Assembly: GCA_030037705.1 (NCBI GenBank)
Contig: JASHQE010000290.1
Span: 1-59,419 of the forward strand
Source: Acidobacteriaceae bacterium
GTDB taxonomy: Bacteria > Acidobacteriota > Terriglobia > Terriglobales > Acidobacteriaceae
Length of the DNA: 59,419 bases
Direction: 5' to 3'
The notes under the pieces are model-generated. The model did no database searches and was not told the origin of the DNA. It was given only the letters and a program-made list of their open reading frames with translations. Every line of letters begins with the position of its first letter. Position 1 is the stretch's first letter. This document shows, piece after piece, positions 1 to 59,419 of this stretch. The position numbers and the translations under genes are program-made.

Positions 1-1
1 G

Positions 2-319
2 ATGGGCAAGAAGACTAAGCATAAAGCGCGCCTCCGTTCGGAGTCCCCAACAGGCAAGTTGACGGGCAAGTTCGATCCCGGTCCGGCTGGCACGTGCGAG
101 GCGTTCCTGTTCGAGTTCAGCAATGCGCGCGGCGATTTGGATGCGGATCTTGACGCGGAGAAGACCGCGGAGAAGACCCTTGCCACCACCCATCGCATCG
201 CCGCCGGCTCGATGCTGGAGGCCATCGCATACATGGCGCAGTACGAACCGGATTTCCATATCTGGTCGGTCCAAAAGATGGGAGCGATCGTGCTGCTCTC
301 AGGATCTCGATACAACTGA
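2..319 (+). CDS. Small hypothetical protein (may be 5'-truncated)
   Basis: This 105-residue protein has a very basic start (KKTKHKARLR), an acidic run near residues 46-60 (DLDADLDAEKTAEKT) and a hydrophobic C-terminal strand (MGAIVLLSG). I do not recognise a family. The ATG lies one base inside the window, so no ribosome binding site can be judged and the real start could lie upstream. No signal peptide or membrane segment is apparent. It points away from the TM2 gene and its neighbour on the left is not visible. It reads like a genuine small cytoplasmic protein, but no function can be given. Confidence 0.5.
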   Translation: MGKKTKHKARLRSESPTGKLTGKFDPGPAGTCEAFLFEFSNARGDLDADLDAEKTAEKTLATTHRIAAGSMLEAIAYMAQYEPDFHIWSVQKMGAIVLLSGSRYN

Positions 320-387
320 GACCGAGGCGGTGGCGGGCTGGCGGAAGGCCCAGGCTTTAAGGATGCAATGAGCCTTGGGCTCGAGGT

Positions 388-849
388 TTACAGCGCCGCG
401 CCGCACGAGCCACAAAAGCGTGCGCCGGGCGGATTGGTCCGCTGGCAGCGCGGGCAGGCGATGAGCGCGCCGGACTGGATCGTGCCGGCCGGAGTTGAAG
501 CTGCGCCAGCACTTGGCGGCACATTCACGGTGACATGGACCGGCGGCGCGCCCCATCCCGGCACGGAAATGCCTAATGTGGCCGCGATCCCTGCCGCTTG
601 AATCGCGTTAAACTCGCGCACCCGGCCGGGCATGAAGAAGCATTCGATAAAGCCGAGTAGGGCAGGAATTCCGGTCCAGAAGAAGAAGCAGTAGAGAATG
701 CCCAGCCCGGTACGGCGCAGATAAAAGTGATGCACGCCGAAGGTGCCCAGAAACAGAGCCAGTAGAATCCCCACAACCTCGTCGCGGCGCACTGCTTCGT
801 ACTGCTGATAAAAGATTGCTTGCGGACTGGGAATTGCCTGGCTAGCCAT
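388..849 (-). CDS. TM2-domain membrane protein with C-terminal zinc ribbon
   Basis: This 153-residue protein has a TM2 domain at about residues 20-80: two hydrophobic segments joined by the family signature GTFGVHHFYLRR and followed by GFIECFFMPGR. A low-complexity linker leads to a C-terminal zinc ribbon with two CxxC pairs (CPRC and CGSC) at about residues 130-153. TM2 proteins are small inner-membrane proteins with no established bacterial reaction. The start at 849 is chosen because AGAGAGGA lies just upstream of it. A longer frame reaching 1026 would add about 59 residues without family resemblance and would overlap the divergent reductase gene. The ribbon resembles the stand-alone zinc_ribbon_2 type and may bind a metal or a partner. 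Confidence 0.85.
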   Translation of the reverse strand: MASQAIPSPQAIFYQQYEAVRRDEVVGILLALFLGTFGVHHFYLRRTGLGILYCFFFWTGIPALLGFIECFFMPGRVREFNAIQAAGIAATLGISVPGWGAPPVHVTVNVPPSAGAASTPAGTIQSGALIACPRCQRTNPPGARFCGSCGAAL

Positions 850-966
850 AGTCGATCCTCTCTTGCTTCGTTTTAAGATACGCGCGGCCAGAGCGCATGG
901 TTCCCGTTCGCTGCGCTCTGCCGCATTGTCCCATATTCGGCCTTGCGCGATAGCATCAAATTTGTG

Positions 967-1842
967 ATGGAAACGAATGCACAACAGAGCGGCACATTTT
1001 TCATCGGCGGCGATCTGCCGGTGCACCGGCTCGGCTACGGAACCATGCGGCTTGTGGGCGAAGGCGCGTGGGGCGAGCCCAACGATCCAGAGGAAGCAAA
1101 ACGGGTACTGCGCCGCGCGGTGGAGTTAGGCGTTACGCTGATCGATACGGCGGACGCCTACGGCCCGGAGATTGCCGAGCGGCTCATCGGCGAAGCGCTC
1201 GCGCCGTATCCGGCTGGCGTGGTCATCGCGACCAAGGGCGGTATCACGCGGCAAGGACCGGCGAAGACCGAATATGTAGGCCGAGCCGGTTATCTCATCC
1301 AGTGCGTGGAGATGAGTCTTCGCCGGCTCAAGCTGGAATGCATCGAACTGTATCAACTGCATCGCATCGATCCGCGCACGCCGCTTGAAGAATCGCTGGG
1401 CGCGCTCAAGCGGATGCAGGAGCAGGGCAAGATCCGGCATATCGGGCTGAGCGAGGTGACACCGGCAGAGATCGAAGAGGCTGAAAAGATTGTGCCGATC
1501 GTGACCATCCAGAATAAGTACAGCCTGACTGAGCGGAAGCACGAGGAGACGCTCAGCTATTGCGAGCGGCGCGGGATTGGCTTTCTGCCCTGGTATCCCA
1601 TTGCCGGAGGCAAGATGCTCAAGCCGGACCATCCTGCGGCGCAGAGGCTGGCTGGCATCGCCGCCCGGCGCCGCGCGACGGTTCCGCAGCTCTCGCTGGC
1701 ATGGCTGCTGCAACGTTCGCCCGTGATGCTGCCGATTCCGGGTACGTCGAAGAGTGCGCATCTTGAAGAAAACATAGCGGCCGCTCAACTGAAGCTGAGC
1801 GCAGAAGAGTGGGCTGAGGTAGAAGCGGCGGCGAAGAGCTAA
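967..1842 (+). CDS. Aldo/keto reductase
   Basis: This 291-residue NAD(P)H-dependent oxidoreductase has the TIM-barrel aldo/keto reductase fold. The catalytic tetrad is visible: Asp and Tyr in LIDTADAYG, Lys in VIATKGG and His in LYQLHR. The C-terminal part carries the cofactor-binding stretch around IPGTSKSAHLEEN. The substrate cannot be told from sequence. The ATG at 967 is preferred over a TTG at 943, although neither has a strong ribosome binding site. It is divergent from the TM2 gene with a gap of about 120 bases and is followed by a glycosyltransferase on the same strand. Family assignment is firm; the physiological role is open. Confidence 0.9.
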   Translation: METNAQQSGTFFIGGDLPVHRLGYGTMRLVGEGAWGEPNDPEEAKRVLRRAVELGVTLIDTADAYGPEIAERLIGEALAPYPAGVVIATKGGITRQGPAKTEYVGRAGYLIQCVEMSLRRLKLECIELYQLHRIDPRTPLEESLGALKRMQEQGKIRHIGLSEVTPAEIEEAEKIVPIVTIQNKYSLTERKHEETLSYCERRGIGFLPWYPIAGGKMLKPDHPAAQRLAGIAARRRATVPQLSLAWLLQRSPVMLPIPGTSKSAHLEENIAAAQLKLSAEEWAEVEAAAKS

Positions 1843-1944
1843 GTTTGTGGCGGCGCAGCGGCGATCCATTCTTCTGCAATCGAGCCGATTCTGCCCTCCT
1901 ATCTCTCTGCGCGCTCACGCGCCCTGCAGTTTATCCTTGCCTGG

Positions 1945-2724
1945 ATGCCCAACACGCTAAGCGTAGCGATCGTGACGCTGAATGAAGCGGCGAACCTGCC
2001 GCGCACGCTGGCCAGTGTCCGCTTTGCGCATGAGGTCGTCGTTGTGGACTCCGGCTCGAACGACGCGACCGTAGAAATAATTGAGAACGCAGGCGCGCGC
2101 CTCATCGAGGAACCGTGGAAGGGGTTTGCCCGCCAGAAAAACTCGGCCATCGCGCACACAAGCGGAGATTGGGTGCTGTCACTCGATGCCGATGAAGAGG
2201 TGAGTCCGGAGCTGGCTCGGGAGATTGAAACGCTGCTCGCCGGCACGCCGGCATTCAGCGCCTATCGGATGCCTCGGCTCAACCATTTTCTGGGCCGGCC
2301 GCTCAAGCATGGCGGCTACTGGCCCGATCCTAAACTGCGGCTCTTCCGGCGCGGCGTGGCCAGGTTCGAAGACCGTCCCGTGCACGAAACGATGAAGGCG
2401 GAGTGCCCGGTAGGCCAGCTCAAGGGTTCTCTGATTCATCACTGCTATCCCACGCTGGACGAGTACATCGAGCATATAAACCGCTACAGCGCGGCGAGTG
2501 CGGAAATGCTTGCCGCATCAGGCCGCGCCAGCCGCTCTCCACTTGCCTTTTTCTGCAATGCGTTTGCGAATCCCGCAGCGACGTTCATCTATAACTACAT
2601 TTTCCGGCTCGGATTCCTGGACGGCCGCGAAGGCTTGCTGCAGCACGTAAACCATTCGGTCTACATTCACTGGAAATTCGTGAAGGCGTGGCAGGCGGCG
2701 CGGCGTAAATCTGCGCAGGCTTAG
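1945..2724 (+). CDS. Family 2 glycosyltransferase (WaaE-like)
   Basis: This 259-residue GT-A enzyme transfers a sugar from a nucleotide-sugar donor, probably during cell-envelope glycan synthesis. The N-terminus carries the family 2 signature (LSVAIVTLNEAANL, VVVDSGSNDAT), followed by the metal-binding DxD-type motif LSLDADEEVS near residue 80. The C-terminal half resembles the lipopolysaccharide core beta-1,4-glucosyltransferase group (WaaE/KdtX), with the stretch FLGRPLKHGGYWPDPK. It ends with its stop codon overlapping that of the convergent 41-residue membrane protein. The precise acceptor is unknown. Confidence 0.85.
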   Translation: MPNTLSVAIVTLNEAANLPRTLASVRFAHEVVVVDSGSNDATVEIIENAGARLIEEPWKGFARQKNSAIAHTSGDWVLSLDADEEVSPELAREIETLLAGTPAFSAYRMPRLNHFLGRPLKHGGYWPDPKLRLFRRGVARFEDRPVHETMKAECPVGQLKGSLIHHCYPTLDEYIEHINRYSAASAEMLAASGRASRSPLAFFCNAFANPAATFIYNYIFRLGFLDGREGLLQHVNHSVYIHWKFVKAWQAARRKSAQA

Positions 2725-2846
2725 AACAGATGCCGCCCGTGACCGGCGACAAACGCCATCATGCGCAGCAATAGAAGGACGACAGCCAGAGCAATCAGGA
2801 GGATCATCAGGAGATTCTGGTTTGCCGGCTTGGTTTGGCGCTTCAT
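2721..2846 (-). CDS. 41-residue single-span membrane protein
   Basis: This short reading frame starts at an ATG with GGAGAA about seven bases upstream, a better ribosome binding site than many of its neighbours have. The product has a polar head (MKRQTKPANQN), one strongly hydrophobic helix at about residues 12-34 (LLMILLIALAVVLLLL) and a basic tail with two histidines. It follows the sugar transporter gene by 29 bases on the same strand, so the two are probably co-transcribed. Its stop overlaps that of the convergent glycosyltransferase. I know no family for it. It could be a small transporter subunit or an independent membrane peptide. Confidence 0.6.
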   Translation of the reverse strand: MKRQTKPANQNLLMILLIALAVVLLLLRMMAFVAGHGRHLF

Positions 2847-2875
2847 GCAAGTTCTCCATGAAAAGCGCCTCCATC

Positions 2876-4144
2876 TTACGCCGCGGTCATCCGCTTGGGC
2901 TTCGATCCCGAGAGACCGTAGTAGGCAATATAGAGATAGCAGATCATCGGGATAACGAACGCATGTTGAATGCCTACGCGATCGGCAAGCGCGCCGAGCA
3001 GATACGGGATGATTGCCCCGCCGACAATCGCGGTCATGATCAGGCCGGAACCCTTGCTGGTCATCGGGCCCAATCCTGCAATGCCGAGCGCGAAGATGTT
3101 CGGAAACATGATGGAGTTGAAGAAGCCGCAGAGCACCAGGCTCCAGATGGCCACACCACCTGAAGTAAACATCGATACAAGGATGAGCGCTGTGGCCGAA
3201 AATCCGAAGATGCCAAGCAACTTCCCGGATTGAACCTTCGTCAAAATCCACGAGCCAAGCAGGCGGCCGACGAGCGCGCCGAACCAATAAAGCGAGACCA
3301 GGAACGATGCGGTCTTGAGCGAACTCATGCCCTGTTGCTTGAAGTAGTTCACGGCGATCGAGGCCAGCCCCACTTCCACGCCTACATACAAGAAGATGCC
3401 GAGCGCACCGAGCACGGTGTGCCGGTAGCTCCAGATGCTGCGCGTCGCCAGGGGGTCGCCTTCTTTGCCGGGCCGGAACTCCTGCGTGGAGGCCACAGGC
3501 GGAAGATGCGAGAACGCGACCGCGAGGCCGAGAATCAGCAGGCCCGCGGCGATGGCGATGTAGGGGCCGCGCACTGTATTGGCGATGGCCGCCCGCGTCT
3601 CCACCTTGCCCGGGTCGGCAAGAATGAACGCGCCCGCCACCAGCGGCGCCAGGCTGCCGCCGAGCGAGTTGAGCGCCTGCGCCAGCGTGAGGCGCACAGG
3701 CGCGCTGTGCTCGGGGCCGAGAATGACCACGTACGGATTGGCCGAGGTCTGCAGTGCGGTAATGCCGGCGCCGACGACGAAGACAGCCGTCAGAAACAGC
3801 GGGAAACTGACCAGCTTGGCCGCGGGAACGAAGAGCAGGCAGCCGATCACCTGAATGAAGAGAGAAACCACCATGGTGCGCTTGTAGCCGACCACCTCGA
3901 TGAGCTTGGAACTGGGCGAGGAGAAAACGAAGTAGGCAAGAAAAAATGCCGACTCGGCAAGCATCGCCAACCCATATGACAGGCTGAAGATGGAGCGCAG
4001 ATGGGGAACCAGCGCCATGTTGAGGTTGGTGATGAATCCAAAGACAAAAAATAGCGCCGTAACGGTGATGAACGGTATGAGATAGCCGGGCAAGGTGAGC
4101 GCCCCGGATGGTTCTGATCCCGACGGTTTGATCTCTGTAGCCAT
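2876..4144 (-). CDS. FucP-type sugar:H+ symporter (MFS)
   Basis: This 422-residue inner-membrane transporter has about twelve hydrophobic segments. It belongs to the FHS branch of the major facilitator superfamily (fucose, glucose/galactose and related hexose permeases). Typical stretches are FVFGFITNLNMALVPHL in helix 1, SSPSSKLIEVVGYKR after helix 2 and LQTSANPYVVILGP in helix 4; the last is a hallmark of FucP and GluP proteins. The ATG at 4144 has GGGGAA upstream. Frames extending to 4387 or 4406 add sequence lacking membrane character and are rejected. It is divergent from the ferritin-VIT1 gene, with about 260 bases of shared upstream region. The exact sugar is not determinable. Confidence 0.9.
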   Translation of the reverse strand: MATEIKPSGSEPSGALTLPGYLIPFITVTALFFVFGFITNLNMALVPHLRSIFSLSYGLAMLAESAFFLAYFVFSSPSSKLIEVVGYKRTMVVSLFIQVIGCLLFVPAAKLVSFPLFLTAVFVVGAGITALQTSANPYVVILGPEHSAPVRLTLAQALNSLGGSLAPLVAGAFILADPGKVETRAAIANTVRGPYIAIAAGLLILGLAVAFSHLPPVASTQEFRPGKEGDPLATRSIWSYRHTVLGALGIFLYVGVEVGLASIAVNYFKQQGMSSLKTASFLVSLYWFGALVGRLLGSWILTKVQSGKLLGIFGFSATALILVSMFTSGGVAIWSLVLCGFFNSIMFPNIFALGIAGLGPMTSKGSGLIMTAIVGGAIIPYLLGALADRVGIQHAFVIPMICYLYIAYYGLSGSKPKRMTAA

Positions 4145-4408
4145 AAAGTGTGGTTCCCCGTTTCTTCCAGTTTCGATGCTGCCTGGCGGGAGCCGTTCTC
4201 CGCCTGAGCCTAATTTGAGGAAAAGTCTTTGAGGCAAACGACTGTTTTTGGCGCGCCGGCGGGAAAGCCCATCCTCCGAAAAACCCGGCTTTCTTGCCGC
4301 ACACAACACTATACGGGAAGCCCCGCCAGTGGAAAACGGATGTGAGGACGGACCTACCGGATTGGCTCCGGTTTCCGCTATGCTCATGGAAAAGCGAGGG
4401 AACCACCC

Positions 4409-5614
4409 ATGCCTACTGCAGCCGTGAATGGCGCAAAATTGAAGAAAATTCTAGACGCGCTCGAGGGCAACTGGCAGGCCGAGATGGAGGGCTATCACAC
4501 TTATCAGACGCTGGCCGATCGTGACACCGAGCCGGTGCGCGCGCAGGTGCTCCGTCATCTGGCGCAGGCCGAGATCGAACACGCGTCGCTATGGGCGGAA
4601 CGGATCAAGGAGCTCGGCGGGCCGGAGCCTGTCTATACTGGCGGCCCGGCGGGCGAGGCCGATTCGCTGGCCAACCGCGCGGGCGGCATGCGCATGGCGC
4701 TGCGCAGACTCGAGATCGAGGAGAGCCGCCACATTGCCCGTTACGGCGAACAGCTTAAGGCGCTGGGAGACGAGGGATCGATTGCGATTCTTGAACATGT
4801 CATTGAGGACGAGAAGGAGCACTATCGCGAGCTGGGATCGCTGCTGCGCGGCCACTACGCGGCGCCCGCCGGCGTACCCAAGATCGACCCCAAAGCCGTG
4901 CTGGATGAGATGCTGGCCAAGCGCAACCAGGGCCGCAAGCAACCCGGTGCTTGGATCGGCGATGCGATCTATGGCGTCAATGACGGCCTGGGCGCGATCT
5001 TCGGCATCGTCTCCGGCGTCTCTGGGGCCACGGCCGGTAACCAAAGTTATGTGCTGCTGGCTGGCCTGTCGGGCATGATCGCCTCGGCGCTGTCGATGGG
5101 CTCGGGCGCGTACCTGGCGGCCAAAAGCGAGCGCGAGATTTATCTGGCGGAGGTGGCCCGCGAGCGGGAGGCGATCAAGATGAACGGCCCCGAGGCTCGC
5201 GAACTTCTCTCACTCTACTATCAGGTGAAGGGATTGCCCGAGGCCGATGCCGTCCACATGGTGAACCACATCGCCAGCGATCCCGAACAGTTGCTGCGCG
5301 CGCTCGCGAGCGAGCGGCTCGGCTCGTCGGAAGAAGCGCTCTCGAACCCGATCGTCTCGGCGAGTTCGGGCGCACTTTCGACGGCTGTAGGGGCCATGAT
5401 CCCGATTGTTCCATTCTTCTTCATGCATGGCGTGCCGGCCATCATTGCCGCCGCCGCCGTCTCGCTGGCCGCGCATTTTGCCGTGGGCGCCGCCAAAAGC
5501 CTCATTACCGTGCGGTCATGGTGGTCGTCGGGGCTGGAGATGACAGTGGTTGGAGCTGTCGAAGGCGCTGTGACCTACGGGATCGGCATTCTGCTCGGCA
5601 AGGGCGGGATGTGA
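4409..5614 (+). CDS. mbfA: Ferritin-like/VIT1 fusion iron protein (MbfA-type)
   Basis: This 401-residue protein joins a cytoplasmic rubrerythrin/ferritin-like domain (about residues 10-150) to a VIT1/CCC1 membrane domain (about residues 180-400). The first domain shows repeated di-iron ligand patterns: EMEGYH, EIEHASLW, EESRH and EDEKEHYRE. The second begins with WIGDAIYGVNDGLGAIFGIV and has several C-terminal spans. In rhizobia, MbfA with this arrangement exports iron and protects against peroxide; iron export here is inferred from that. The ATG follows a GAGGGAA ribosome binding site. Dps and superoxide dismutase elsewhere in the window fit an iron/oxidative-stress role, though they are not linked to it. 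Confidence 0.88.
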   Translation: MPTAAVNGAKLKKILDALEGNWQAEMEGYHTYQTLADRDTEPVRAQVLRHLAQAEIEHASLWAERIKELGGPEPVYTGGPAGEADSLANRAGGMRMALRRLEIEESRHIARYGEQLKALGDEGSIAILEHVIEDEKEHYRELGSLLRGHYAAPAGVPKIDPKAVLDEMLAKRNQGRKQPGAWIGDAIYGVNDGLGAIFGIVSGVSGATAGNQSYVLLAGLSGMIASALSMGSGAYLAAKSEREIYLAEVAREREAIKMNGPEARELLSLYYQVKGLPEADAVHMVNHIASDPEQLLRALASERLGSSEEALSNPIVSASSGALSTAVGAMIPIVPFFFMHGVPAIIAAAAVSLAAHFAVGAAKSLITVRSWWSSGLEMTVVGAVEGAVTYGIGILLGKGGM

Positions 5615-5669
5615 CTGGATTCCAGCCACTTGCTCCATGGATAACCGTCAAGGCGGACTTAAGTGGGCG

Positions 5670-6611
5670 CTACCAGGTCCAAGCCAGCTTGTAGTAGTAG
5701 CCGGACCGCGTGTTGGTGGTTGTCCAATAGTAAGTTGGACCGTTTCCGTCTTCAGGATATTTTCGTTCCATACCCTGAAACTCCATGCCTGGACCTCCAT
5801 TCGGCGGAAACTCCATGATATTCATGCTTTTCATTGGCTTATTTTCAGGGAAGATGAGCGCTACAGATAAATTTTCGGGATCAGTCTGCTTATTGCCGTA
5901 CGTGCTGTAATCGCTCCCTCTGGGATCACTAAATGCGTTAAAGTATGTCGCCTCGACAACTATCTCGAAGTCAACGTTCACGGGCATTGCACTCACGTCA
6001 ATTACGAGCGCCCAAGTATCCGTTGTCGTTCCGCTTTGGGTGACTCGTTTCTCTTTGTACGTGGCGTTGTGCGTCAGACATCGAACTGCAAGCGCCCCGG
6101 TGGTGCTATAGCTAATCACCAAGTCATGGACCGCCGCCGTCTTTCTCACCACCATGATATTGCGAAGGACGGTAGGCCTTACCTGCTCTTTTTCGTTCGC
6201 ATTCAGGAAATGGCGGAACGAGGTGTACCAAGGCACCGATTGCGATTGACGAAGGTCCAGAATACTGAGATCGCTGATGAAGCGAAATGAGGGATTGTCC
6301 TCGTCAGGGAGATCTTCATTTTCCTGGACGCGCTGAACCGAGATCGGCGGCACCGTCACGTCAGCGGACTTTTGCGAGAAAGCTGCAAGCACTGGCGAAG
6401 CAACCATCAAAACACCTATCGCCACGAGAATGAGCCACGCGGGCCCTTTCAATTCAATTTTCTTGCTTCCAATCAGAGGAATGGAGACATCCGACTCTGC
6501 GCTACCATGTTTTGACCTCACAAGCCGGAACAGGGAGTAGACCACAATAAAGATGCCGAGCAGCATCAGAAGAGCGAGGCACGCGACGACTAGACCCGGC
6601 GCAACGGACAC
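5670..6611 (-). CDS. Two-span membrane protein of unknown function
   Basis: This 313-residue protein is not recognised. Two hydrophobic helices are visible: one at about residues 7-27 (ACLALLMLLGIFIVVYS) and one at about 58-76. They are separated by a short, probably cytoplasmic loop containing VSIPLIGSKKIELKG. The remaining 235 residues are polar, rich in Thr, Asn and aromatics, and probably extracytoplasmic, ending in YYYKLAWTW. Base composition is visibly more AT-rich than in neighbouring genes, which suggests acquisition by transfer. No catalytic motif is apparent. It is convergent with the ferritin-VIT1 gene and stands alone. Confidence 0.7.
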   Translation of the reverse strand: MSVAPGLVVACLALLMLLGIFIVVYSLFRLVRSKHGSAESDVSIPLIGSKKIELKGPAWLILVAIGVLMVASPVLAAFSQKSADVTVPPISVQRVQENEDLPDEDNPSFRFISDLSILDLRQSQSVPWYTSFRHFLNANEKEQVRPTVLRNIMVVRKTAAVHDLVISYSTTGALAVRCLTHNATYKEKRVTQSGTTTDTWALVIDVSAMPVNVDFEIVVEATYFNAFSDPRGSDYSTYGNKQTDPENLSVALIFPENKPMKSMNIMEFPPNGGPGMEFQGMERKYPEDGNGPTYYWTTTNTRSGYYYKLAWTW

Positions 6612-6943
6612 AGGAACGCCTCAACAAATCGGGGAAAAAACAGGCTCTTGCTATTTTGGGGAAGACTTCGCGAATGAGGCTATCAAATTTCTCAGCGCAA
6701 CGCAAAAAAACGGCAGTCGTTCCTGATTTAGGTGGTTGAGGGTATCCGAGAGTTTCACCGTAAGCATCTGTTGCTAAATGCCGGAAATTGGCAAGGCATC
6801 TGGTAGAACCGTTGCCCCCAACTGACCAGCAGGCGCAGCTACTTAGGTTCATGCCAGCTACACATTTAGGGGATATGCGCGGCTGCCCTATCGGCGGACA
6901 CTTGTAAACAGAGGGCCACCTTTTTGCAACTGGAGAGAATCTG
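6612..6943. other. Intergenic, upstream of the Flp pilin gene
   Basis: About 330 bases without a supported gene between the start of the two-span membrane protein (minus strand) and the pilin gene (plus strand). It must hold the promoters of both. No clear sigma-70 pair or sigma-54 site stood out. The only useful signal is GGAGAG just before the pilin start. Confidence 0.4.
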
Positions 6944-7129
6944 GTGAACAACCTGCTTTTGACGATGTACATAAAGATCTACGACCTGATGACCCGTGAC
7001 GAGGGTCAGGATCTGGTTGAATATGCTCTACTTATAACGCTTGTCGCTCTTGCCGCAGTGGGCGGGATACGAGGGGTAGCGAGCGCAATCAACGGCGTGT
7101 TCAGCAAGATCAGCACGACGCTCGTGTAG
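6944..7129 (+). CDS. Flp/Fap-type pilin subunit
   Basis: This 61-residue pilin precursor has the type IVb Flp signature. A polar leader ends around residue 20 (MTRDEGQDLVEYALL), with the conserved Glu-Tyr pair typical of Flp pilins, followed by one hydrophobic helix (ITLVALAAVGGI) and a short tail. The leader peptidase would cut before the hydrophobic helix. The GTG start at 6944 is supported by GGAGAG six bases upstream. No tad assembly genes (cpaF/tadA, rcpA, tadV) are seen nearby, so it is an orphan here and would depend on an assembly system encoded elsewhere. Confidence 0.9.
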   Translation: MNNLLLTMYIKIYDLMTRDEGQDLVEYALLITLVALAAVGGIRGVASAINGVFSKISTTLV

Positions 7130-7190
7130 CAGGCTACCGGGCCTGCCTATCAAGGAACCCCGTAAAGAAGGCCCTGGGGCAGGATTCTGG

Positions 7191-7301
7191 AGCAGTTCCC
7201 GAATTCATGTTGACTTTTTAAAAGTCGTGAAGGGTGGCGAACGCCGCGACGGACGCCACTGGGCGGGCGTGCTTTCGGACTACACCAATTCGGGAACTGC
7301 T
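7191..7301. repeat. 110-bp palindromic element, copy A
   Basis: Perfect 15-base inverted arms (7191-7205 with 7287-7301) enclose an inner GC-rich palindrome (about 7236-7261) and the block GCTTTCGGACTACACC just before the right arm. It lies between the pilin and aminotransferase genes. Related copies lie at 44943-45048 and 55640-55749. No open frame is inside, so it is a non-autonomous element or a hairpin with a function as nucleic acid. Confidence 0.85.
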
Positions 7302-7411
7302 ATAGCTCCATATCGTTGTTTCTCCGAAACCACAGTTCTGCAAAGCGGTCGTATCACGGAGTCCATCGAACATTACGGCGGAATGTAAGATAAGAATGAA
7401 GGATCTTCTCC

Positions 7412-8587
7412 GTGCCCCATACGTTCGCCAGCTCGCGGCTCACCCTGAGCGACCTTGCCCCCGACACCTTCCAGTCTGAAATCCGCGCCATGACCACCGA
7501 GTGCGATCGGATGGGCGGCATCAATCTGGCGCAGGGCGTGTGCGACACGCCTGTGCCCGCGGTGATTGAAGCCGCAGCCATCCAGGCGATCCGCGACGGA
7601 CAGAACATCTACACGCGCTGCGACGGCATAACCCGTCTGCGCGAGGCCATCGCAGTCAAGCAACTCCGCGATTACGGCTTGCGGTATGACCCGGAGCGCG
7701 AGGTAATGGTTGCCTCCGGCGCGACGGCGGGCTATCACGCGGCAGCCATGGCGCTCCTTAACCCGGGCGATGAGGTGCTGATCTTCGAGCCGTTCTACGG
7801 CTATCACGTGAACACACTCAAATCGTTGCGTGTAAAGCCGGTGATCGTCGCGCTGGCTGAGCCCGATTGGCAGCTTGATGTGGATGCGATGCGCGCCGCC
7901 GTTACTCCGCGCACGCGTGCGATCCTGCTCAACACGCCTGCGAATCCGAGCGGCAAGATCTTTTCCCTGCCTGAGCTTGAACAAGTCGCCGCCGTGTGTC
8001 AGGAGCATGATCTTTTCCTGATTACGGATGAGATCTACGAGTACTTCGTCTATGACGGTGCGCAGCACATTTGCCCGGCCACGCTGCCCGGAATGCGTGA
8101 ACGGACCATCGTGATTTCCGGATTTAGTAAGACTTTTTCCATCACAGGCTGGCGCGTGGGCTATGCCGTGGCCGACGCACGCTGGATGCCGGCGATGGCC
8201 CACTTCCACGATCTCACCTACGTCTGCTCGCCTGCACCCTTTCAGTTGGCCGCGGCGGCGGGGCTCGAGCAGCTTCCGCCGAGCTTTTATACACAGGTTG
8301 CCGCAGACCACCAGGCAAAACGCGGACATCTGCTCGCCGCGCTCGAAGCGGCGGGCATGGAAGCCTCTGCGCCGCCGGGCGCCTATTACATTCTGGCCCG
8401 CGCCGCGCATCTACCCGGCAAAACCGCTGCGCAGAGGGCGCGTCACCTGCTGGCCCAAACCGGCGTAGCCGCTGTTGCCGGCTCGGCGTTCTTCCGTCCC
8501 GGCCGCGGCGAGGAGCTGTTGCGCTTCTGCTTCGCGAAACAGGACGAGGAGCTGGAAAAGGCCTGCGAGCGGCTGCGCAGCCTGTAA
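7412..8587 (+). CDS. Class I/II PLP aminotransferase
   Basis: This 391-residue fold-type I aminotransferase moves an amino group between an amino acid and a 2-oxo acid using pyridoxal phosphate. The PLP lysine lies in SGFSKTFSITGWRVGY. The substrate-side stretches LNTPANPSGK and ITDEIYEYFVYDG, and the final arginine in EELLRFCFAKQ, are in place. It resembles the aspartate and methionine/kynurenine aminotransferase groups; which amino acid it uses cannot be settled from sequence. The GTG start is supported by AAGGA eight bases upstream. It is monocistronic, between a palindromic element and a non-coding stretch. Confidence 0.9.
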   Translation: MPHTFASSRLTLSDLAPDTFQSEIRAMTTECDRMGGINLAQGVCDTPVPAVIEAAAIQAIRDGQNIYTRCDGITRLREAIAVKQLRDYGLRYDPEREVMVASGATAGYHAAAMALLNPGDEVLIFEPFYGYHVNTLKSLRVKPVIVALAEPDWQLDVDAMRAAVTPRTRAILLNTPANPSGKIFSLPELEQVAAVCQEHDLFLITDEIYEYFVYDGAQHICPATLPGMRERTIVISGFSKTFSITGWRVGYAVADARWMPAMAHFHDLTYVCSPAPFQLAAAAGLEQLPPSFYTQVAADHQAKRGHLLAALEAAGMEASAPPGAYYILARAAHLPGKTAAQRARHLLAQTGVAAVAGSAFFRPGRGEELLRFCFAKQDEELEKACERLRSL

Positions 8588-9078
8588 TCTCGAATCAAAG
8601 ATAGAAACCCGCTGTTTCCTTAGATCTCATAATTGGTCGCTCTTCGAGCAGGAATCCACTTCCCGGAGACTTGCATTCTTGGCCGCAAGGCAGCCGCTCG
8701 TGTAACCGTAATCCCCTCTGCCTATCTGCGCAGACCGCAACACAGCACCCATGCGCAACGAGGATTCCGCCGGAATGGCGGCATCTCGTGAAACGCTGGA
8801 GAGCGAATTTCGACTATTCCATATCTGCGCAGGCGTTCCAGTAAGCCCGGCGCCAGCGGAGCGGATATTCTTTATCCTCTTGCGCCGCTCCGGCGATATT
8901 GCAAGCTGCGGCGCTGTAAAACTGAAAGGCATGAACAGGTTCTTGTCTCCCCTGCGGCGAGACAAGATGTTCGATTAGACCTATAGATGTGCTTATTTTT
9001 AGACCCTCGGTTAGATTGATTCTGCCGGCTGCGCCTCTCTAAACCTGACCCGAGGGCACAGCCGGCAGTTATACGGAA
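8588..9078. other. Intergenic with pseudoknot-like inverted repeats
   Basis: About 490 bases without a supported gene. The first 400 show nothing recognisable. The last part (9004-9068) holds two interleaved inverted repeats, described separately. Confidence 0.5.
9004..9068. ncRNA. Candidate pseudoknot-forming structured element
   Basis: Two perfect inverted repeats interleave: 9004-9010 (CCCTCGG) pairs with 9050-9056, and 9022-9031 (CTGCCGGCTG) pairs with 9059-9068. A further five pairs are possible between 9011-9015 and 9038-9042, next to the first stem. The order stem1-stem2-stem1'-stem2' is that of an H-type pseudoknot. No run of T follows on either strand, so it is not an obvious terminator. 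It lies 150 bases upstream of the lipoprotein gene. It resembles no riboswitch I can name. Confidence 0.35.
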
Positions 9079-9219
9079 TCACTCGCTTCGCATTTTGCCT
9101 GTCGGATGGTAGAGCCACTCCTGCGCGTCCAGTTGGAAGGCACGGATCATCATGCCTTGCTTGAGGTGCATCGGGTCACGGCGCTGACGCCGATCGGCTC
9201 CAGTAGACTGGTAGGGCAT
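9079..9219 (-). CDS. Possible small hypothetical protein
   Basis: A 46-codon frame on the minus strand ends in HPTGKMRSE and contains RAFQLDAQEWLY. Third codon positions are mostly G or C, as in neighbouring real genes, which is the only support. No ribosome binding site is visible before either possible start (9219 or 9171), and the frame overlaps the first bases of the divergent lipoprotein gene. It may be chance; no family is recognised. Confidence 0.25.
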   Translation of the reverse strand: MPYQSTGADRRQRRDPMHLKQGMMIRAFQLDAQEWLYHPTGKMRSE

Positions 9220-10336
9220 GAGATCGCGGCGAATCTTGGGCTGGACCGCGCGCGCGTTTCTGGGCGCGACCGCACTGAGCGTTGGCGCGGCCCTCAGCGG
9301 ATGCGGCATGCCGGGAGCTCCACAGCCGCCCTCTCTCGATCTGCCGGATCGAGTGACGGATCTGTCCGCGGTACGCGCAGGAAATCAGGTCTCGCTCACC
9401 TGGGCGATGCCGAAACGCAATACAGACAAACTGTTGCTGAAAGGCGATGTACAGGTGCGCGTATGCCGCGGGCGGGACAGCACGGGCGCATGTGCAGCGG
9501 CCGAAAGCTTACAATTTGCGCCGGGAGCCAATGCCGCATTTACGGAGACATTGCCCTCGCCGCTGGTCACGGGCATGCCGCGCGTGCTCACGTATTATGT
9601 CGAGCTTGTAAACCGCAAAGGACGGTCGGCAGGGCTCTCGAATGGCGCAGATGTGCCGGTCGGCGAAGCGCCGGCTGCGGTAACGGACCTGAATGCAACG
9701 GTGGAGAAAGACGGCGTGCTGTTGCAGTGGGCAAGCGGCGCCACGGAAGCGGCGCCAACGGCAATTCGGCTGGTGCGGAGATTAGTTTCGCCTGCCCAAT
9801 CGAAGAAAAAATCAGAACAGGGTCCGTTATCTCCGCCAGCCGAGCCGGTGGAACAAACTCTTCTCGTTTCCGCAGGAGCGCATGGTCACGCGCTCGACAA
9901 GGACATCCGCTTCGGCGAGAGTTACGAGTACCGTGCGCAACGCGTAGTAAGCGTGACGGTCGGCGAAAAGAAACTCGTGTTGGCCGGGCCGTTCTCCGCG
10001 CCGGTGCGCATCGACGCGGCAAAGATCTTCCCGCCGGCCATTCCAGACGGTTTGGCTGCGGTTGCCACAGCGGGAGAAGATGGAACTTCGCCGGCGATCG
10101 ACCTAAGCTGGCAACCCGATGCAGAGGCGGATCTGGCGGGCTACGTTGTTTACCGGCGTGAGACAGCGGGCGCATGGAGCCGTATCTCGCCCGCACAGCC
10201 TTTGACAGGACCGGGCTACCATGATGCTAGCGTTCAGCCCGGTCACACTTATTTTTATTCCGTGAGCGCGATGGACGAGGAAGGGCATGAGAGCGCCCGT
10301 TCCGCCGAAGCGCAAGAGACAGTGCCCGGACCCTGA
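9218..10336 (+). CDS. Lipoprotein with fibronectin type III domains
   Basis: This 372-residue envelope lipoprotein has a twin-arginine-like basic start, a hydrophobic stretch (ARAFLGATALSVGAAL) and a lipobox ending at Cys29 (ALSGCG). The mature part begins with a proline-rich linker (PGAPQPPSL) and holds two or three fibronectin-III-like units. The clearest is the C-terminal one (about residues 275-365), with IDLSWQPDAEADLAGYVVYRR and HTYFYSVSAMDEEGHES; an earlier one covers about 45-150. No enzymatic motif is present. It probably sits in the outer membrane facing the periplasm. It lies 39 bases before the fumarylacetoacetase-fold gene and may be co-transcribed with it. Confidence 0.8.
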   Translation: MRSRRILGWTARAFLGATALSVGAALSGCGMPGAPQPPSLDLPDRVTDLSAVRAGNQVSLTWAMPKRNTDKLLLKGDVQVRVCRGRDSTGACAAAESLQFAPGANAAFTETLPSPLVTGMPRVLTYYVELVNRKGRSAGLSNGADVPVGEAPAAVTDLNATVEKDGVLLQWASGATEAAPTAIRLVRRLVSPAQSKKKSEQGPLSPPAEPVEQTLLVSAGAHGHALDKDIRFGESYEYRAQRVVSVTVGEKKLVLAGPFSAPVRIDAAKIFPPAIPDGLAAVATAGEDGTSPAIDLSWQPDAEADLAGYVVYRRETAGAWSRISPAQPLTGPGYHDASVQPGHTYFYSVSAMDEEGHESARSAEAQETVPGP

Positions 10337-10375
10337 TCGAGAGTTGCCGTGGTTGGCAATCAGGAGAGTTCCCCG

Positions 10376-11188
10376 ATGAATTATTGCCGGTTCTTGCTGA
10401 ATGACCAGATTCATTACGGCGCCGTCGAAGACGTGGATGGCGATCTGTGGATTGCCGGCCCCGCGCCCGCACCCACGGAAGATCTGGCCTACCGCCTGGC
10501 GCTGGAGCAGGGAGAGATCAAGAACTTTGATTTTCAGCCGATGCCGCTGGCTGCGGCCGATCTGCTACCTCCGGTAACGCCGTCGAAGATCGTGTGCGTG
10601 GGCCGCAATTACCGCGAACACGTGCAGGAGTTGGGCAATGAGATGCCTGCAGAACCCTTGCTCTTCTTCAAACCCCCGTCGTCGCTGCTGGCCTCCGGCG
10701 GAACGGTGCGGCTTCCGGCGCTGTCATCGCGCGTGGACTTTGAAGGCGAGCTGGCTTTGGTCATCGGGCGCAAAGTGCGCAAATTGAGCCCGGAACACAA
10801 CTGGCGTGACGTGGTGCGCGGCTTCACGCTGGCCAACGATATTTCGGCTCGCGATCTGCAGAAGAAAGACGCGCAGTGGACCCGCGCCAAAGGCTTCGAC
10901 ACCTTCTGCCCGGTCGGCCCGGTGGTGAGCGATGAACTCGATCTCGATGCGGGCCTTACGATCGAGACGCGCTTGAATGGTGAAGTGCGCCAGCGAGGCT
11001 CTACGCTCGATTTCATCTTCTCTGTGCCCGTGTTGCTCAGCGCCATTACCGCAGCGATTACCCTCGAAGCCGGCGATCTGGTTCTCACTGGTACGCCATC
11101 GGGAGTGGGACCGCTTACTCCCGGCGATCGCGTGCAGGTGAGCATGACTGGATTGGGCGTACTGGAGAATGGGATCGAAGCAGATTGA
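10376..11188 (+). CDS. Fumarylacetoacetate hydrolase-family enzyme
   Basis: This 270-residue FAH-fold metalloenzyme is expected to cleave or decarboxylate an oxo-acid, as acylpyruvases and 2-hydroxyhepta-2,4-diene-1,7-dioate isomerases do. The fold core begins at about residue 75 with SKIVCVGRNYREHVQE. The metal ligands are in DFEGELALVIGR (the E-x-E pair), with the later Asp in NDISARDLQ. The end shows LTGTPSGVGPL, typical of the family. The ATG at 10376 has GGAGAG eight bases upstream; a GTG at 10349 is less likely. The natural substrate is not known. Confidence 0.88.
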   Translation: MNYCRFLLNDQIHYGAVEDVDGDLWIAGPAPAPTEDLAYRLALEQGEIKNFDFQPMPLAAADLLPPVTPSKIVCVGRNYREHVQELGNEMPAEPLLFFKPPSSLLASGGTVRLPALSSRVDFEGELALVIGRKVRKLSPEHNWRDVVRGFTLANDISARDLQKKDAQWTRAKGFDTFCPVGPVVSDELDLDAGLTIETRLNGEVRQRGSTLDFIFSVPVLLSAITAAITLEAGDLVLTGTPSGVGPLTPGDRVQVSMTGLGVLENGIEAD

Positions 11189-11293
11189 AAATCGGATGCT
11201 GCCATGCATCCTCCGTTTACCTCCGGCATCCTAAAAGGGCGTACACTGGTGCCGTGGAGCGCCGACTCCGAGACTTTTTCCCGAGGAGGGATC

Positions 11294-12295
11294 ATGCCGC
11301 AGAATCTTCTTGAGCAATTGCGCAAATACACCGTGGTCGTGGCCGATACCGGCGACATCGAGGCAATGGAAGAGTTTCGCCCGCAGGACGCGACAACCAA
11401 CCCCTCTCTCATCACAGCGGCTGCGCAAATGCCACAATATCAGCCCATTGTCGATGGTGTGCTGATGGAAGCGCACAAGGAATTGGGTGATGGGGCCACG
11501 GACAAAGACGTGGCAAATCTCGCATTTAAACGGCTGGCCATTGCATTTGGCAAAAAGATTTTGGCCATCGTTCCCGGCCGCGTGTCCACCGAAGTGGACG
11601 CGCGCCTCTCGTATGACACCAAAGCCACGATCGAACAAGCGCGTTACATTATCGGCCTTTACGATCAAGCGGGCATCGGGCGCGATCATGTGCTGATCAA
11701 GATCGCCTCGACGTGGGAAGGCATTCGCGCCGCGGAAGTGCTGGAAAAGGAAGGCATTCACTGCAACCTGACGTTGCTCTTCGGGGTACACCAGGCCATC
11801 GCCGCCGCCGATGCAGGCGTCACGCTGATTTCACCCTTCGTTGGCCGTATTCTCGACTGGTACAAGAAAGACACCGGCAAGGACTACCACGACGCGGAAG
11901 ATCCCGGCGTGCAATCGGTAACGAGAATCTACAACTACTTCAAAAAGTTCGGCTACAAGACCGTGGTCATGGGCGCGAGCTTCCGGAATATCGGCGAGAT
12001 CAAAGAATTGGCTGGCTGCGATCTGCTCACCATTTCACCGCAACTGCTCGCCGAGTTGGAAAAGACCGAGGGCAACCTGCCCCGCAAGCTCGATCCGGAA
12101 AAAGCGAAGGCCATGACGATCGAGAAGATCACGGTGGACAAGGCCACATTCGATAAGATGCACGCCGCAGACCGCATGGCGACAGACAAGCTGAAGGAGG
12201 GCATCGAGGGATTTTCTTCGGCGCTCGAAAAGCTGGAGGGTTTGCTGGCCACGCGGCTGGCGGCGCTGGAGCAGCGTGCGCCGGCGACTGTATAA
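11294..12295 (+). CDS. tal: Transaldolase
   Basis: This 333-residue cytosolic TIM-barrel enzyme transfers a dihydroxyacetone unit between sedoheptulose 7-phosphate and glyceraldehyde 3-phosphate. Features of the TalA/TalB-type branch are visible: the N-terminal TTNPSLI, the Schiff-base lysine in [14 protein letters not shown], and downstream [13 protein letters not shown] and MGASFRN. The ATG at 11294 has GAGGAGGG just upstream. It stands apart from the other pentose phosphate genes of the window (tkt, rpiB, gnd, zwf near 42-48 kb) and is followed by a strong terminator, so it appears to be the last or only gene of its transcript. Confidence 0.96.
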
Positions 12296-12335
12296 ACGAA
12301 GTTGCGCATCCTGCGCTTAAGATTATTTCCGTTTC

Positions 12336-12367
12336 AAGAGGCAGCCGTCAGCGGCTGCCTCTTTTGC
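12336..12367 (+). terminator. Rho-independent terminator after transaldolase
   Basis: A 12-bp perfect stem (12336-12347 with 12352-12363) with a TCAG loop is followed by TTTT. It lies 40 bases after the tal stop codon and is the clearest intrinsic terminator in the window. Confidence 0.9.
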
Positions 12368-12560
12368 GTTACAGGGTTTGCAATTGATGGACCAATTTGC
12401 TAACAAAAGTGTCAATTCACTGTAGGCAAAGAGAGTATTTCCGATACAGTCAGTGTTACAGCATCTTAAATAAGCAGCGGCTGCTCCTCCCGGGCAATGC
12501 CGAGAGCGGCCGGCGCTTCAAGAGAAAGTGGCCCGTCGCGCGTGGCCATGGGAGGTATAT

Positions 12561-13103
12561 ATGCAAAACCAGTCTCATCCGCTCGAGCCCTTCTTTCGCC
12601 AGGCAGTCCGCAACAGCTACGAAGGCAAACTGGGGTTGCACGATCCCGATGTAACCGGCTATATAGCGCGATTGCTGTGTGAATTTTCAGAAGCCGACAA
12701 CTTATATAAAGTTCGCGACGAGATGGGCCGGCCGATTGAGGAACTTGAGGAGATGCTGGAGGCCTCCGATCCGGTCCACGGCACCGCGCCTTCATTCGAT
12801 GCCGAGCGCGCTTTGCGCAAGCACATCGGCGACTATGCGCTGTTTGTGGGCGGCATGTATCCGGAGACCGCGGGCTCAAGCCGCCGGTTGCGCCTCCACC
12901 ATCCCAGCCTGGAAGAACTGATCCATGTGGGCAAGGAAAGCTACTTCATCGTCAGCCAGTTCAACCTTTTTGAGTACGAGCAGGAAGCGCCGCTGTTCGC
13001 GCGGCTTTCCGACTGGTTTGAGCGCTGCATCCTGGGCCTCACGCTGGTGCGCGAAGAGCTGAGCGCCAAACAGGCCCTGTTGCCGCCACCGCGAGTGAAT
13101 TGA
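12561..13103 (+). CDS. Conserved-looking hypothetical protein
   Basis: This 180-residue soluble, acidic protein has no signal peptide and no membrane span. The sequence is rich in Glu and aromatics, with stretches such as FFRQAVRNSYEGKLG and YIARLLCEFSEADNLY near the start and VREELSAKQALLPPP at the end. It appears mostly helical. The ATG follows GGAGG at six bases, so the start is secure. I do not recognise a family. It is flanked by the tal terminator and a convergent exported protein, so it is likely monocistronic. Confidence 0.75.
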   Translation: MQNQSHPLEPFFRQAVRNSYEGKLGLHDPDVTGYIARLLCEFSEADNLYKVRDEMGRPIEELEEMLEASDPVHGTAPSFDAERALRKHIGDYALFVGGMYPETAGSSRRLRLHHPSLEELIHVGKESYFIVSQFNLFEYEQEAPLFARLSDWFERCILGLTLVREELSAKQALLPPPRVN

Positions 13104-13105
13104 AA

Positions 13106-13942
13106 CTATCTCTGTTGCTCGTCCGATAACTTCGGGTCGTGATGGCGGCGCTCCAGAACGAACTCCGTAAACAGGTGCCCGCCAATACGAGTGGCAAAGA
13201 TCAGGCGCGAGCCGATGAAACCATCGATAGCAGTGTGGTCGGGCACCCAGACGCTATTGGCAATCATCGGGCCGGACATATCGGAGACCGTGGGCGTCAG
13301 AGTAAAAAAGCGGTGACCGTTCGTATCGTGGCGCGCGGTAATCTCCGCCAGCAGTGCGTTCTCGATCTTTCTCTTTTTCGAGCAACCGTGGCAGGGAATA
13401 TACCGCATGTCTTCCTTGAAGAGCATCTCCATGCCGTAGCGGACGTTACCGTCTATCACGGTCGTCGCGCTTGCGCTGCCAAAGCGCTGCCCAAATCCCG
13501 GCCAGTCCTGCCCCCATGCATCCGGCTTGTCCAGGTACTGCGCATACGACGCGCGTGCCGCAGTCTCTGCCAGCGCCGGCAATCCATATGTATCTTGCAG
13601 ATAACCCTTGAACTGTTCTTTCGGCGTAGGGCGCACATACGGACGGCCATTGATCATGACAGGCGCCTTTTGAGATTTGACCAGAAGATTCTTTCCGCCG
13701 AGGTTCGTCGTCTGCGCTGGAGCTGCGGGAACATTGACTCCACCAGCCGCCGGGGCCTTCGCCGTCGCTTGCGCAACGCAACGTTCCGGCGTGAACGGAA
13801 ACCATCCGGCCAGCATCAGAAACCCAGCCAGTAAAGCCCCGCGTACACCGGCGTCCCCGCCTATGCCCAAAGATTTCGCCTTCCACATGGGGTCGCTTGC
13901 ATTGTACAGGTATCTGGACGCGCGGAACACCTTTCGCCCCAT
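13106..13942 (-). CDS. Exported hypothetical protein
   Basis: This protein of up to 278 residues has a hydrophobic segment at about 35-48 (RGALLAGFLMLAGWF) that would act as a signal peptide if the true start is nearer to it, for example the ATG at residue 19. A proline/alanine-rich linker follows, then a region with NGRPYVRPTPKEQFKGY. A CHGC pair near residue 182 sits before the basic KKRKIEN. The C-terminal third is hydrophobic and aromatic. No family is recognised. It is convergent with the preceding gene, ending two bases away. Confidence 0.65.
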   Translation of the reverse strand: MGRKVFRASRYLYNASDPMWKAKSLGIGGDAGVRGALLAGFLMLAGWFPFTPERCVAQATAKAPAAGGVNVPAAPAQTTNLGGKNLLVKSQKAPVMINGRPYVRPTPKEQFKGYLQDTYGLPALAETAARASYAQYLDKPDAWGQDWPGFGQRFGSASATTVIDGNVRYGMEMLFKEDMRYIPCHGCSKKRKIENALLAEITARHDTNGHRFFTLTPTVSDMSGPMIANSVWVPDHTAIDGFIGSRLIFATRIGGHLFTEFVLERRHHDPKLSDEQQR

Positions 13943-14037
13943 CGTAGCGAAAAATTAACTTTGCCCGTACATTGGAGATCCGCACCTGGCTTGATAAACC
14001 CCACCGCCGCACGGATACTGGACGGGAGGTTTTGCGG

Positions 14038-14709
14038 ATGAGCAAATACATAAAGCTGTGCGCGGCCGACCAGCACGAGTTGAGCGCCTATGTTGCCTTG
14101 CCGGCACGCGAGCCCATGGCGGCGCTCGTCGTAGTCCAGGAGATCTTCGGAGTCAACGCGCACATCCGCGCAGTCGCCGACAGTTACGCGAAAGACGGCT
14201 TTCTGGCCGTCGCGCCGGCGTTGTTTGACCGCATTCAGCCCGGCATCGAGCTGGGATACGACGGTGCGGATCGCGAGAGGGCGGTGAGCCTTCGCGCCAA
14301 GCTCGATCCTGACAAGGCCGTCGCCGATATTCAAGCCGCGCTCGACTACGCCGTAACCGCGACGGAAAAGAATGTGGGCGTCATCGGCTATTGTTTTGGG
14401 GGAACATTGGCGTGGCTTGCCGCAACGCGTCTCCACCCCAGCGCAGCCGTGGGGTACTACGGCGGGCGCATCGGCAACTATGCCGGCGAAAAACCGTCTT
14501 GCCCGGTGATGCTGCATTTTGGCAAAGAGGACACGCATATTCCTGCCGAAGAAGTAGAAAAGGTTCATGCCGCACATCCTGAGGTGGAAATCTACTGGTA
14601 CGATGCTGGCCACGCCTTCAACTGCGATGCGCGATCAAGCTATAACGCGGCGGCGGCGAAAGAGGCGCGGGAGCGGTCGCTGGGATTTCTCAAAAAGCAC
14701 CTCGTTTGA
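14038..14709 (+). CDS. Dienelactone hydrolase-family protein
   Basis: This 223-residue alpha/beta-hydrolase is of the carboxymethylenebutenolidase type. The nucleophile Cys is in GVIGYCFGG, the Asp is in the FGKEDTHIP region and the His is in YDAGHAFNCD, giving the expected Cys-Asp-His triad. LVVVQEIFGVNAHIR near residue 35 is characteristic of the family. The ATG is supported by GGGAGG. It probably hydrolyses a lactone or ester in the cytoplasm, but no aromatic ring-cleavage genes lie nearby, so involvement in a chlorocatechol-type pathway is not supported. Confidence 0.9.
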   Translation: MSKYIKLCAADQHELSAYVALPAREPMAALVVVQEIFGVNAHIRAVADSYAKDGFLAVAPALFDRIQPGIELGYDGADRERAVSLRAKLDPDKAVADIQAALDYAVTATEKNVGVIGYCFGGTLAWLAATRLHPSAAVGYYGGRIGNYAGEKPSCPVMLHFGKEDTHIPAEEVEKVHAAHPEVEIYWYDAGHAFNCDARSSYNAAAAKEARERSLGFLKKHLV

Positions 14710-14920
14710 GTGAATCTGTTGAGCGAAGGCCGTCCGCCGCGGCGGAAGACCCTTCGACAAGCCAAGGGCAAGCTCTGGGCATCTGGCTCCAACAACTCGG
14801 TCCACGCATTCTCCCGGACGGAGAATGCTCTGAAGTGGCCGTAGAAGTAGCTTTGACCCGCGCAGAAACCGTATGATCTGCGGTGCATGGCCAATTTCCG
14901 TTCTGACTGCAGGTGAAGGG
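14710..14920. repeat. Intergenic REP-like palindrome
   Basis: The gap before the permease contains GTCCGCCGCGGCGG around 14732-14746, flanked by GAGCGAAGGCC and AAGACCCTTCGAC. It is the same family of palindromes that fills the spaces at 29.1, 36.9-37.7 and 48.4-48.9 kb. No gene is supported here. Confidence 0.7.
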
Positions 14921-16357
14921 ATGACAATCTCCGCGCCCGATGCTGCGAGCGCTAAAGCCGGATTACGCAAGGCGATGGGCTTCTGGGATGTGCTGCTGTT
15001 CAATATCGCCACCGTACTCGGTCCGCGTTGGGTCGCCGCCGCCGGCCACAACGGCACTTCGTCCATCAGCCTGTGGGTCTTGGCCGCGATCTTCTTCTTT
15101 GTGCCCGGCGCGCTGGTCATCAACGAGCTCTCCTCGCGCTTTCCTGAAGAGGGCGGTTTGTATGTCTGGGCGCGGGAAGCCTTCGGCCCGTTTCACGGTT
15201 TTGTTGCCGGATGGACGTACTGGATCTACACGGTCTTTTACTTTCCGGGACTGCTTCTGGCCAGCGCCTCCATGAGCGCGTATATCCTGGGCGGCCGCGG
15301 CATCGCGCTTTCTGAGAACCGCACGTTTCTGCTCTCCGTTTCGCTGGCCATGCTGGTGGTTGCCGTCGTGCTGAATATCGTTGGACTCAACATCGGCAAG
15401 TGGCTGCAGAATGCAGGCGGCGTGGGAACGTATCTGCCGCTGATCATTCTTGTGCTGGTGGCCGCGGTTGTCTGCTTCCACCACGGCTCCGCGACACACT
15501 TCACGCTTGTGAACATGATGCCGGCCTGGAATTGGGATACGGTGAATTTCTGGTCGCAGATTGCCTTTGCGTTTACCGGGCTCGAGCTGGTCTCAGCCAT
15601 GAGCGAGGAGGTGCGCGATCCGCGCCGCACGCTGCCGCGCGCCGTCTTCGGCGCAGGCGCGCTCATCGCCCTCATGTACATCGCCGGCACCTTCGCCGTT
15701 TTGGCATTGTTGCCCGCGTCGAACATCGATCCGCAGAGCGGCGTCTTTGGCGCAATCGCCGTCGGCTCCATCGCATTGAAGGTGGGCTTCCTCGGCATCC
15801 TCGCCGCGCTGCTGGCAGGCGCGGGCAATGTCGGCGGTGTAGGCTCTACAGTCGCCGGCATCGCGCGCGTGCCGTTTGTCGTCGGCATCGACCGCTATCT
15901 GCCGCGGGCCTTCGGCAAGGTTCATCCGCGCTGGAAGACTCCTTATATCTCGATCCTGGTACAGGCGGTGCTCTCGGGCGGGATCTTGCTGGCGAGCCAG
16001 ATCAACGACACCACGCGCGGCGCCTATCAGGTGCTCATCGACGCGGCAATCGTGCTTTACTTCATTCCATTCCTCTACATGTTTGCGGCGGTCATCAAGC
16101 TGGCTTGGCGCAGAGACCGCATGGAGAATCCGCAAGCCATACTCGTGCCTGGCGGCATGGCCGGCATTTGGATCTCCGGCGGACTCGGATTTCTGATCGT
16201 GCTTGTCGGCATCCTGGTTTCGCTCGTCCCGCCCGGCGACTCGGCGAACAAGCTCGGCTTCGAGTTGAAGCTGCTCGCGGGAACGGCAATTTCAATTCTG
16301 CTGGGGCTGAGCCTTTACTGGCGCGGCGCGCGATCGAAGGAAGAAGAAGAGCGATAA
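14921..16357 (+). CDS. APC-superfamily amino acid permease
   Basis: This 478-residue inner-membrane transporter has about twelve spans of the amino acid-polyamine-organocation type. The start of helix 1 reads MGFWDVLLFNIATVLG. Helix 2 ends in SSRFPEEGGLYVWAREAFG, a characteristic glycine-rich stretch of the family, and FTGLELVSAMSEEVRDPRRT in the middle is typical of APC transporters. The ATG at 14921 has AGGTGAAGGG directly upstream. The substrate is likely an amino acid or polyamine. It is monocistronic and convergent with tyrA. Confidence 0.9.
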   Translation: MTISAPDAASAKAGLRKAMGFWDVLLFNIATVLGPRWVAAAGHNGTSSISLWVLAAIFFFVPGALVINELSSRFPEEGGLYVWAREAFGPFHGFVAGWTYWIYTVFYFPGLLLASASMSAYILGGRGIALSENRTFLLSVSLAMLVVAVVLNIVGLNIGKWLQNAGGVGTYLPLIILVLVAAVVCFHHGSATHFTLVNMMPAWNWDTVNFWSQIAFAFTGLELVSAMSEEVRDPRRTLPRAVFGAGALIALMYIAGTFAVLALLPASNIDPQSGVFGAIAVGSIALKVGFLGILAALLAGAGNVGGVGSTVAGIARVPFVVGIDRYLPRAFGKVHPRWKTPYISILVQAVLSGGILLASQINDTTRGAYQVLIDAAIVLYFIPFLYMFAAVIKLAWRRDRMENPQAILVPGGMAGIWISGGLGFLIVLVGILVSLVPPGDSANKLGFELKLLAGTAISILLGLSLYWRGARSKEEEER

Positions 16358-16399
16358 CCAAAGCAGCGATAACCGAAGCAGCGGGCAAATGTGCGGCCG

Positions 16400-17260
16400 C
16401 TACTCTCGCCGGAAGCGGTTGGCTTGATCGAACTCATTGCGCAACACCGGCGTGCGCAGATTTTCGCGCAGGTGTGCAAGCCGCTGCTCCAATGCATGGA
16501 GAGCCTGCTCGATCAGCTCGGTGTTGGTGTGCGCAATATCCCGCCACATGGAATAGGGACTGGCGCCCAGCCGCGTCATCTCGCGCAGGGCGCGGCCGCC
16601 CACGTCTTTTAACTCCGGCGCTTCGCCAACCTCTTCTTCGAGCAGTGCGCTCAAAGCCGTGGCGACAAACTGCGGCAGATGACTGACCCAGGCCACGAGC
16701 TGATCGTGGCGGACAGGATCGAGATCGAGAATCCGCGAGCCCATGGCCAAAATCCACTGGCGCCACGACTGGACGAGCGCCATGGCACGATCGGAGCGCC
16801 GCGCCGCCGGATCGTCCGTGAAGAGCCACACGGCGCCGCGAAACAGGTTGGCGTCACCCAGCTCCGCGCCGCCGCGTTCCTTGCCGGCCATGGGATGGCC
16901 GGGGAGAAATGCAGGACGGTTGGGCTTGTTGTAAAGGCACGCTGCCGACTCGGCGATGAGCCGCTTGGTGCTGCCCACGTCAGTGACAAGATGGTCCGGC
17001 CCCAGCGCGCCCGATAACTGCGCCATAAAATCGAGCGTTGCGTAGATGGGCATGGAGAGCAGCACTACTTCACTCTCTTGCGCGGCCTGAACGGCGTCTT
17101 CCGCGACCGAAGTGAGCGCGCCCATGGCGAGCGCATGATGCGCCTGGTCGGAAGTGCGGTTCCAGCCGACGATCTGGCCGTGAAACCCGGCTGCGCGGAG
17201 CGCCAGGCCCGCCGATGTGCCCAGCAGGCCCGTGCCCAGGATAGCAATGCGTTCGATCAT
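16400..17260 (-). CDS. tyrA: Prephenate dehydrogenase
   Basis: This 286-residue NAD(P)-dependent enzyme oxidatively decarboxylates prephenate to 4-hydroxyphenylpyruvate in tyrosine synthesis. It has an N-terminal Rossmann motif (ILGTGLLGTSAG), LLSMPIYATLDF, the conserved DVGSTK and the catalytic-region GHPMAGKE. The C-terminal half is the helical dimerisation domain (VSHLPQFVATALS). The chosen ATG at 17260 starts MIERIAILG. It is the last gene of the minus-strand aromatic cluster, separated from DAHP synthase by about 510 bases that hold the four-helix-bundle gene and its inverted repeats. Confidence 0.95.
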   Translation of the reverse strand: MIERIAILGTGLLGTSAGLALRAAGFHGQIVGWNRTSDQAHHALAMGALTSVAEDAVQAAQESEVVLLSMPIYATLDFMAQLSGALGPDHLVTDVGSTKRLIAESAACLYNKPNRPAFLPGHPMAGKERGGAELGDANLFRGAVWLFTDDPAARRSDRAMALVQSWRQWILAMGSRILDLDPVRHDQLVAWVSHLPQFVATALSALLEEEVGEAPELKDVGGRALREMTRLGASPYSMWRDIAHTNTELIEQALHALEQRLAHLRENLRTPVLRNEFDQANRFRRE

Positions 17261-17262
17261 AA

Positions 17263-17300
17263 TTAGCAAGCCAGCTAGTTAGCGAGTCAGCAAGTCAGCG
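17263..17300. repeat. Octamer-repeat arm, left of the four-helix-bundle gene
   Basis: 38 bases built of degenerate 8-base units (consensus AGCAAGTC/AGCGAGTT) begin two bases upstream of the tyrA start. This arm is inverted relative to 17731-17767, with 28 of 38 positions matching. The same units form the gene-less palindrome at 44191-44275. Confidence 0.85.
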
Positions 17301-17310
17301 TAAAGCACAA

Positions 17311-17718
17311 TTATGCGATCTGTAATGTCCCCACAAGTCCGTTGATGAGACGGGCCACTTCTTCGCATTGCTCCATCAACGCTGCCATATTCTTTGGTTC
17401 AAGTAAATTTAGATTACCAGCGAGTTCGAGCTGAGTCTGCAATTCAAAGAGCGAGCCGCGGGCAACCGCCAGAAATTGTCTGAAATGACCGTCATTTAAC
17501 CTGCCATGCCCCTCCGCGATATTACTTGGAACTGCAACTGCAGCTCGGCGCATCTGAGATTGAAGACCATACATTTCGGTCTTCGGCAGCCCTTCAGTGA
17601 TTTGGTAGACTGCCTTGGCCAGGTTCATAGCTTTTTGCCAAACGATCAACTCCCGGTAATGACGAGTTCTCTTGCGAGCTTCGGTTTCGCCATCTGTTTT
17701 CCAATCCTTATCTTTCAT
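17311..17718 (-). CDS. Four-helix-bundle protein (23S rRNA IVP/Avd-like)
   Basis: This 135-residue protein belongs to the four-helix-bundle family first described from 23S rRNA intervening sequences and structurally related to the Avd accessory protein of diversity-generating retroelements. Diagnostic stretches are YRELIVWQKAMNLAKAVYQ, the LPKTEMYGLQSQMRRAAVAV segment and SNIAEGHGR. The middle and end are amphipathic helices. Family members bind nucleic acid in the characterised Avd case; no enzymatic activity is expected. The gene sits between DAHP synthase and tyrA on their strand, enclosed by inverted octamer repeats, so it looks inserted into the operon. No rRNA or reverse transcriptase is nearby. 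Confidence 0.92.
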   Translation of the reverse strand: MKDKDWKTDGETEARKRTRHYRELIVWQKAMNLAKAVYQITEGLPKTEMYGLQSQMRRAAVAVPSNIAEGHGRLNDGHFRQFLAVARGSLFELQTQLELAGNLNLLEPKNMAALMEQCEEVARLINGLVGTLQIA

Positions 17719-17730
17719 GCGCCGAATTCT

Positions 17731-17767
17731 CGCTGACCGGCTAACTCGCTGACTTGCTGACCCGCTC
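17731..17767. repeat. Octamer-repeat arm, right of the four-helix-bundle gene
   Basis: This is the inverted partner of 17263-17300, made of units GCTGACCG, GCTAACTC, GCTGACTT and GCTGACCC. It ends about five bases from the stop codon of DAHP synthase. Its reverse complement matches part of the palindrome at 44191-44275 in 26 of 27 positions. Confidence 0.85.
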
Positions 17768-17771
17768 CATC

Positions 17772-18788
17772 TTACAGCGTTCTTCCCACTGCTTGAGCGA
17801 TCCCGCGCAGCTCGGCGGTGAGCTTGGCGAAATCTTCCAGATACAGGGTCTGCGCCGCGTCCGAAACAGACTTGTCGGCATTGGGATGGATCTCGATGAG
17901 CAGCGCGTCGGCGCCTGCGGCCACGGCAGCCTTAGCCATGGGGCCAACCATGTCGCGCCGGCCGGTACCGTGCGAAGGATCAGCAACCACCGGCAGGTGC
18001 GAGAGCTTCTTGAGCACCGGGATGGCCGAGATATCCATCGTGTTGCGCGTAGAAGTTTCATACGTGCGGATGCCGCGTTCGCACAGGATCACGTCGTAGT
18101 TGCCGCCTGAAAGGATGTACTCGCTCGAAAGCAATAGTTCCTCAAGTGTGGCCGCGATGCCGCGCTTGAGCAGCACCGGCTTGCGCACCTGGCCCAGTTC
18201 GCGCAGCAGATTGAAATTCTGCATGTTGCGCGCACCCACCTGGAAGCAGTCCACGTAAGGCAGCATCGGCTCGATCTGCGCGATCTCCATCACTTCGCTC
18301 ACGGTGGCGAGGCCATTTGCCGCCGCGGCTTCGCGCATCAGCTTGAGGCCGGGGATGCCGAGGCCCTGAAACGAGTAAGGCGAACTGCGCGGTTTGAAGG
18401 CGCCGCCGCGCAGGAATTTCCCCCCCGCGGCTTTTACGGATGCGGCGATGGCAAAGATCTGATCGTGGTCTTCGATCGCGCAGGGGCCGGCGATCATGGC
18501 TACCTGCTCGCCGCCGATTATCGCTCCATTGGGAAATTCGATCGTGGTTCCATGCGGACGGAAGGCACGGCCGGCCAGTTTGTAGGGCGAGCTGATGCGG
18601 TGCACATTCAGCACGCCGGGCAGCACCTCAAATTTGCTCAGGTCGAGACCGGCCGTCGGTCCGACGGCGGCAAGGATGGTCTGCATCGCGCCGGTGGTGC
18701 GATGCACGTTGACTCCGGACTCGAGCATCACGTCGATGACGGCGTCGATCTGTTCTTCTGTGGCATTCTCCTGCATGGCGACAATCAT
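17772..18788 (-). CDS. aroF: 3-deoxy-7-phosphoheptulonate (DAHP) synthase
   Basis: This 338-residue enzyme condenses phosphoenolpyruvate with erythrose 4-phosphate, the first step of the shikimate pathway. It is of the short AroA-beta type (Thermotoga/Bacillus style). An N-terminal ferredoxin-like regulatory domain (about residues 1-70) precedes the barrel. The barrel has MIAGPCAIE, the FKPRSSPYSFQG signature, LLKRGIAATLEE and VADPSHGTGRRD. Its ATG overlaps the stop of the chorismate mutase gene by four bases, implying translational coupling. The fused N-terminal domain suggests feedback control by an aromatic end product, as known for the family. Confidence 0.95.
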   Translation of the reverse strand: MIVAMQENATEEQIDAVIDVMLESGVNVHRTTGAMQTILAAVGPTAGLDLSKFEVLPGVLNVHRISSPYKLAGRAFRPHGTTIEFPNGAIIGGEQVAMIAGPCAIEDHDQIFAIAASVKAAGGKFLRGGAFKPRSSPYSFQGLGIPGLKLMREAAAANGLATVSEVMEIAQIEPMLPYVDCFQVGARNMQNFNLLRELGQVRKPVLLKRGIAATLEELLLSSEYILSGGNYDVILCERGIRTYETSTRNTMDISAIPVLKKLSHLPVVADPSHGTGRRDMVGPMAKAAVAAGADALLIEIHPNADKSVSDAAQTLYLEDFAKLTAELRGIAQAVGRTL

Positions 18789-19123
18789 GATTTCTTTCCT
18801 GTTTCGGGCGCTGCATCACCCGCGGCATGGCCCTGTTGCTGCTGGGCATTTCTTTGCGAGGCCAACTCGTTCTTCTGCAGGGCCCGCATCACGTCGATGA
18901 TGCGCTCGTAGATATGCGTCAGCTCGATGTCCGGCAACGGCCCCTTGTTGGCCGCGCGCACGTTGGCGTAGATGATCTTTTCGCGATTCGGTTCATAGAC
19001 CGGGAGCGAAGTGGCGGCTTTCAGGTAGCCAATCATCTGCGCGGCGCGAGCCCGCTCGCTGAGCAACTCAACGAGCTGGCGGTCCAGTTCATCGATGCGG
19101 ATTCGCAGTTCTTCGATCGTCAT
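18785..19123 (-). CDS. Chorismate mutase (AroQ type)
   Basis: This 112-residue all-helical enzyme rearranges chorismate to prephenate. The AroQ signature is clear: IEELRIRIDELDRQLVELL in helix 1, RARAAQMIGYLK with the catalytic Arg/Lys, and YEPNREKIIYANV. The C-terminal 25 residues are a glutamine/alanine-rich tail. The ATG at 19123 has GAGGA upstream; an earlier start at 19168 lacks one. It is coupled to DAHP synthase by an ATGA overlap. In Bacillus, chorismate mutase and DAHP synthase of this type are fused or interact, so a complex of the two is plausible. Confidence 0.93.
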   Translation of the reverse strand: MTIEELRIRIDELDRQLVELLSERARAAQMIGYLKAATSLPVYEPNREKIIYANVRAANKGPLPDIELTHIYERIIDVMRALQKNELASQRNAQQQQGHAAGDAAPETGKKS

Positions 19124-19218
19124 TGCATCCTCGTGTCGGGTCCCGCGCCGGCGCTCGGCCGGACGCATCGGTGCATTGGAACCTGAGTTGAATCCTAATT
19201 CTTTGCGCGTTGGGGCGT

Positions 19219-20016
19219 TTACCGGGCCAGCGCTGTTTGAGGCAGGCGCAGGCCCTTGATAAATCGGGCCACTGCGCCGGCCGCTGTCTCCGGTGTCGAG
19301 CGTTCGATGAGCTCGACAATCGCGCTGCCGACAACCGCGGCATCCGCGAACTCCGCCACCTGCGCGACGTGATCCGCATTGCTGATGCCGAACCCCACGG
19401 CCACCGGGAGGCGTGTTCCGTCAGAACCGGAAAAACGGCGGATGCGCGCCACCAGCGCGGCGGCATCGACGGCGAGGCTTTGCTGCTTGCCGGTGATCCC
19501 GGTACGGGAGATCGCGTACACAAAACCTACGGAGTGCGCGGCAATGGCCTCGAGCCGTTCATCGGGACTGGTTGGCGCGGCGAGAAAGATGGGCGCAAGA
19601 TGCGCGCGCGTCATTTCGGCAAGATATTCGCCGGCCTCTTCGACGATCATGTCCGTGGCGAGCACGCCATCCGCGCCGGCGCTCGCGGCATCGTCCGCAA
19701 ACTTGCTCAGCCCATAGCGCAGAATCGGATTGAGATAGCTGAAGAGAACAAGACCGGAATTGGGACGCGCGGCGCGAATCTCGCGGCACAGTACAAGCAC
19801 ATCTTTGAGCCGTGTGCCACGGGCCAATGCGCGCTCGCTGGCGCGCTGGATGATGGGCCCATCCGCCACCGGATCGTTGAACGGAACACCCAGCTCGATC
19901 ACATCGGCTCCCTCATCGATAGCGGCAAGCGCAATCTCGCGTGTGGCCTCGAGAGAGGGATCTCCTGCTGTCAGATAAACGACCAGGCCCGGTTTGTGAT
20001 TGAAACGAATCGGCAT
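19219..20016 (-). CDS. trpA: Tryptophan synthase alpha chain
   Basis: This 265-residue TIM-barrel subunit cleaves indole-3-glycerol phosphate to indole and glyceraldehyde 3-phosphate, passing indole to TrpB. It carries YLTAGDPS, the catalytic Glu and Asp in ELGVPFNDPVADGP, and GFVYAISRTGITG with the phosphate-binding GFGISNADHV. It is full length. It lies 80 bases after trpB, and that gap contains one REP-like palindrome. Chorismate mutase follows about 95 bases downstream. Confidence 0.96.
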   Translation of the reverse strand: MPIRFNHKPGLVVYLTAGDPSLEATREIALAAIDEGADVIELGVPFNDPVADGPIIQRASERALARGTRLKDVLVLCREIRAARPNSGLVLFSYLNPILRYGLSKFADDAASAGADGVLATDMIVEEAGEYLAEMTRAHLAPIFLAAPTSPDERLEAIAAHSVGFVYAISRTGITGKQQSLAVDAAALVARIRRFSGSDGTRLPVAVGFGISNADHVAQVAEFADAAVVGSAIVELIERSTPETAAGAVARFIKGLRLPQTALAR

Positions 20017-20037
20017 CTGATTGCGGTTAAAAACTTG

Positions 20038-20085
20038 GGTGCCCCAAGTCTTCCGCCGTGGCGGATGAGACCTGGGAAAGCAACA
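20038..20085. repeat. REP-like palindrome between trpB and trpA
   Basis: One diverged unit of the family GTGCCCCAGGTCT ... AGACCTGGGAAAGCA, with the central TTCCGCCGTGGCGGA. It is placed so that it would form a hairpin in the trpB-trpA transcript. Confidence 0.8.
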
Positions 20086-20096
20086 CTCTTCATCCT

Positions 20097-21305
20097 CTAT
20101 AGCTTCAGTTCGCGGGCCAGAATGCCCATATCCTTGTCGCCGCGTCCGGAGAGGTTCACCACCAGTATGTCACGCGCCGGCAACGTGGGCGCGATGCGAA
20201 TGGCCTCGGCCACGGCATGGGCGCTTTCGAGAGCCGGCAAAATTCCCTCAGTCCGCGCGAGCTTCTTTACGGCATCGAGCGCAGCAGCATCATCCTGTGA
20301 AACGTACTCGGCACGTCCCGTGTCGTGCAACATCGCGTGTTCGGGACCGATGGAAGCGTAATCCAGCCCGGCGGAGACGGAGTGGGTCAGCGCAATCTGT
20401 CCATCGTCATCCTGCAACACGTAAGAATAAGTACCTTGCAGCACGCCGGGCACGCCGCCCTGGAACCGCGCCGCGTGCTCGCCGAGCACAGTGCCGCGCC
20501 CTCCGGCCTCCACGCCGATGAGGCGCACCTGCCGGTCGGGAATAAACTCGTAAAACGCGCCGATAGCATTCGACCCTCCGCCCACGCAGGCGACCACTGC
20601 GCTGGGAAGACGCCCCTCTTTTTCCAGGATCTGCGCTTTCATCTCGCGGCTGATGCAGCGGTGAAAGTCGCGCACCATCGTCGGATACGGATGCGCGCCC
20701 AGCGCGCTGCCGAGCAGATAATAGGTCGTGCGCACATTCGTGACCCAGTCGCGCATCGCCTCGCTGATGGCATCCTTGAGCGTCTTCGAGCCGGAGCCGA
20801 CGCCGCGCACCTCTGCGCCCAGGAGCCTCATCCGCATCACGTTCAGCTCCTGGCGCTCCATGTCCACTTCACCCATATAGATCACGCATTCAAGGCCCAG
20901 CAGTGCACAGGCAGAGGCCGTGGCTACGCCGTGCTGGCCAGCGCCGGTTTCGGCGATGATGCGTTTCTTGCCCATGCGCTTGGCGAGCAGGCCCTGGCCG
21001 AGCGAGTTGTTGATCTTATGCGCGCCCGTGTGCAGCAGGTCTTCGCGTTTTAAATAGATCTTCGCGCCGCCCAGCGATTCCGTCAGACGCTTGGCAAAAT
21101 AGAGCGGCGTGGGCCGACCGGCATAGTCGGTGAGCAGTTCATTGAGCTCGGCCTGGAAGGCGGCATCGGCCTTGGCGATCTCATACGCACGCTCCAACTC
21201 CATGAGGGCAGCCATCAGCGTCTCCGGCACATAGCGGCCGCCGTAGACGCCGAAGCGTCCAGGCCGCGACTCGGACGGATTTGCGGGAAGAATGATGGAT
21301 GCCAT
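20097..21305 (-). CDS. trpB: Tryptophan synthase beta chain
   Basis: This 402-residue PLP enzyme joins indole and serine to make tryptophan. The PLP lysine lies in [34 protein letters not shown] and the phosphate-binding [10 protein letters not shown] ([11 protein letters not shown]) are typical. The ATG at 21305 ([12 protein letters not shown]) has AGGAG just upstream; a longer frame to 21383 lacks support. It is transcribed with trpA. Two unrelated genes separate it from trpF upstream. Confidence 0.97.
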
Positions 21306-21395
21306 GGAAAGCTCCTGGTCGATGTCCGCAGGTTGCGGAAGTCTTAGTGTACTAGGATGGCAGCCGTACGCGCATGAAAGCAAACAAAGATGCGC

Positions 21396-22085
21396 CTATG
21401 CATAAGTGCGGCTCATGCTGATTTTCCACGGCACAGGATGCCATGTGCCGTCGCGCTTTTCATAAATATTCCAGCCCTCGTAACCGTCGCCCAGTGCCCA
21501 CACCATGCCGAGAGTCTGGCTGCGGTCAAAGTAGATCTGGCTGAATAGGCTGAGCGGGCCGCGGCCTTTATACTTGCGTGCTATTTTCTTGTCCAGCTTC
21601 CACGGATGACAAACATCTACAACCACTGGAGGGGTGAGCTGGTCGTATTCGGCGCGCTGCGCACTGTCCATCATCCGGTAGGGCAACAGAAGGTTGAACT
21701 TGGGCTCAAGGCGCAAGCGCTGCCTCCTGCGCGCAGCAATGTCTGTGAGGCCCTCGTTGAATTGCGCTAACTGGTCCTTTGGCACTTCGACGATCGAACC
21801 ACCGCCAACAGCCAACCATTCCTTTGGGGAAGTGACAGGGTGGCCTGTGCCGTAGTTTCTGTCCAGATCCTCCGTGGTGTCGGGAATCAGGAACTCCCGT
21901 TTCGTGGTTTCAAGCTTTGCGACCAGCAAAGAAAGAATTGCGTAGGTATCCTCAGCCCGCTCGGGTGGAACTCGAACAGGGGCTTCCTCAGCGGGGGAGA
22001 TTGGCTGCGCAAAGGCGCTCGAGGCCGCGAGCGCCATCGAAAGCTGGATGCAGAAAACCCGCCGGTTGATATCGAGAGAAGCCAC
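21396..22085 (-). CDS. Exported hypothetical protein
   Basis: This protein of about 229 residues starts, by my choice, at GTG 22085. That gives a signal peptide with an arginine pair and a hydrophobic core ending in ALAASSAFAQ. The mature part is soluble, with stretches such as AILSLLVAKLETTKREFLIPD and SLFSQIYFDRSQTLGMVWALG, and ends in KISMSRTYA. No family is recognised. Starting at 22157 would overlap the neighbouring decarboxylase-family gene. It breaks the trp gene order between trpF and trpB on the same strand. Confidence 0.65.
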   Translation of the reverse strand: MASLDINRRVFCIQLSMALAASSAFAQPISPAEEAPVRVPPERAEDTYAILSLLVAKLETTKREFLIPDTTEDLDRNYGTGHPVTSPKEWLAVGGGSIVEVPKDQLAQFNEGLTDIAARRRQRLRLEPKFNLLLPYRMMDSAQRAEYDQLTPPVVVDVCHPWKLDKKIARKYKGRGPLSLFSQIYFDRSQTLGMVWALGDGYEGWNIYEKRDGTWHPVPWKISMSRTYA

Positions 22086-22132
22086 GAAGAAAATATACCT
22101 CAAACCGTCATCATAAGAAACACCGGCCGGAC

Positions 22133-22684
22133 CTACTTCTTTCTCGCGACGTCGCACAACATATCGGAATGAATGTTGAGCCCGATATTCGTCATGTTGT
22201 AGACGTGCTCGCTGGCGACGAGCCAGACGATCTCGCAGATGGCGCGCTCGGAGTAATGCTTGGCAAGGCGCGCGAAGGTTTCGGGGTTTACCTTCTTGTC
22301 CCGGGTCAGCTCCGTTACGTAGTCCAGCAGTGCGCGCTCCGCTTCGCTGAAGAGCGGGCTGATCGCGTACTCGTTAAGCGCATCGAACTTCTTTTCGTTC
22401 ATCCCCTCATGGATCGCAAACCAGCGCCCGATATCGATACAAAACAGACACACGTTGAGCTGCGCAACGCGCTCGCGGACCAGCATCTGCGTCTCCTGCG
22501 GCAGCTCGAGTTTCTTGTCGAGCTTGGCGATCTTTGAGATGAAGAGGCCGAATGCGACGGGCATCCGGGAATACACCACTTTGACGGGCGTGAGCACCTT
22601 GCCGAACTGTCGGCGCGTCCCGGCATAGGCGAGCTTTTTGAACCAACCTTGCGGCTTTTCAATGGGAGGAAGAAAGGTATCCAT
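22133..22684 (-). CDS. Carboxymuconolactone decarboxylase-family (AhpD-like) protein
   Basis: This 183-residue all-helical protein has the CxxC motif in QLNVCLFCIDIGRW, the redox pair of AhpD-like members, followed by EAERALLDYVTELT and ICEIVWLVASEHVYN, typical of the fold. Such proteins act as small alkylhydroperoxidases or in thiol redox reactions; the substrate here is unknown. The ATG follows AGGAGG at about eight bases. It lies within the trp cluster, after a REP-like block that follows trpF. Confidence 0.88.
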   Translation of the reverse strand: MDTFLPPIEKPQGWFKKLAYAGTRRQFGKVLTPVKVVYSRMPVAFGLFISKIAKLDKKLELPQETQMLVRERVAQLNVCLFCIDIGRWFAIHEGMNEKKFDALNEYAISPLFSEAERALLDYVTELTRDKKVNPETFARLAKHYSERAICEIVWLVASEHVYNMTNIGLNIHSDMLCDVARKK

Positions 22685-22987
22685 CGCGAGACCTCCTGGA
22701 CTTCGGATATTGATTTCTGCTGCGCAGAGTCCTGCGCCCTGAACAAATGACGAACAGGCAGCACGAAGTGTGACATCTTACCGTGCCACGACCCGAAGGC
22801 GCCAAGCCGGTTCGCACAAGTTAGTGACTGGTGGCGAATTGCCTTGCGCGCAGCGGCCGGGTGCCCGGTGCCCCAGAGCCTGCCCTGAGCGTAGTCGAAG
22901 GGTCTGGACTTTCAGACCTGGGAGAGCAAGATATGAATCAGCCCACCTTAAAGAACTGGAAGAGTTGAGGGTTGTGCTTTCCCAGGT
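22685..22987. repeat. Composite REP-like element next to trpF
   Basis: The 300-base gap holds a head-to-head pair of GTGCCCCAG/AGACCTGGG palindromes (about 22866-23010), with a 45-base spacer between them. The same composite, inverted and with nearly the same spacer, occurs at 29287-29417. The last bases run into the trpF coding end. Nothing else was seen. Confidence 0.8.
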
Positions 22988-23650
22988 CTAGTGAGACCTG
23001 GGGCACCCGGCTGTGCGCGCATTGGCCACAAAGGCGCGCACTTTCGCCGGGTCTTTCCGGCCCGGAAACGCTTCCACGCCGCTCACAACGTCGACACCCC
23101 AGGGCCGCAGGACCGCGATCGCCTCCGCCACGTTCTCCGGCGTCAGCCCCCCCGCTGCAATGCGTTTCGCTTCTGCGTTTTGGAAAAGAGTTTTGCTCGC
23201 TGCGGCCCAATCAAAAGTTTTCCCGGTACCGCCCACGGCCGCGACCGTGCGCGAATCAACAAGGATCGCATCCACATTGGGATCGGAACTAGCCGCGTGA
23301 GCTGCAGCGGCATCGTCACCAAAATGCACAACGCGCAGAATTCGCAGTTGCGCGCCGAAACGCGCGCGAAGCTGGGCGGGAATCTCCGGCGCAGCATCGA
23401 AATGCAATTGCACGCCGGTCAGCCTGCACATCGCTACAGTAGACGCGATCTCTTCGAGCGGCGCATCAACGAAGACGCCGATCTTTTCGAGGCTTGCAGG
23501 CAGATGCCGCACAATTTCGGCCACCTGTGCAGGCGTCACGCGTCGGGGACTGGATGCAAAGACGAAACCTACCGCATCGGCACCGACGCCAGCGGCTACG
23601 AGCGCGTCTTCGAGCGAGGTGTTGGCGCAGATTTTGACCCAGAGGCTCAT
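22988..23650 (-). CDS. trpF: Phosphoribosylanthranilate isomerase
   Basis: This 220-residue TIM-barrel enzyme performs the Amadori rearrangement of phosphoribosylanthranilate in tryptophan synthesis. The catalytic Cys is in [12 protein letters not shown] (usually KICG) and the Asp in [14 protein letters not shown]-like [14 protein letters not shown] and the phosphate-binding [13 protein letters not shown] are present. Its start overlaps the trpC stop (ATGA). The final residues (TAGCPRSH) are encoded by a REP-like repeat, so the stop codon is provided by the inserted repeat. Confidence 0.95.
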
Positions 23651-24468
23651 GACGCAACCGCTGCTGTAAGCAACGCTTCAAGTGCTGCGCCAGGGTCCGC
23701 TTGCCGCATCAGGCTTTCGCCGATCAGGAACGCATCGAATCCAGCCTGGCGCAACTGCGCAATGTCCTGCGCGGTAAAAATGCCGCTCTCGGTTACACGC
23801 ACCACAGTTGAGGGGATCCGCTCGATCAGCGTGAGCGAAGTATCGAGCGAAACCGCGAAGGTTTTCAGATCGCGATTGTTTACGCCGATCGCCTGTGCGC
23901 CGGTTTCGCCCAATGTGTCGAGCACGCGATCGAGTTCATCGGCCGTGTGCACCTCCACCAGCACGTCGAGCGCAGAATCGTTGGCCACTGCGGCAAGATG
24001 GCGCAAATCCGCATTGGTAAGCGCGGCGGCAATCAACAGAATGGCGTCGGCGCGGTGTGCGCGCGCTTCTGCGATCTGGTATTCGTCGATCACGAAGTCC
24101 TTGCGCAGGCAGGGCAGAGGCGTAGCCGCCGAGGCGAGTTCCAAATTGCGCAGACTGCCCTGGAAGTACGGCTCATCGGTGAGCACGGAAAGCGCCGCTG
24201 CTCCTCCGGCGCGGTAGCGGCGGGCGATCCATTCGGGATCAAAGTCCGCGCGGATCAGGCCTTTCGACGGAGAAGCCTTCTTGATTTCGGCGATCACGGC
24301 CGTCCCGTTCGCTGCCTGCCGTCGCAGCGCCGCCGCCCATCCGCGGGGATGGTGCTGGAGCGCGCGGCGCTCCAGATCGGCCAGCGGCACACGGGCCTTG
24401 CTCGCCGCCACAGTGGCGTGCGTCGAGCCCAGAATCGTGCCCAGAACGGTGTTGGACGCAGTGGTCAT
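23647..24468 (-). CDS. trpC: Indole-3-glycerol phosphate synthase
   Basis: This 273-residue TIM-barrel enzyme closes the indole ring in tryptophan synthesis. The family signature [14 protein letters not shown], the catalytic-region [26 protein letters not shown] and [15 protein letters not shown] are all present. The ATG at 24468 ([10 protein letters not shown]) is chosen. A frame to 24528 would run over the end of the upstream oxidase gene. It is translationally coupled to trpF. trpD and trpE are not in the window. Confidence 0.95.
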
Positions 24469-24502
24469 GCCCTGGCTTGAGTATACGGGGGAATGGCATG
24501 AT

Positions 24503-26035
24503 TCAGCGCGAAGAAGCGGCCGCATCAAGTTTCAGAGCGAGCAGATCCCGCGCGGCCTGGCGTCCCAGCCGGATGCAGTCCGGAATGCCGACGCCATCGT
24601 AAGCATTTCCGGCCAGCCGCAAATCCGGCAGCGCCGTCAGGCGAGCGGAGATCCGCACCATCCGCTCCTTGTGGCCCACCGCGTATTGCGCCATGGCACG
24701 CCGCCAGCGGGACACCTGCACGTGTTCGGGCTCGGCATCGGGCCGTATGATCTTGGCGCCGAGAATCTCGCTCAACTCTCGCCGCACCGTCGCCACCAAT
24801 GCCGCATCGGACTCGGCGAGAAGAGGTTCATTTTTCATTCCGCCTAGAAACGCGCGCAGCACGGCTTTGCCCGGCGGTGTGCGGCCCGAGAACTTGCGAT
24901 GCACAAAGGTGCAGGCCAGCATGGCGCGGCCTTCGCTGGCCGGGACCAAAAAGCCGAAGCCTTCCGGTAACGTACCCAGGCTCGCTTCGTCATAGATCAG
25001 ATTCACGGTAATGGATGAAGAATACGGAATACCACACAGCTCTTCACCCAGTTCCGGATCGACCGGTGCGAGAAGCACGCCTGCAGCCCAGGCCGGCGAG
25101 GCCATGATCACGCCGTCGCACAAAAAGGATTTGCCGCCCGCTTCTACGCGCCAGCCGGTGCGGCTTCTCTCCAGGCTCTGCACGGGCGTTCCAACCCGCA
25201 GACAAGCCGGATCGAGCCTGGCTACAAGAGTATCGACCAACTGCTGCATTCCGCCCCGGAGTGTCGTAAAAATAGCAACTCCACCGGTTTTGGCATTTGG
25301 CACCGGAGCTTTGGCGTGCGTGCGGACCTGCCGGTGCGCGGCAAGCATCCCGCGGGTCAGGGAGCCGTACTTACGCTCCATCTCCACCATGCGCGGGAGC
25401 ACGGTTTGCGCGCTGAGCTGGGTGACATCGCCGCCATAGATGCCGCTGAGGAGCGGGTCGGCAAGCCGGTCGACAGCTTCGGCCCCGAAATGCCTCTCGA
25501 CCAGCGCAGCCACCGACTCATCCCCTTGGGACGCGCGCGGCGGATACAGTAGTTCGAGCCCCATGCGCAATTTCGTCGAAAAGCTGAAGAGCCGTGTCAG
25601 CGCCGTGGGAAGCAGCCTGGTGGGTACCAGGAACATCAGTCCGTCCGGCAGGGAAATGAGCCGGTTGTGGACGACGATCCACGTTTTGCGCGCGGCATCG
25701 TTGGAGGGGATCAAGTCGCCGCCTAAACCCAACTCGCGGCACAGCTCCGCAGCTGCGGATTTTTCTGTAAGAAATGAGTCCGGACCGCGCTCGAGCACTG
25801 TACCGCTGACGATCTCCGATGCCAGCGTGCCACCCAGGCGTGGATTGGTTTCGAACAGCGTATAGCCGACCGGCTCTCCCTGCGCGCGCGCCCTTTCGAG
25901 CTCATACGCGGCTGCCAGCCCCGCGATACCGCCGCCGATGATCGCTATTTGCACGTCCGCGCTCTCTTCGTCCTCACAGCCATTTAAGCACTCCGGAGCG
26001 GGCGCCCAAGCGCGATCCACAGACTCTTCTCTCAA
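24503..26035 (-). CDS. Protoporphyrinogen oxidase (HemY/PPO type)
   Basis: This FAD-dependent oxidase converts protoporphyrinogen or coproporphyrinogen to the porphyrin in heme synthesis. The dinucleotide-binding motif is IAIIGGGIAGLAAAYELER. GTVLERGPDSFLTEK and the C-terminal FAD-contacting LAGNAYDGVGIPDCI are typical of HemY-type enzymes. The frame is 510 residues from ATG 26035. A GTG at 25954, with AGAGAG upstream, would start close to the FAD motif and may be the true start. It precedes trpC on the same strand by 34 bases and is probably co-transcribed with the aromatic genes. Confidence 0.92.
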   Translation of the reverse strand: MREESVDRAWAPAPECLNGCEDEESADVQIAIIGGGIAGLAAAYELERARAQGEPVGYTLFETNPRLGGTLASEIVSGTVLERGPDSFLTEKSAAAELCRELGLGGDLIPSNDAARKTWIVVHNRLISLPDGLMFLVPTRLLPTALTRLFSFSTKLRMGLELLYPPRASQGDESVAALVERHFGAEAVDRLADPLLSGIYGGDVTQLSAQTVLPRMVEMERKYGSLTRGMLAAHRQVRTHAKAPVPNAKTGGVAIFTTLRGGMQQLVDTLVARLDPACLRVGTPVQSLERSRTGWRVEAGGKSFLCDGVIMASPAWAAGVLLAPVDPELGEELCGIPYSSSITVNLIYDEASLGTLPEGFGFLVPASEGRAMLACTFVHRKFSGRTPPGKAVLRAFLGGMKNEPLLAESDAALVATVRRELSEILGAKIIRPDAEPEHVQVSRWRRAMAQYAVGHKERMVRISARLTALPDLRLAGNAYDGVGIPDCIRLGRQAARDLLALKLDAAASSR

Positions 26036-26637
26036 ACTGCAGCACTGGTAAGAATTGCACCCTCCATGCGCGCCAGAGCCGCCGGCCAGCCACTCCCCAT
26101 GCCTTGGAATGTCATCTTGCCCATGGACGAGTCAAGATCAAGCCGGATTGTGGCAGATATATGTTGCCGTTATGCATGTGAATTGGAAGAAGCCCTCCAG
26201 AATCAGGATTTCCGGATCAGGATCAGGATATGTGGAGACGCGCAGCCCACATGCAAGACGAAGAGAGATTTTGGCTCCCGCCGTGATTCCTTCGTGATTC
26301 CCCGAGGAGAATAGCTTTGCGATAACGAAGGCTGTGATGCGGATCACCAGACATTACGCCTGAATGGACCCTGGCCTTTGTTTACTGGACAAATCTTTGA
26401 AATCGGAACACAATAGGTCACTTATGAACCTTTTTGCGAAAACGCGCGTCTGTATGGATTGTGGCGCGGTTGTATCGATTGTGAGCTGATAGGCGGGTAA
26501 GTAAAACCGGCGCGAAAGCCGGGCAAAAGCGGGTAAGTCCGGTGAGCTAGATCACAAGATTATGTGCGGCCGGACACCGCGGACGCATTCTTCAGTCTGC
26601 GATAGTTTTGAATGTTCTAAAGAATAAGGAGGTTCCC
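26036..26637. promoter_or_regulatory. Long upstream region of the usp gene with direct repeats
   Basis: About 600 bases without a supported gene. Short direct repeats lie near its end: GTATGGATTGTGG/GTATCGATTGTG (26452 and 26472), GTGAGCTGA/GTGAGCTAGA (26482 and 26542) and GCGGGTAAGT twice (26493 and 26529). These may be operator sites for the stress gene downstream. The first 350 bases show nothing I can name beyond short ATCAGGAT repeats near 26205-26232. Confidence 0.35.
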
Positions 26638-27591
26638 ATGGCAGTCGTATTCAAGCCGGGCTGGAGCAAACCCTCCACCATTCTCTTTGCCTCTGAGATT
26701 CCCGTGAATGAGCGAGCCTTCTCGTTTGCTCTGGCACAAGCCAAGGAGTTTGGCGCCGATCTCATTCTCTTCCATGTCTATGACACACTGGTTGTCTCCG
26801 CCTCCGAGACCTCGGGCATCCGCTACTACGATCATACTGCCGCGGCGCTTGCGGAAAAGCACCAGCTCGAGCCGTTGGCGCAACGCGTGCGCGCGGCCGG
26901 GGTTGCCTGTGAGGTTGTCGTTCGTCCCGGGCTGCCGGCTGATCAGATCCTTGCCTTCAGCCGCGAGCGCGAGATCGATCGCATTCTAATGGGCACGCAT
27001 TCGCCCGGGCCGATCGGCAAGCTCCTCGTAGGCTCAGTTGCAGAAGCGGTTCTGCGCAGCGCCATCGTGCCGGTTTGCATCATCGGGCCGGAGGTAGTGG
27101 ATGGAAGTTATCGCAACTTCGCAACCCGAACGATCCTTTGCGCCGCCAGTTTGCAGGAATCGAGCCATGTAGTGGCAGGTTTTGCCGCAGATCTGGCTGC
27201 CCAGCACGACGCCATGTTGATTTTGCAGCATGTAATCCGGCCTCAGGACAGGGCAGAATACTTGGCCGGCCGATCCCTGGACCAGATAGAAGCCGACATG
27301 CTCGCGCTTGTTCCCGCAGAGCTGCAAGGTAAGATTGCGGTTCAAACCATTGTCGTTCCGGGCGATCCGACGGAAGAACTTCTTTATCAAAGCCGGGCGC
27401 AATATGCTGACCTGATCGTTCTGGGTGCGCAGGGTGCATCGGCCTTTGCGGCGATCACACGCCATGGCGTGGTCTACAAGGTGCTCGCACACGCACCCTG
27501 CCCGGTTCTCACGCTCTCGCCGGCCGTGCTGGCGGACTGCGGATCGAAGGCGGAAACTTCCCACGAAGCTTATATGGCAGGCATTTTCTAA
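26638..27591 (+). CDS. Tandem universal stress protein (UspA family)
   Basis: This 317-residue cytoplasmic protein has two Usp domains (about 10-150 and 160-300). The first ends with the nucleotide-binding pattern MGTHSPGPIGKLLVGSVAE, matching G-2x-G-9x-G-S. The second has VLGAQGASAFAAITRHG, in which the pattern is incomplete, so only the first domain is likely to bind ATP. The ATG at 26638 has GGAGG five bases upstream. The gene opens a group of stress-type genes (DUF3309-like, lmo0937-like, CsbD) and ends at a strong terminator. Confidence 0.92.
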   Translation: MAVVFKPGWSKPSTILFASEIPVNERAFSFALAQAKEFGADLILFHVYDTLVVSASETSGIRYYDHTAAALAEKHQLEPLAQRVRAAGVACEVVVRPGLPADQILAFSREREIDRILMGTHSPGPIGKLLVGSVAEAVLRSAIVPVCIIGPEVVDGSYRNFATRTILCAASLQESSHVVAGFAADLAAQHDAMLILQHVIRPQDRAEYLAGRSLDQIEADMLALVPAELQGKIAVQTIVVPGDPTEELLYQSRAQYADLIVLGAQGASAFAAITRHGVVYKVLAHAPCPVLTLSPAVLADCGSKAETSHEAYMAGIF

Positions 27592-27613
27592 GTCGACCGT
27601 CTATCTGCGTAGA

Positions 27614-27653
27614 AGGCGCCGCTTCGATCGGAACCGAAGCGGCGCCTTTTTCT
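27614..27653 (+). terminator. Rho-independent terminator after usp
   Basis: A perfect 13-bp GC-rich stem (27614-27626 with 27635-27647) with an eight-base loop is followed by a T-rich run. It lies 22 bases after the usp stop codon. Confidence 0.9.
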
Positions 27654-27677
27654 TTGCCTGGAGATTTGCCATATAAG

Positions 27678-27827
27678 TCAGATAACTCTCAGCAACAGCA
27701 GGATCACAACGATCGTGAGAATAAGACTCAGACTGCCTCCACCGTAATATCCCCAGCCTGGGCCCATCCTATAACCGCCATATCCAAATCCAAAGATCAA
27801 GATAATGAGAATAATCAGTAGAAGCAT
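27678..27827 (-). CDS. DUF3309-like small membrane protein
   Basis: This 49-residue protein has two hydrophobic helices joined by a Gly/Tyr/Trp turn. The first is MLLLIILIILIFGFG and the second LSLILTIVVILLLLRVI, with GPGWGYYGGG between. This matches the pattern of the DUF3309 family of short bacterial membrane proteins, whose function is unknown. AGGAG precedes the ATG. It is convergent with usp and lies in a group of short stress-type genes. The assignment rests on pattern only. Confidence 0.75.
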   Translation of the reverse strand: MLLLIILIILIFGFGYGGYRMGPGWGYYGGGSLSLILTIVVILLLLRVI

Positions 27828-28211
27828 ATGGTCTCCTTTTCTATAATCCCGTCCGCTCGCGAACTTACAAAGCTATCCCTTGGAGTTGCAAGCACAGGCA
27901 GCAAGAGACACAACATCACTCCTGCTGGTGCAGACCAGCCGGCGCGCGCTTTTCGCAGAGCGAACTTTGCATTCGGTTCACCTACTTCATGCAACAAAGA
28001 TCGCACCAAGCGTCTGATGCCTGGCCTTTGCCGCTGGCTGCTTCACGGAAGCAAATTTCAGGCATCTGCGCCTGCAATGGAAGCGCAGCGGCGCCGGATG
28101 GAGAGCCGCAATTGCCAAGCTCTTTCTTTTGGCTCAAACACAACTGCCACGAACAACCTCATGGAACAGCCCGGCGTCCAAACTGTCTGTTGTGGAAAGA
28201 GACGGTGAAAG
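27828..28211. other. Intergenic between two small membrane protein genes
   Basis: About 380 bases between the divergent DUF3309-like and lmo0937-like genes, presumably holding their promoters. Longer frames across it have no ribosome binding sites and no family resemblance. No repeat or hairpin was noticed. Confidence 0.4.
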
Positions 28212-28364
28212 ATGCTCTGGACAATCTTTGTAATCCTGCTGGTTCTATGGTTGCTGGGACTTATCACGTCCTACACCCTCGGAGGGTTCATTCATATTCT
28301 GCTCGTGCTCGCATTGGTGGTTCTGTTAATCCAGTTGCTTACGGGACGAAAACCCGTGGCTTAA
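28212..28364 (+). CDS. lmo0937-family small membrane protein
   Basis: This 50-residue protein has two hydrophobic helices, MLWTIFVILLVLWLLGL and IHILLVLALVVLLIQLL, joined by ITSYTLGGF. It ends in a basic tail (TGRKPVA). This is the recognisable pattern of the lmo0937/DUF5670 family of short membrane proteins, found in many bacteria near stress genes, with no known reaction. A GGTGAAAG stretch precedes the ATG. CsbD follows on the same strand about 100 bases on. Confidence 0.85.
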   Translation: MLWTIFVILLVLWLLGLITSYTLGGFIHILLVLALVVLLIQLLTGRKPVA

Positions 28365-28469
28365 CTCCGGGCCGGCTCGTTTGCCCTAAGCTGGGAAACC
28401 GAATAGATCGAGCTTATAGTTGCGCTTGGCCGTAAAGGCAGTCAAATTCAATCCACGGAGGTGGAAATC

Positions 28470-28721
28470 ATGGATAAAGATAGAGTGAAAGGCGCAATCA
28501 ATGATGCCGTGGGACGTGTTAAAAGGCAGGCGGGCGAGTGGACCGGCGACCCAAACACCCAGGTCGAGGGTGCTGCACAGCAGGCGAAAGGCAAAGCGCA
28601 GAAGGCCTGGGGGAACATGAAAGATGCCGCTCGCGAGGCCCAGCATGAAGCGGACCAGGAAGGTGAAGCTGATCGTACAGCGGACCATCGCGATGAACAT
28701 GCGACGCACGCTCGTCACTGA
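28470..28721 (+). CDS. CsbD-family stress protein
   Basis: This 83-residue highly charged, Ala/Gln-rich helical protein has the CsbD signature: MDKDRVKGAINDAVGRVKR, then WTGDPNTQVEGAAQQAKGKA. The C-terminal 20 residues are acidic and histidine-rich (DHRDEHATHARH). CsbD proteins are general-stress proteins controlled by sigma-B in Bacillus; the biochemical role is not known. The ATG at 28470 has GGAGG eight bases upstream; the GTG at 28461 is less suitable. It closes the stress group. Confidence 0.92.
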   Translation: MDKDRVKGAINDAVGRVKRQAGEWTGDPNTQVEGAAQQAKGKAQKAWGNMKDAAREAQHEADQEGEADRTADHRDEHATHARH

Positions 28722-28794
28722 GACCATAAACCTAGTTAAACCCGGATACGTCGTGACGCCGTAGATCCGTCACGAAATCGCTTAGCTTATAAGA

Positions 28795-28835
28795 GCCGGC
28801 GGGAACGCGATTGGAGAGGCGTCCTGCCGGCGTTT
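28795..28835 (+). terminator. Possible terminator after csbD
   Basis: An imperfect stem (28795-28808 with 28819-28831, GCCGGCGGGA against TCCTGCCGGC) is followed by a weak T/C-rich stretch. It lies about 75 bases after the csbD stop. A separate perfect 8-bp hairpin (TCGTGACG/CGTCACGA) lies just before it, near 28751-28775. Confidence 0.4.
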
Positions 28836-28936
28836 CCATTTCCCCCGTCAAACATGCTTATCCTTCCGGTCTGGCCGCGATCCAATCGGGATGATATGGG
28901 AAAGCACGATTCTCAGTCAACCAATGAGCATCCCGG

Positions 28937-29054
28937 GTAGTGGCTCAGTTTGAACGCACATTCTTCAGGGGCTAAAGCCCGCCGTTCATTTGCGTGATTT
29001 CGGCACGACTAAAGTCATGCCCTGTTACAAAGCAAATTGAAACTGAGCCACTAC
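28937..29054. repeat. 118-bp element with perfect 15-base terminal inverted repeats
   Basis: The ends GTAGTGGCTCAGTTT (28937-28951) and its exact complement (29040-29054) enclose two small hairpins, GGGCTAAAGCCC and GGCACGACT/AGTCATGCC. There is no coding content. It resembles a miniature inverted-repeat element; a single copy was seen in this window. Confidence 0.85.
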
Positions 29055-29107
29055 TGCATCCCGGCTCGACAGTCTTACCAGAAGTTTGTGGTGTGAATCG
29101 AAGCCCG

Positions 29108-29420
29108 AACCGCAGATCCTTCGACTCCGTCCGCTGGCGCGGACTTCGCTCAGGATGACAGGGTTTAATTTAACATGTCATCCTGAGCGGAACAGGGCGC
29201 GGTTTATGCGCCCTGTGCAGTCGAAAGCCTGCCCTGAGCGTAGTCGAAGGGGATCTGCGGTTGCTTCTAAACATCCATACGATCCGCTGGGTGCCCCAGG
29301 TCTCGATTTTGAGACCTGGGAAAGCACAACCCTCAACTCTTCCGCTCTTTAAGGTGGCTGATTCGCATCTTGCTTTCCCAGGTCTGTCCGCCGCGGCGGA
29401 CAGACCTGGGGCACCCAGCA
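29108..29420. repeat. REP-like array (29.1-29.4 kb)
   Basis: Several palindromic units stand side by side: GATCCTTCGACT...GCTCAGGATGACA at 29115-29160, an inverted and interrupted unit at 29177-29256, and a head-to-head GTGCCCCAGGTCT/AGACCTGGG composite at 29287-29417. The remaining bases to the ThuA gene (29421-29664) show no gene. Confidence 0.85.
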
Positions 29421-29664
29421 TCGGTGCTGAGCTCGGCATCCGGAGATCTGCGCTCGCCTCGCCCCTACGGGGCGGGGATGGATTTGTAGGCACCTTATCC
29501 CAGGGTTTCGTTCGCTGCGGCGAACTCCACCCTGGGCTATTCTCGCTCTCTCCCTACGGAAGAAATGATGTCTGCGCGGGAGCGCGGAATGGCCGCCCAT
29601 CAACGGCTCCGACATCGGAACAACCTCTTGATCATCTATAGGCAAGGGTGGGAATGCACGGCCT

Positions 29665-30609
29665 CTATTTCTGGTCGGTCTCCACAATCTCCGACGCCCC
29701 ATTCAGAAATTCCGGGTCCATCTCCGCGATATCCACGCGATAGCTCACCGTCTTCGCGGTCGGAAAATCCGCCGGCACTTTCTGCGTGACCTTGCCAGTC
29801 GCGGCCCATTCGGCGCCACGCTGAAACGTTGTGATGAAGCCTGCGCAGCTCAGCGCGAATACGTCGTGGCCCAGTGTGGTGTGAAAGATGCGTCCCTTAC
29901 CGTAGCGCAGCACCATCAGCATGGGTTCGTTGCGGCCGGTTCCCTTATTCTTGAGGTCGGAGTGCGCTGTCGCCAGCACCGTCATGTTCTGGCCCGGACC
30001 GCGCAGCGCACCATAGAGCTCATCATTTGCGTGCAGCCAGATAAGCGGCAATCCCTTCATGATCGGGTGCTCCGAATCGCGCACCGTGATCTCGAAGGGA
30101 AGCCGAACCCCATGCTGACCGGCTTTGCCGGGCGAGGCATCGGAAACCATTTTGCCATCCTGCCAGTACCAATACGGCCCGGCCTTCTCATCGCGGTTGC
30201 GCCATCCGCCGATGCCGGCCATCAGGTTGTAGGCAGGCCAGTCGGGAAAGGCATTGTCGGCCGCATGCACGATGACGACACCTCCGCCGTTGCTCACGTA
30301 CTGCTCAAACTGCGCACGCAGGCCGGTCGGCCAGCCGGGTGCGTCGTAGTTCATCACGATCACCCGGTAATGATCGAACTCCGGCATGAAGCGCGAGAAG
30401 TCGTCGCCCGATGCGGGTGCGGTAATGACGGTGACCTCGAAGAGGCCGGTCTCCTCCAACTCTTTTTTGAGAACCGGTGTCGTAAGCCGCCAATTGTGAT
30501 ACGGTCCGGCGCTCTCGCCGTCGAGGATCGCGACACGGATCGGTCCCGCTGCGTGCGCAAAGGATGCGAGGAAAAGTGCACAGAACAGGAGGGCTGGCAG
30601 TTGCTTCAT
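29665..30609 (-). CDS. Exported ThuA-domain protein
   Basis: This 314-residue protein has a signal peptide (LPALLFCALFLASFAHAAG) followed by a ThuA/trehalose-utilisation-like, glutamine-amidotransferase-fold domain: IRVAILDGESAGPYHNW, YRVIVMNYDAPGWP, FEQYVSNGGGVVIVHAADN and the late GRIFHTTLGHD. These proteins are common in sugar-degrading bacteria and act in the envelope; the reaction is not established. The ATG at 30609 follows GGAGG at six bases, and the longer frame to 30729 is discarded. It is followed downstream only by repeats. Confidence 0.9.
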   Translation of the reverse strand: MKQLPALLFCALFLASFAHAAGPIRVAILDGESAGPYHNWRLTTPVLKKELEETGLFEVTVITAPASGDDFSRFMPEFDHYRVIVMNYDAPGWPTGLRAQFEQYVSNGGGVVIVHAADNAFPDWPAYNLMAGIGGWRNRDEKAGPYWYWQDGKMVSDASPGKAGQHGVRLPFEITVRDSEHPIMKGLPLIWLHANDELYGALRGPGQNMTVLATAHSDLKNKGTGRNEPMLMVLRYGKGRIFHTTLGHDVFALSCAGFITTFQRGAEWAATGKVTQKVPADFPTAKTVSYRVDIAEMDPEFLNGASEIVETDQK

Positions 30610-30748
30610 CGATGCCTCCGCAGTGATTGGAGAATTTCGTGCAGAGGAAGAATACTCCAGCGACAGCGTGCGGCATAAGACGAACTGCACGGCAGAAGAC
30701 AAATATGCGCCTCGCGTACACTTCGTCAACCCATGCTGATGTCAAGAT

Positions 30749-31648
30749 TCAATGAGAGTCTTGATGCCGCTGCTCATAAACCTCGATAGGTTGAGCGCTA
30801 TTCCAGAGTTTCCGAACGCCCGGCAAGTATTCATGTATGACACCACCACTTATATTGCTCAAAAGATAACCTGGCAGAACAGGTGAGTTCTCATGATTCA
30901 TATATGGTATGTAAAAGCTCTTTGCCTTTGTGTCGTCTGGGTCAACTAGATAAAACCGCGCGTGCGGCACATCCTCAAATAGCCTGATCTGAAGACCATC
31001 GGGATATGCTTGTGACGATTGCTCCTTAAGCCATATATCACGCAAGGCAATTATGCTTTGTATGCCATCAAGGCATTCCGAGGTAAGAACTTGAGGTGTC
31101 TGATCGTAATCTTGTGCCATGTTTCCCAGAAATGGGCTGTCCGGATCGAAAACTAAAAACCGTACCTTTACTCCCTCGCTAAGTTTTTTCAAAATTAGTT
31201 GTTGGCGGTCGCTAGCCGTGATATGAAAATCAACCCCCACGAACCATATTTCTTTTTTCGCGCTACTAAGAAAAGAGCCGGATTGACCCAAGAAATCATT
31301 ACTTGCATGAAAATAACGGATCAATCCCGTGTCCTTAAAAAGGATGTGCTCATAATTCGCAGCAAACACGGCGCCAAGGCCAATGATTAGCCCACACAAC
31401 AATGCGGAAGGGACAGCTCTGTTTATAGCTCCCCTATATAAAATAATTGCGGTGAGAATAATACTGGCCAATGAAATCGTAGCTGTATTTTGACCGGAAA
31501 TACCCAGTAGGTTACACAGCAACGCAATCACGCTCACAGGTGTGAACAAAAGGCCAAGGGTCTTCTGAAGAGATGCTATTGGCCTTTCAGCATCTATCTT
31601 ATGATCTTCATCTCTTATTGACTCTTCGGTTTGATCTAGTCGCGGCAT
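30749..31648 (-). CDS. AT-rich membrane protein with PLD-like C-terminal domain
   Basis: This 299-residue protein has two or three hydrophobic helices in the N-terminal third (LGLLFTPVSVIALLCNLLG, ISLASIILTAIILY and LLCGLIIGLGAVFA), then a soluble domain. The soluble part, from SSAKKEIWFVGVDFHIT through VKVRFLVFDPDSPF to HARFYLVDPDD, resembles the phospholipase D-like fold, but no HKD motif pair is visible, so catalysis is doubtful. The gene is clearly AT-richer than its surroundings, suggesting transfer. GAGAG precedes the ATG. It is a stand-alone gene and a function is not known. Confidence 0.7.
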   Translation of the reverse strand: MPRLDQTEESIRDEDHKIDAERPIASLQKTLGLLFTPVSVIALLCNLLGISGQNTATISLASIILTAIILYRGAINRAVPSALLCGLIIGLGAVFAANYEHILFKDTGLIRYFHASNDFLGQSGSFLSSAKKEIWFVGVDFHITASDRQQLILKKLSEGVKVRFLVFDPDSPFLGNMAQDYDQTPQVLTSECLDGIQSIIALRDIWLKEQSSQAYPDGLQIRLFEDVPHARFYLVDPDDTKAKSFYIPYMNHENSPVLPGYLLSNISGGVIHEYLPGVRKLWNSAQPIEVYEQRHQDSH

Positions 31649-31762
31649 AACTCTCTCAGCTCGAATGCAAGCTTATCAATGAGAGGAAATGCGCCTCAAC
31701 CAAAAACCGGATTACTACGTTGCGTCGTTGTTCTATTTCGGTAAAAGAGGCCAAGCAGCGGC

Positions 31763-33424
31763 TCACTCCGGCGGCGGATAAAAGGGCAGCTTTTCGTTTT
31801 TCTCGTTCGCCCGCTTCACCGTAGCGTCATCAAGCAGTAGAGCGGGAGCGAGCACCGTCTGCGGCACATCGCCAAAATAGTTGGCTACCCAGAGATCCTT
31901 GCCCGCAGCTTCGACACTGGAACGCAGAGCCCGCTGGTCGATATCCGCCAGTTCCGCGCCACGCACCAGCGTGCGCGTGCCGTCATTGCTCACGCGATAG
32001 AGCAGCCGCGGCGTCATTTCGCCGCCCAGCGTCGCCACGTAATAAGCGCTTTTGAGGCCGCGTTCCTTGGCCATCTCGAGCAGCTTGCGATCCAGATCTT
32101 CGTTGGAGAGCCCGTTCTGCGCCGTCACTTTGAGCACGCCGATCGACGGCCGCGCAGCCCCGGTAATGCCGGCACGACCGTGTCCGTTCGACTGAGGAAA
32201 GTCCTTCACCGGCTCGCGGCCGATCAGGTAATTTTCGAGCCGGCCCGCTTCAATCAAGTTGACGGTCTGCGCCGGAACGCCGTCGTCGTCCACTTCATAG
32301 GCGCCCAGCAACCCTTTGCCGTCATAACTTTTCATGCCGGGATCGTCGGCCACATCCATGAAATCCGGCATGACGCGTGCCTGATAGCTCGAAGCAAAGG
32401 GTCCATTCGTCCGCGCTTCAGTGCCGAGTCGCGGCCGCGTGGCTACGACCGCATTGGCGAGCAGGGTGCGCATTGTATCCGCGCCAGCATCTGCGCTTAA
32501 CAGCAGCGGGCCATGATACTCTTCCTCGACAAGCGGCGCTTTGCACAACTCGTTCAAGGAACGGATCTCTTCGACAACGTGCTTGTTGAAGGCCTCTTCG
32601 GAATCGAGATCGCCGGGCGAAGGTCCCGCTGATGCAAAGGAGCGATCGAGCTTCATGCCGTCGTCGGCCTGCGTCTCTACGCCGAATGCCTCCTGGTATT
32701 CGGTCGCCGTCTTGCGCACAGCAGTTCCTTCGCTGGTCACGAGCCACGTCGTCGTTGCCCGCGCGTGGAAGTTCGCCGTCGAGTATTGGATCTGCGCCTG
32801 GTTCACGCTTACGGATGCATCGGTCCGGTAGAGGCCGCTGGCGCGCGCTACGCGCGCTGCCCATGCGTTTTCATCCACTGCAAGCCGCGCCGGACCGGCG
32901 AGCGAGATCAACGGCTTCTCGTGGCTGAAGTCGTCAGCCTGCGGCGGCGTCTGTACCTGCTTGAGCGCCGCCTGCTTCTGCGCATACGCTGCGAGCGCAG
33001 CCTTGTAGGCCTGGTCGGTCGCGGCCCACAGCGCAGAACGCAATGCAATGGGATCATCGTCCAGGCCGGCCAGTTCCAACGAACCGTCGCCGCGCCCGCC
33101 GGAGCTATCTGTCTTGTAATCGCCCACGCGCACCGTCACGCGCGCCACGCGCTGATGGCTGTGCGATGCGCCCTGGCTCGCGCCGTACTCGGCCTTGGTC
33201 TCGAAATCGTCGACGTCTTCAATGCGGTACTGAATAAAGAACGGCTTCGCAAAATCTTTCAGTTGAAGCTGGCTCATGCTGCGGTCGAGCTCGATGAGCA
33301 TGGCCTTGAGCACCGGATCCTTTTCCGCATCGGCGCGCGTCTGCTGCGCAGCAGCCGAAACCGCAAAAAAGCCTGTGAGGAATCCCACTCCGGCGAGGCG
33401 CACCATCGAATGAATCCCTGTCAT
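31763..33424 (-). CDS. Exported TldE/PmbA-like protein lacking the metal site
   Basis: This 553-residue protein has a signal peptide (VGFLTGFFAVSAAAQQ) and the TldD/PmbA fold. It is a paralogue of the next gene and shares PDFMDVADDPGM, GAYEVDDDG, VNLIEAGRLENYLIGREPV and SNGHGRAGITG. Where the paralogue has the metal-binding HExxxH, this protein reads LLLSADAGADTMRTLL with no such motif. In E. coli, TldD (with HExxxH) and TldE (without) form a heterodimeric protease, so this is probably the non-catalytic partner, here exported. Its start overlaps the upstream stop by four bases. Confidence 0.88.
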   Translation of the reverse strand: MTGIHSMVRLAGVGFLTGFFAVSAAAQQTRADAEKDPVLKAMLIELDRSMSQLQLKDFAKPFFIQYRIEDVDDFETKAEYGASQGASHSHQRVARVTVRVGDYKTDSSGGRGDGSLELAGLDDDPIALRSALWAATDQAYKAALAAYAQKQAALKQVQTPPQADDFSHEKPLISLAGPARLAVDENAWAARVARASGLYRTDASVSVNQAQIQYSTANFHARATTTWLVTSEGTAVRKTATEYQEAFGVETQADDGMKLDRSFASAGPSPGDLDSEEAFNKHVVEEIRSLNELCKAPLVEEEYHGPLLLSADAGADTMRTLLANAVVATRPRLGTEARTNGPFASSYQARVMPDFMDVADDPGMKSYDGKGLLGAYEVDDDGVPAQTVNLIEAGRLENYLIGREPVKDFPQSNGHGRAGITGAARPSIGVLKVTAQNGLSNEDLDRKLLEMAKERGLKSAYYVATLGGEMTPRLLYRVSNDGTRTLVRGAELADIDQRALRSSVEAAGKDLWVANYFGDVPQTVLAPALLLDDATVKRANEKNEKLPFYPPPE

Positions 33425-35307
33425 AGCGCACCCCCAGATTGTGGCCCGGTTTTTTGTTCCTGGTCCCTAGTCCCTTGTCCCTGATTTTCCGCTGGAATCG
33501 GCAGAATCGGCGGGCGCGCGATGCCCTGCGGCTGGCGCTGCGTCTCGATATCGCGCAACAGCATGGCCGGTGCAACGGCGCTCACCGGGATGGTTCCTGA
33601 TTCCGCGCCGCACTCGCCGTTGAAGACCTCGCTCTCGTCTCCAGTGGCCAGAATGCTCTTCATCGCTTCGAGCGGCGTGCCGACGATGCTCACGCCGCGC
33701 ACCAGCTCATCGGGACGGCCATCGACATACACGCGCCACACCACCAGTGGAATCACCTGAAAGGCCTGCGGCGAGCTGCGTGTGGTCACGGCAAACCCCG
33801 AGGAGATATCTTCGAAGTAGAGGCCGTACGGCTTGCCCTGCTTCTTCGCCTCTTCAATCAGTTCTTTGCGCAGCTCGGCTTCGGGCACAGATTTCGTCGA
33901 GGTCACGATCAGGTTTCCCTGGCGTCCGGTAGGCATACGGCCCGTTTCCGCGCGGCCGTGGCCATTCGATGAGCTGAAGCTCGCAATCGGCAGCCGCGAC
34001 ATGAGGAATGTCTTGAGCACGCCGTCCTGGATCAGGTCGACGCGCTGCGCCTTCTGGCCCTCGTCGTCATATTCATAGCTGCCGCTCAGCCAGGTGTTGC
34101 CGAATTTTGTTTGCGTGGGGTCGTCGGCGACAGACAGGAAACTCGGCAAAACCTCCTTGCCCACATCTTTCGTAAATGTCTGCCCCTCCTCGTCGCCGCG
34201 CTGGCGCTGGCCTTCGAGCCGGTGACCGAGCACTTCGTGAAAGAAAACCGCCGCCGCGCGGCCGGAGAGAATCGCCGGTCCATCGAACGGTTCGGTCACC
34301 GGAGCCTTGCGCAACGCTTCAAGACTCTCGGCGAGATCGCGCATGGCCGCTTCAAGTTGGGCTTGCCGGGGAAGGCCGTCGACCGTTTCCGCCTCGAAGG
34401 TTTGATCGCGAAAGAGGTCCATGCCATCGTCGGCGCGCGTGACCGCAACCACAACCAGGCGCGCCATCTGGTGCGGCGCAACAATCTGCGAGCCCTCCGA
34501 GGATGCAAAGTAGTCGGTCTCGTTCTGCACCGTAAGCATCACCATGTTCTGGTAGACCTCGGGGTAGTCGCGGAAAACCTTCGACAGAGAGCGAACGCGC
34601 TGCTCCCACGCGGCCCGGTCGAATGCGACTGGCGGCGCGGCGCCGCCGATATGTGCCTGCGGGGACTCCTGGCTGAAGTCAGGCGAGGTATCCTCTTCCT
34701 TGGCGCGCACCTGCGCCTCGGTCTTTACGCGCAGATAATTGTCCAGTGCGTCGCCGTAACCGGTGTTGGTCGCAAACCAGAGTGAGCGCGCCAGAGCTTC
34801 GCGATCGTCTGTGAGCGGAAGCTGCACGCTATCGACCGCGGAGCTGCGATGATCGCCGTGCGTGTTGTCGAGCTTGGGATCGCCCACGCGCACCTGCACA
34901 TCGGCCACGCGGACGCGCCCGCCAGAGCTTTCAACCAGCGCGCCATATTGTGCGCGGATCGAGGCAAAGCTCGCATCGCTGACCGAGTAGCTGAGAAAGT
35001 ACGGAGGCAGCGGCTTATCGTCACCCGGCGCAGCTGTTTTGCCGAGCGAGGTAAAGGCGCGATGCAGTTCGGTCGTCATCACGTCCAAGAGGATGGGCGT
35101 CTGTCCTGCAGGCGCATCTTTGGCCGCGGTGCGGGGCGCGTGCGCCGAAGACGATGCACCGATGGCTGGAAACGGCAGCAACGCAATCAGGGCTACGGCC
35201 ATCGCGAGTGACCGAATTCTGAAACCGCGCGGCTCCCTGACCCAGAAATCCCAAAAATCCCAGAAATCCTTGACTGGCGCTTTACGGGAAAAATCAAGTA
35301 AAAGCAT
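33421..35307 (-). CDS. Exported TldD-like metalloprotease
   Basis: This protein of about 628 residues has an N-terminal signal or anchor segment (AMAVALIALLPFPAIGASS) and a TldD/PmbA fold. The metal-binding HExxxH is present as VFFHEVLGHRLEGQRQ near residue 360, followed by FLSVADDPTQTKFG and SSSNGHGRAETGRMPTGRQG. The start is uncertain: TTG 35328, ATG 35307 or ATG 35202. The longer ones translate a 9-base tandem repeat as three DFW units. The C-terminal stretch (ENQGQGTRDQEQK) is encoded by a heptamer repeat. It is coupled to the TldE-like gene. Both are exported, unlike cytoplasmic E. coli TldD/E. Confidence 0.88.
   Translation of the reverse strand: MLLLDFSRKAPVKDFWDFWDFWVREPRGFRIRSLAMAVALIALLPFPAIGASSSAHAPRTAAKDAPAGQTPILLDVMTTELHRAFTSLGKTAAPGDDKPLPPYFLSYSVSDASFASIRAQYGALVESSGGRVRVADVQVRVGDPKLDNTHGDHRSSAVDSVQLPLTDDREALARSLWFATNTGYGDALDNYLRVKTEAQVRAKEEDTSPDFSQESPQAHIGGAAPPVAFDRAAWEQRVRSLSKVFRDYPEVYQNMVMLTVQNETDYFASSEGSQIVAPHQMARLVVVAVTRADDGMDLFRDQTFEAETVDGLPRQAQLEAAMRDLAESLEALRKAPVTEPFDGPAILSGRAAAVFFHEVLGHRLEGQRQRGDEEGQTFTKDVGKEVLPSFLSVADDPTQTKFGNTWLSGSYEYDDEGQKAQRVDLIQDGVLKTFLMSRLPIASFSSSNGHGRAETGRMPTGRQGNLIVTSTKSVPEAELRKELIEEAKKQGKPYGLYFEDISSGFAVTTRSSPQAFQVIPLVVWRVYVDGRPDELVRGVSIVGTPLEAMKSILATGDESEVFNGECGAESGTIPVSAVAPAMLLRDIETQRQPQGIARPPILPIPAENQGQGTRDQEQKTGPQSGGAL
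33456..33485. repeat. Heptamer repeat in the 3' end of the TldD-like gene
   Basis: On the minus strand this reads as four degenerate 7-base units (AGGGACA, AGGGACT, AGGGACC, AGGAACA). It lies in frame in the coding sequence, so the repeat is translated. Confidence 0.75.
35242..35269. repeat. Nonamer tandem repeat near the TldD-like start
   Basis: Three copies of a 9-base unit, CCAGAAATC/CCAAAAATC/CCAGAAATC. If translated they give DFW three times. It lies between possible start codons of the TldD-like gene, upstream of the divergent M48 gene. Confidence 0.8.
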
Positions 35308-35355
35308 CTGTATGCCTGATTGTCGCAAAGTTACCTGCCCGCAGGAGAGGTCTTC

Positions 35356-36711
35356 ATGAGTTTAGTCTGTCGATCCCGGCTTTGGCTCCTTTCATCCATT
35401 CTGTTCTCCGCGTTCGTGCAGCCACTTGCGGCTGCCCAAGCCCATCCGAATGCAACCGGCTCGCAGGCCGTTGCGGCCCGCCAGAAGGAACAGACCGGTC
35501 CTCAGGCCGGCTCTCAGGAAGGCTACAAGCTGCCGCCGGACAAGCTCGCGAAAGCCATTGCCCTCAGCCGCATCCGCAACATCCTCGATATCGCAGGCTC
35601 TGTCTGGGGGATCGTCTTCCTATGGCTGTTGCTTGCGGTGCGCGGCTGGTCCGGCCTCGAAGGCTGGGCCGCACGGCGCTCGAGCCGGCGCTGGGTGCAG
35701 GGGCTGCTTTTCTTCGCCGCTTTCTTCGTGATCACCACGCTGGCCAGCCTTCCTCTCGATCTGTATGGCCATCATGTAGAGCGCAGCTATGGCATCAGCG
35801 TGCAGGGCTGGGGCAGTTGGTTCGGCGATATGGGCAAGGGGCTTGGCCTGACGCTGATCTTCGGCTCGCTTCTTCTGCTTTTCTTTCACTGGATCGTCCG
35901 CGCTGCGCCGCGCCGCTACTGGCTGTGGATCTGGCTCATCACTCTGCCCCTGATGGTTCTGGTCGCATTTGCGCAGCCGCTGATCATCGATCCGCTGTTC
36001 AATAAGTTCGAACCGCTCGCGAAGACCGATCCCGCATTGGTGCAAAAGCTGGAAAAGGTCGTACAGCGCACCGGAACCGATATCTCGCCCGATCGGATAT
36101 TCCTGATGAAGGCCAGCGAGAAGACCAACGGACTGAACGCGTATGTAACCGGCCTGGGCGCGAGCAAGCGCATCGTGGTATGGGATACGACGGCCGGCCG
36201 CATTCCCGACGATGAAGTGCTCTTCATCTTCGGCCATGAGAGCGGGCATTACGTGCTGCATCACATCCTGAAGGGGCTCGACGCTATGGCCATCGGACTT
36301 TTCTTCATCTACTGGGCATGCGCGGGCTTCGCCGCATGGCTCATCCGCCGCTTCGGCCCGCGCTGGGGCGCGCCCGATCTCGTCTCGCGCACCGGGTTCG
36401 TCGTGCTTCTGTTCACGATCTCCATCGTCAGCTTTCTGCTCGAACCGGTCGGCAACGCCGTCAGCCGGCACTTCGAGCATCAGGCCGATGTGTACGGCCA
36501 GGAGGCGATCCACGGCATCGTGCCCGATCCGCAGAAGGCCACCGTGGCCGCGTTCAACGATCTGGGCGCGGCCTGGCTCGACGATCCCCATCCCAGCCCG
36601 TTCATCGAATTCTGGCTCTACAACCACCCCAGCACACGGCGGCGCGCCAACTTTGCACTGTATTACGATCCGTGGGCCAACGGCGGGCATGGCCGGTTTT
36701 TTGCGAAGTAA
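35356..36711 (+). CDS. M48-family (Ste24/CAAX-type) membrane metallopeptidase
   Basis: This 451-residue zinc peptidase of the membrane begins with a signal-like segment (LWLLSSILFSAFVQPLAAA), followed by the M48 N-terminal membrane domain (VLPPDKL-like YKLPPDKLAKAIAL, then several spans). The zinc site is in LFIFGHESGHYVLHH near residue 294, and the third ligand Glu is in RHFEHQADVYGQEA. Homologues process prenylated or misfolded membrane proteins; the bacterial substrates are unclear. The ATG at 35356 has GGAGAGG upstream. It is divergent from the TldD/TldE-like pair, so three proteases share this locus. Confidence 0.9.
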   Translation: MSLVCRSRLWLLSSILFSAFVQPLAAAQAHPNATGSQAVAARQKEQTGPQAGSQEGYKLPPDKLAKAIALSRIRNILDIAGSVWGIVFLWLLLAVRGWSGLEGWAARRSSRRWVQGLLFFAAFFVITTLASLPLDLYGHHVERSYGISVQGWGSWFGDMGKGLGLTLIFGSLLLLFFHWIVRAAPRRYWLWIWLITLPLMVLVAFAQPLIIDPLFNKFEPLAKTDPALVQKLEKVVQRTGTDISPDRIFLMKASEKTNGLNAYVTGLGASKRIVVWDTTAGRIPDDEVLFIFGHESGHYVLHHILKGLDAMAIGLFFIYWACAGFAAWLIRRFGPRWGAPDLVSRTGFVVLLFTISIVSFLLEPVGNAVSRHFEHQADVYGQEAIHGIVPDPQKATVAAFNDLGAAWLDDPHPSPFIEFWLYNHPSTRRRANFALYYDPWANGGHGRFFAK

Positions 36712-37794
36712 GCGATAGTCCCGGCAAATTTGGAACAGAATTTGCGGAAGCTCTCACACAAACGCAATCATTCAGGTTTGGACAGGACCGGGTTCCGGAT
36801 GCCCCAGATCTCATCGCCGCTCACCGAGCACGACAAGGGGTGCGACATGGGTGCCCCAGGTCTGTCCGCCGTGGCGGAAGACCTGGGAAAGCACAAATCC
36901 CACCCAAGCACTGTCATCCTGAGCGAAGGCCGTCCGCCGCGGCGGACGACCGTAGTCGAAGGATCTGCGGTTGCTCTTGGCGAAGCTCAAGGCTGGAAAC
37001 GACGCTGCTTTGACGTCTTTGATGTGTGTATCGTGCGTGGAACTGCGAGACGAACCGCGGATGTTTCGACTCCGTTGCGAGCAAAAAACGCTCGCAACTC
37101 CGCTCAACATGACAGTGCTTGAATGATCGGTCTGCAGCCGGGGGCCGGGTGCCCCAGAGCCTGCCCTGAGCGTAGTCGAAGGGTCTGTCCGCCGCGGCGG
37201 ATGACCTGGGAAAGCACAAATCCTCACCCAAGCACTGTCATCCTGAGCGAAGGCCGTCCGCCGCGGCGGACGACCGGAGTCGAAGGATCTGCGGTTGTCT
37301 TTGTAAAGGTGGCGTGGGTTGACCTGAGTCGAGATTGGTACGATGTGGAACCTGCCGATTGCCCATCGCATGGAGGTTTAGAAGCAACCGCAGATCCTTC
37401 GACTGCGTCCGCCAAGGCGGACTCCGCTCAGGATGACAAATTAAGAACGATTACCACAGTCCAGATTTCAAGACATACGATGCCGGGTGCCAAGTGCCCC
37501 AGAGCCTGCCCTGAGCGTAGTCGAAGGGGATCTGCGGTTGCTCTTCGCGAAGCTTAAGGCTGGAAACGATGCTGCTTTGACATCTTTGATGAGCGTATTG
37601 TCCGTGGAGCTGCGAGACGAACCGCAGATCCTTCGACTTCGTTTGCCGCAAAACGCGGCAAACTGCGCTCAGGATGACAGTGTTTGAATGATCGGTCTAC
37701 AGCCGGGCACCCAGCATCGTGCTCTACCCATCACCGCCCAAGGCTAAGAAATAATTTGGAAGTGCGGCGAGGTGCGATTTGACTGGCTTCAGCC
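36712..37794. repeat. 1.1-kb array of REP-like palindromes
   Basis: There is no gene here. Units seen: GTGCCCCAGGTCT...AGACCTGGGAAAGCAC at about 36847-36895 and 37146-37217; TCATCCTGAGCGAAGG...GTCGAAGGATCTGCGG at about 36911-36976 and 37240-37297; GATGTTTCGACT...GCTCAACATGACA at 37060-37115; GATCCTTCGACT...GCTCAGGATGACA at 37388-37439 and 37625-37682; and GAGCCTGCCCTGAGCGTAG at about 37500. Each holds a variable inner palindrome. They lie in both orientations between M48 and a convergent exported protein. Confidence 0.9.
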
Positions 37795-38508
37795 TCACTC
37801 CGCCGGCACGAGCGGCTTGGCCGGAGGCTTCAGAACGAAGCCTTTGCGGATCAGCGCGAATCCCTCTTGCGGCAGTTCGGCTTGCAGAAGCTGGTTGTCG
37901 GGTCCGGAAAATAGATCGGTCTTCGCGTTCGCGATCGTCACGATCAGGTGATGCACGGTGACTGGCTTGCTGTTCAATGTTCCTTGCTGATCGGGATAGG
38001 TGGCTAGCTGCACAGGCTCAATCGACCCTTTGTTTTTGGGCAGGATGACCCAGAGGTCGCGATTGTTCCGTGCGACGGCGAGAGCCAACAATGTTTCGAG
38101 CGCGCCGGGATCGAAGTCGGGCAGGAAGACTGCATTGGCGTGGGAGGCAAGCCGCGTCGTCGAGCTGCGGCCATCCGCCGAGATATTCAAAAGAATCTGT
38201 GCGGAGTCCGGCGCGCCGACGACCGTCACCGCCGAACCATTGACGGTGGCGCTCAGTTGTACGTGCTTGAGTTGGTTTGCCGAAGAGAGTTCTTCGGTCT
38301 TCGACAGATCATAATCGAGCCCCTGCATCGCAACACGGACCAACGAGGTCGAGCCGTAACCATGCGGCGTAGCCGTGAACCGGAACAAAGCCGTGCCCAC
38401 GGCGTGGCCATGCTGCGCGATCTGAAAGCTGCCGGATTGGGCTTGGATGGATGAAGATGCGAGAAAGGCAAGAAGTCCCGCGAGCGGGAGCAAGGCAAAG
38501 ATACGCAC
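37795..38508 (-). CDS. Exported hypothetical protein
   Basis: This 237-residue protein has a clear signal peptide (IFALLPLAGLLAFLASSSIQAQ). The mature part is beta-rich: FQIAQHGHAVGTALFRFTAT, then SLVRVAMQGLDYDLS and a late VTVHHLIVTIANAKTDLFSG, ending in a proline-rich tail (KPPAKPLVPAE). No catalytic motif or family is recognised. The start is a GTG. It is probably periplasmic or surface exposed. It stands alone between two repeat blocks. Confidence 0.7.
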   Translation of the reverse strand: MRIFALLPLAGLLAFLASSSIQAQSGSFQIAQHGHAVGTALFRFTATPHGYGSTSLVRVAMQGLDYDLSKTEELSSANQLKHVQLSATVNGSAVTVVGAPDSAQILLNISADGRSSTTRLASHANAVFLPDFDPGALETLLALAVARNNRDLWVILPKNKGSIEPVQLATYPDQQGTLNSKPVTVHHLIVTIANAKTDLFSGPDNQLLQAELPQEGFALIRKGFVLKPPAKPLVPAE

Positions 38509-38599
38509 AGGCGTTACACCACCCCTGTGCGATTAGACGTGGCGCAGCGAATAAGGAGTAGAGAATAGGGAACAAGACGCGAATCAGCAGACGCCGTGC

Positions 38600-38650
38600 G
38601 GTCTCCCAGGTCTCATCCGCCGCGGCGGACGAGACCTGGGGCACCCAGCG
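38600..38650. repeat. REP-like palindrome
   Basis: One unit (CCCAGGTCTCATCC GCCGCGGC GGACGAGACCTGGG type) lies between the exported protein and superoxide dismutase. Just before it (about 38552-38578) is a decayed run of 7-base units (GGAGTAG/AGAATAG/GGAACAA). Confidence 0.8.
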
Positions 38651-38707
38651 ATTATGAAGGCACATCTTCGGTTGGCCCAAAACAAAACTGATCTCTGACC
38701 CCTGTCT

Positions 38708-39331
38708 TTATCCCTTGGCGATGGCAAAGCGGCGGTTGACCTCGTCCCAGTTCACCACGTTCCACCATGCGGCAAGGTAGTCCGGGCGCCGGTTCTGGTA
38801 TTTCAGATAGTAGGCGTGTTCCCACACGTCATTGCCGAGGATCGGGAACAGCCCCTGCGAGAGCGGCGAGTCCTGGTTGGGAGTAGTGATGACTTTCAGC
38901 TTCCCGCCGGTGAAGACCAGCCAGCCCCAACCGGAGCCGAACTGCTTCGCGGTCGTCTCGTTGAATGTCTTTTTGAAGGATTCGAAGTCGCCGAAGTCCG
39001 CCGAGATCTGGCTGGCGATGGCTCCGGCGGGATTGCCGCCAATGCCGGGCGTATTCGGCGGGCCCATCAGCTTCCAGAAAGCGGTATGGTTGGAGTGGCC
39101 TCCGCCGTTGTTGCGGACCACGCCGCGAATGTCTTCAGGGACCTGGTTCAGATCGCGAAGCAGATCGTCGACAGATTTGGCGGCGAGATTAGGGTGTTTT
39201 TCGAGCGCGGCGTTCACGTTGGTGATGTAGGCCTGATGATGCTTATCGTGGTGGAGTTTCATCGTTTCGGCGTCGATGAAAGGCTCAAGAGCCGAATACT
39301 CGTAGGGAAGCGGTGCGAGTTCGTATGCCAT
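38708..39331 (-). CDS. Fe/Mn superoxide dismutase
   Basis: This 207-residue enzyme converts superoxide to oxygen and hydrogen peroxide. The metal ligands are visible: His in [13 protein letters not shown], His in [11 protein letters not shown], and Asp/His in [16 protein letters not shown]. The signature [10 protein letters not shown] is present, and the length is typical of the SodA/SodB family. Iron versus manganese cannot be decided. There is no signal peptide, so it is cytoplasmic. It stands alone. Confidence 0.96.
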
Positions 39332-39683
39332 AAGGGGAAATCTCCTCCGTTCCGATTGTACTGCGATGAATTGGCCGCATCTTTAAGGCGGGATTGTGCA
39401 AAATGAATATCATACGACCGCATGTTTCGATGCCCGGGTGCGGCTCCAAGTCTCAAATGTTCGAGGTCTCAAATATCGTGCATTTTCTCCGGCGGTCAGG
39501 CACAAACTTTCATGAATCCCGGCAGCACGGCGTACAACAATAGAGAAGAAGCCTCAGAGGAGAAAAAAGATGAACCTCGAGGTATCCGCAGGCGTCATAG
39601 TCTACGGAAGAACGATGCTGTATTTCGTTTGATGCGCCTTTCTTCATTTCCACCCTAAAACCGAGAGGAAAGCGACCCGGACC
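39332..39683. other. Intergenic before the glucoamylase gene
   Basis: About 350 bases between sodA/B (minus) and GH15 (plus), presumably carrying both promoters. The only sign of coding is a 20-codon frame at 39570-39632 with AGGAG before its ATG, listed separately. No repeat was seen. Confidence 0.4.
39570..39632 (+). CDS. Possible 20-residue leader peptide
   Basis: An ATG preceded by GAGGAGAAAAAAG opens a 20-codon frame (MNLEVSAGVIVYGRTMLYFV) that ends 51 bases before the glucoamylase start. The ribosome binding site is as good as those of real genes. The peptide has no regulatory codon run, so attenuation is not suggested. It may be a small uORF or chance. Confidence 0.3.
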   Translation: MNLEVSAGVIVYGRTMLYFV

Positions 39684-42137
39684 ATGAGCAACGAGCCCTT
39701 ATACAGATGGCTTGAGCAGCAAGGAGAAGCCTTCGGCGCGCCCGGCATGCAACCACGCTGGACCTCGAGCGTGAAAGATGCCGTAGGCACAGCATACGCA
39801 GCCTCGAGCCGCATCTGGTTCACATGCTCGCATGGCATTTTGAACGAGCTTTACCACCCGACCATCGACCGTGCGCAGATGAGAGACATGGAATTCCTCA
39901 TCACCGACGGAGAAACATTTGCGCACGAAGAGAAACGCGACCTGGAGTCGCGGTTTGAGTACATCCATCCGGAAGCGTTGGGAGCGCGTTACGTAAACTC
40001 CGATCCGGAGGGGCGGTACAGCCTGACCAAAGAGATTATCTGCGATCCGCATCACTCCGTGGTGCTGCAGCGGGTGCGGCTGGCGGGACACACGGATCTG
40101 CTGGCGCGTTTGAAGGTGTACGCGCTCGTGGCGCCGCACCTGAACGGCGGCGGCGCGGGCAACACGGCGCGCGCGGTGGACGTTGCCGGAAGCAGAGTCC
40201 TGATGGCATGGAAAGACCAGTGGTCGCTGGCCATGGCCGCCAGTTGCGGGTTTTCGCGCATGAGCTGCGGCTTCGTTGGCGTGAGCGACGGCTGGCGCGA
40301 CCTGATGGACAACTTCCAGATGGACTGGGAATTCGGTTCGGCTACCGGCGGCAACATCGCAATGATGGGCGAGCTTGACCTCAAAGGCCGGACTGTGCAG
40401 GAAGACGGTGCCGGGAGCTCAGTCGAATTTACCGTGGCCATCGGTATTGGGGCCGGTCACCATACCGCCGCGCAAAAGACGATGGGCGCGCTGGCCTCCT
40501 CCTTCGGCGACCTGCGCAAGCGGTTCATCGAGCAGTGGCAGCGCGCCGCCAATCCGGAGTGGCTCGCACCCAAGTCCCAGGACGGCGGCAAGCTGATGCG
40601 GGCCAGCCACAACGTGCTGCTGGCCCATGAGGACAAGACCTATTCAGGCGCGTTTGTTGCCTCGGCCTCGATTCCCTGGGGTCAGGTGAAGAGCGACGAC
40701 GATCTGGGTGGCTATCATCTCGTCTGGACGCGCGACATGGTGCAGACAGCCTCGGCGCTGCTCGCCTGCGGACGAACGGAAACCGCGCGGCGCGCACTGG
40801 TTTACCTGGCTTGCACGCAGCAACAGGATGGCGGTTTCGCGCAGAACTTCTGGATCGACGGAACCCCTTACTGGAGCGGCAAGCAGCTCGACGAAGTCGC
40901 GTTTCCAATCATTCTGGCATGGCGGTTGTGGAAGGCCGACGGGCTGGGCGGATTGGATATCGTCCCCTTTATCGAGCGCGCTGCCGGATGCCTGGTGCGC
41001 AACGCGCCGATCACGCACCAGGAGCGGTGGGAGGAAAACTCCGGCTACTCGCCTTCGACGCTGGCGGCGGTGATCAGCGGACTCATCTGCGCGGCAGAGA
41101 TGGCGCGCGCCCACGACTCGGCAGAGCTGGGCCAGTTTTTAGAGGAGTACGCCGACTGGATCGAAGGCCATCTTGAAGATTGGACTGTAACCAATAACGG
41201 CGTGCTGCATCCTGATGTGAAGCGGCACTACATGCGCATCCGGCCGCCGGAGTGCGGCGAGACCTATGCGCACGAGGGTTGCGGAAAAGAACATATCCGG
41301 CTCGCCAACCGGCCGCCGGGAACACAGTACGAGTTCGAGGCGCGGGAGATCATCGACGCAGGATTTCTCGAGCTGGTGCGGTACGGCGTAAGGAGGGCCG
41401 ACGATCCGTTAATCGTGGATTCATTGAAGGTCGTCGATGATGTGTTGAAGCGCGAGCTGCCGCAGGGTCCCGGCTGGCTGCGCTACAACTACGACGGGTA
41501 TGGACAGCGCCCCGATGGTGGACCGTATGAGGGATGGGGCCAGGGCCGGGTGTGGCCGCTACTGACCGGCGAGCGGGCGCACTATGAACTCGCTGCCGGC
41601 ATGGATATCGCACCCCTGATCCGCACCTACGAGCGTTTCGCTACCTGCGGCCAGATGCTGCCGGAGCAGGTGTGGGACGAAGCGAACCGGCCGGAGCGGC
41701 GCTTGAAGTTTGGCCAACCGGCAGGTTCGGCGGTGCCCCTGGTTTGGGCGCACGCCGAATATTTGAAGCTGCTGCGGTCGGCTCTGGACGGAAGGGTCTT
41801 CGACCGCATCGAACCGGTGTACGAGCGTTATTGCGAGCGAAACGGAGGCGGTCCGAGCCGGCGAATCGAAATTCACAGCCGTCATCGGCCGATTCAAACC
41901 ATGGAGCCGGGCCGCGCGCTTCGGATTCTGGATGAAAGAAAGTTTGACGTGATCTGGACAGGAGACGGCTGGCAAACCAAGCAAATTACCTCAAGCCGCG
42001 CCCTGGGCAGCGCCGGTTTCAGCGCCGACCTCGTTCCCGTGAACGGTTGCCGCGAACTTGAGTGGACGCTGCACTGGCCCGAACAGGACGGCTGGCTTGG
42101 ATACAATGTGAAGGTTAAGATTGATGCCGGCTCATAG
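39684..42137 (+). CDS. Glycoside hydrolase family 15 (glucoamylase-type)
   Basis: This 817-residue enzyme belongs to the bacterial glucoamylase/glucodextranase branch. It has an N-terminal beta-sandwich domain (about 1-270, with ASSRIWFTCSHGILNELYHP) and an (alpha/alpha)6 catalytic barrel (about 290-690), with DDDLGGYHLVWTRDMVQT, WEENSGYSPSTLAAV holding the acid Glu, and GRVWPLLTGERAHYEL holding the base Glu. A C-terminal beta region (about 700-817) follows. It releases glucose from alpha-glucans. No signal peptide is evident, so it probably acts on intracellular glycogen or maltodextrin. It precedes the pentose phosphate genes. Confidence 0.93.
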   Translation: MSNEPLYRWLEQQGEAFGAPGMQPRWTSSVKDAVGTAYAASSRIWFTCSHGILNELYHPTIDRAQMRDMEFLITDGETFAHEEKRDLESRFEYIHPEALGARYVNSDPEGRYSLTKEIICDPHHSVVLQRVRLAGHTDLLARLKVYALVAPHLNGGGAGNTARAVDVAGSRVLMAWKDQWSLAMAASCGFSRMSCGFVGVSDGWRDLMDNFQMDWEFGSATGGNIAMMGELDLKGRTVQEDGAGSSVEFTVAIGIGAGHHTAAQKTMGALASSFGDLRKRFIEQWQRAANPEWLAPKSQDGGKLMRASHNVLLAHEDKTYSGAFVASASIPWGQVKSDDDLGGYHLVWTRDMVQTASALLACGRTETARRALVYLACTQQQDGGFAQNFWIDGTPYWSGKQLDEVAFPIILAWRLWKADGLGGLDIVPFIERAAGCLVRNAPITHQERWEENSGYSPSTLAAVISGLICAAEMARAHDSAELGQFLEEYADWIEGHLEDWTVTNNGVLHPDVKRHYMRIRPPECGETYAHEGCGKEHIRLANRPPGTQYEFEAREIIDAGFLELVRYGVRRADDPLIVDSLKVVDDVLKRELPQGPGWLRYNYDGYGQRPDGGPYEGWGQGRVWPLLTGERAHYELAAGMDIAPLIRTYERFATCGQMLPEQVWDEANRPERRLKFGQPAGSAVPLVWAHAEYLKLLRSALDGRVFDRIEPVYERYCERNGGGPSRRIEIHSRHRPIQTMEPGRALRILDERKFDVIWTGDGWQTKQITSSRALGSAGFSADLVPVNGCRELEWTLHWPEQDGWLGYNVKVKIDAGS

Positions 42138-42191
42138 GCCTTTTTATCGGGTGTACCCGCCCTCTAACCGAAAGGACAAGCTTCAAGCGCT

Positions 42192-44189
42192 ATGACTTCC
42201 AGCGTTGCATCTCTTTCTCTCGATCAGCTCTCCATCGACACGCTGCGGCTGCTCGCCGTCGACACAGTCGAAAAGGCAAAGAGCGGACACCCCGGCGCTC
42301 CGCTTGGATGCGCTCCTATCGCCTATCTGCTCTTTCACAAGCTGATGAAGCACAGCCCATCGCATTTCAAGTGGGCCGACCGTGACCGGTTTGTGCTTTC
42401 AAACGGACATGCCTCGGCGCTGCTCTACGGATCGCTCTACCTGTCCGGCTATAAGCTGACGCTCGACGACCTGAAGAGCTTCCGCCAGTGGCACTCGAAG
42501 ACCCCGGGGCATCCCGAGTCGGGCGATACCGAGGGCGTCGAGGTGACCACCGGTCCGCTCGGTCAGGGCATCGGCATGGCCGTGGGTATGGCGATCGCGG
42601 AGAAACATCTCGCCGCCGTCTACAACAAGCCGGGCTTCGAGATCGTGAACCACTATACGTACGCGCTCTGCGGCGACGGCGACCTGATGGAAGGCGTCTC
42701 GCATGAGGCTGCCGCGCTGGCCGGCAAACTGGCCCTCGGCAAGTTGATCTTCCTCTACGATGACAATCTGATTTCGCTGGACGGCCCGACCGAACTCAGT
42801 TACGGCGACAATTACCTGGAGCGCTTCGAAGCCTATCACTGGCATGTGCAGCGCGTAGCCGACGGCAATGACCTCAACGCGATCGAAGCGGCCATTGAAG
42901 CGGCCAAGGCCGAGACCTCGAAACCGTCATTCATCGCAGTGCGTACAGTCATTGGTTACGGCAGCCCGCGCGCAGGCACCAATAAAGTGCATGGCGAGGC
43001 GATGGGTGCGGCCGACGTGGCGGCGACGAAGAAGTTCTTCGGATTCCCCGAGGACCAAAGCTTCTACGTCCCGGATGACGCGCTGGCCAACTGGCGCAAG
43101 GCCGTCGATCGTGGAAAAGAGTATGAGGCCGAGTGGAATAAGCTTTTCGCCGGCTACAAAGCAGCATTTCCGGAACTGGCTGCGGAGTTCGAACGCACCC
43201 AGGCAGGCAGGCTGAAGGCCGGTTGGGAGAAGACCATTCCGAGCTTCCCGGCCGGCAAGCCGGTGGCCACGCGCAACGCCGGCGGCGCGGTGATGAATGC
43301 CATTGCCGAAAGCGTGCCGGAGCTATTGGGTGGCGCGGCTGATCTGACTGCTTCCACCAAGACCCTCTTCAAGCCCGGCGCGAATTTCCACTTGGACCCC
43401 ACCGGGCGGAACGTCTACTTCGGCGTGCGCGAGTTCGGCATGTGCGCTGCGGTGAATGGCATGGCGGCCCACGGCGGATTGATCCCCTTCGGGTCAACGT
43501 TCTTTACCTTTTCCGACTATTGCAAGCCGGCGATTCGACTGGCCGCACTCATGAAGAGCCACTCGCTGTTCATCTTCACGCACGACTCCATCGGTCTGGG
43601 CGAGGATGGCCCGACCCACCAGCCTGTTGAGCACCTGATGATGCTGCGGGCCGTTCCCGATCTCACCGACTTCCGGCCGGCGGACGCAAACGAAACCGCC
43701 GCTGTGTGGCGGCTGGCGCTCGAACGCAAGAGCCCGAGCTTTATGGCGCTCACCCGCCAGGATCTGCCGGTGATCGACCCCACAAGGCAGGATGCGTACG
43801 CCAACGTGAGCAAGGGAGCCTACGTGCTCGAAGACGTCGAGAACCCGCAGATCGTGCTCATCGGCACCGGCTCCGAGGTATGGCCGGCGGTAGAAGCGGC
43901 AAAGCTGCTTGCGGCGGAAGGAATTCGCGCGCGCGTCGTGAGCTTCCCAAGCTGGAGAATCTTCGAAGAGCAGACGGCATCGTACAAAGCCAGCGTGCTC
44001 CCGGCTGGCGTGCCCAAGCTGGCGGTGGAAGCCGGTGCCACGCTGGGATGGTGGAAGTATGTCGGCACGAACGGCGGCGTCGTTGGCCTCGACCGCTTCG
44101 GCGCCTCGGCGCCGGGACCGGTTGTGCTCAAGGAACTGGGGTTCAGTGCGGAGAATGTGGCTGCTAAGGCAAAGGCGTTGGTGAAGTAG
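42192..44189 (+). CDS. tkt: Transketolase
   Basis: This 665-residue thiamine-diphosphate enzyme transfers two-carbon units between sugar phosphates. It shows [16 protein letters not shown] near residue 35, the ThDP/metal site [31 protein letters not shown], and in the second domain TFFTFSDYC and [19 protein letters not shown]. It is full length. It lies 55 bases after the glucoamylase gene and opens the run tkt-rpiB-HAD-gnd-zwf. A 32-bp palindrome follows its stop codon immediately. Confidence 0.97.
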
Positions 44190-44190
44190 C

Positions 44191-44275
44191 AAGTTAGCAA
44201 GTTAGCGGGTCAGCAAGTCAGCCAACAACTTATACGCTAACTCGCTAACTTGCTGACCCGCTAACTTGCTAACTT
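44191..44275. repeat. Gene-less octamer-repeat palindrome
   Basis: 44191-44222 pairs with 44244-44275 in 31 of 32 positions, with a 21-base loop. Both arms are built of 8-base units (AGCAAGTT, AGCGGGTC). Units and order match the arms that flank the four-helix-bundle gene at 17263-17767. It lies between tkt and rpiB and could also act as a transcript hairpin. Confidence 0.9.
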
Positions 44276-44303
44276 ATCACTCTGCCGCGCAGGAGAATGC
44301 AGG

Positions 44304-44786
44304 ATGAAACTCGTCATCAGCGCCGATCACGCGGGATTCGCTCTCAAGGAAGATGTGCGCGCCTATCTCGAAAAAAAAGGCCATGAGGTCGTCGATCTGG
44401 GCGCGTACGACGGTGATCATCCAGACGACTATCCCGACTTCGCCGAAAAAGTAGGCGATGCGATTCGCAAAGGCATTGCCAAGCGTGGAATTCTGATCTG
44501 CGGTTCAGGCGTGGGCGTCTGTGTAGCGGCCAATAAGATTCCCGGCATTCGCGCGGGCATGTGTCACGACACCTATTCGGCGCATCAAGGCGTGGAGCAT
44601 GATGACATGAACGTGATCGTGCTGGGCGCGCGCATCGTCGCCTCGGCGCTGGCATATGAGCTGGTGGATTCGTTCATCGGGGCCAAGTTTGTCGCCAATG
44701 AGGAGCGGTTTCAACGGCGGTTCAAAAAGGTGCTCGCCATCGAGGCCAAGTACCAGTGCGGAGATGGTCCAGCAAGTCCGGCGTAG
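44304..44786 (+). CDS. rpiB: Ribose-5-phosphate isomerase B
   Basis: This 160-residue enzyme interconverts ribose 5-phosphate and ribulose 5-phosphate. It has the N-terminal ISADHAGFALKEDV, the catalytic Cys in LICGSGVGVCVAANK and the His pair in HDTYSAHQGVEHDDMN. It is typical in length with a short tail. It is the second gene of the pentose phosphate group. A gap of about 290 bases to the HAD gene contains palindrome copy C. Confidence 0.96.
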   Translation: MKLVISADHAGFALKEDVRAYLEKKGHEVVDLGAYDGDHPDDYPDFAEKVGDAIRKGIAKRGILICGSGVGVCVAANKIPGIRAGMCHDTYSAHQGVEHDDMNVIVLGARIVASALAYELVDSFIGAKFVANEERFQRRFKKVLAIEAKYQCGDGPASPA

Positions 44787-44942
44787 CCCGCTCCAGCCGG
44801 GCCGTCTTTCTAAACCTCCTTCATCAAACTGAAACTCAAAAGGTTTTTGATCGTCTCAGTAGGCAGGATCGGCAGTTTCCACGGCGTTTCAATGCATCAG
44901 AGTTTTCTCGCAGCTTCCCTGAGATTTCTGGAACGACTTTAA

Positions 44943-45048
44943 AGCATTTTCAGAGATGGTGTAGTCCGAAGCCGGGCAACAAAGTCGGCACGGCCATCAG
45001 TACACAGCCTTCTTCACACGCGCGAGGCCGCAGTATCTCTGAAAATGC
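44943..45048. repeat. 110-bp palindromic element, copy C
   Basis: Perfect 14-base arms (44944-44957, GCATTTTCAGAGAT, with 45035-45048) enclose GGTGTAGTCCGAAGC at 44958-44972. That block is the reverse complement of the fixed block in copies A and B. The arms are unrelated in sequence to those of A and B. It lies just before the HAD gene. Confidence 0.75.
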
Positions 45049-45080
45049 CATAGCGCGTATGCGCGGATAAAGAGGCGCCG

Positions 45081-45731
45081 ATGTTCCCCTTTGACGTGAT
45101 CCTCTTCGATGTGGGTGGAGTTTTGCTGACGAACGGCTGGGACCACCGCGAGCGTGCGGCAGCCGTGGAGCATTTCCATATCGATCCGGAGCCCTTCGAA
45201 AAGCGGCACCTGTCGATCGTGGACGCTTGGGAGCGCGACGAGGTCACGCTGGATACCTATCTCGATACAGCCGTCTTCTTTGAGCCGCGGCCGTTCCCGC
45301 GCGAGGATTTCTTCGCTTTTATGTTGAGCCAGTCGCGGGTTTTACCGAACGGGGCTCTTGGAATCCTAGACGAGTTGGCGGCATCGAACCCGTGTATGCT
45401 CGGCACGTTGAATAATGAGGCGCGCGCCACCAACGAGTATCGTTTTCAAAAGTTCGGGCTGCGCCGGTACTTCAAAGTGATGTTGAGTTCATGCTACGTG
45501 GGCCTGCGCAAACCGGAGCCTGTGATCTACCGGCGCGCACTCGACATTCTCGGCGTGCCTCCCGCGCGCATTTTGTTTATCGATGATCGTCCGGAAAATG
45601 AAGCCGGCGCCGCGGCCGAGGGGATGAAAACCATTCAGTTCACCGGTGAAAATGCGTTGCGGCGCGAGTTGCAGGAACTGGGTGTTTTTGAAGCCGAAAG
45701 AGATTTTTCGAAGATTGCGACGAAGGAGTGA
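45081..45731 (+). CDS. HAD-superfamily hydrolase (YihX-like)
   Basis: This 216-residue phosphatase-type enzyme has HAD motif I in VILFDVGGVLL, with the nucleophile Asp; the second Asp is replaced by Gly, as in the YihX branch. Motif II is around MLGTLNNEARA, motif III is Lys in VGLRKPEPVIYRRAL and motif IV is ILFIDDRPENEAGA. YihX itself acts on alpha-glucose 1-phosphate. By position among glucose and pentose phosphate genes, a sugar phosphate is a reasonable guess. Its end nearly touches the start of gnd. Confidence 0.88.
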   Translation: MFPFDVILFDVGGVLLTNGWDHRERAAAVEHFHIDPEPFEKRHLSIVDAWERDEVTLDTYLDTAVFFEPRPFPREDFFAFMLSQSRVLPNGALGILDELAASNPCMLGTLNNEARATNEYRFQKFGLRRYFKVMLSSCYVGLRKPEPVIYRRALDILGVPPARILFIDDRPENEAGAAAEGMKTIQFTGENALRRELQELGVFEAERDFSKIATKE

Positions 45732-45733
45732 GT

Positions 45734-46639
45734 ATGCAACTTGGATTGATCGGCCTGGGCAAGATGGGCGCGAATATGGCGGAACGGCTACGCCTGGGCG
45801 GGCATCAAGTCGTGGGGTTCGATTTTAGTGCCGAAGCTGTGGCGAAGTTGACGAAATCGGGCAATGTCGGAGTGTCCTCACTCGAGGATCTCGCTAAAAA
45901 TCTCAAGGGCCGGAAGGCCGTGTGGATCATGGTGCCGCAGGGCAAGCCGGTCGACGATACCATTGCCAAACTCGAGCCTCTCCTCAATCCCGGTGACATT
46001 CTCATCGACGGTGGCAACTCGAACTACAAGGACTCGATGCGTCACTACAAGGAAGTAACTGCAAAAGGATTCCAATTTGTCGACGTGGGCACGTCGGGTG
46101 GCATCTGGGGCTTGAAAGAGGGCTACAGCATGATGATCGGCGGCGACAAAGACCCGGTCGAGTACCTACGCCCCATCTTTGAGACTCTCGCGCCCGCCAA
46201 GGACAAAGGCTGGGGCCACGTGGGCCCCGCCGGCTCCGGCCATTTTGTCAAAATGATCCATAACGGCATCGAGTACGGCATGATGCAGGCCTTCGCCGAG
46301 GGTTTCACCATCATGGAGAACAAAAAAGAGTTCTCACTCGACCTGCCGCAGATCGCGCAGATCTGGCGCTATGGCAGCGTTGTTCGCTCCTGGCTGCTCG
46401 ACCTTGCCGCCGATGCGCTGGGCAAGAATCCCACCCTCGAAGGGCTCGAGGCCTGGGTGGAGGATTCAGGCGAGGGCCGCTGGACGGTTGTCGAGGCGAT
46501 CGACCTCAACGTCTCCGCTCCGGTGATCACAGAGTCCCTGATGCGCCGCATCCGCTCCCGCGAAGAAAACAACTTTACCGACCGCATGTTGGCCATTATG
46601 CGCGCCGAGTTCGGCGGCCACGCAGTCAAAGCAGGATGA
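45734..46639 (+). CDS. gnd: 6-phosphogluconate dehydrogenase, short (decarboxylating) form
   Basis: This 301-residue enzyme oxidises 6-phosphogluconate to ribulose 5-phosphate. It has a Rossmann start (LGLIGLGKMGANMAERL), VWIMVPQGKPVDDTI, DGGNSNYKDS, the substrate-binding FVDVGTSGGIWGLKEGYS and the catalytic Lys in GHFVKMIHNGIEYGMM. At about 300 residues it is the GndA/YqeC-type short form, usually NAD-preferring, rather than the 470-residue form. The ATG at 45734 has AAGGAG upstream; GTG 45728 is less likely. It is followed by zwf. Confidence 0.95.
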   Translation: MQLGLIGLGKMGANMAERLRLGGHQVVGFDFSAEAVAKLTKSGNVGVSSLEDLAKNLKGRKAVWIMVPQGKPVDDTIAKLEPLLNPGDILIDGGNSNYKDSMRHYKEVTAKGFQFVDVGTSGGIWGLKEGYSMMIGGDKDPVEYLRPIFETLAPAKDKGWGHVGPAGSGHFVKMIHNGIEYGMMQAFAEGFTIMENKKEFSLDLPQIAQIWRYGSVVRSWLLDLAADALGKNPTLEGLEAWVEDSGEGRWTVVEAIDLNVSAPVITESLMRRIRSREENNFTDRMLAIMRAEFGGHAVKAG

Positions 46640-46641
46640 AA

Positions 46642-46749
46642 ACAGTGGACAGCGAACAGGGAGCAATGAACAGTTCAAAGGCGAGGCGCAGCTACCGCAA
46701 CAGACTGTAAGCTGTACTTGTTTCCTGTTCACTGTCCACTGTCCACTGT
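46642..46749. repeat. Inverted heptamer-repeat palindrome between gnd and zwf
   Basis: The arms at 46642-46675 and 46716-46749 are inverted copies made of 7-base units (ACAGTGG, ACAGTGA, ACAGGAA type). The layout is like the octamer element, but with a different unit and length. No gene lies inside. Confidence 0.8.
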
Positions 46750-46770
46750 AAGCTGTCTCAGGAGGAAGTC

Positions 46771-48333
46771 ATGGCGACGATATCGATGCAAGTGCGGCCC
46801 GAAGATCTTTCCCAGGTGCCCAAGGGCGGAGAGCGGATTCCGGAGCCGGGAATCCTGGTGATCTTCGGCGCCTCCGGCGACCTGACCAAGCGCAAGCTGC
46901 TGCCCGCGCTCTTCCACCTGCGCCAGGCCAACCTGCTGCCGAAGGAGTTCGCCATCGTGGGCGTAGCCCGGCGTCCGCTGGGCGATGAGTTTGCCGCCGA
47001 TATGCGCGAGGGCATCGTTGAGTTTGGGGACGCCGAGGAAAAAGACCCCAAGCTCGATGAGTTCGTGAAGCACATCAGCTATTTCCCTCTCAACTTTGAC
47101 GACGGCAACAGCTACGCAGGACTGAAGGCCGAACTCGACCGCATCGGAAAAGAGAAAAACATCGGCGGCAATCGGCTGTTCTATCTCGCCACTGCGCCGG
47201 AGTTCTTTGCCGGCATCATCGAGAACCTGGGCGCGCAGGGCATGGCGCAGCCGGAAAAGGGCATAGCTGCCGTGGTTATCGAAAAGCCCTTCGGCCACGA
47301 TCTCGAATCGGCGCGTGAGTTGAATCATCAGGTCAACGCCGTCTTCCACGAGAGCCAGGTCTTCCGCATCGATCATTACCTCGGCAAAGAGACAGTACAA
47401 AATCTGCTCGTCTTCCGGTTTGCCAACGGCATCTTCGAGCCGGTGTGGAACCGCAACTTCATCGATCATGTGCAGATCACCGTGGCTGAAACTCTGGGCG
47501 TGGAAGGCCGTGGACCGTTTTATGAGAAGGCTGGCGCGCTGCGCGACGTGGTGCAGAACCACATGATGGAACTGCTCAGCCTCGTGGCTCTCGAACCGCC
47601 GGCGAGCTTTGAGGCAGAAAGCGTGCGCCGGGAAAAGCTCAAGGTCTGGCAAGCGATCCCGTCGATTCCGATTCTCAACACAGTCCGCGGCCAGTACGGG
47701 CCGGGCATTGTAGGCGGCCAGCACGTGGCAGGCTATCGCGACGAAGAACGCGTAAATCCTGAGTCCGGCACGGAAACCTTTGCGGCCCTGCGCCTCGAAA
47801 TTGAGAATTGGCGCTGGGCGGGCGTTCCGTTTTACCTGCGCGCGGGCAAGCGGATGAAGAAGCGCGCCACCGAGATCAGCATCCAGTTCAAGCAGCCGCC
47901 GCTCCTGATCTTCAACCGCATGCAGACCGACGGCCCCTGCGGCGAGATTCAGCCCAACCTGCTCACCATCCGCATCCAGCCGGACGAGGGCATCGCGTTG
48001 CGCTTCGGCACCAAGGTGCCGACAACGCCACAGATGAATGTCTGCCCAGTGAACATGGACTTCGACTATGAGTCCGTCTTTGGCAAATCCCGCGCCAATG
48101 GTTACGAACGGCTGCTGCTGGACGCGATGCTCGGCGACCAGACGCTCTTTTCGCACCGCGACGGCGTCGAGACCACCTGGGCGTTGTACACACCCATCCT
48201 GCAGGCCTGGGCGGCTAAAAAGCCGGAGGTCTTCCCGAACTACTTCGCCGGCTCCTGGGGCCCCGAGTGCGCCGACCACCTGCTGGAGCAGACCGGCCAC
48301 AAGTGGCGCAACGACCTCGGCCGCAAGGCGTAA
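46771..48333 (+). CDS. zwf: Glucose-6-phosphate dehydrogenase
   Basis: This 520-residue enzyme carries out the first oxidative step of the pentose phosphate pathway. It shows LVIFGASGDLTKRKLLPAL, the active-site signature FRIDHYLGKETVQN, ARELNHQVNAVF and the late WRWAGVPFYLRAGKRMKK. It is full length. CAGGAGGAAG stands before the ATG. It is the last gene of the tkt-rpiB-HAD-gnd-zwf group; 6-phosphogluconolactonase is not in the window. Confidence 0.97.
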   Translation: MATISMQVRPEDLSQVPKGGERIPEPGILVIFGASGDLTKRKLLPALFHLRQANLLPKEFAIVGVARRPLGDEFAADMREGIVEFGDAEEKDPKLDEFVKHISYFPLNFDDGNSYAGLKAELDRIGKEKNIGGNRLFYLATAPEFFAGIIENLGAQGMAQPEKGIAAVVIEKPFGHDLESARELNHQVNAVFHESQVFRIDHYLGKETVQNLLVFRFANGIFEPVWNRNFIDHVQITVAETLGVEGRGPFYEKAGALRDVVQNHMMELLSLVALEPPASFEAESVRREKLKVWQAIPSIPILNTVRGQYGPGIVGGQHVAGYRDEERVNPESGTETFAALRLEIENWRWAGVPFYLRAGKRMKKRATEISIQFKQPPLLIFNRMQTDGPCGEIQPNLLTIRIQPDEGIALRFGTKVPTTPQMNVCPVNMDFDYESVFGKSRANGYERLLLDAMLGDQTLFSHRDGVETTWALYTPILQAWAAKKPEVFPNYFAGSWGPECADHLLEQTGHKWRNDLGRKA

Positions 48334-48994
48334 CGGCAAATCTGGGGCGTATCGACATATGGCCTGATAACCTATGGGCAAAATGAGCGAGTTTTCCATT
48401 GAATTCGTGAAGCACGAAGCGAACCGCGGATGTTTCGACTCTCCGCCGCGGCGGACCGCGGCGGACTTCACTCAACATGACAGTGCTTGATTTACTTTTC
48501 AGCAACTTAGAGTTGGTCTATATGTCGATACAGCCTAGGGCTGTGACTGTTTGATTGTGTGCCATCTTGGGTGCCCCAGGTCTGTCCGCCGCGGCGGACA
48601 GACCTGGGAGAGCACAAATCCCAACCCAAGCGGGAGAGCACGATGTTCATCGGCGCTGCCGCTGTCGTATCGATCCCCGGCTGAGTTGAGGTTTTGCTTT
48701 CCCAGGTCTCTAGGGAGACCCTTCGACTACGCTCAGGGCAGGCTCTGAGGCACCCATTATCGTGCTCTACCCATCACCGCCCAAACCGGGGCCATCCGCC
48801 AGGTTCCACATCGTACCAATCCCTGCTCAGCTTAACCCATGTCGCCTTTACAAAGACAACCGCAGATGTTTCGACTCCGTTGCGAGCAAAAAACGCTCGC
48901 AACTCCGCTCAACATGACCGTATGACAGTGCTTGAATTACTTTTCAGCAACTTAGAGTTGATCTATATAGAGTTGATCTATATGTCGATACGGC
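48334..48994. repeat. 660-bp REP-like array
   Basis: There is no gene here. Units at about 48425-48486 and 48860-48918 are of the GATGTTTCGACT...GCTCAACATGACA type; those at about 48567-48617 and 48693-48757 are of the CCCAGGTCT...AGACCTGGG type. The short phrase AGTTGATCTATAT is repeated around 48956-48981. The array separates zwf from the convergent short-chain dehydrogenase. Confidence 0.88.
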
Positions 48995-49735
48995 CTAGTA
49001 GGTCCCCCGCCCGCCGCTCACGTCATAACATTGGCCGGTGACGAAAGAGCAGTCGCGGCTGGCCAGAAAGTGCACCACAGCCGCAACCTCTTCCGCATTG
49101 CCGGTGCGCCGCATCGGAATCTTCTGGATCATGTACTCTACCTGTGCTTCCGTAAGCTGATCCAGAATCTTCGTGCGGATCACCGCCGGCGCTACCGCAT
49201 TAATGCAGATGCCCTCCGTCGCTACCTCTTTCGCTATGGACTTAGTAAGTCCGATGATCGCGGCCTTCGATGCCGAATAGGCCACCATGTTCGGATTTCC
49301 TTCTTTCCCGGCAATCGACGCGATGTTCACGATGCGGCCATAACCTTGCGCGCGCATCCGCGGCAGCACCGCGCGGCAAAGGTAAAACGGGCCGTTGATA
49401 TTGACGCTCATCACCTGATGCCAGTCGGCGTCCGTCTGCTCCCAGATGGGCGCGGCTTTTCCGGCGAGCCCTGCGTTATTGACCAGGATCTCCAGCGAAC
49501 CCGTTGCCGCAGCCACTTTGCCGATGATCGCAGCAACCTGATCGGTCTTGGTCACGTCGAGCTCCACGGCAAACGCACTGCCGCCGATGCGCTTTACCGC
49601 GGATTCGGCCGCATCCAAGTGGATGTCGGCGACCGCGACGCGCGCGCCGGCCTCTGTCAGCCTCTGCGCAATCGCTTCGCCGATTCCCGTGGCGGCTCCC
49701 GTCACCAAAGCTGTTTGTCCGGTTAGCTCGAACAT
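48995..49735 (-). CDS. Short-chain dehydrogenase/reductase
   Basis: This 246-residue NAD(P)-dependent SDR has TGAATGIGEAIAQRL as the cofactor motif, LVNNAGLAG, the catalytic Ser in IVNIASIAGKEG and the YxxxK in VAYSASKAA. It ends in FVTGQCYDVSGGRGTY. It lies 24 bases (or 6 with an earlier start at 49753) after xylulokinase on the same strand. A sugar alcohol or pentitol dehydrogenase making a ketopentose for that kinase is therefore plausible, but a FabG-type role cannot be excluded. The start at 49735 has GGGAGG upstream. Confidence 0.85.
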   Translation of the reverse strand: MFELTGQTALVTGAATGIGEAIAQRLTEAGARVAVADIHLDAAESAVKRIGGSAFAVELDVTKTDQVAAIIGKVAAATGSLEILVNNAGLAGKAAPIWEQTDADWHQVMSVNINGPFYLCRAVLPRMRAQGYGRIVNIASIAGKEGNPNMVAYSASKAAIIGLTKSIAKEVATEGICINAVAPAVIRTKILDQLTEAQVEYMIQKIPMRRTGNAEEVAAVVHFLASRDCSFVTGQCYDVSGGRGTY

Positions 49736-49759
49736 CTTCTCGATTCCTCCCATCGGGTT

Positions 49760-51238
49760 TTACTGACGCAGCGTTTTCAGGGCCGGATATACCTTTCTCC
49801 ATTTCTCATAACCAGTTTTATAAACCGCCAAATCCTGGGCATCCGGTTCGATCCGCTGCGCTACTTCGATCGCCACGCCGCACGCCTCGTCCAGACTCTT
49901 CCAATGTTCCACGCCGACGCCAGCCATGAGCGCGCATCCAAATGCGCCTCCCTCCTCAGCCGTGAGCACTTCTACGGTGTGACCGTAGATTCCCGCTTGA
50001 ATCCTGCGCCACAAGGCGCCGCGCGCGCCGCCGCCGCCCAGCCGGATGCCGCTCACGGGAATCTTCAGTTCGCGGAAAAGCGCAAACGTATCTTGGAGCG
50101 AATAGGCCACACCCTCCAGAACCGCACGCACAAAATGCGCCGCAGTGTGCGTTGCGCTAATGCCAACAAAGCCGGCGCGGACTTCCGGATCGAGATGCGG
50201 CGTGCGCTCGCCGAGCAGGTACGGCGCCCATTCCAGGCCATCGCAACCGGCAGGAATTTTCGCCGCGGCTTCGTTGAGCGCGTCGTAGTTCTGGCTTGCG
50301 AAGAACGTCTCCTTGAGCCAACTCAGACTCAGTCCCGCGCTCTGCGTCACGCCCATCACGTGCCACAACCCCGGTACGGCATGGCAGAAAGTATGCAGAC
50401 GGCCCTTGGGATCCTTGGTTGGCTCGGCCGTAGCGGCAAACACTACGCCCGACGTTCCGATAGTCGCCGAGACCGAACCCGGCTGCAGAATGCCCATGCC
50501 CACTGCGCCTGCGCCCTGGTCGCCTGCGCCGGCCGCTACCGGCGTGCCTGCCTTCAGGCCGGTAAGGCTTGCTGCCTTTTCGCTGATGCGCGCGCAAATC
50601 TCCGGCGACTCATAGACGCGCGGCAGCCAGCTCTCCGGGATTCCTGCGGCTTCGGCCACTTCACGCGACCAGCGGCGGTGCGTCACATCGAGCAGCAGCG
50701 TGCCCGAGGCCTCCTGCACGTCGATGGCAAACTCGCCCGTGAGCCGGTAGCGCACGTAGTCCTTGGGGCACATCACGTGGCGAATCTTCGCGAAGATTTC
50801 AGGCTCGTGCGCCTTGACCCAGAGAAGTTTCGTCAGCGTGAAGTTGGGCAGCGCCGGATTGCAGGTGAGCTCGATCAGCCGCGCATAGCCGATCTTCCCG
50901 GTCAGCCAATCGCACTCGGGCTGCGTGCGCGTGTCGCACCAGATGAGCGACGGCCTGAGCACCGCGCCGTTTTCATCGAGCATCACCGCGCCATGCATCT
51001 GCCCGGTGAGCGCGAGGGCTGCGACGGGCTGGCGCGGCTCGGGCGTGCTCGCGAGCGCCTTGCGGATCGCCTCCTGCGCCGCGCGCCACCAGTCTTCGGG
51101 GTCCTGCTCAGCCCAGCCCGGATGCAAGGCGCGAAACGGTGCATGATCGCTCGAAGCGCCACCGATCAGCTTGCCCTCCGCATTCACCACAACCGCCCGC
51201 GTTCCGCCGGTACCCACATCCATGCCCAGAAACCACAT
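49760..51238 (-). CDS. xylB: Xylulokinase (FGGY family)
   Basis: This 492-residue sugar kinase phosphorylates D-xylulose to xylulose 5-phosphate. It has an N-terminal MDVGTGGTRAVVV, the xylulokinase stretch LTGQMHGAVMLDENG, CPKDYVRYRLTGE, GAGDQGAGAVGMGI and the late IRLGGGGARGALWRRIQAG. The ATG at 51238 has GGGAGAG upstream; a frame to 51499 adds an unrelated 87 residues. The product feeds into transketolase and the other pentose phosphate enzymes encoded 3-7 kb away. It is co-transcribed with the short-chain dehydrogenase. Confidence 0.93.
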   Translation of the reverse strand: MWFLGMDVGTGGTRAVVVNAEGKLIGGASSDHAPFRALHPGWAEQDPEDWWRAAQEAIRKALASTPEPRQPVAALALTGQMHGAVMLDENGAVLRPSLIWCDTRTQPECDWLTGKIGYARLIELTCNPALPNFTLTKLLWVKAHEPEIFAKIRHVMCPKDYVRYRLTGEFAIDVQEASGTLLLDVTHRRWSREVAEAAGIPESWLPRVYESPEICARISEKAASLTGLKAGTPVAAGAGDQGAGAVGMGILQPGSVSATIGTSGVVFAATAEPTKDPKGRLHTFCHAVPGLWHVMGVTQSAGLSLSWLKETFFASQNYDALNEAAAKIPAGCDGLEWAPYLLGERTPHLDPEVRAGFVGISATHTAAHFVRAVLEGVAYSLQDTFALFRELKIPVSGIRLGGGGARGALWRRIQAGIYGHTVEVLTAEEGGAFGCALMAGVGVEHWKSLDEACGVAIEVAQRIEPDAQDLAVYKTGYEKWRKVYPALKTLRQ

Positions 51239-51515
51239 GCCGTTCTCTCCCTCAAGCGTTTTAGGAAATGCCGTAGAGCCAAGCCGCAAAGCTAGAGCCG
51301 GCGCAACTAGCAGGGAGCGACGGCGCTGCGCTTCGGTAAACACTCCACACTCTTTCCTAAAACGCATAAATCGGTTTTCTATGCGCTCGCAGCATAACAG
51401 CTTCCCAGGCTCCCGGAAAAGCCGCGAAGTAGATCCGGTATCGATGCGAATGCGGCGCGCGGGAGAATCGGAATCAGAAGAGTGCGGGTTGCGGTTCACG
51501 CCTCTTGCCGGTCAT

Positions 51516-52160
51516 CTAATCGCGTTCGATCTCTTCGAGAGTTCGTCCTGTGCTTACACTATCTGGCTGTGCATCCAGGATGCTTTGAGCGTCTTTGCTT
51601 CGTGCATACGCATCGGGCTCCTTCATGAACTTCCAAACGGTTCCAGGCCTGCTTCGATTGCCCTGAACCCGCGCGAGTGTCCAGTCACCTCTCAATTTTT
51701 CGCCATAAAGAGCCAATTTGAGAAATCCGTTGTGCAGGCAAGCGTGTACGTCGGAATATCCGGGGCAGGGCTTCCACATACCCCGATCCCAGAGCATGAC
51801 GACGCCAGCGCCATAGCTGCCTTTAGGAAGCACTCCCTCAAACCCGGCATATTCCCGGCGATGATCTTCCATCTGGATGGCCCGGCACTCGTCAGTGGGA
51901 CAATAGCTGGGCCCATCCGGGAGCACGAAGCTGATGAGCACGCCGTTATAACCAAGTCGCAGGTCGTAGTGGAGACGCGTTGCATCATGCTTCTTCACAA
52001 ACAATGGCTGCAGTTGAGCCGACAGGTTGTGCGCTTCAATTTCGGCCGCGCTTTTCCGGCTGCGCGCAACATCATCGGCCGGATTCATGGCATTTGGATG
52101 AAAGAGATTCATCTGGATAGCCCGGCGTGCTCCATCTCCGCTTGCGCGCTTAGCAGCCAT
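51516..52160 (-). CDS. Stand-alone LigD-type 3'-phosphoesterase
   Basis: This 214-residue protein matches the phosphoesterase domain of LigD, which trims 3'-phosphate or ribonucleotides at DNA ends during non-homologous end joining. It has VKKHDATRLHYDLRL with the metal/phosphate residues His, Arg, His, Asp and Arg, MEDHRREYAGFEGVLPKG, YGAGVVMLWDRG and LYGEKLRGDWTLARVQ. No ligase or polymerase domain is attached, and no Ku gene is in the window. An N-terminal extension of about 40 basic residues may be unstructured. Confidence 0.9.
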   Translation of the reverse strand: MAAKRASGDGARRAIQMNLFHPNAMNPADDVARSRKSAAEIEAHNLSAQLQPLFVKKHDATRLHYDLRLGYNGVLISFVLPDGPSYCPTDECRAIQMEDHRREYAGFEGVLPKGSYGAGVVMLWDRGMWKPCPGYSDVHACLHNGFLKLALYGEKLRGDWTLARVQGNRSRPGTVWKFMKEPDAYARSKDAQSILDAQPDSVSTGRTLEEIERD

Positions 52161-52273
52161 GGATCAAACCGATCTTCTCGCCGGGTCTCCGCTCGATCTG
52201 TCGAGGCAGGCAAGCATCATACCGCAAAAACGGTCGCCGCAAAAAACGGTCCCCAAAACAGCCCTCAAAACGG

Positions 52274-53005
52274 TTATTGAGCGGCGGGAGCCGTCTGGTC
52301 CGCACCGATCACCAGCGGACTATTGAGCACCATCTGAAACTGCCAGCCGGAATCAAAGAGCACCGCGTCGATATGGGTTGCGCGGCGGTGCATGAGCATA
52401 ATCGATAAAGCGGTTATTGCGATGCCTCCGCCCAGAACCGCGCCTGTAACTACGGCTGGCGACGGACCTACGGTTGGCAAGGGTGGTGGTTGCGGGTTCT
52501 GCTGAGCCGCGAAGTTGAAACCGCCGCTGAGCGGGCCGCCAGCGGAAGTGGTTTTGGGAGTGCCTGCGGTCTCCGGGGAACCGGAACTGGGCAAGGCCAG
52601 GGCCGCCTGGGTATTGTCGCCGTCGAGGGCCGCCGAATAACCATTGGCAAATAGCAGCCGTGTGAAATGGATCTGCACCGAAGGCTGACCCGTGCCTTTC
52701 GTGCGAAGCACCACCTGCTTAATTACGCCTTCCACATAGCTGTTCGGAGGAATGGCCAGTTGAGTTCCAGCGGTCACAGGAAATGCAACCGTCGCCCGGA
52801 CGGCGTCGCCCGGCTTGCTCGATCTGCTTCTGATGGGGTTGATGAGCGTAAGCGGAATGGCTGTTCCGGCTGGAAGCGTGATTGTATGCCCGTCAGGCGG
52901 TGTAGCCGTCTGCGCGGCAGGTACGGCGCTCTGCGCCATTGCTTGCGGAGCCCGAGCGCCAAAAAGTGCGGCGAGAGAAACCATGGCAACGAAACGGAAT
53001 TGCAT
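52274..53005 (-). CDS. Exported protein with VirB10/TrbI-like repeat fold, paralogue 1
   Basis: This 243-residue protein has a signal peptide (VAMVSLAALFGARAPQAMAQ). The domain at about 35-125 reads ITLPAGTAIPLTLINPIRSR, VTAGTQLAIPPNSYVEGVI and VQIHFTRLLFANGYSAAL. A proline-rich linker, a hydrophobic stretch near residue 190 (VVTGAVLGGGIAITALSIML) and a C-terminal AVLFDSGWQFQMVL follow. It is clearly a paralogue of the next gene upstream, sharing LPAGT, GVAIPPG and LLFANGY. The domain resembles beta-barrel parts of conjugation TrbI/VirB10 proteins; the role is unknown. AGGAGA precedes the start. Confidence 0.75.
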   Translation of the reverse strand: MQFRFVAMVSLAALFGARAPQAMAQSAVPAAQTATPPDGHTITLPAGTAIPLTLINPIRSRSSKPGDAVRATVAFPVTAGTQLAIPPNSYVEGVIKQVVLRTKGTGQPSVQIHFTRLLFANGYSAALDGDNTQAALALPSSGSPETAGTPKTTSAGGPLSGGFNFAAQQNPQPPPLPTVGPSPAVVTGAVLGGGIAITALSIMLMHRRATHIDAVLFDSGWQFQMVLNSPLVIGADQTAPAAQ

Positions 53006-53048
53006 GCAAGCCTTCTCCTTTCATTTTTTCAGTCGAACGTGCGGGAGA

Positions 53049-53951
53049 TCATTGCGCAACCGGCGATGGAACCTGACTTGGATTGTTTGGGGTTGTGACG
53101 AGTGTGCTGGAGAGTACGATGGGCGGTCCGGGGCAACTCCTGCCCGGAAAATCAGGCGTGCCCGGAGTTCCGTGAATGACGGTAGGCGGCGTTGCGGGCG
53201 TGCCTGGAATCACAGTGTCGGGCATGCCCGGCCCGCCTGGAATCACGGTGCTAGGCGTGCCGGGCGATCCGGGGATAACTATATCGGGAGTTCCTGGAGT
53301 GCCGGGCGAACCAGGAATGGGTGTGCAACGGGATGCGGACTTGAACAGTCCTGGAACCGGCGCGTGAGAGAGCGGGACGGCTGCCGCTACTTGCCGCGCG
53401 TCCAACTGGAGCGGAGCGCCCAAGGTAGCTTCAATCTGCGCGCCATTGTCGAGAAGCACGTCGCTGCTCGCGCTCACCTGAACAGAGACTGCGATCAGAG
53501 TCTGCGCGGCGCTGTCTGGCTCAGCCTGCGCAGCCGCGCCTGTCTCCGGTGCTGCTGCGGCTGAAGTTTCCGCGGAGATGCCGGCAAGAGGGGCAATATA
53601 GCCGTTGGCAAAGATGATCTGCGTGAAGAGAACCCGCAATTCCGCGCGGTTCGAGCGCCGAGTCGGCCGCACCAGCTTGGTCAAGGTCCCTTGAGTATAA
53701 GTGCCCGGAGGGATTGCAACGCCATTGCCAATGACCACGGGAAATGTAGTCTGCGCATAGATCGGAGTGCCAAGGCCGGTTGTATTCGCCATAAGCGGAC
53801 GGATCAGAGCCAGCTCAATTTTTGTACCTGCGGGAAGGTCAATGGTGGATGTGGCTCGTTTGGGAGCTTGGGCAATGAGCCGGGGAACGAGCCATGTTTC
53901 CCCTGCAAAGATGAACAACACGCAACAAAGAGCTGTTCCGAGCCGGGACAT
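53049..53951 (-). CDS. Exported protein with proline-glycine repeats, paralogue 2
   Basis: This 300-residue protein has a signal segment (LCCVLFIFAGETWLVPRLIAQA) and the same domain as its neighbour: STIDLPAGTKIELALIRPL, GVAIPPGTYTQGTLT and FTQIIFANGYIAPL. The C-terminal 95 residues hold a degenerate proline-glycine repeat of about 15 residues (IPGSPGTPGTPDIV, IPGSPGTPSTV, IPGGPGMPDTV, IPGTPATPPTV). The ATG at 53951 has GAGGAG nine bases upstream. The repeat may be a flexible surface tail; it is not a strict collagen Gly-X-Y run. Confidence 0.75.
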   Translation of the reverse strand: MSRLGTALCCVLFIFAGETWLVPRLIAQAPKRATSTIDLPAGTKIELALIRPLMANTTGLGTPIYAQTTFPVVIGNGVAIPPGTYTQGTLTKLVRPTRRSNRAELRVLFTQIIFANGYIAPLAGISAETSAAAAPETGAAAQAEPDSAAQTLIAVSVQVSASSDVLLDNGAQIEATLGAPLQLDARQVAAAVPLSHAPVPGLFKSASRCTPIPGSPGTPGTPDIVIPGSPGTPSTVIPGGPGMPDTVIPGTPATPPTVIHGTPGTPDFPGRSCPGPPIVLSSTLVTTPNNPSQVPSPVAQ

Positions 53952-54151
53952 GGGCGCCATCTCCTCGTATCGCGGCATTATCTATTGCAGAAGACGTTGG
54001 CCGCATAGCGCAGGTTGGTCCCAAATCGGCACATGTCTCATTTTATGCGATCTATATCATAATGCAGTACAAGGTCCGAGCTGTGATGGAGAGCACGCGC
54101 AGGATGCCATCCGGTTTGGATTTCTGTGCGGCTCCCTGCGAAACTCAAAAC

Positions 54152-54868
54152 ATGCCGCATCCCATTTCGCATGGTTCGCCTGCATTCATCTTTGATCTTG
54201 ACGGCACACTCACCGATTCGAAAGCGGGTATTCTCGGCTGCCTGCGCAAGGTGCTCGACGCCCGCGGGATACATGATCCTGGCCCGCTGGACCGCTTTAT
54301 CGGCCCTCCCGTCGAAGAATGGGTTACCTATCTGTTGCCGGATGGAACCAAAGACGACCACGCGGCGCTCGCGCATGAGTACCGCGCCTGCTACGACCGC
54401 GAGGGCTGGTCGAACAATGCGGTTTTTCCGGGCATCCGCGAGATGCTTGTTCGGCTCCATCGCGCCTGCATTCCGCTCTATGTCTGCACCTCGAAACAGG
54501 AGCACTTTGCCGTCCGCATCCTTGACTTATTTGAGCTGTCGCAGTTTTTTGTGGCGATCTATGGAGACAAGGCCGAATACGCGAGCCATAGCAAGATTGA
54601 CCTGCTCGCGCGTATTCTGCATGAGCACGCGCTCGACCGCACGTCTGCATGGATGGTGGGAGATCGCAGCTTCGATTTTGAAGCCGCGCACGCGAATGAT
54701 CTGCGCTGCATCGCTGCCGGTTGGGGCTATGGCTTGCCGGAAGAGTGGGCGCAGGCCGATGCTGTCGCGCCAATTCCGGACGACGTGGTTGCTCTCGCTA
54801 CCGGGCAATCCTGCCCAACAGCCTCTTTACAGAATGCGCGTATACTACGGGCGCGGTGCGAATCGTGA
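54152..54868 (+). CDS. HAD-superfamily phosphatase (Gph-like)
   Basis: This 238-residue enzyme shows motif I AFIFDLDGTLTDSKAGIL, motif II YVCTSKQEHFA, a motif III Lys in SKIDLLARIL and motif IV MVGDRSFDFEAA. A cap domain lies at about residues 25-90 with RFIGPPVEEW. It belongs to the phosphoglycolate phosphatase/beta-phosphoglucomutase group; the substrate is unknown. The ATG at 54152 is chosen because the HAD motif begins 12 residues later; an ATG at 54062 would add unrelated sequence. Confidence 0.9.
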   Translation: MPHPISHGSPAFIFDLDGTLTDSKAGILGCLRKVLDARGIHDPGPLDRFIGPPVEEWVTYLLPDGTKDDHAALAHEYRACYDREGWSNNAVFPGIREMLVRLHRACIPLYVCTSKQEHFAVRILDLFELSQFFVAIYGDKAEYASHSKIDLLARILHEHALDRTSAWMVGDRSFDFEAAHANDLRCIAAGWGYGLPEEWAQADAVAPIPDDVVALATGQSCPTASLQNARILRARCES

Positions 54869-54930
54869 GCGCGGAAGACGCGTTTAGAGTATTTTCGATT
54901 CCAGTTTTGCCATCTTGGCATCGTACAAGG

Positions 54931-54956
54931 TGGCGTTCGCCGCGGCGAACGCCACT
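54931..54956. repeat. Perfect 26-base GC palindrome
   Basis: A self-complementary 26-mer, GTGGCGTTCG ending in CGAACGCCAC, between the HAD and Dps genes. It has the same plan as the inner palindrome of copy B (55682-55707), with two matched changes on each side. Confidence 0.85.
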
Positions 54957-55129
54957 CGGCTTCCCGCTTTCTGTAAGGAGCTGAATCGAAAATGCCGCAG
55001 CACGCGGGCCAGGCGTTCCGGCGTCTGAGAATGAAAAGAGAACTATTCCTTGGAGGGCGGCATCTAAAGTTGCGCCGAGACCGTGCTCCAAGACCGTGAT
55101 CGAGGATACCATCGCCAAAGGAGACAGTT

Positions 55130-55639
55130 ATGTCCACGCATACAAGTCAGGAATCGAAGGCGGCAAAGACCAGTAATCCCGATGGCTTTGCGCCGGATGC
55201 TGTGAGAGATCTATCCGGCGTGCTGAATGCGCTGCTGGCAGATGTTTTTGCCCTGTATCTCAAAACCAAAAACTTTCATTGGCACATGAGCGGACCGCAT
55301 TTCCGCGACTACCATCTTTTGCTTGACGATCAGGCCACGCAAATCTTCGCCATCACCGACGACATTGCAGAGCGTGTACGCAAAATCGGCGGGAGCACGC
55401 TGCGCTCGGTCGGCCACATTGCCAAACTGCAGCGTATTGCGGATAACGACCAGGAGTTTGTTCCTGCACGCGATATGCTGCTTGAACTCCACGCAGACAA
55501 CAAGACACTGGTGGAAAGTCTCCGCGCCGCTCACGAAGTAGCCGGCCGGGCAAGCGATTATGCAACCACAAGCCTGATCGAAGTGTGGATCGACGAGGCC
55601 GAGCGCCGCGCGTGGTTCCTGTTCGAAGCTACGCGTTAG
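55130..55639 (+). CDS. dps: Dps-family ferritin-like protein
   Basis: This 169-residue four-helix protein forms a cage, oxidises iron with hydrogen peroxide and protects DNA. It has the Dps signature FHWHMSGPHFRDYHLLLDDQ with the inter-subunit His and Asp/Glu iron ligands, followed by DIAERVRKIGGSTLRS. The basic/polar N-terminal tail of about 20 residues may bind DNA. AAAGGAG precedes the ATG. The stop codon is immediately followed by palindrome copy B. Confidence 0.95.
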   Translation: MSTHTSQESKAAKTSNPDGFAPDAVRDLSGVLNALLADVFALYLKTKNFHWHMSGPHFRDYHLLLDDQATQIFAITDDIAERVRKIGGSTLRSVGHIAKLQRIADNDQEFVPARDMLLELHADNKTLVESLRAAHEVAGRASDYATTSLIEVWIDEAERRAWFLFEATR

Positions 55640-55749
55640 AGCAGTTCCCGAATGAATATTGACTTTTGAAGGCCGTGCTGGGTGGCGTCCGCCGCGGCGG
55701 ACGCCACTGGGCGGGCCTGCTTTCGGACTACACCGATTCGAGAACTGCT
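55640..55749. repeat. 110-bp palindromic element, copy B
   Basis: The arms 55640-55653 and 55736-55749 match in 13 of 14 positions. Inside are a perfect 26-base GC palindrome (55682-55707) and the TTTCGGACTACACC block. It is nearly the same as copy A at 7191-7301 and begins at the base after the dps stop codon. The rest of the gap to 56097 holds no gene. Confidence 0.9.
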
Positions 55750-56032
55750 ATAAGCCGGTAAATTCTTTTGACGCCCGGTTCCGCGACGGCGGCTTTTGTC
55801 CGCTGCAGGCGGAGCCGAAGGCTTTCTTGCGCACATTCTCCGTCCGCACATCCTGATTCCTTCAAAATCACCAGTTCATCTGCGCCGTCAGCGGGATTTG
55901 GCTGCCTATTTCCACGCCGCTCCGACGTCTGAACGGGGCTATACAAAACCCGACTCTTATTTATACGTCTGCAATAAATCCCCATAGTGCGTGGACCTAA
56001 GTAACGGATATTCAGACACTAGAAAAAATGTA

Positions 56033-56062
56033 TTGACAATCGTATTTAACTTTGATTATTCT
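56033..56062 (+). promoter_or_regulatory. Sigma-70-type promoter of the TonB-domain gene
   Basis: TTGACA at 56033-56038, an 18-base AT-rich spacer and TATTCT at 56057-56062, 35 bases before the ATG at 56098. The -35 is a perfect consensus. The region is much more AT-rich than its surroundings. Confidence 0.6.
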
Positions 56063-56097
56063 GATGGCGGTAACAATCGACTTCAAGGAGGTTTTCT

Positions 56098-56490
56098 ATG
56101 CGTCCTATTGTCGCAAGCGGCATTCTTCTTTCCTCACTGCTCCTCCCTGCAGCGGCTCGTGCCAGCCAGCCATCGGACGATGCTGCTGCTTCAACCCAGG
56201 CTCCACGCATCAGCACCGGGCTCACCGCTCCTGTCCTTCTTCACTCCATCGGTCTTGCTATTCCTGCTGGAGTTCCCGAGGATGCCATTCCCGTCGATGC
56301 TCAGATCGGTCTCACGCTTACCGTTGACGAGAAAGGCCAGCCTCAGGACATCCATGTGGTTAAGGGGATCAATCCGTTCTGGGATGCCCGGATCATCGAT
56401 ACCGTCAGCAAGTTCCGGTATCGCCCCGGCGCCATCGACGAGAAGCCGATTCCGGTCGATATGAACCTCATCGTGAACATCTCCCGCTAA
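56098..56490 (+). CDS. Exported protein with TonB C-terminal-like domain
   Basis: This 130-residue protein has a signal peptide (VASGILLSSLLLPAAARAS). A beta-alpha-beta domain at about 60-130 resembles the TonB C-terminus: VDAQIGLTLTVDEKGQPQDI, DARIIDTVSKFRYRPG and IPVDMNLIVNI. It lacks the long proline-rich spacer and membrane anchor of true TonB, so it is a small periplasmic relative. AAGGAGG precedes the ATG and a consensus promoter lies upstream. The role is not known. Confidence 0.82.
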   Translation: MRPIVASGILLSSLLLPAAARASQPSDDAAASTQAPRISTGLTAPVLLHSIGLAIPAGVPEDAIPVDAQIGLTLTVDEKGQPQDIHVVKGINPFWDARIIDTVSKFRYRPGAIDEKPIPVDMNLIVNISR

Positions 56491-56559
56491 ATGAATTGGG
56501 GCTGCGCTCCACAGTGAAAACGCCATAGCCCTGCCGCCAGCCTCGATCCAATTTGGACC

Positions 56560-56595
56560 TCCCATCCTCGATGCTCTTCGTGTGCGAGGATGGGA
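56560..56595. terminator. Hairpin between convergent genes
   Basis: A perfect 11-bp stem (56560-56570 with 56585-56595) lies between the TonB-domain gene and the convergent alpha/beta hydrolase. There is no T-run on either side, so bidirectional termination is only suggested by position. Confidence 0.4.
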
Positions 56596-56619
56596 ATCTG
56601 GATTGCGGCCTGGCATTAC

Positions 56620-57537
56620 TTATCGTTTCAGGAACGCTGTAACTTTGGGTCCCATTGCACCGGTACATTCGAGCGGCGCCAGATGTCCGCATCCGGCGAA
56701 GAGATCGAGCTCCGATTGCGGGATCAGCCGATGCATCTTCTCGGCCTGATCGACCGGCAAAATGCGGTCTTCCGTACCCCACGCAATGAGAACGGGCATT
56801 TTGAATTGCGGTAGCATGTTGTCGGTCACGTCCTGGCCCGTAAGCATGGAGGCCATCGCCCGGCTCACCACCCACCCACGCTCCCGCGAGATGCGCAGAA
56901 TGTCATGCGATACAAAGCCGGGAATCGCATCCGGATGCGGCGTCAGCAGCGCTTCCAATTGAGCCAGTTGCTGTGTCGTCTGAGGCGTAAACAGACGCGT
57001 ATCCCAATCCGGTCTTGCAGCGAGGCCCGCTGCATCCAACAACAGCAACCGGCTCACGCGCGCCGGCGTTTCCGTTGCGACAATCTGCACGATCCATCCG
57101 CCCATGGACCAGCCGCCAAGATCGACCCGTTTCAACCCAAGAGCGTCCATGAATCCGATTACGATTTCTGCCTCGTCGCGCACTGAATAAGAAAAGTTTG
57201 CCGGCCGCGGACTGCGGCCATACCCGACAAGATCGGGCATGAATACATGAAATCCCGCCTTTGCCAGATAGGGCGCCAGGTTTCGCCAATCTTCGGCGCG
57301 GCCGCCCAGCCCGTGAACCAGCACAACGGCTGGCCCGTTCTCCGGACCATCTACGAGATAGTGGACACGATAACCATTCACCGTGATAGTCCGGCTCTCG
57401 ATTCCGTTGAGCGCATCCCGCAGGAAGAGCATTCCATCGAAGTAGCTTACCGGCCATAGCAGAAACCCGATGCCAGCCGTCAGGATCAGCGCAGCCACAA
57501 TCCCAAATGTGGTTCTTACCCATCTCACTGATCTCAT
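56620..57537 (-). CDS. Alpha/beta hydrolase with membrane anchor
   Basis: This 305-residue protein has an N-terminal hydrophobic anchor (GIVAALILTAGIGFLLWPV) and an alpha/beta-hydrolase domain. It shows VVLVHGLGGRAEDWRN for the oxyanion region, the nucleophile Ser in LGGWSMGGWI, the acid Asp in AWGTEDRILPVDQ and the His in FAGCGHLAPLE, giving a complete triad. It resembles esterases and meta-cleavage-product hydrolases; the substrate is unknown. GGAGGG precedes the ATG at 57537, which overlaps the stop of the Nudix gene by four bases (ATGA). Confidence 0.9.
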   Translation of the reverse strand: MRSVRWVRTTFGIVAALILTAGIGFLLWPVSYFDGMLFLRDALNGIESRTITVNGYRVHYLVDGPENGPAVVLVHGLGGRAEDWRNLAPYLAKAGFHVFMPDLVGYGRSPRPANFSYSVRDEAEIVIGFMDALGLKRVDLGGWSMGGWIVQIVATETPARVSRLLLLDAAGLAARPDWDTRLFTPQTTQQLAQLEALLTPHPDAIPGFVSHDILRISRERGWVVSRAMASMLTGQDVTDNMLPQFKMPVLIAWGTEDRILPVDQAEKMHRLIPQSELDLFAGCGHLAPLECTGAMGPKVTAFLKR

Positions 57538-58001
57538 CGACCCTCCGATGCCGCGGCGCGCAGCGTTCGGGCAAGCTGCCAGCCTTTTTCGATCACCCGC
57601 ACCGTGATCGGATCGAGCGCCAGGGCGCTGTGGTTCTTCCATTCTGCGCGCTCCACCCAGCGCACCGCATCCGCGTCGGATGCCGCGCGCAATGTGCCGC
57701 CCTTCACATGGCACAGGTAATCAGCAATTACATAGTGGTAGCGAACGCGCCCGTCTTCCCGGTGAATTCTATCGACAAGCTCCACCAACTCCACCGCGTC
57801 GACCTCAAGGCCGGTTTCTTCCAGCACCTCGCGCGCTGCGCCCGCGGTAAGCGATTCCCCCACTTCCAGTACTCCGCCCGGCAACGTCCAATGCCCTTGG
57901 AGCGGCTCACGCCCGCGCCGCACGAGCAGTACACGGCCGTTCTCCACCACGACGGCGCCAACGCCCACGAGCGGCGCCGTCGGAAACTCTCTTTGCATCA
58001 T
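57534..58001 (-). CDS. Nudix hydrolase
   Basis: This enzyme of about 155 residues has a complete Nudix box: GGVLEVGESLTAGAAREVLE then ETGLEV (the G-5x-E-7x-REUxEExGU pattern). FPTAPLVGVGAVVVENGRVL precedes it. It hydrolyses a nucleoside diphosphate linked to another moiety; the layout is that of ADP-ribose or NTP-type members. The start is uncertain: ATG 58001 or 57998 sit next to AAAGGA, and ATG 58037 is in frame further upstream. It is coupled to the alpha/beta hydrolase. Confidence 0.92.
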   Translation of the reverse strand: MMQREFPTAPLVGVGAVVVENGRVLLVRRGREPLQGHWTLPGGVLEVGESLTAGAAREVLEETGLEVDAVELVELVDRIHREDGRVRYHYVIADYLCHVKGGTLRAASDADAVRWVERAEWKNHSALALDPITVRVIEKGWQLARTLRAAASEGR

Positions 58002-58136
58002 TCCTTTAAGATAATTCGTCCGTTGCTGTTTGCGCATGTGGGCCGGAACCCCGTATAACCGGCTGCCGATGTGAAGACGGAGTCACCGCGACCCGCAACG
58101 GGCCGGGCAGGCTAAACTAGCCTCAGAGCTTTAGTT

Positions 58137-59419
58137 GTGCGCATCCTCACCCGTTACATCCTCGGCGAAATTCTCTCCCATACGCTCATTGGGTGCGCGC
58201 TGTTCACGTTTATTCTCTTCATGCCCAACCTTCCCCACATCCTGGAGGTTGTGGTCCGGAACAGCTCCACGCTCACCGATGTGTCTGAAGTCTTCTTATT
58301 CATGCTTCCCGATCTCTTCAAACTCACGATTCCCATGTCGGTGCTGGTGGGCATCCTGCTGGGCCTGAGCCGCCTGGCCGCGGACAGTGAAATCATCGCC
58401 ATGCGCGCCTCTGGTCTGGGCATTGGCTATTTTCTCCGGGTTTCCTCGATCGTGGCCATTAGCGGAACACTGCTTGGCTTGGCTAACTCGCTTTATCTCG
58501 CGCCGCGCGCCAACCAAGCCATCCTCGACCTGCAGCATTCGCTTGGGACTTCGCAGGCTTCCTATGAGATTCAACGGGGGGTCTTCTATGAGGACTTCAA
58601 GAATTTTGTTCTCTATGTGCAGGACGTGCGCGCGGGCACCGGCGCGGCCAACTGGCGCCAGGTCTTCATGGCCGACGTATCCGAAGCGTCGAATCCCATC
58701 ATCACCACGGCCGCTTCAGCCACTGTGGTGAGTGACAGCACGCAGGAGGAGCTGCTTATGCGCCTGCGCGACGGCTCGCACCATGAGACCGTGGCCGGGC
58801 AGCCGCAGCAATACAACATCTCCACCTTTACGACCACCGATATGCCGCTTGCGCTGAATTCGCAGAGCGATGTCCATCTGGGCCGTGTGGATACGGTTAT
58901 TTATGCCTTGCCCATGGGCACGTTGCTCCAGCGCATTCACGGCCCGGACGCGAAGCGCTTTCTGATCGAATTGCATAATCGCTTTGCTCTTCCCACAGCG
59001 TGTGTCGTGCTCATGCTGGTCGGCGTGCCACTCGGCGTTGCATCGCGGCGCGGCGGCAAAAGTTCCGGTTTCGTCGTCACCATTCTGCTGGTCTTTGTTT
59101 ATTACTTCCTATGGTATACGGGCATCGCTCTGGGCAAGCAGAACAAGCTTTCGGCTTTCTTCGCCGTCTGGTCGGCCAACCTGCTCTTTGCCGTTGCGGG
59201 CAGCTTTCTGCTTTGGCAGATGGCCAGCGGAGGCCAGGTGCTCAGCGCGATCGGAAGCTGGCTCTCGCGCTCGCCGAAGCCGACCGCACAACCTAAGGCA
59301 AACGGATATCCGCTTACCGGCCTGCTCGATAAGCTGCAGCCTCGGCCTCACCGGACTCACTCGCGCAATGTATTTCCGCGCATCCTCGATGAGTACGTGA
59401 TACGTGAGTTCCTCACCAT
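58137..59419 (+). CDS. LptF/LptG-family permease, apparently a fusion, 3'-truncated by the window
   Basis: An open frame from GTG 58137 to the window end (427 codons) encodes an LPS-export permease of the LptF/LptG (YjgP/YjgQ) type. It has an N-terminal RILTRYILGEILSHTLIG, LSRLAADSEIIAMRASGL near residue 85, a periplasmic beta-jellyroll in the middle, and FALPTACVVLMLVGVPLGVA and two further helices at about 280-365. After a basic linker it begins again with FPRILDEYVIREFLT, resembling its own N-terminus, so a second permease module seems to follow. It would shuttle lipopolysaccharide out of the inner membrane together with LptB. Confidence 0.88.
   Translation, partial: MRILTRYILGEILSHTLIGCALFTFILFMPNLPHILEVVVRNSSTLTDVSEVFLFMLPDLFKLTIPMSVLVGILLGLSRLAADSEIIAMRASGLGIGYFLRVSSIVAISGTLLGLANSLYLAPRANQAILDLQHSLGTSQASYEIQRGVFYEDFKNFVLYVQDVRAGTGAANWRQVFMADVSEASNPIITTAASATVVSDSTQEELLMRLRDGSHHETVAGQPQQYNISTFTTTDMPLALNSQSDVHLGRVDTVIYALPMGTLLQRIHGPDAKRFLIELHNRFALPTACVVLMLVGVPLGVASRRGGKSSGFVVTILLVFVYYFLWYTGIALGKQNKLSAFFAVWSANLLFAVAGSFLLWQMASGGQVLSAIGSWLSRSPKPTAQPKANGYPLTGLLDKLQPRPHRTHSRNVFPRILDEYVIREFLT

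Follow-up and report, generated by a model that had tools for sequence, protein, structure and literature searches.

An IVP-family gene enclosed by inverted octamer arms in an acidobacterial aroF-tyrA junction, a candidate transposase-less mobile unit

The insert between the DAHP synthase and tyrA genes

The window, a stretch of 59,419 nucleotides from the genome of an Acidobacteriaceae bacterium (G000), contains a minus-strand gene for a 135-aa protein (17311–17718), situated between a DAHP synthase gene upstream (17772–18788) and a tyrA-type gene for prephenate dehydrogenase downstream (16400–17260). Both neighbours lie on the same strand, and their names are presumed, following the original prediction and general knowledge. 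As that prediction held, the protein belongs to the IVP family of four-helix-bundle proteins, matching PF05635 (23S_rRNA_IVP; E 9.8e-39, 132.3 bits, cut-off 33.8) and TIGR02436 (four helix bundle protein; 123.2 bits, cut-off 24). The proposed likeness to Avd is borne out as a weak similarity (bAvd 27.4 bits, NF033474 28.8 bits), but both scores fall below the respective cut-offs of 40 and 80. The window protein has no Y1/HUH transposase domain (its Pfam matches are 23S_rRNA_IVP and a weak bAvd only), and no enzymatic domain is recognised in it by Pfam or NCBIfam. IVP proteins are basic (median pI 9.0 in 99 sequences), and solved structures exist for the family (2gsc and 2rld).

The gene is enclosed by two arms built of degenerate octamers of the AGCRAGTY type, one on the tyrA side, downstream of the gene (17265–17300), and its inverted copy on the DAHP synthase side, upstream of the gene (17731–17766). 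Each arm is 36 nt long; the two are 78% complementary, rising to 95% over a stretch of 20 nt, and the pair scores 20, a value reached by none of 5000 Markov-1 shuffles (maximum 17.5). The whole insert comprises 511 nt on the minus strand, from the tyrA start to the DAHP synthase stop (17261–17771), and is filled by the unit as predicted. One arm ends 5 nt from the DAHP synthase stop codon (17772–17774, minus strand), the distance originally given, and the other starts 4 nt, rather than two, from the tyrA ATG (complement of 17258–17260). No transposase lies between the arms, where the IVP gene alone has a known family, and no Rfam match was found in the window, the insert occupying the aroF-tyrA gap and not a 23S rRNA helix. 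In the predicted RNA fold, the arms close a single long stem round the entire insert (−189 kcal/mol; z −5.2 against 100 shuffles), which would span from just past the DAHP synthase stop codon to just ahead of the tyrA start codon.

The same octamers recur elsewhere in the window as a gene-less hairpin (44188–44270), with arms at 44188–44219 and 44239–44270 and a 19-nt loop. Its fold has 28 uninterrupted base pairs (z −9.6), and it fills the gap between the stop at 44189 of one gene and the start at 44304 of another, which we take to be of the transketolase and rpiB types, respectively.

Inverted arms and their words at IVP genes

A PF05635 match was present in 44 of 60 genomes, comprising relatives and the source genome itself. 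From these, 111 loci with 113 gene hits were fetched, weaker and fragmentary matches being left out, and 110 IVP loci were scored after three hits with short flanks had been dropped. Inverted flanks with a score of at least 18 occur at 84 of the 110 loci, compared with 6% when flanks are paired across loci and 1.8% of 606 shifted windows from the same loci; the remaining 26 include eight that score below 11. Among other genes in 379 kb of the relative G008, 6 of 317 reach 18, and none of the 89 that encode 90–200 aa does so, figures that stay unchanged when gene ends are allowed to move by 30 or 60 nt. None of 30 ParE genes from the same genus, bounded by homology in the same manner as the IVP genes, reaches even 16. 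Given the G008 and ParE controls, most IVP genes are armed and few other genes are, so that arms are not equally common next to unrelated genes. The four IVP genes within the 379 kb score 16.5, 26, 26.5 and 23 with homology-based ends (three at least 18), and 16.5, 12.5, 23.5 and 12.5 with mechanical ORF ends (one at least 18), where ORFs were truncated, extended across an arm or displaced by a longer ORF that overlapped them. Repeats so common that chance alone would place them around any intergenic gene might be suspected from the 95 arrays in this part of G008, but the rarity of arms at its other genes and at ParE genes, set against their frequency at IVP loci, makes such an explanation vanishingly improbable. 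At one locus (L143), the IVP gene is flanked on both sides by long GCGCAAA/GCGCAGA arrays that are directly repeated, not inverted (direct score 123, inverted 13).

When named genomes were scanned with an alignment of ten sequences, at least 573 loci were confirmed, and the best 80 of them cover about 15 phyla by record title. After four with short flanks had been dropped, 54 of 76 scored at least 16 and 45 at least 18; at the former threshold the controls gave 5.1% (cross-paired) and 3.2% (shifted). Among the 76, loci armed at 16 or above amount to 26 of 36 in Bacteroidota, 7 of 8 in acidobacteria and 0 of 3 in Verrucomicrobiota, and none of the 80 matches an rRNA model. Ten of 30 matching plasmid records were read, mostly cyanobacterial and one from Gemmatirosa; nine of their ten loci have arms scoring at least 15, and two of these nine lie in regions that are homologous between a pair of plasmids from the same strain. 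PF05635 was found in none of 14 named control genomes, so that the family is not universal, and 19 genomes picked for holding a match contain 2–11 of them each. In Flavobacterium, 31 of 199 genomes matched, and the best identity outside the query's own genome was 80%, which argues against very recent copies there.

The arms consist of short tandem words. At 96 loci with an arm score of at least 14, some of whose arms are only weakly periodic, the best period is identical in both arms in 84 cases, being 7 in 55, 8 in 24, 9 in four and 6 in one. The word varies between units and matches between the two arms of one unit. Polarity is likewise regular: at 79 of 90 loci, and at 45 of 48 sites, the strand in which AG exceeds CT lies upstream of the IVP gene. 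Word class, assigned by simple motif counts that leave 33 of 110 rows unlabelled, was set against a quickly built tree of the 110 IVP proteins, in which 13 of 107 inner branches are starred. Over the 77 labelled rows it changes 13 times, against 35–49 times in 500 shuffles; agreement between protein and word was measured here by such changes on the IVP tree, not by comparing two trees. Clustering of the 113 loci by site gave at least 57 site clusters. With one row per site (41 labelled rows), 10–12 changes were counted, compared with minima of 15–17 and means near 20 in 200 shuffles, and the link between word and protein is therefore not only a matter of inheritance at the same site. Protein lineages tend to have their own word, and the AGCRAGTY octamer is only one word among many.

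Insertion sites and repeats without the gene

Of 37 genomes with a tyrA match, 31 gave a locus in which the aroF-tyrA junction could be inspected and the others had no locus; four of the 31 have no adjoining DAHP synthase gene, which leaves 27. Three junctions hold the gene, each time with arms (508–692 nt), and 11 are empty, having 14–27 nt only. Comparing occupied and empty junctions, as was originally suggested, thus bears out a discrete insert of gene and arms without a transposase. A further six contain inverted oligomer arms and no gene, with scores of 14–18 that were reached by 0–10 of 1000 shuffles (the shuffle test covered eight gene-less junctions; L214 was not scored). The other seven have different spacers, including L195 and L203, with arm scores not above chance. 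Since the three occupied copies form one clade in the IVP tree, one insertion with later loss would suffice at this site. A search for remnants of the IVP gene in 13 gene-less junction loci gave a single hit, in L213, which is weak (E 0.005 for the best of 99 queries), falls at locus positions 1032–1178, outside the gap, and was taken as chance.

Similar units were also compared across different sites. Over a stretch of 423 nt that starts and ends in the arms, the units at L104 and L123 are 81.6% alike; by the site-clustering test, the proteins that flank them are not homologues. For L307 (Desulfobacteraceae) and L333 (Desulfatiglandales), the likeness is 87.8% and covers the gene and the arm edge, the contig of L333 ending within its right flank. 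The Calothrix loci L177 and L178 were considered as a transposed pair and rejected, as they are homologous plasmid regions. No same-species pair of empty and occupied sites was found among the loci compared, and no target-site duplication was readable by eye, the junction spacers of relatives being too diverged.

Many of the units are found within operons or gene clusters; examples are pheS-pheT, sucC-sucD and atpA-atpG, names presumed here from protein motifs. The first two sites are orthologous across many species (18 and 9 loci, respectively), and the source genome has an IVP gene at each of them. Its second copy (G000:C210:9499–9870; L002/L070) lies in pheS-pheT with octamer arms, and its third (G000:C93:22107–22434; L003) lies in sucC-sucD, split over two frames, with AGCT-word repeats beside it. 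On plasmids, IVP copies occur within cas and ribonucleotide reductase gene clusters; annotated arrangements among L181, L183 and L185 are cas6-IVP-cas4 in Anabaena sp. 90 and Pseudanabaena galeata, and cas10/cmr2-IVP-cmr3 in Picosynechococcus sp. PCC 7003. In an Anaerolineaceae locus (L296:1956–2132), a 6S RNA gene was observed about 100 nt behind the IVP gene.

Such recurrent sites raise the question of whether the gene is mobile at all. It might instead be an old, vertically inherited operon gene with arms that serve as stems for processing or regulation, their likeness being maintained by slippage and by conversion between arms. The orthologous sites agree with this, as do the stable predicted stem and the averages over six sites, where own arm pairs score 23.1 and swapped pairs 18.6; in pheS-pheT, the own partner is the best match in only 2 of 18 cases. 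Immobility is nevertheless very unlikely in view of the spread of 113 loci over at least 57 site clusters, the empty aroF-tyrA junctions, the several copies per genome and the plasmid copies.

Repeats of the same kind are frequent without the gene. The source genome has 95 matches to a 19-nt octamer pattern at up to two mismatches, and none to the reversed pattern, and its octamer arrays are mostly without an IVP gene. In 33 scanned regions, short hairpins (loops of 13–48 nt) and single arrays prevail, and the only gene-holding convergent octamer pair within 1 kb holds an IVP gene. The 379 kb of G008 contain 95 tandem arrays, and a de novo scan there gave 17 inverted array pairs within 1.5 kb. 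Two of the pairs, belonging to one unit, enclose an IVP gene; the rest are short hairpins or surround different genes, and the scan missed three of the four IVP genes present. The idea that paired arrays mark IVP genes was accordingly dropped for G008, as most pairs there enclose something else or nothing. Arms thus accompany most IVP genes in relatives but are not exclusive to them.

The abundance of arrays was also related to the IVP genes of each genome. Across 36 genomes, GGGACTRA matches are more numerous where an IVP gene of that class is present (p 2e-4), as are octamer matches where an octamer-class gene is present (p 0.015), and AGCT-word matches show no significant relation to AGCT-class genes (p 0.059); these counts include the units' own arms and ignore kinship, and class membership per genome was entered by hand. 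The failure of the AGCT class means that a dependence of every word class on a resident IVP gene was not upheld. Furthermore, genome G035 has 39 AGCT-word matches and no IVP match. From these results it follows that solo arrays may outlive a resident unit, or may not need one. The highest count in 40 genomes of the genus was 172 GGGACTRA matches in G014, the next highest being 52.

One explanation of the gene-less repeats is that oligomer hairpins are independent dispersed repeats, into whose loops the IVP gene alone enters. The short-looped hairpins of the source genome, the six gene-less armed aroF-tyrA junctions, the arrays in genomes without an IVP match and the array pairs around other genes are all in keeping with it. 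This is still rather unlikely, as words at different sites track the IVP phylogeny, and as the homology between L104 and L123, which lie at different places, spans from arm to arm.

A mobile unit and its likeness to known systems

The insert in the window is probably one example of a small mobile element, termed here the IVP unit, in which a gene of the IVP/S23p family and its cognate inverted arms are organised like a RAYT-REP pair. Such a reading is based on the observed architecture, the specificity of arms for this family across phyla, the match of words within a unit, the co-phylogeny of word and protein, and the occupied and empty sites. The unit would comprise a basic, non-enzymatic four-helix-bundle protein and arms of a short tandem word with a period of 6–9, usually 7, and protein and word would move jointly into new gaps between genes; roughly half of these gaps separate codirectional genes, and in them the unit mostly has the sense orientation.

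Three steps may be involved. Firstly, the IVP protein would recognise its own word in the arms, either as DNA or as RNA, recognition being the simplest reason for the co-phylogeny, as it is for RAYT and REP. Secondly, a putative cutting and joining enzyme, supplied in trans by the host or by another element, would copy or move the unit, and likewise arm pairs without a gene. RAYT proteins are thought to copy or move REPs and serve as the model for this step. Thirdly, in an operon transcript, the arms could form a long stem that RNase III might cut, by analogy with the intervening sequences (IVSs) of 23S rRNA, so that the insert would be removed and the neighbours spared. A stem of the RNase III type would perhaps explain why units are tolerated inside operons.

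The enzyme acting in trans might be thought to be a reverse transcriptase, with the Avd-like protein in its service and the RNA stem-loop as template. The weak similarity to the two Avd models points in this direction, together with orientation at 54 sites, where the neighbours are both sense relative to the IVP gene at 24, both antisense at 5, convergent at 16 and divergent at 9 (neighbour strands are undetermined for 8 of the 113 loci). Retro-mobility of this kind is nonetheless highly improbable. RVT_1 matches occur in 20 of 44 IVP-positive and 6 of 16 IVP-negative genomes, and are absent from G009 and G032, two genomes rated 100% complete that have five and three IVP matches. A reverse transcriptase as required partner was rejected for this lack of association; none lies beside the window gene, and the only RVT_1 match of the source genome is on another contig (C191). 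Avd of diversity-generating retroelements is homologous to PF05635 in sequence and structure, according to the part of the source available (PMC10053308). Unlike that Avd, the window protein stays far below the model cut-offs given above and has no adjacent reverse transcriptase.

The closest known setting of the protein family is the 23S rRNA IVS. In Coxiella, Leptospira and others, the IVS holds an S23p/IVP ORF, described in the available sections of the source as without known function; the Coxiella IVS has complementary ends that form a 28 bp stem, excision by RNase III has been obtained in vitro, and an older proposal of a mobile IVS is cited there (PMC4990558). The IVP protein family and the armed S23p ORF inside 23S rRNA are thus known already. 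The units described here resemble the IVS, as far as it is portrayed in those sections, in having the same protein family within complementary ends predicted to fold into one stem. They differ in lying between protein genes rather than in rRNA, in being present several times per genome, and in arms of tandem words that differ between protein lineages.

The second parallel is the RAYT-REP system. Excerpts from a study of these elements place rayt genes between two inverted REPs, with lone REPs dispersed in the genome, and report RAYT and REP trees of the same topology in Stenotrophomonas; RAYTs are tyrosine transposases of the IS200/IS605 type, and REPs are palindromic with a GT(A/G)G head (PMC2817692). 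With this system, so far as those excerpts describe it, the IVP units share a gene between inverted repeats, lone dispersed repeats and an agreement of protein and repeat, here by word class. In contrast, the IVP protein has no recognised enzymatic domain, and the arms are tandem words of 6–9 nt. The IVP unit consequently matches no known kind in full, having neither the RAYT-REP enzyme nor the location in rRNA that marks the IVS, although a stricter reader could regard it as a variant of either.

Short tandem repeats resembling the arms have been described repeatedly, and cyanobacterial STRRs are among these heptamer repeats. Extracts from two reports describe TAACTGA heptamers in Beggiatoaceae, cyanobacteria and Bacteroidetes with no transfer mechanism evident (PMC4679880), and GGGAATC heptamers in Xanthomonas with 70 and 75 convergent inverted pairs and generally no association with insertion sequences (PMC4692102). 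The arrays found here are similarly intergenic, and convergent inverted pairs are shared with Xanthomonas as depicted in those extracts. The terms "23S", "intervening" and "four helix" are absent from the main texts of both reports, and no IVP-type source gene is named in the portions accessible (PMC4679880; PMC4692102). No paper linking IVP genes to heptamer repeats was found by title or abstract in the full-text literature, a body that excludes bioRxiv and many subscription papers. Within the reach of these searches, there is no description of units that lie outside rRNA and have lineage-specific words.

The IVP unit may also be a source of dispersed heptamer repeats. A broader reading, which is plausible enough to propose but on balance somewhat doubtful, is that IVP units form a pan-bacterial class of transposase-less mobile elements whose protein spreads its own word. 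The heptamer and octamer tandem repeats that are dispersed in acidobacteria, cyanobacteria, Bacteroidota and other groups would then be footprints of these units, and the 23S IVSs would be units that have landed in rRNA loops. Two puzzles would be joined in this way, namely the function of S23p/IVP genes and the transfer of short heptamer repeats. If protein lineages carry their own word, recognition between protein and word is directly testable. If the mobile reading is true, DNA would be spreading without a recognised transposase or recombinase in the unit, and would be living inside operons by means of RNA removal.

Some arms have further structure. At pheS-pheT (L002, L042, L044, L045, L055 and L058), they often include an extra small palindrome, of type GTCCGCC...GGCGGAC or type GCGCTTCGCGC, which gives the impression of another, REP-like element nested in the arms.
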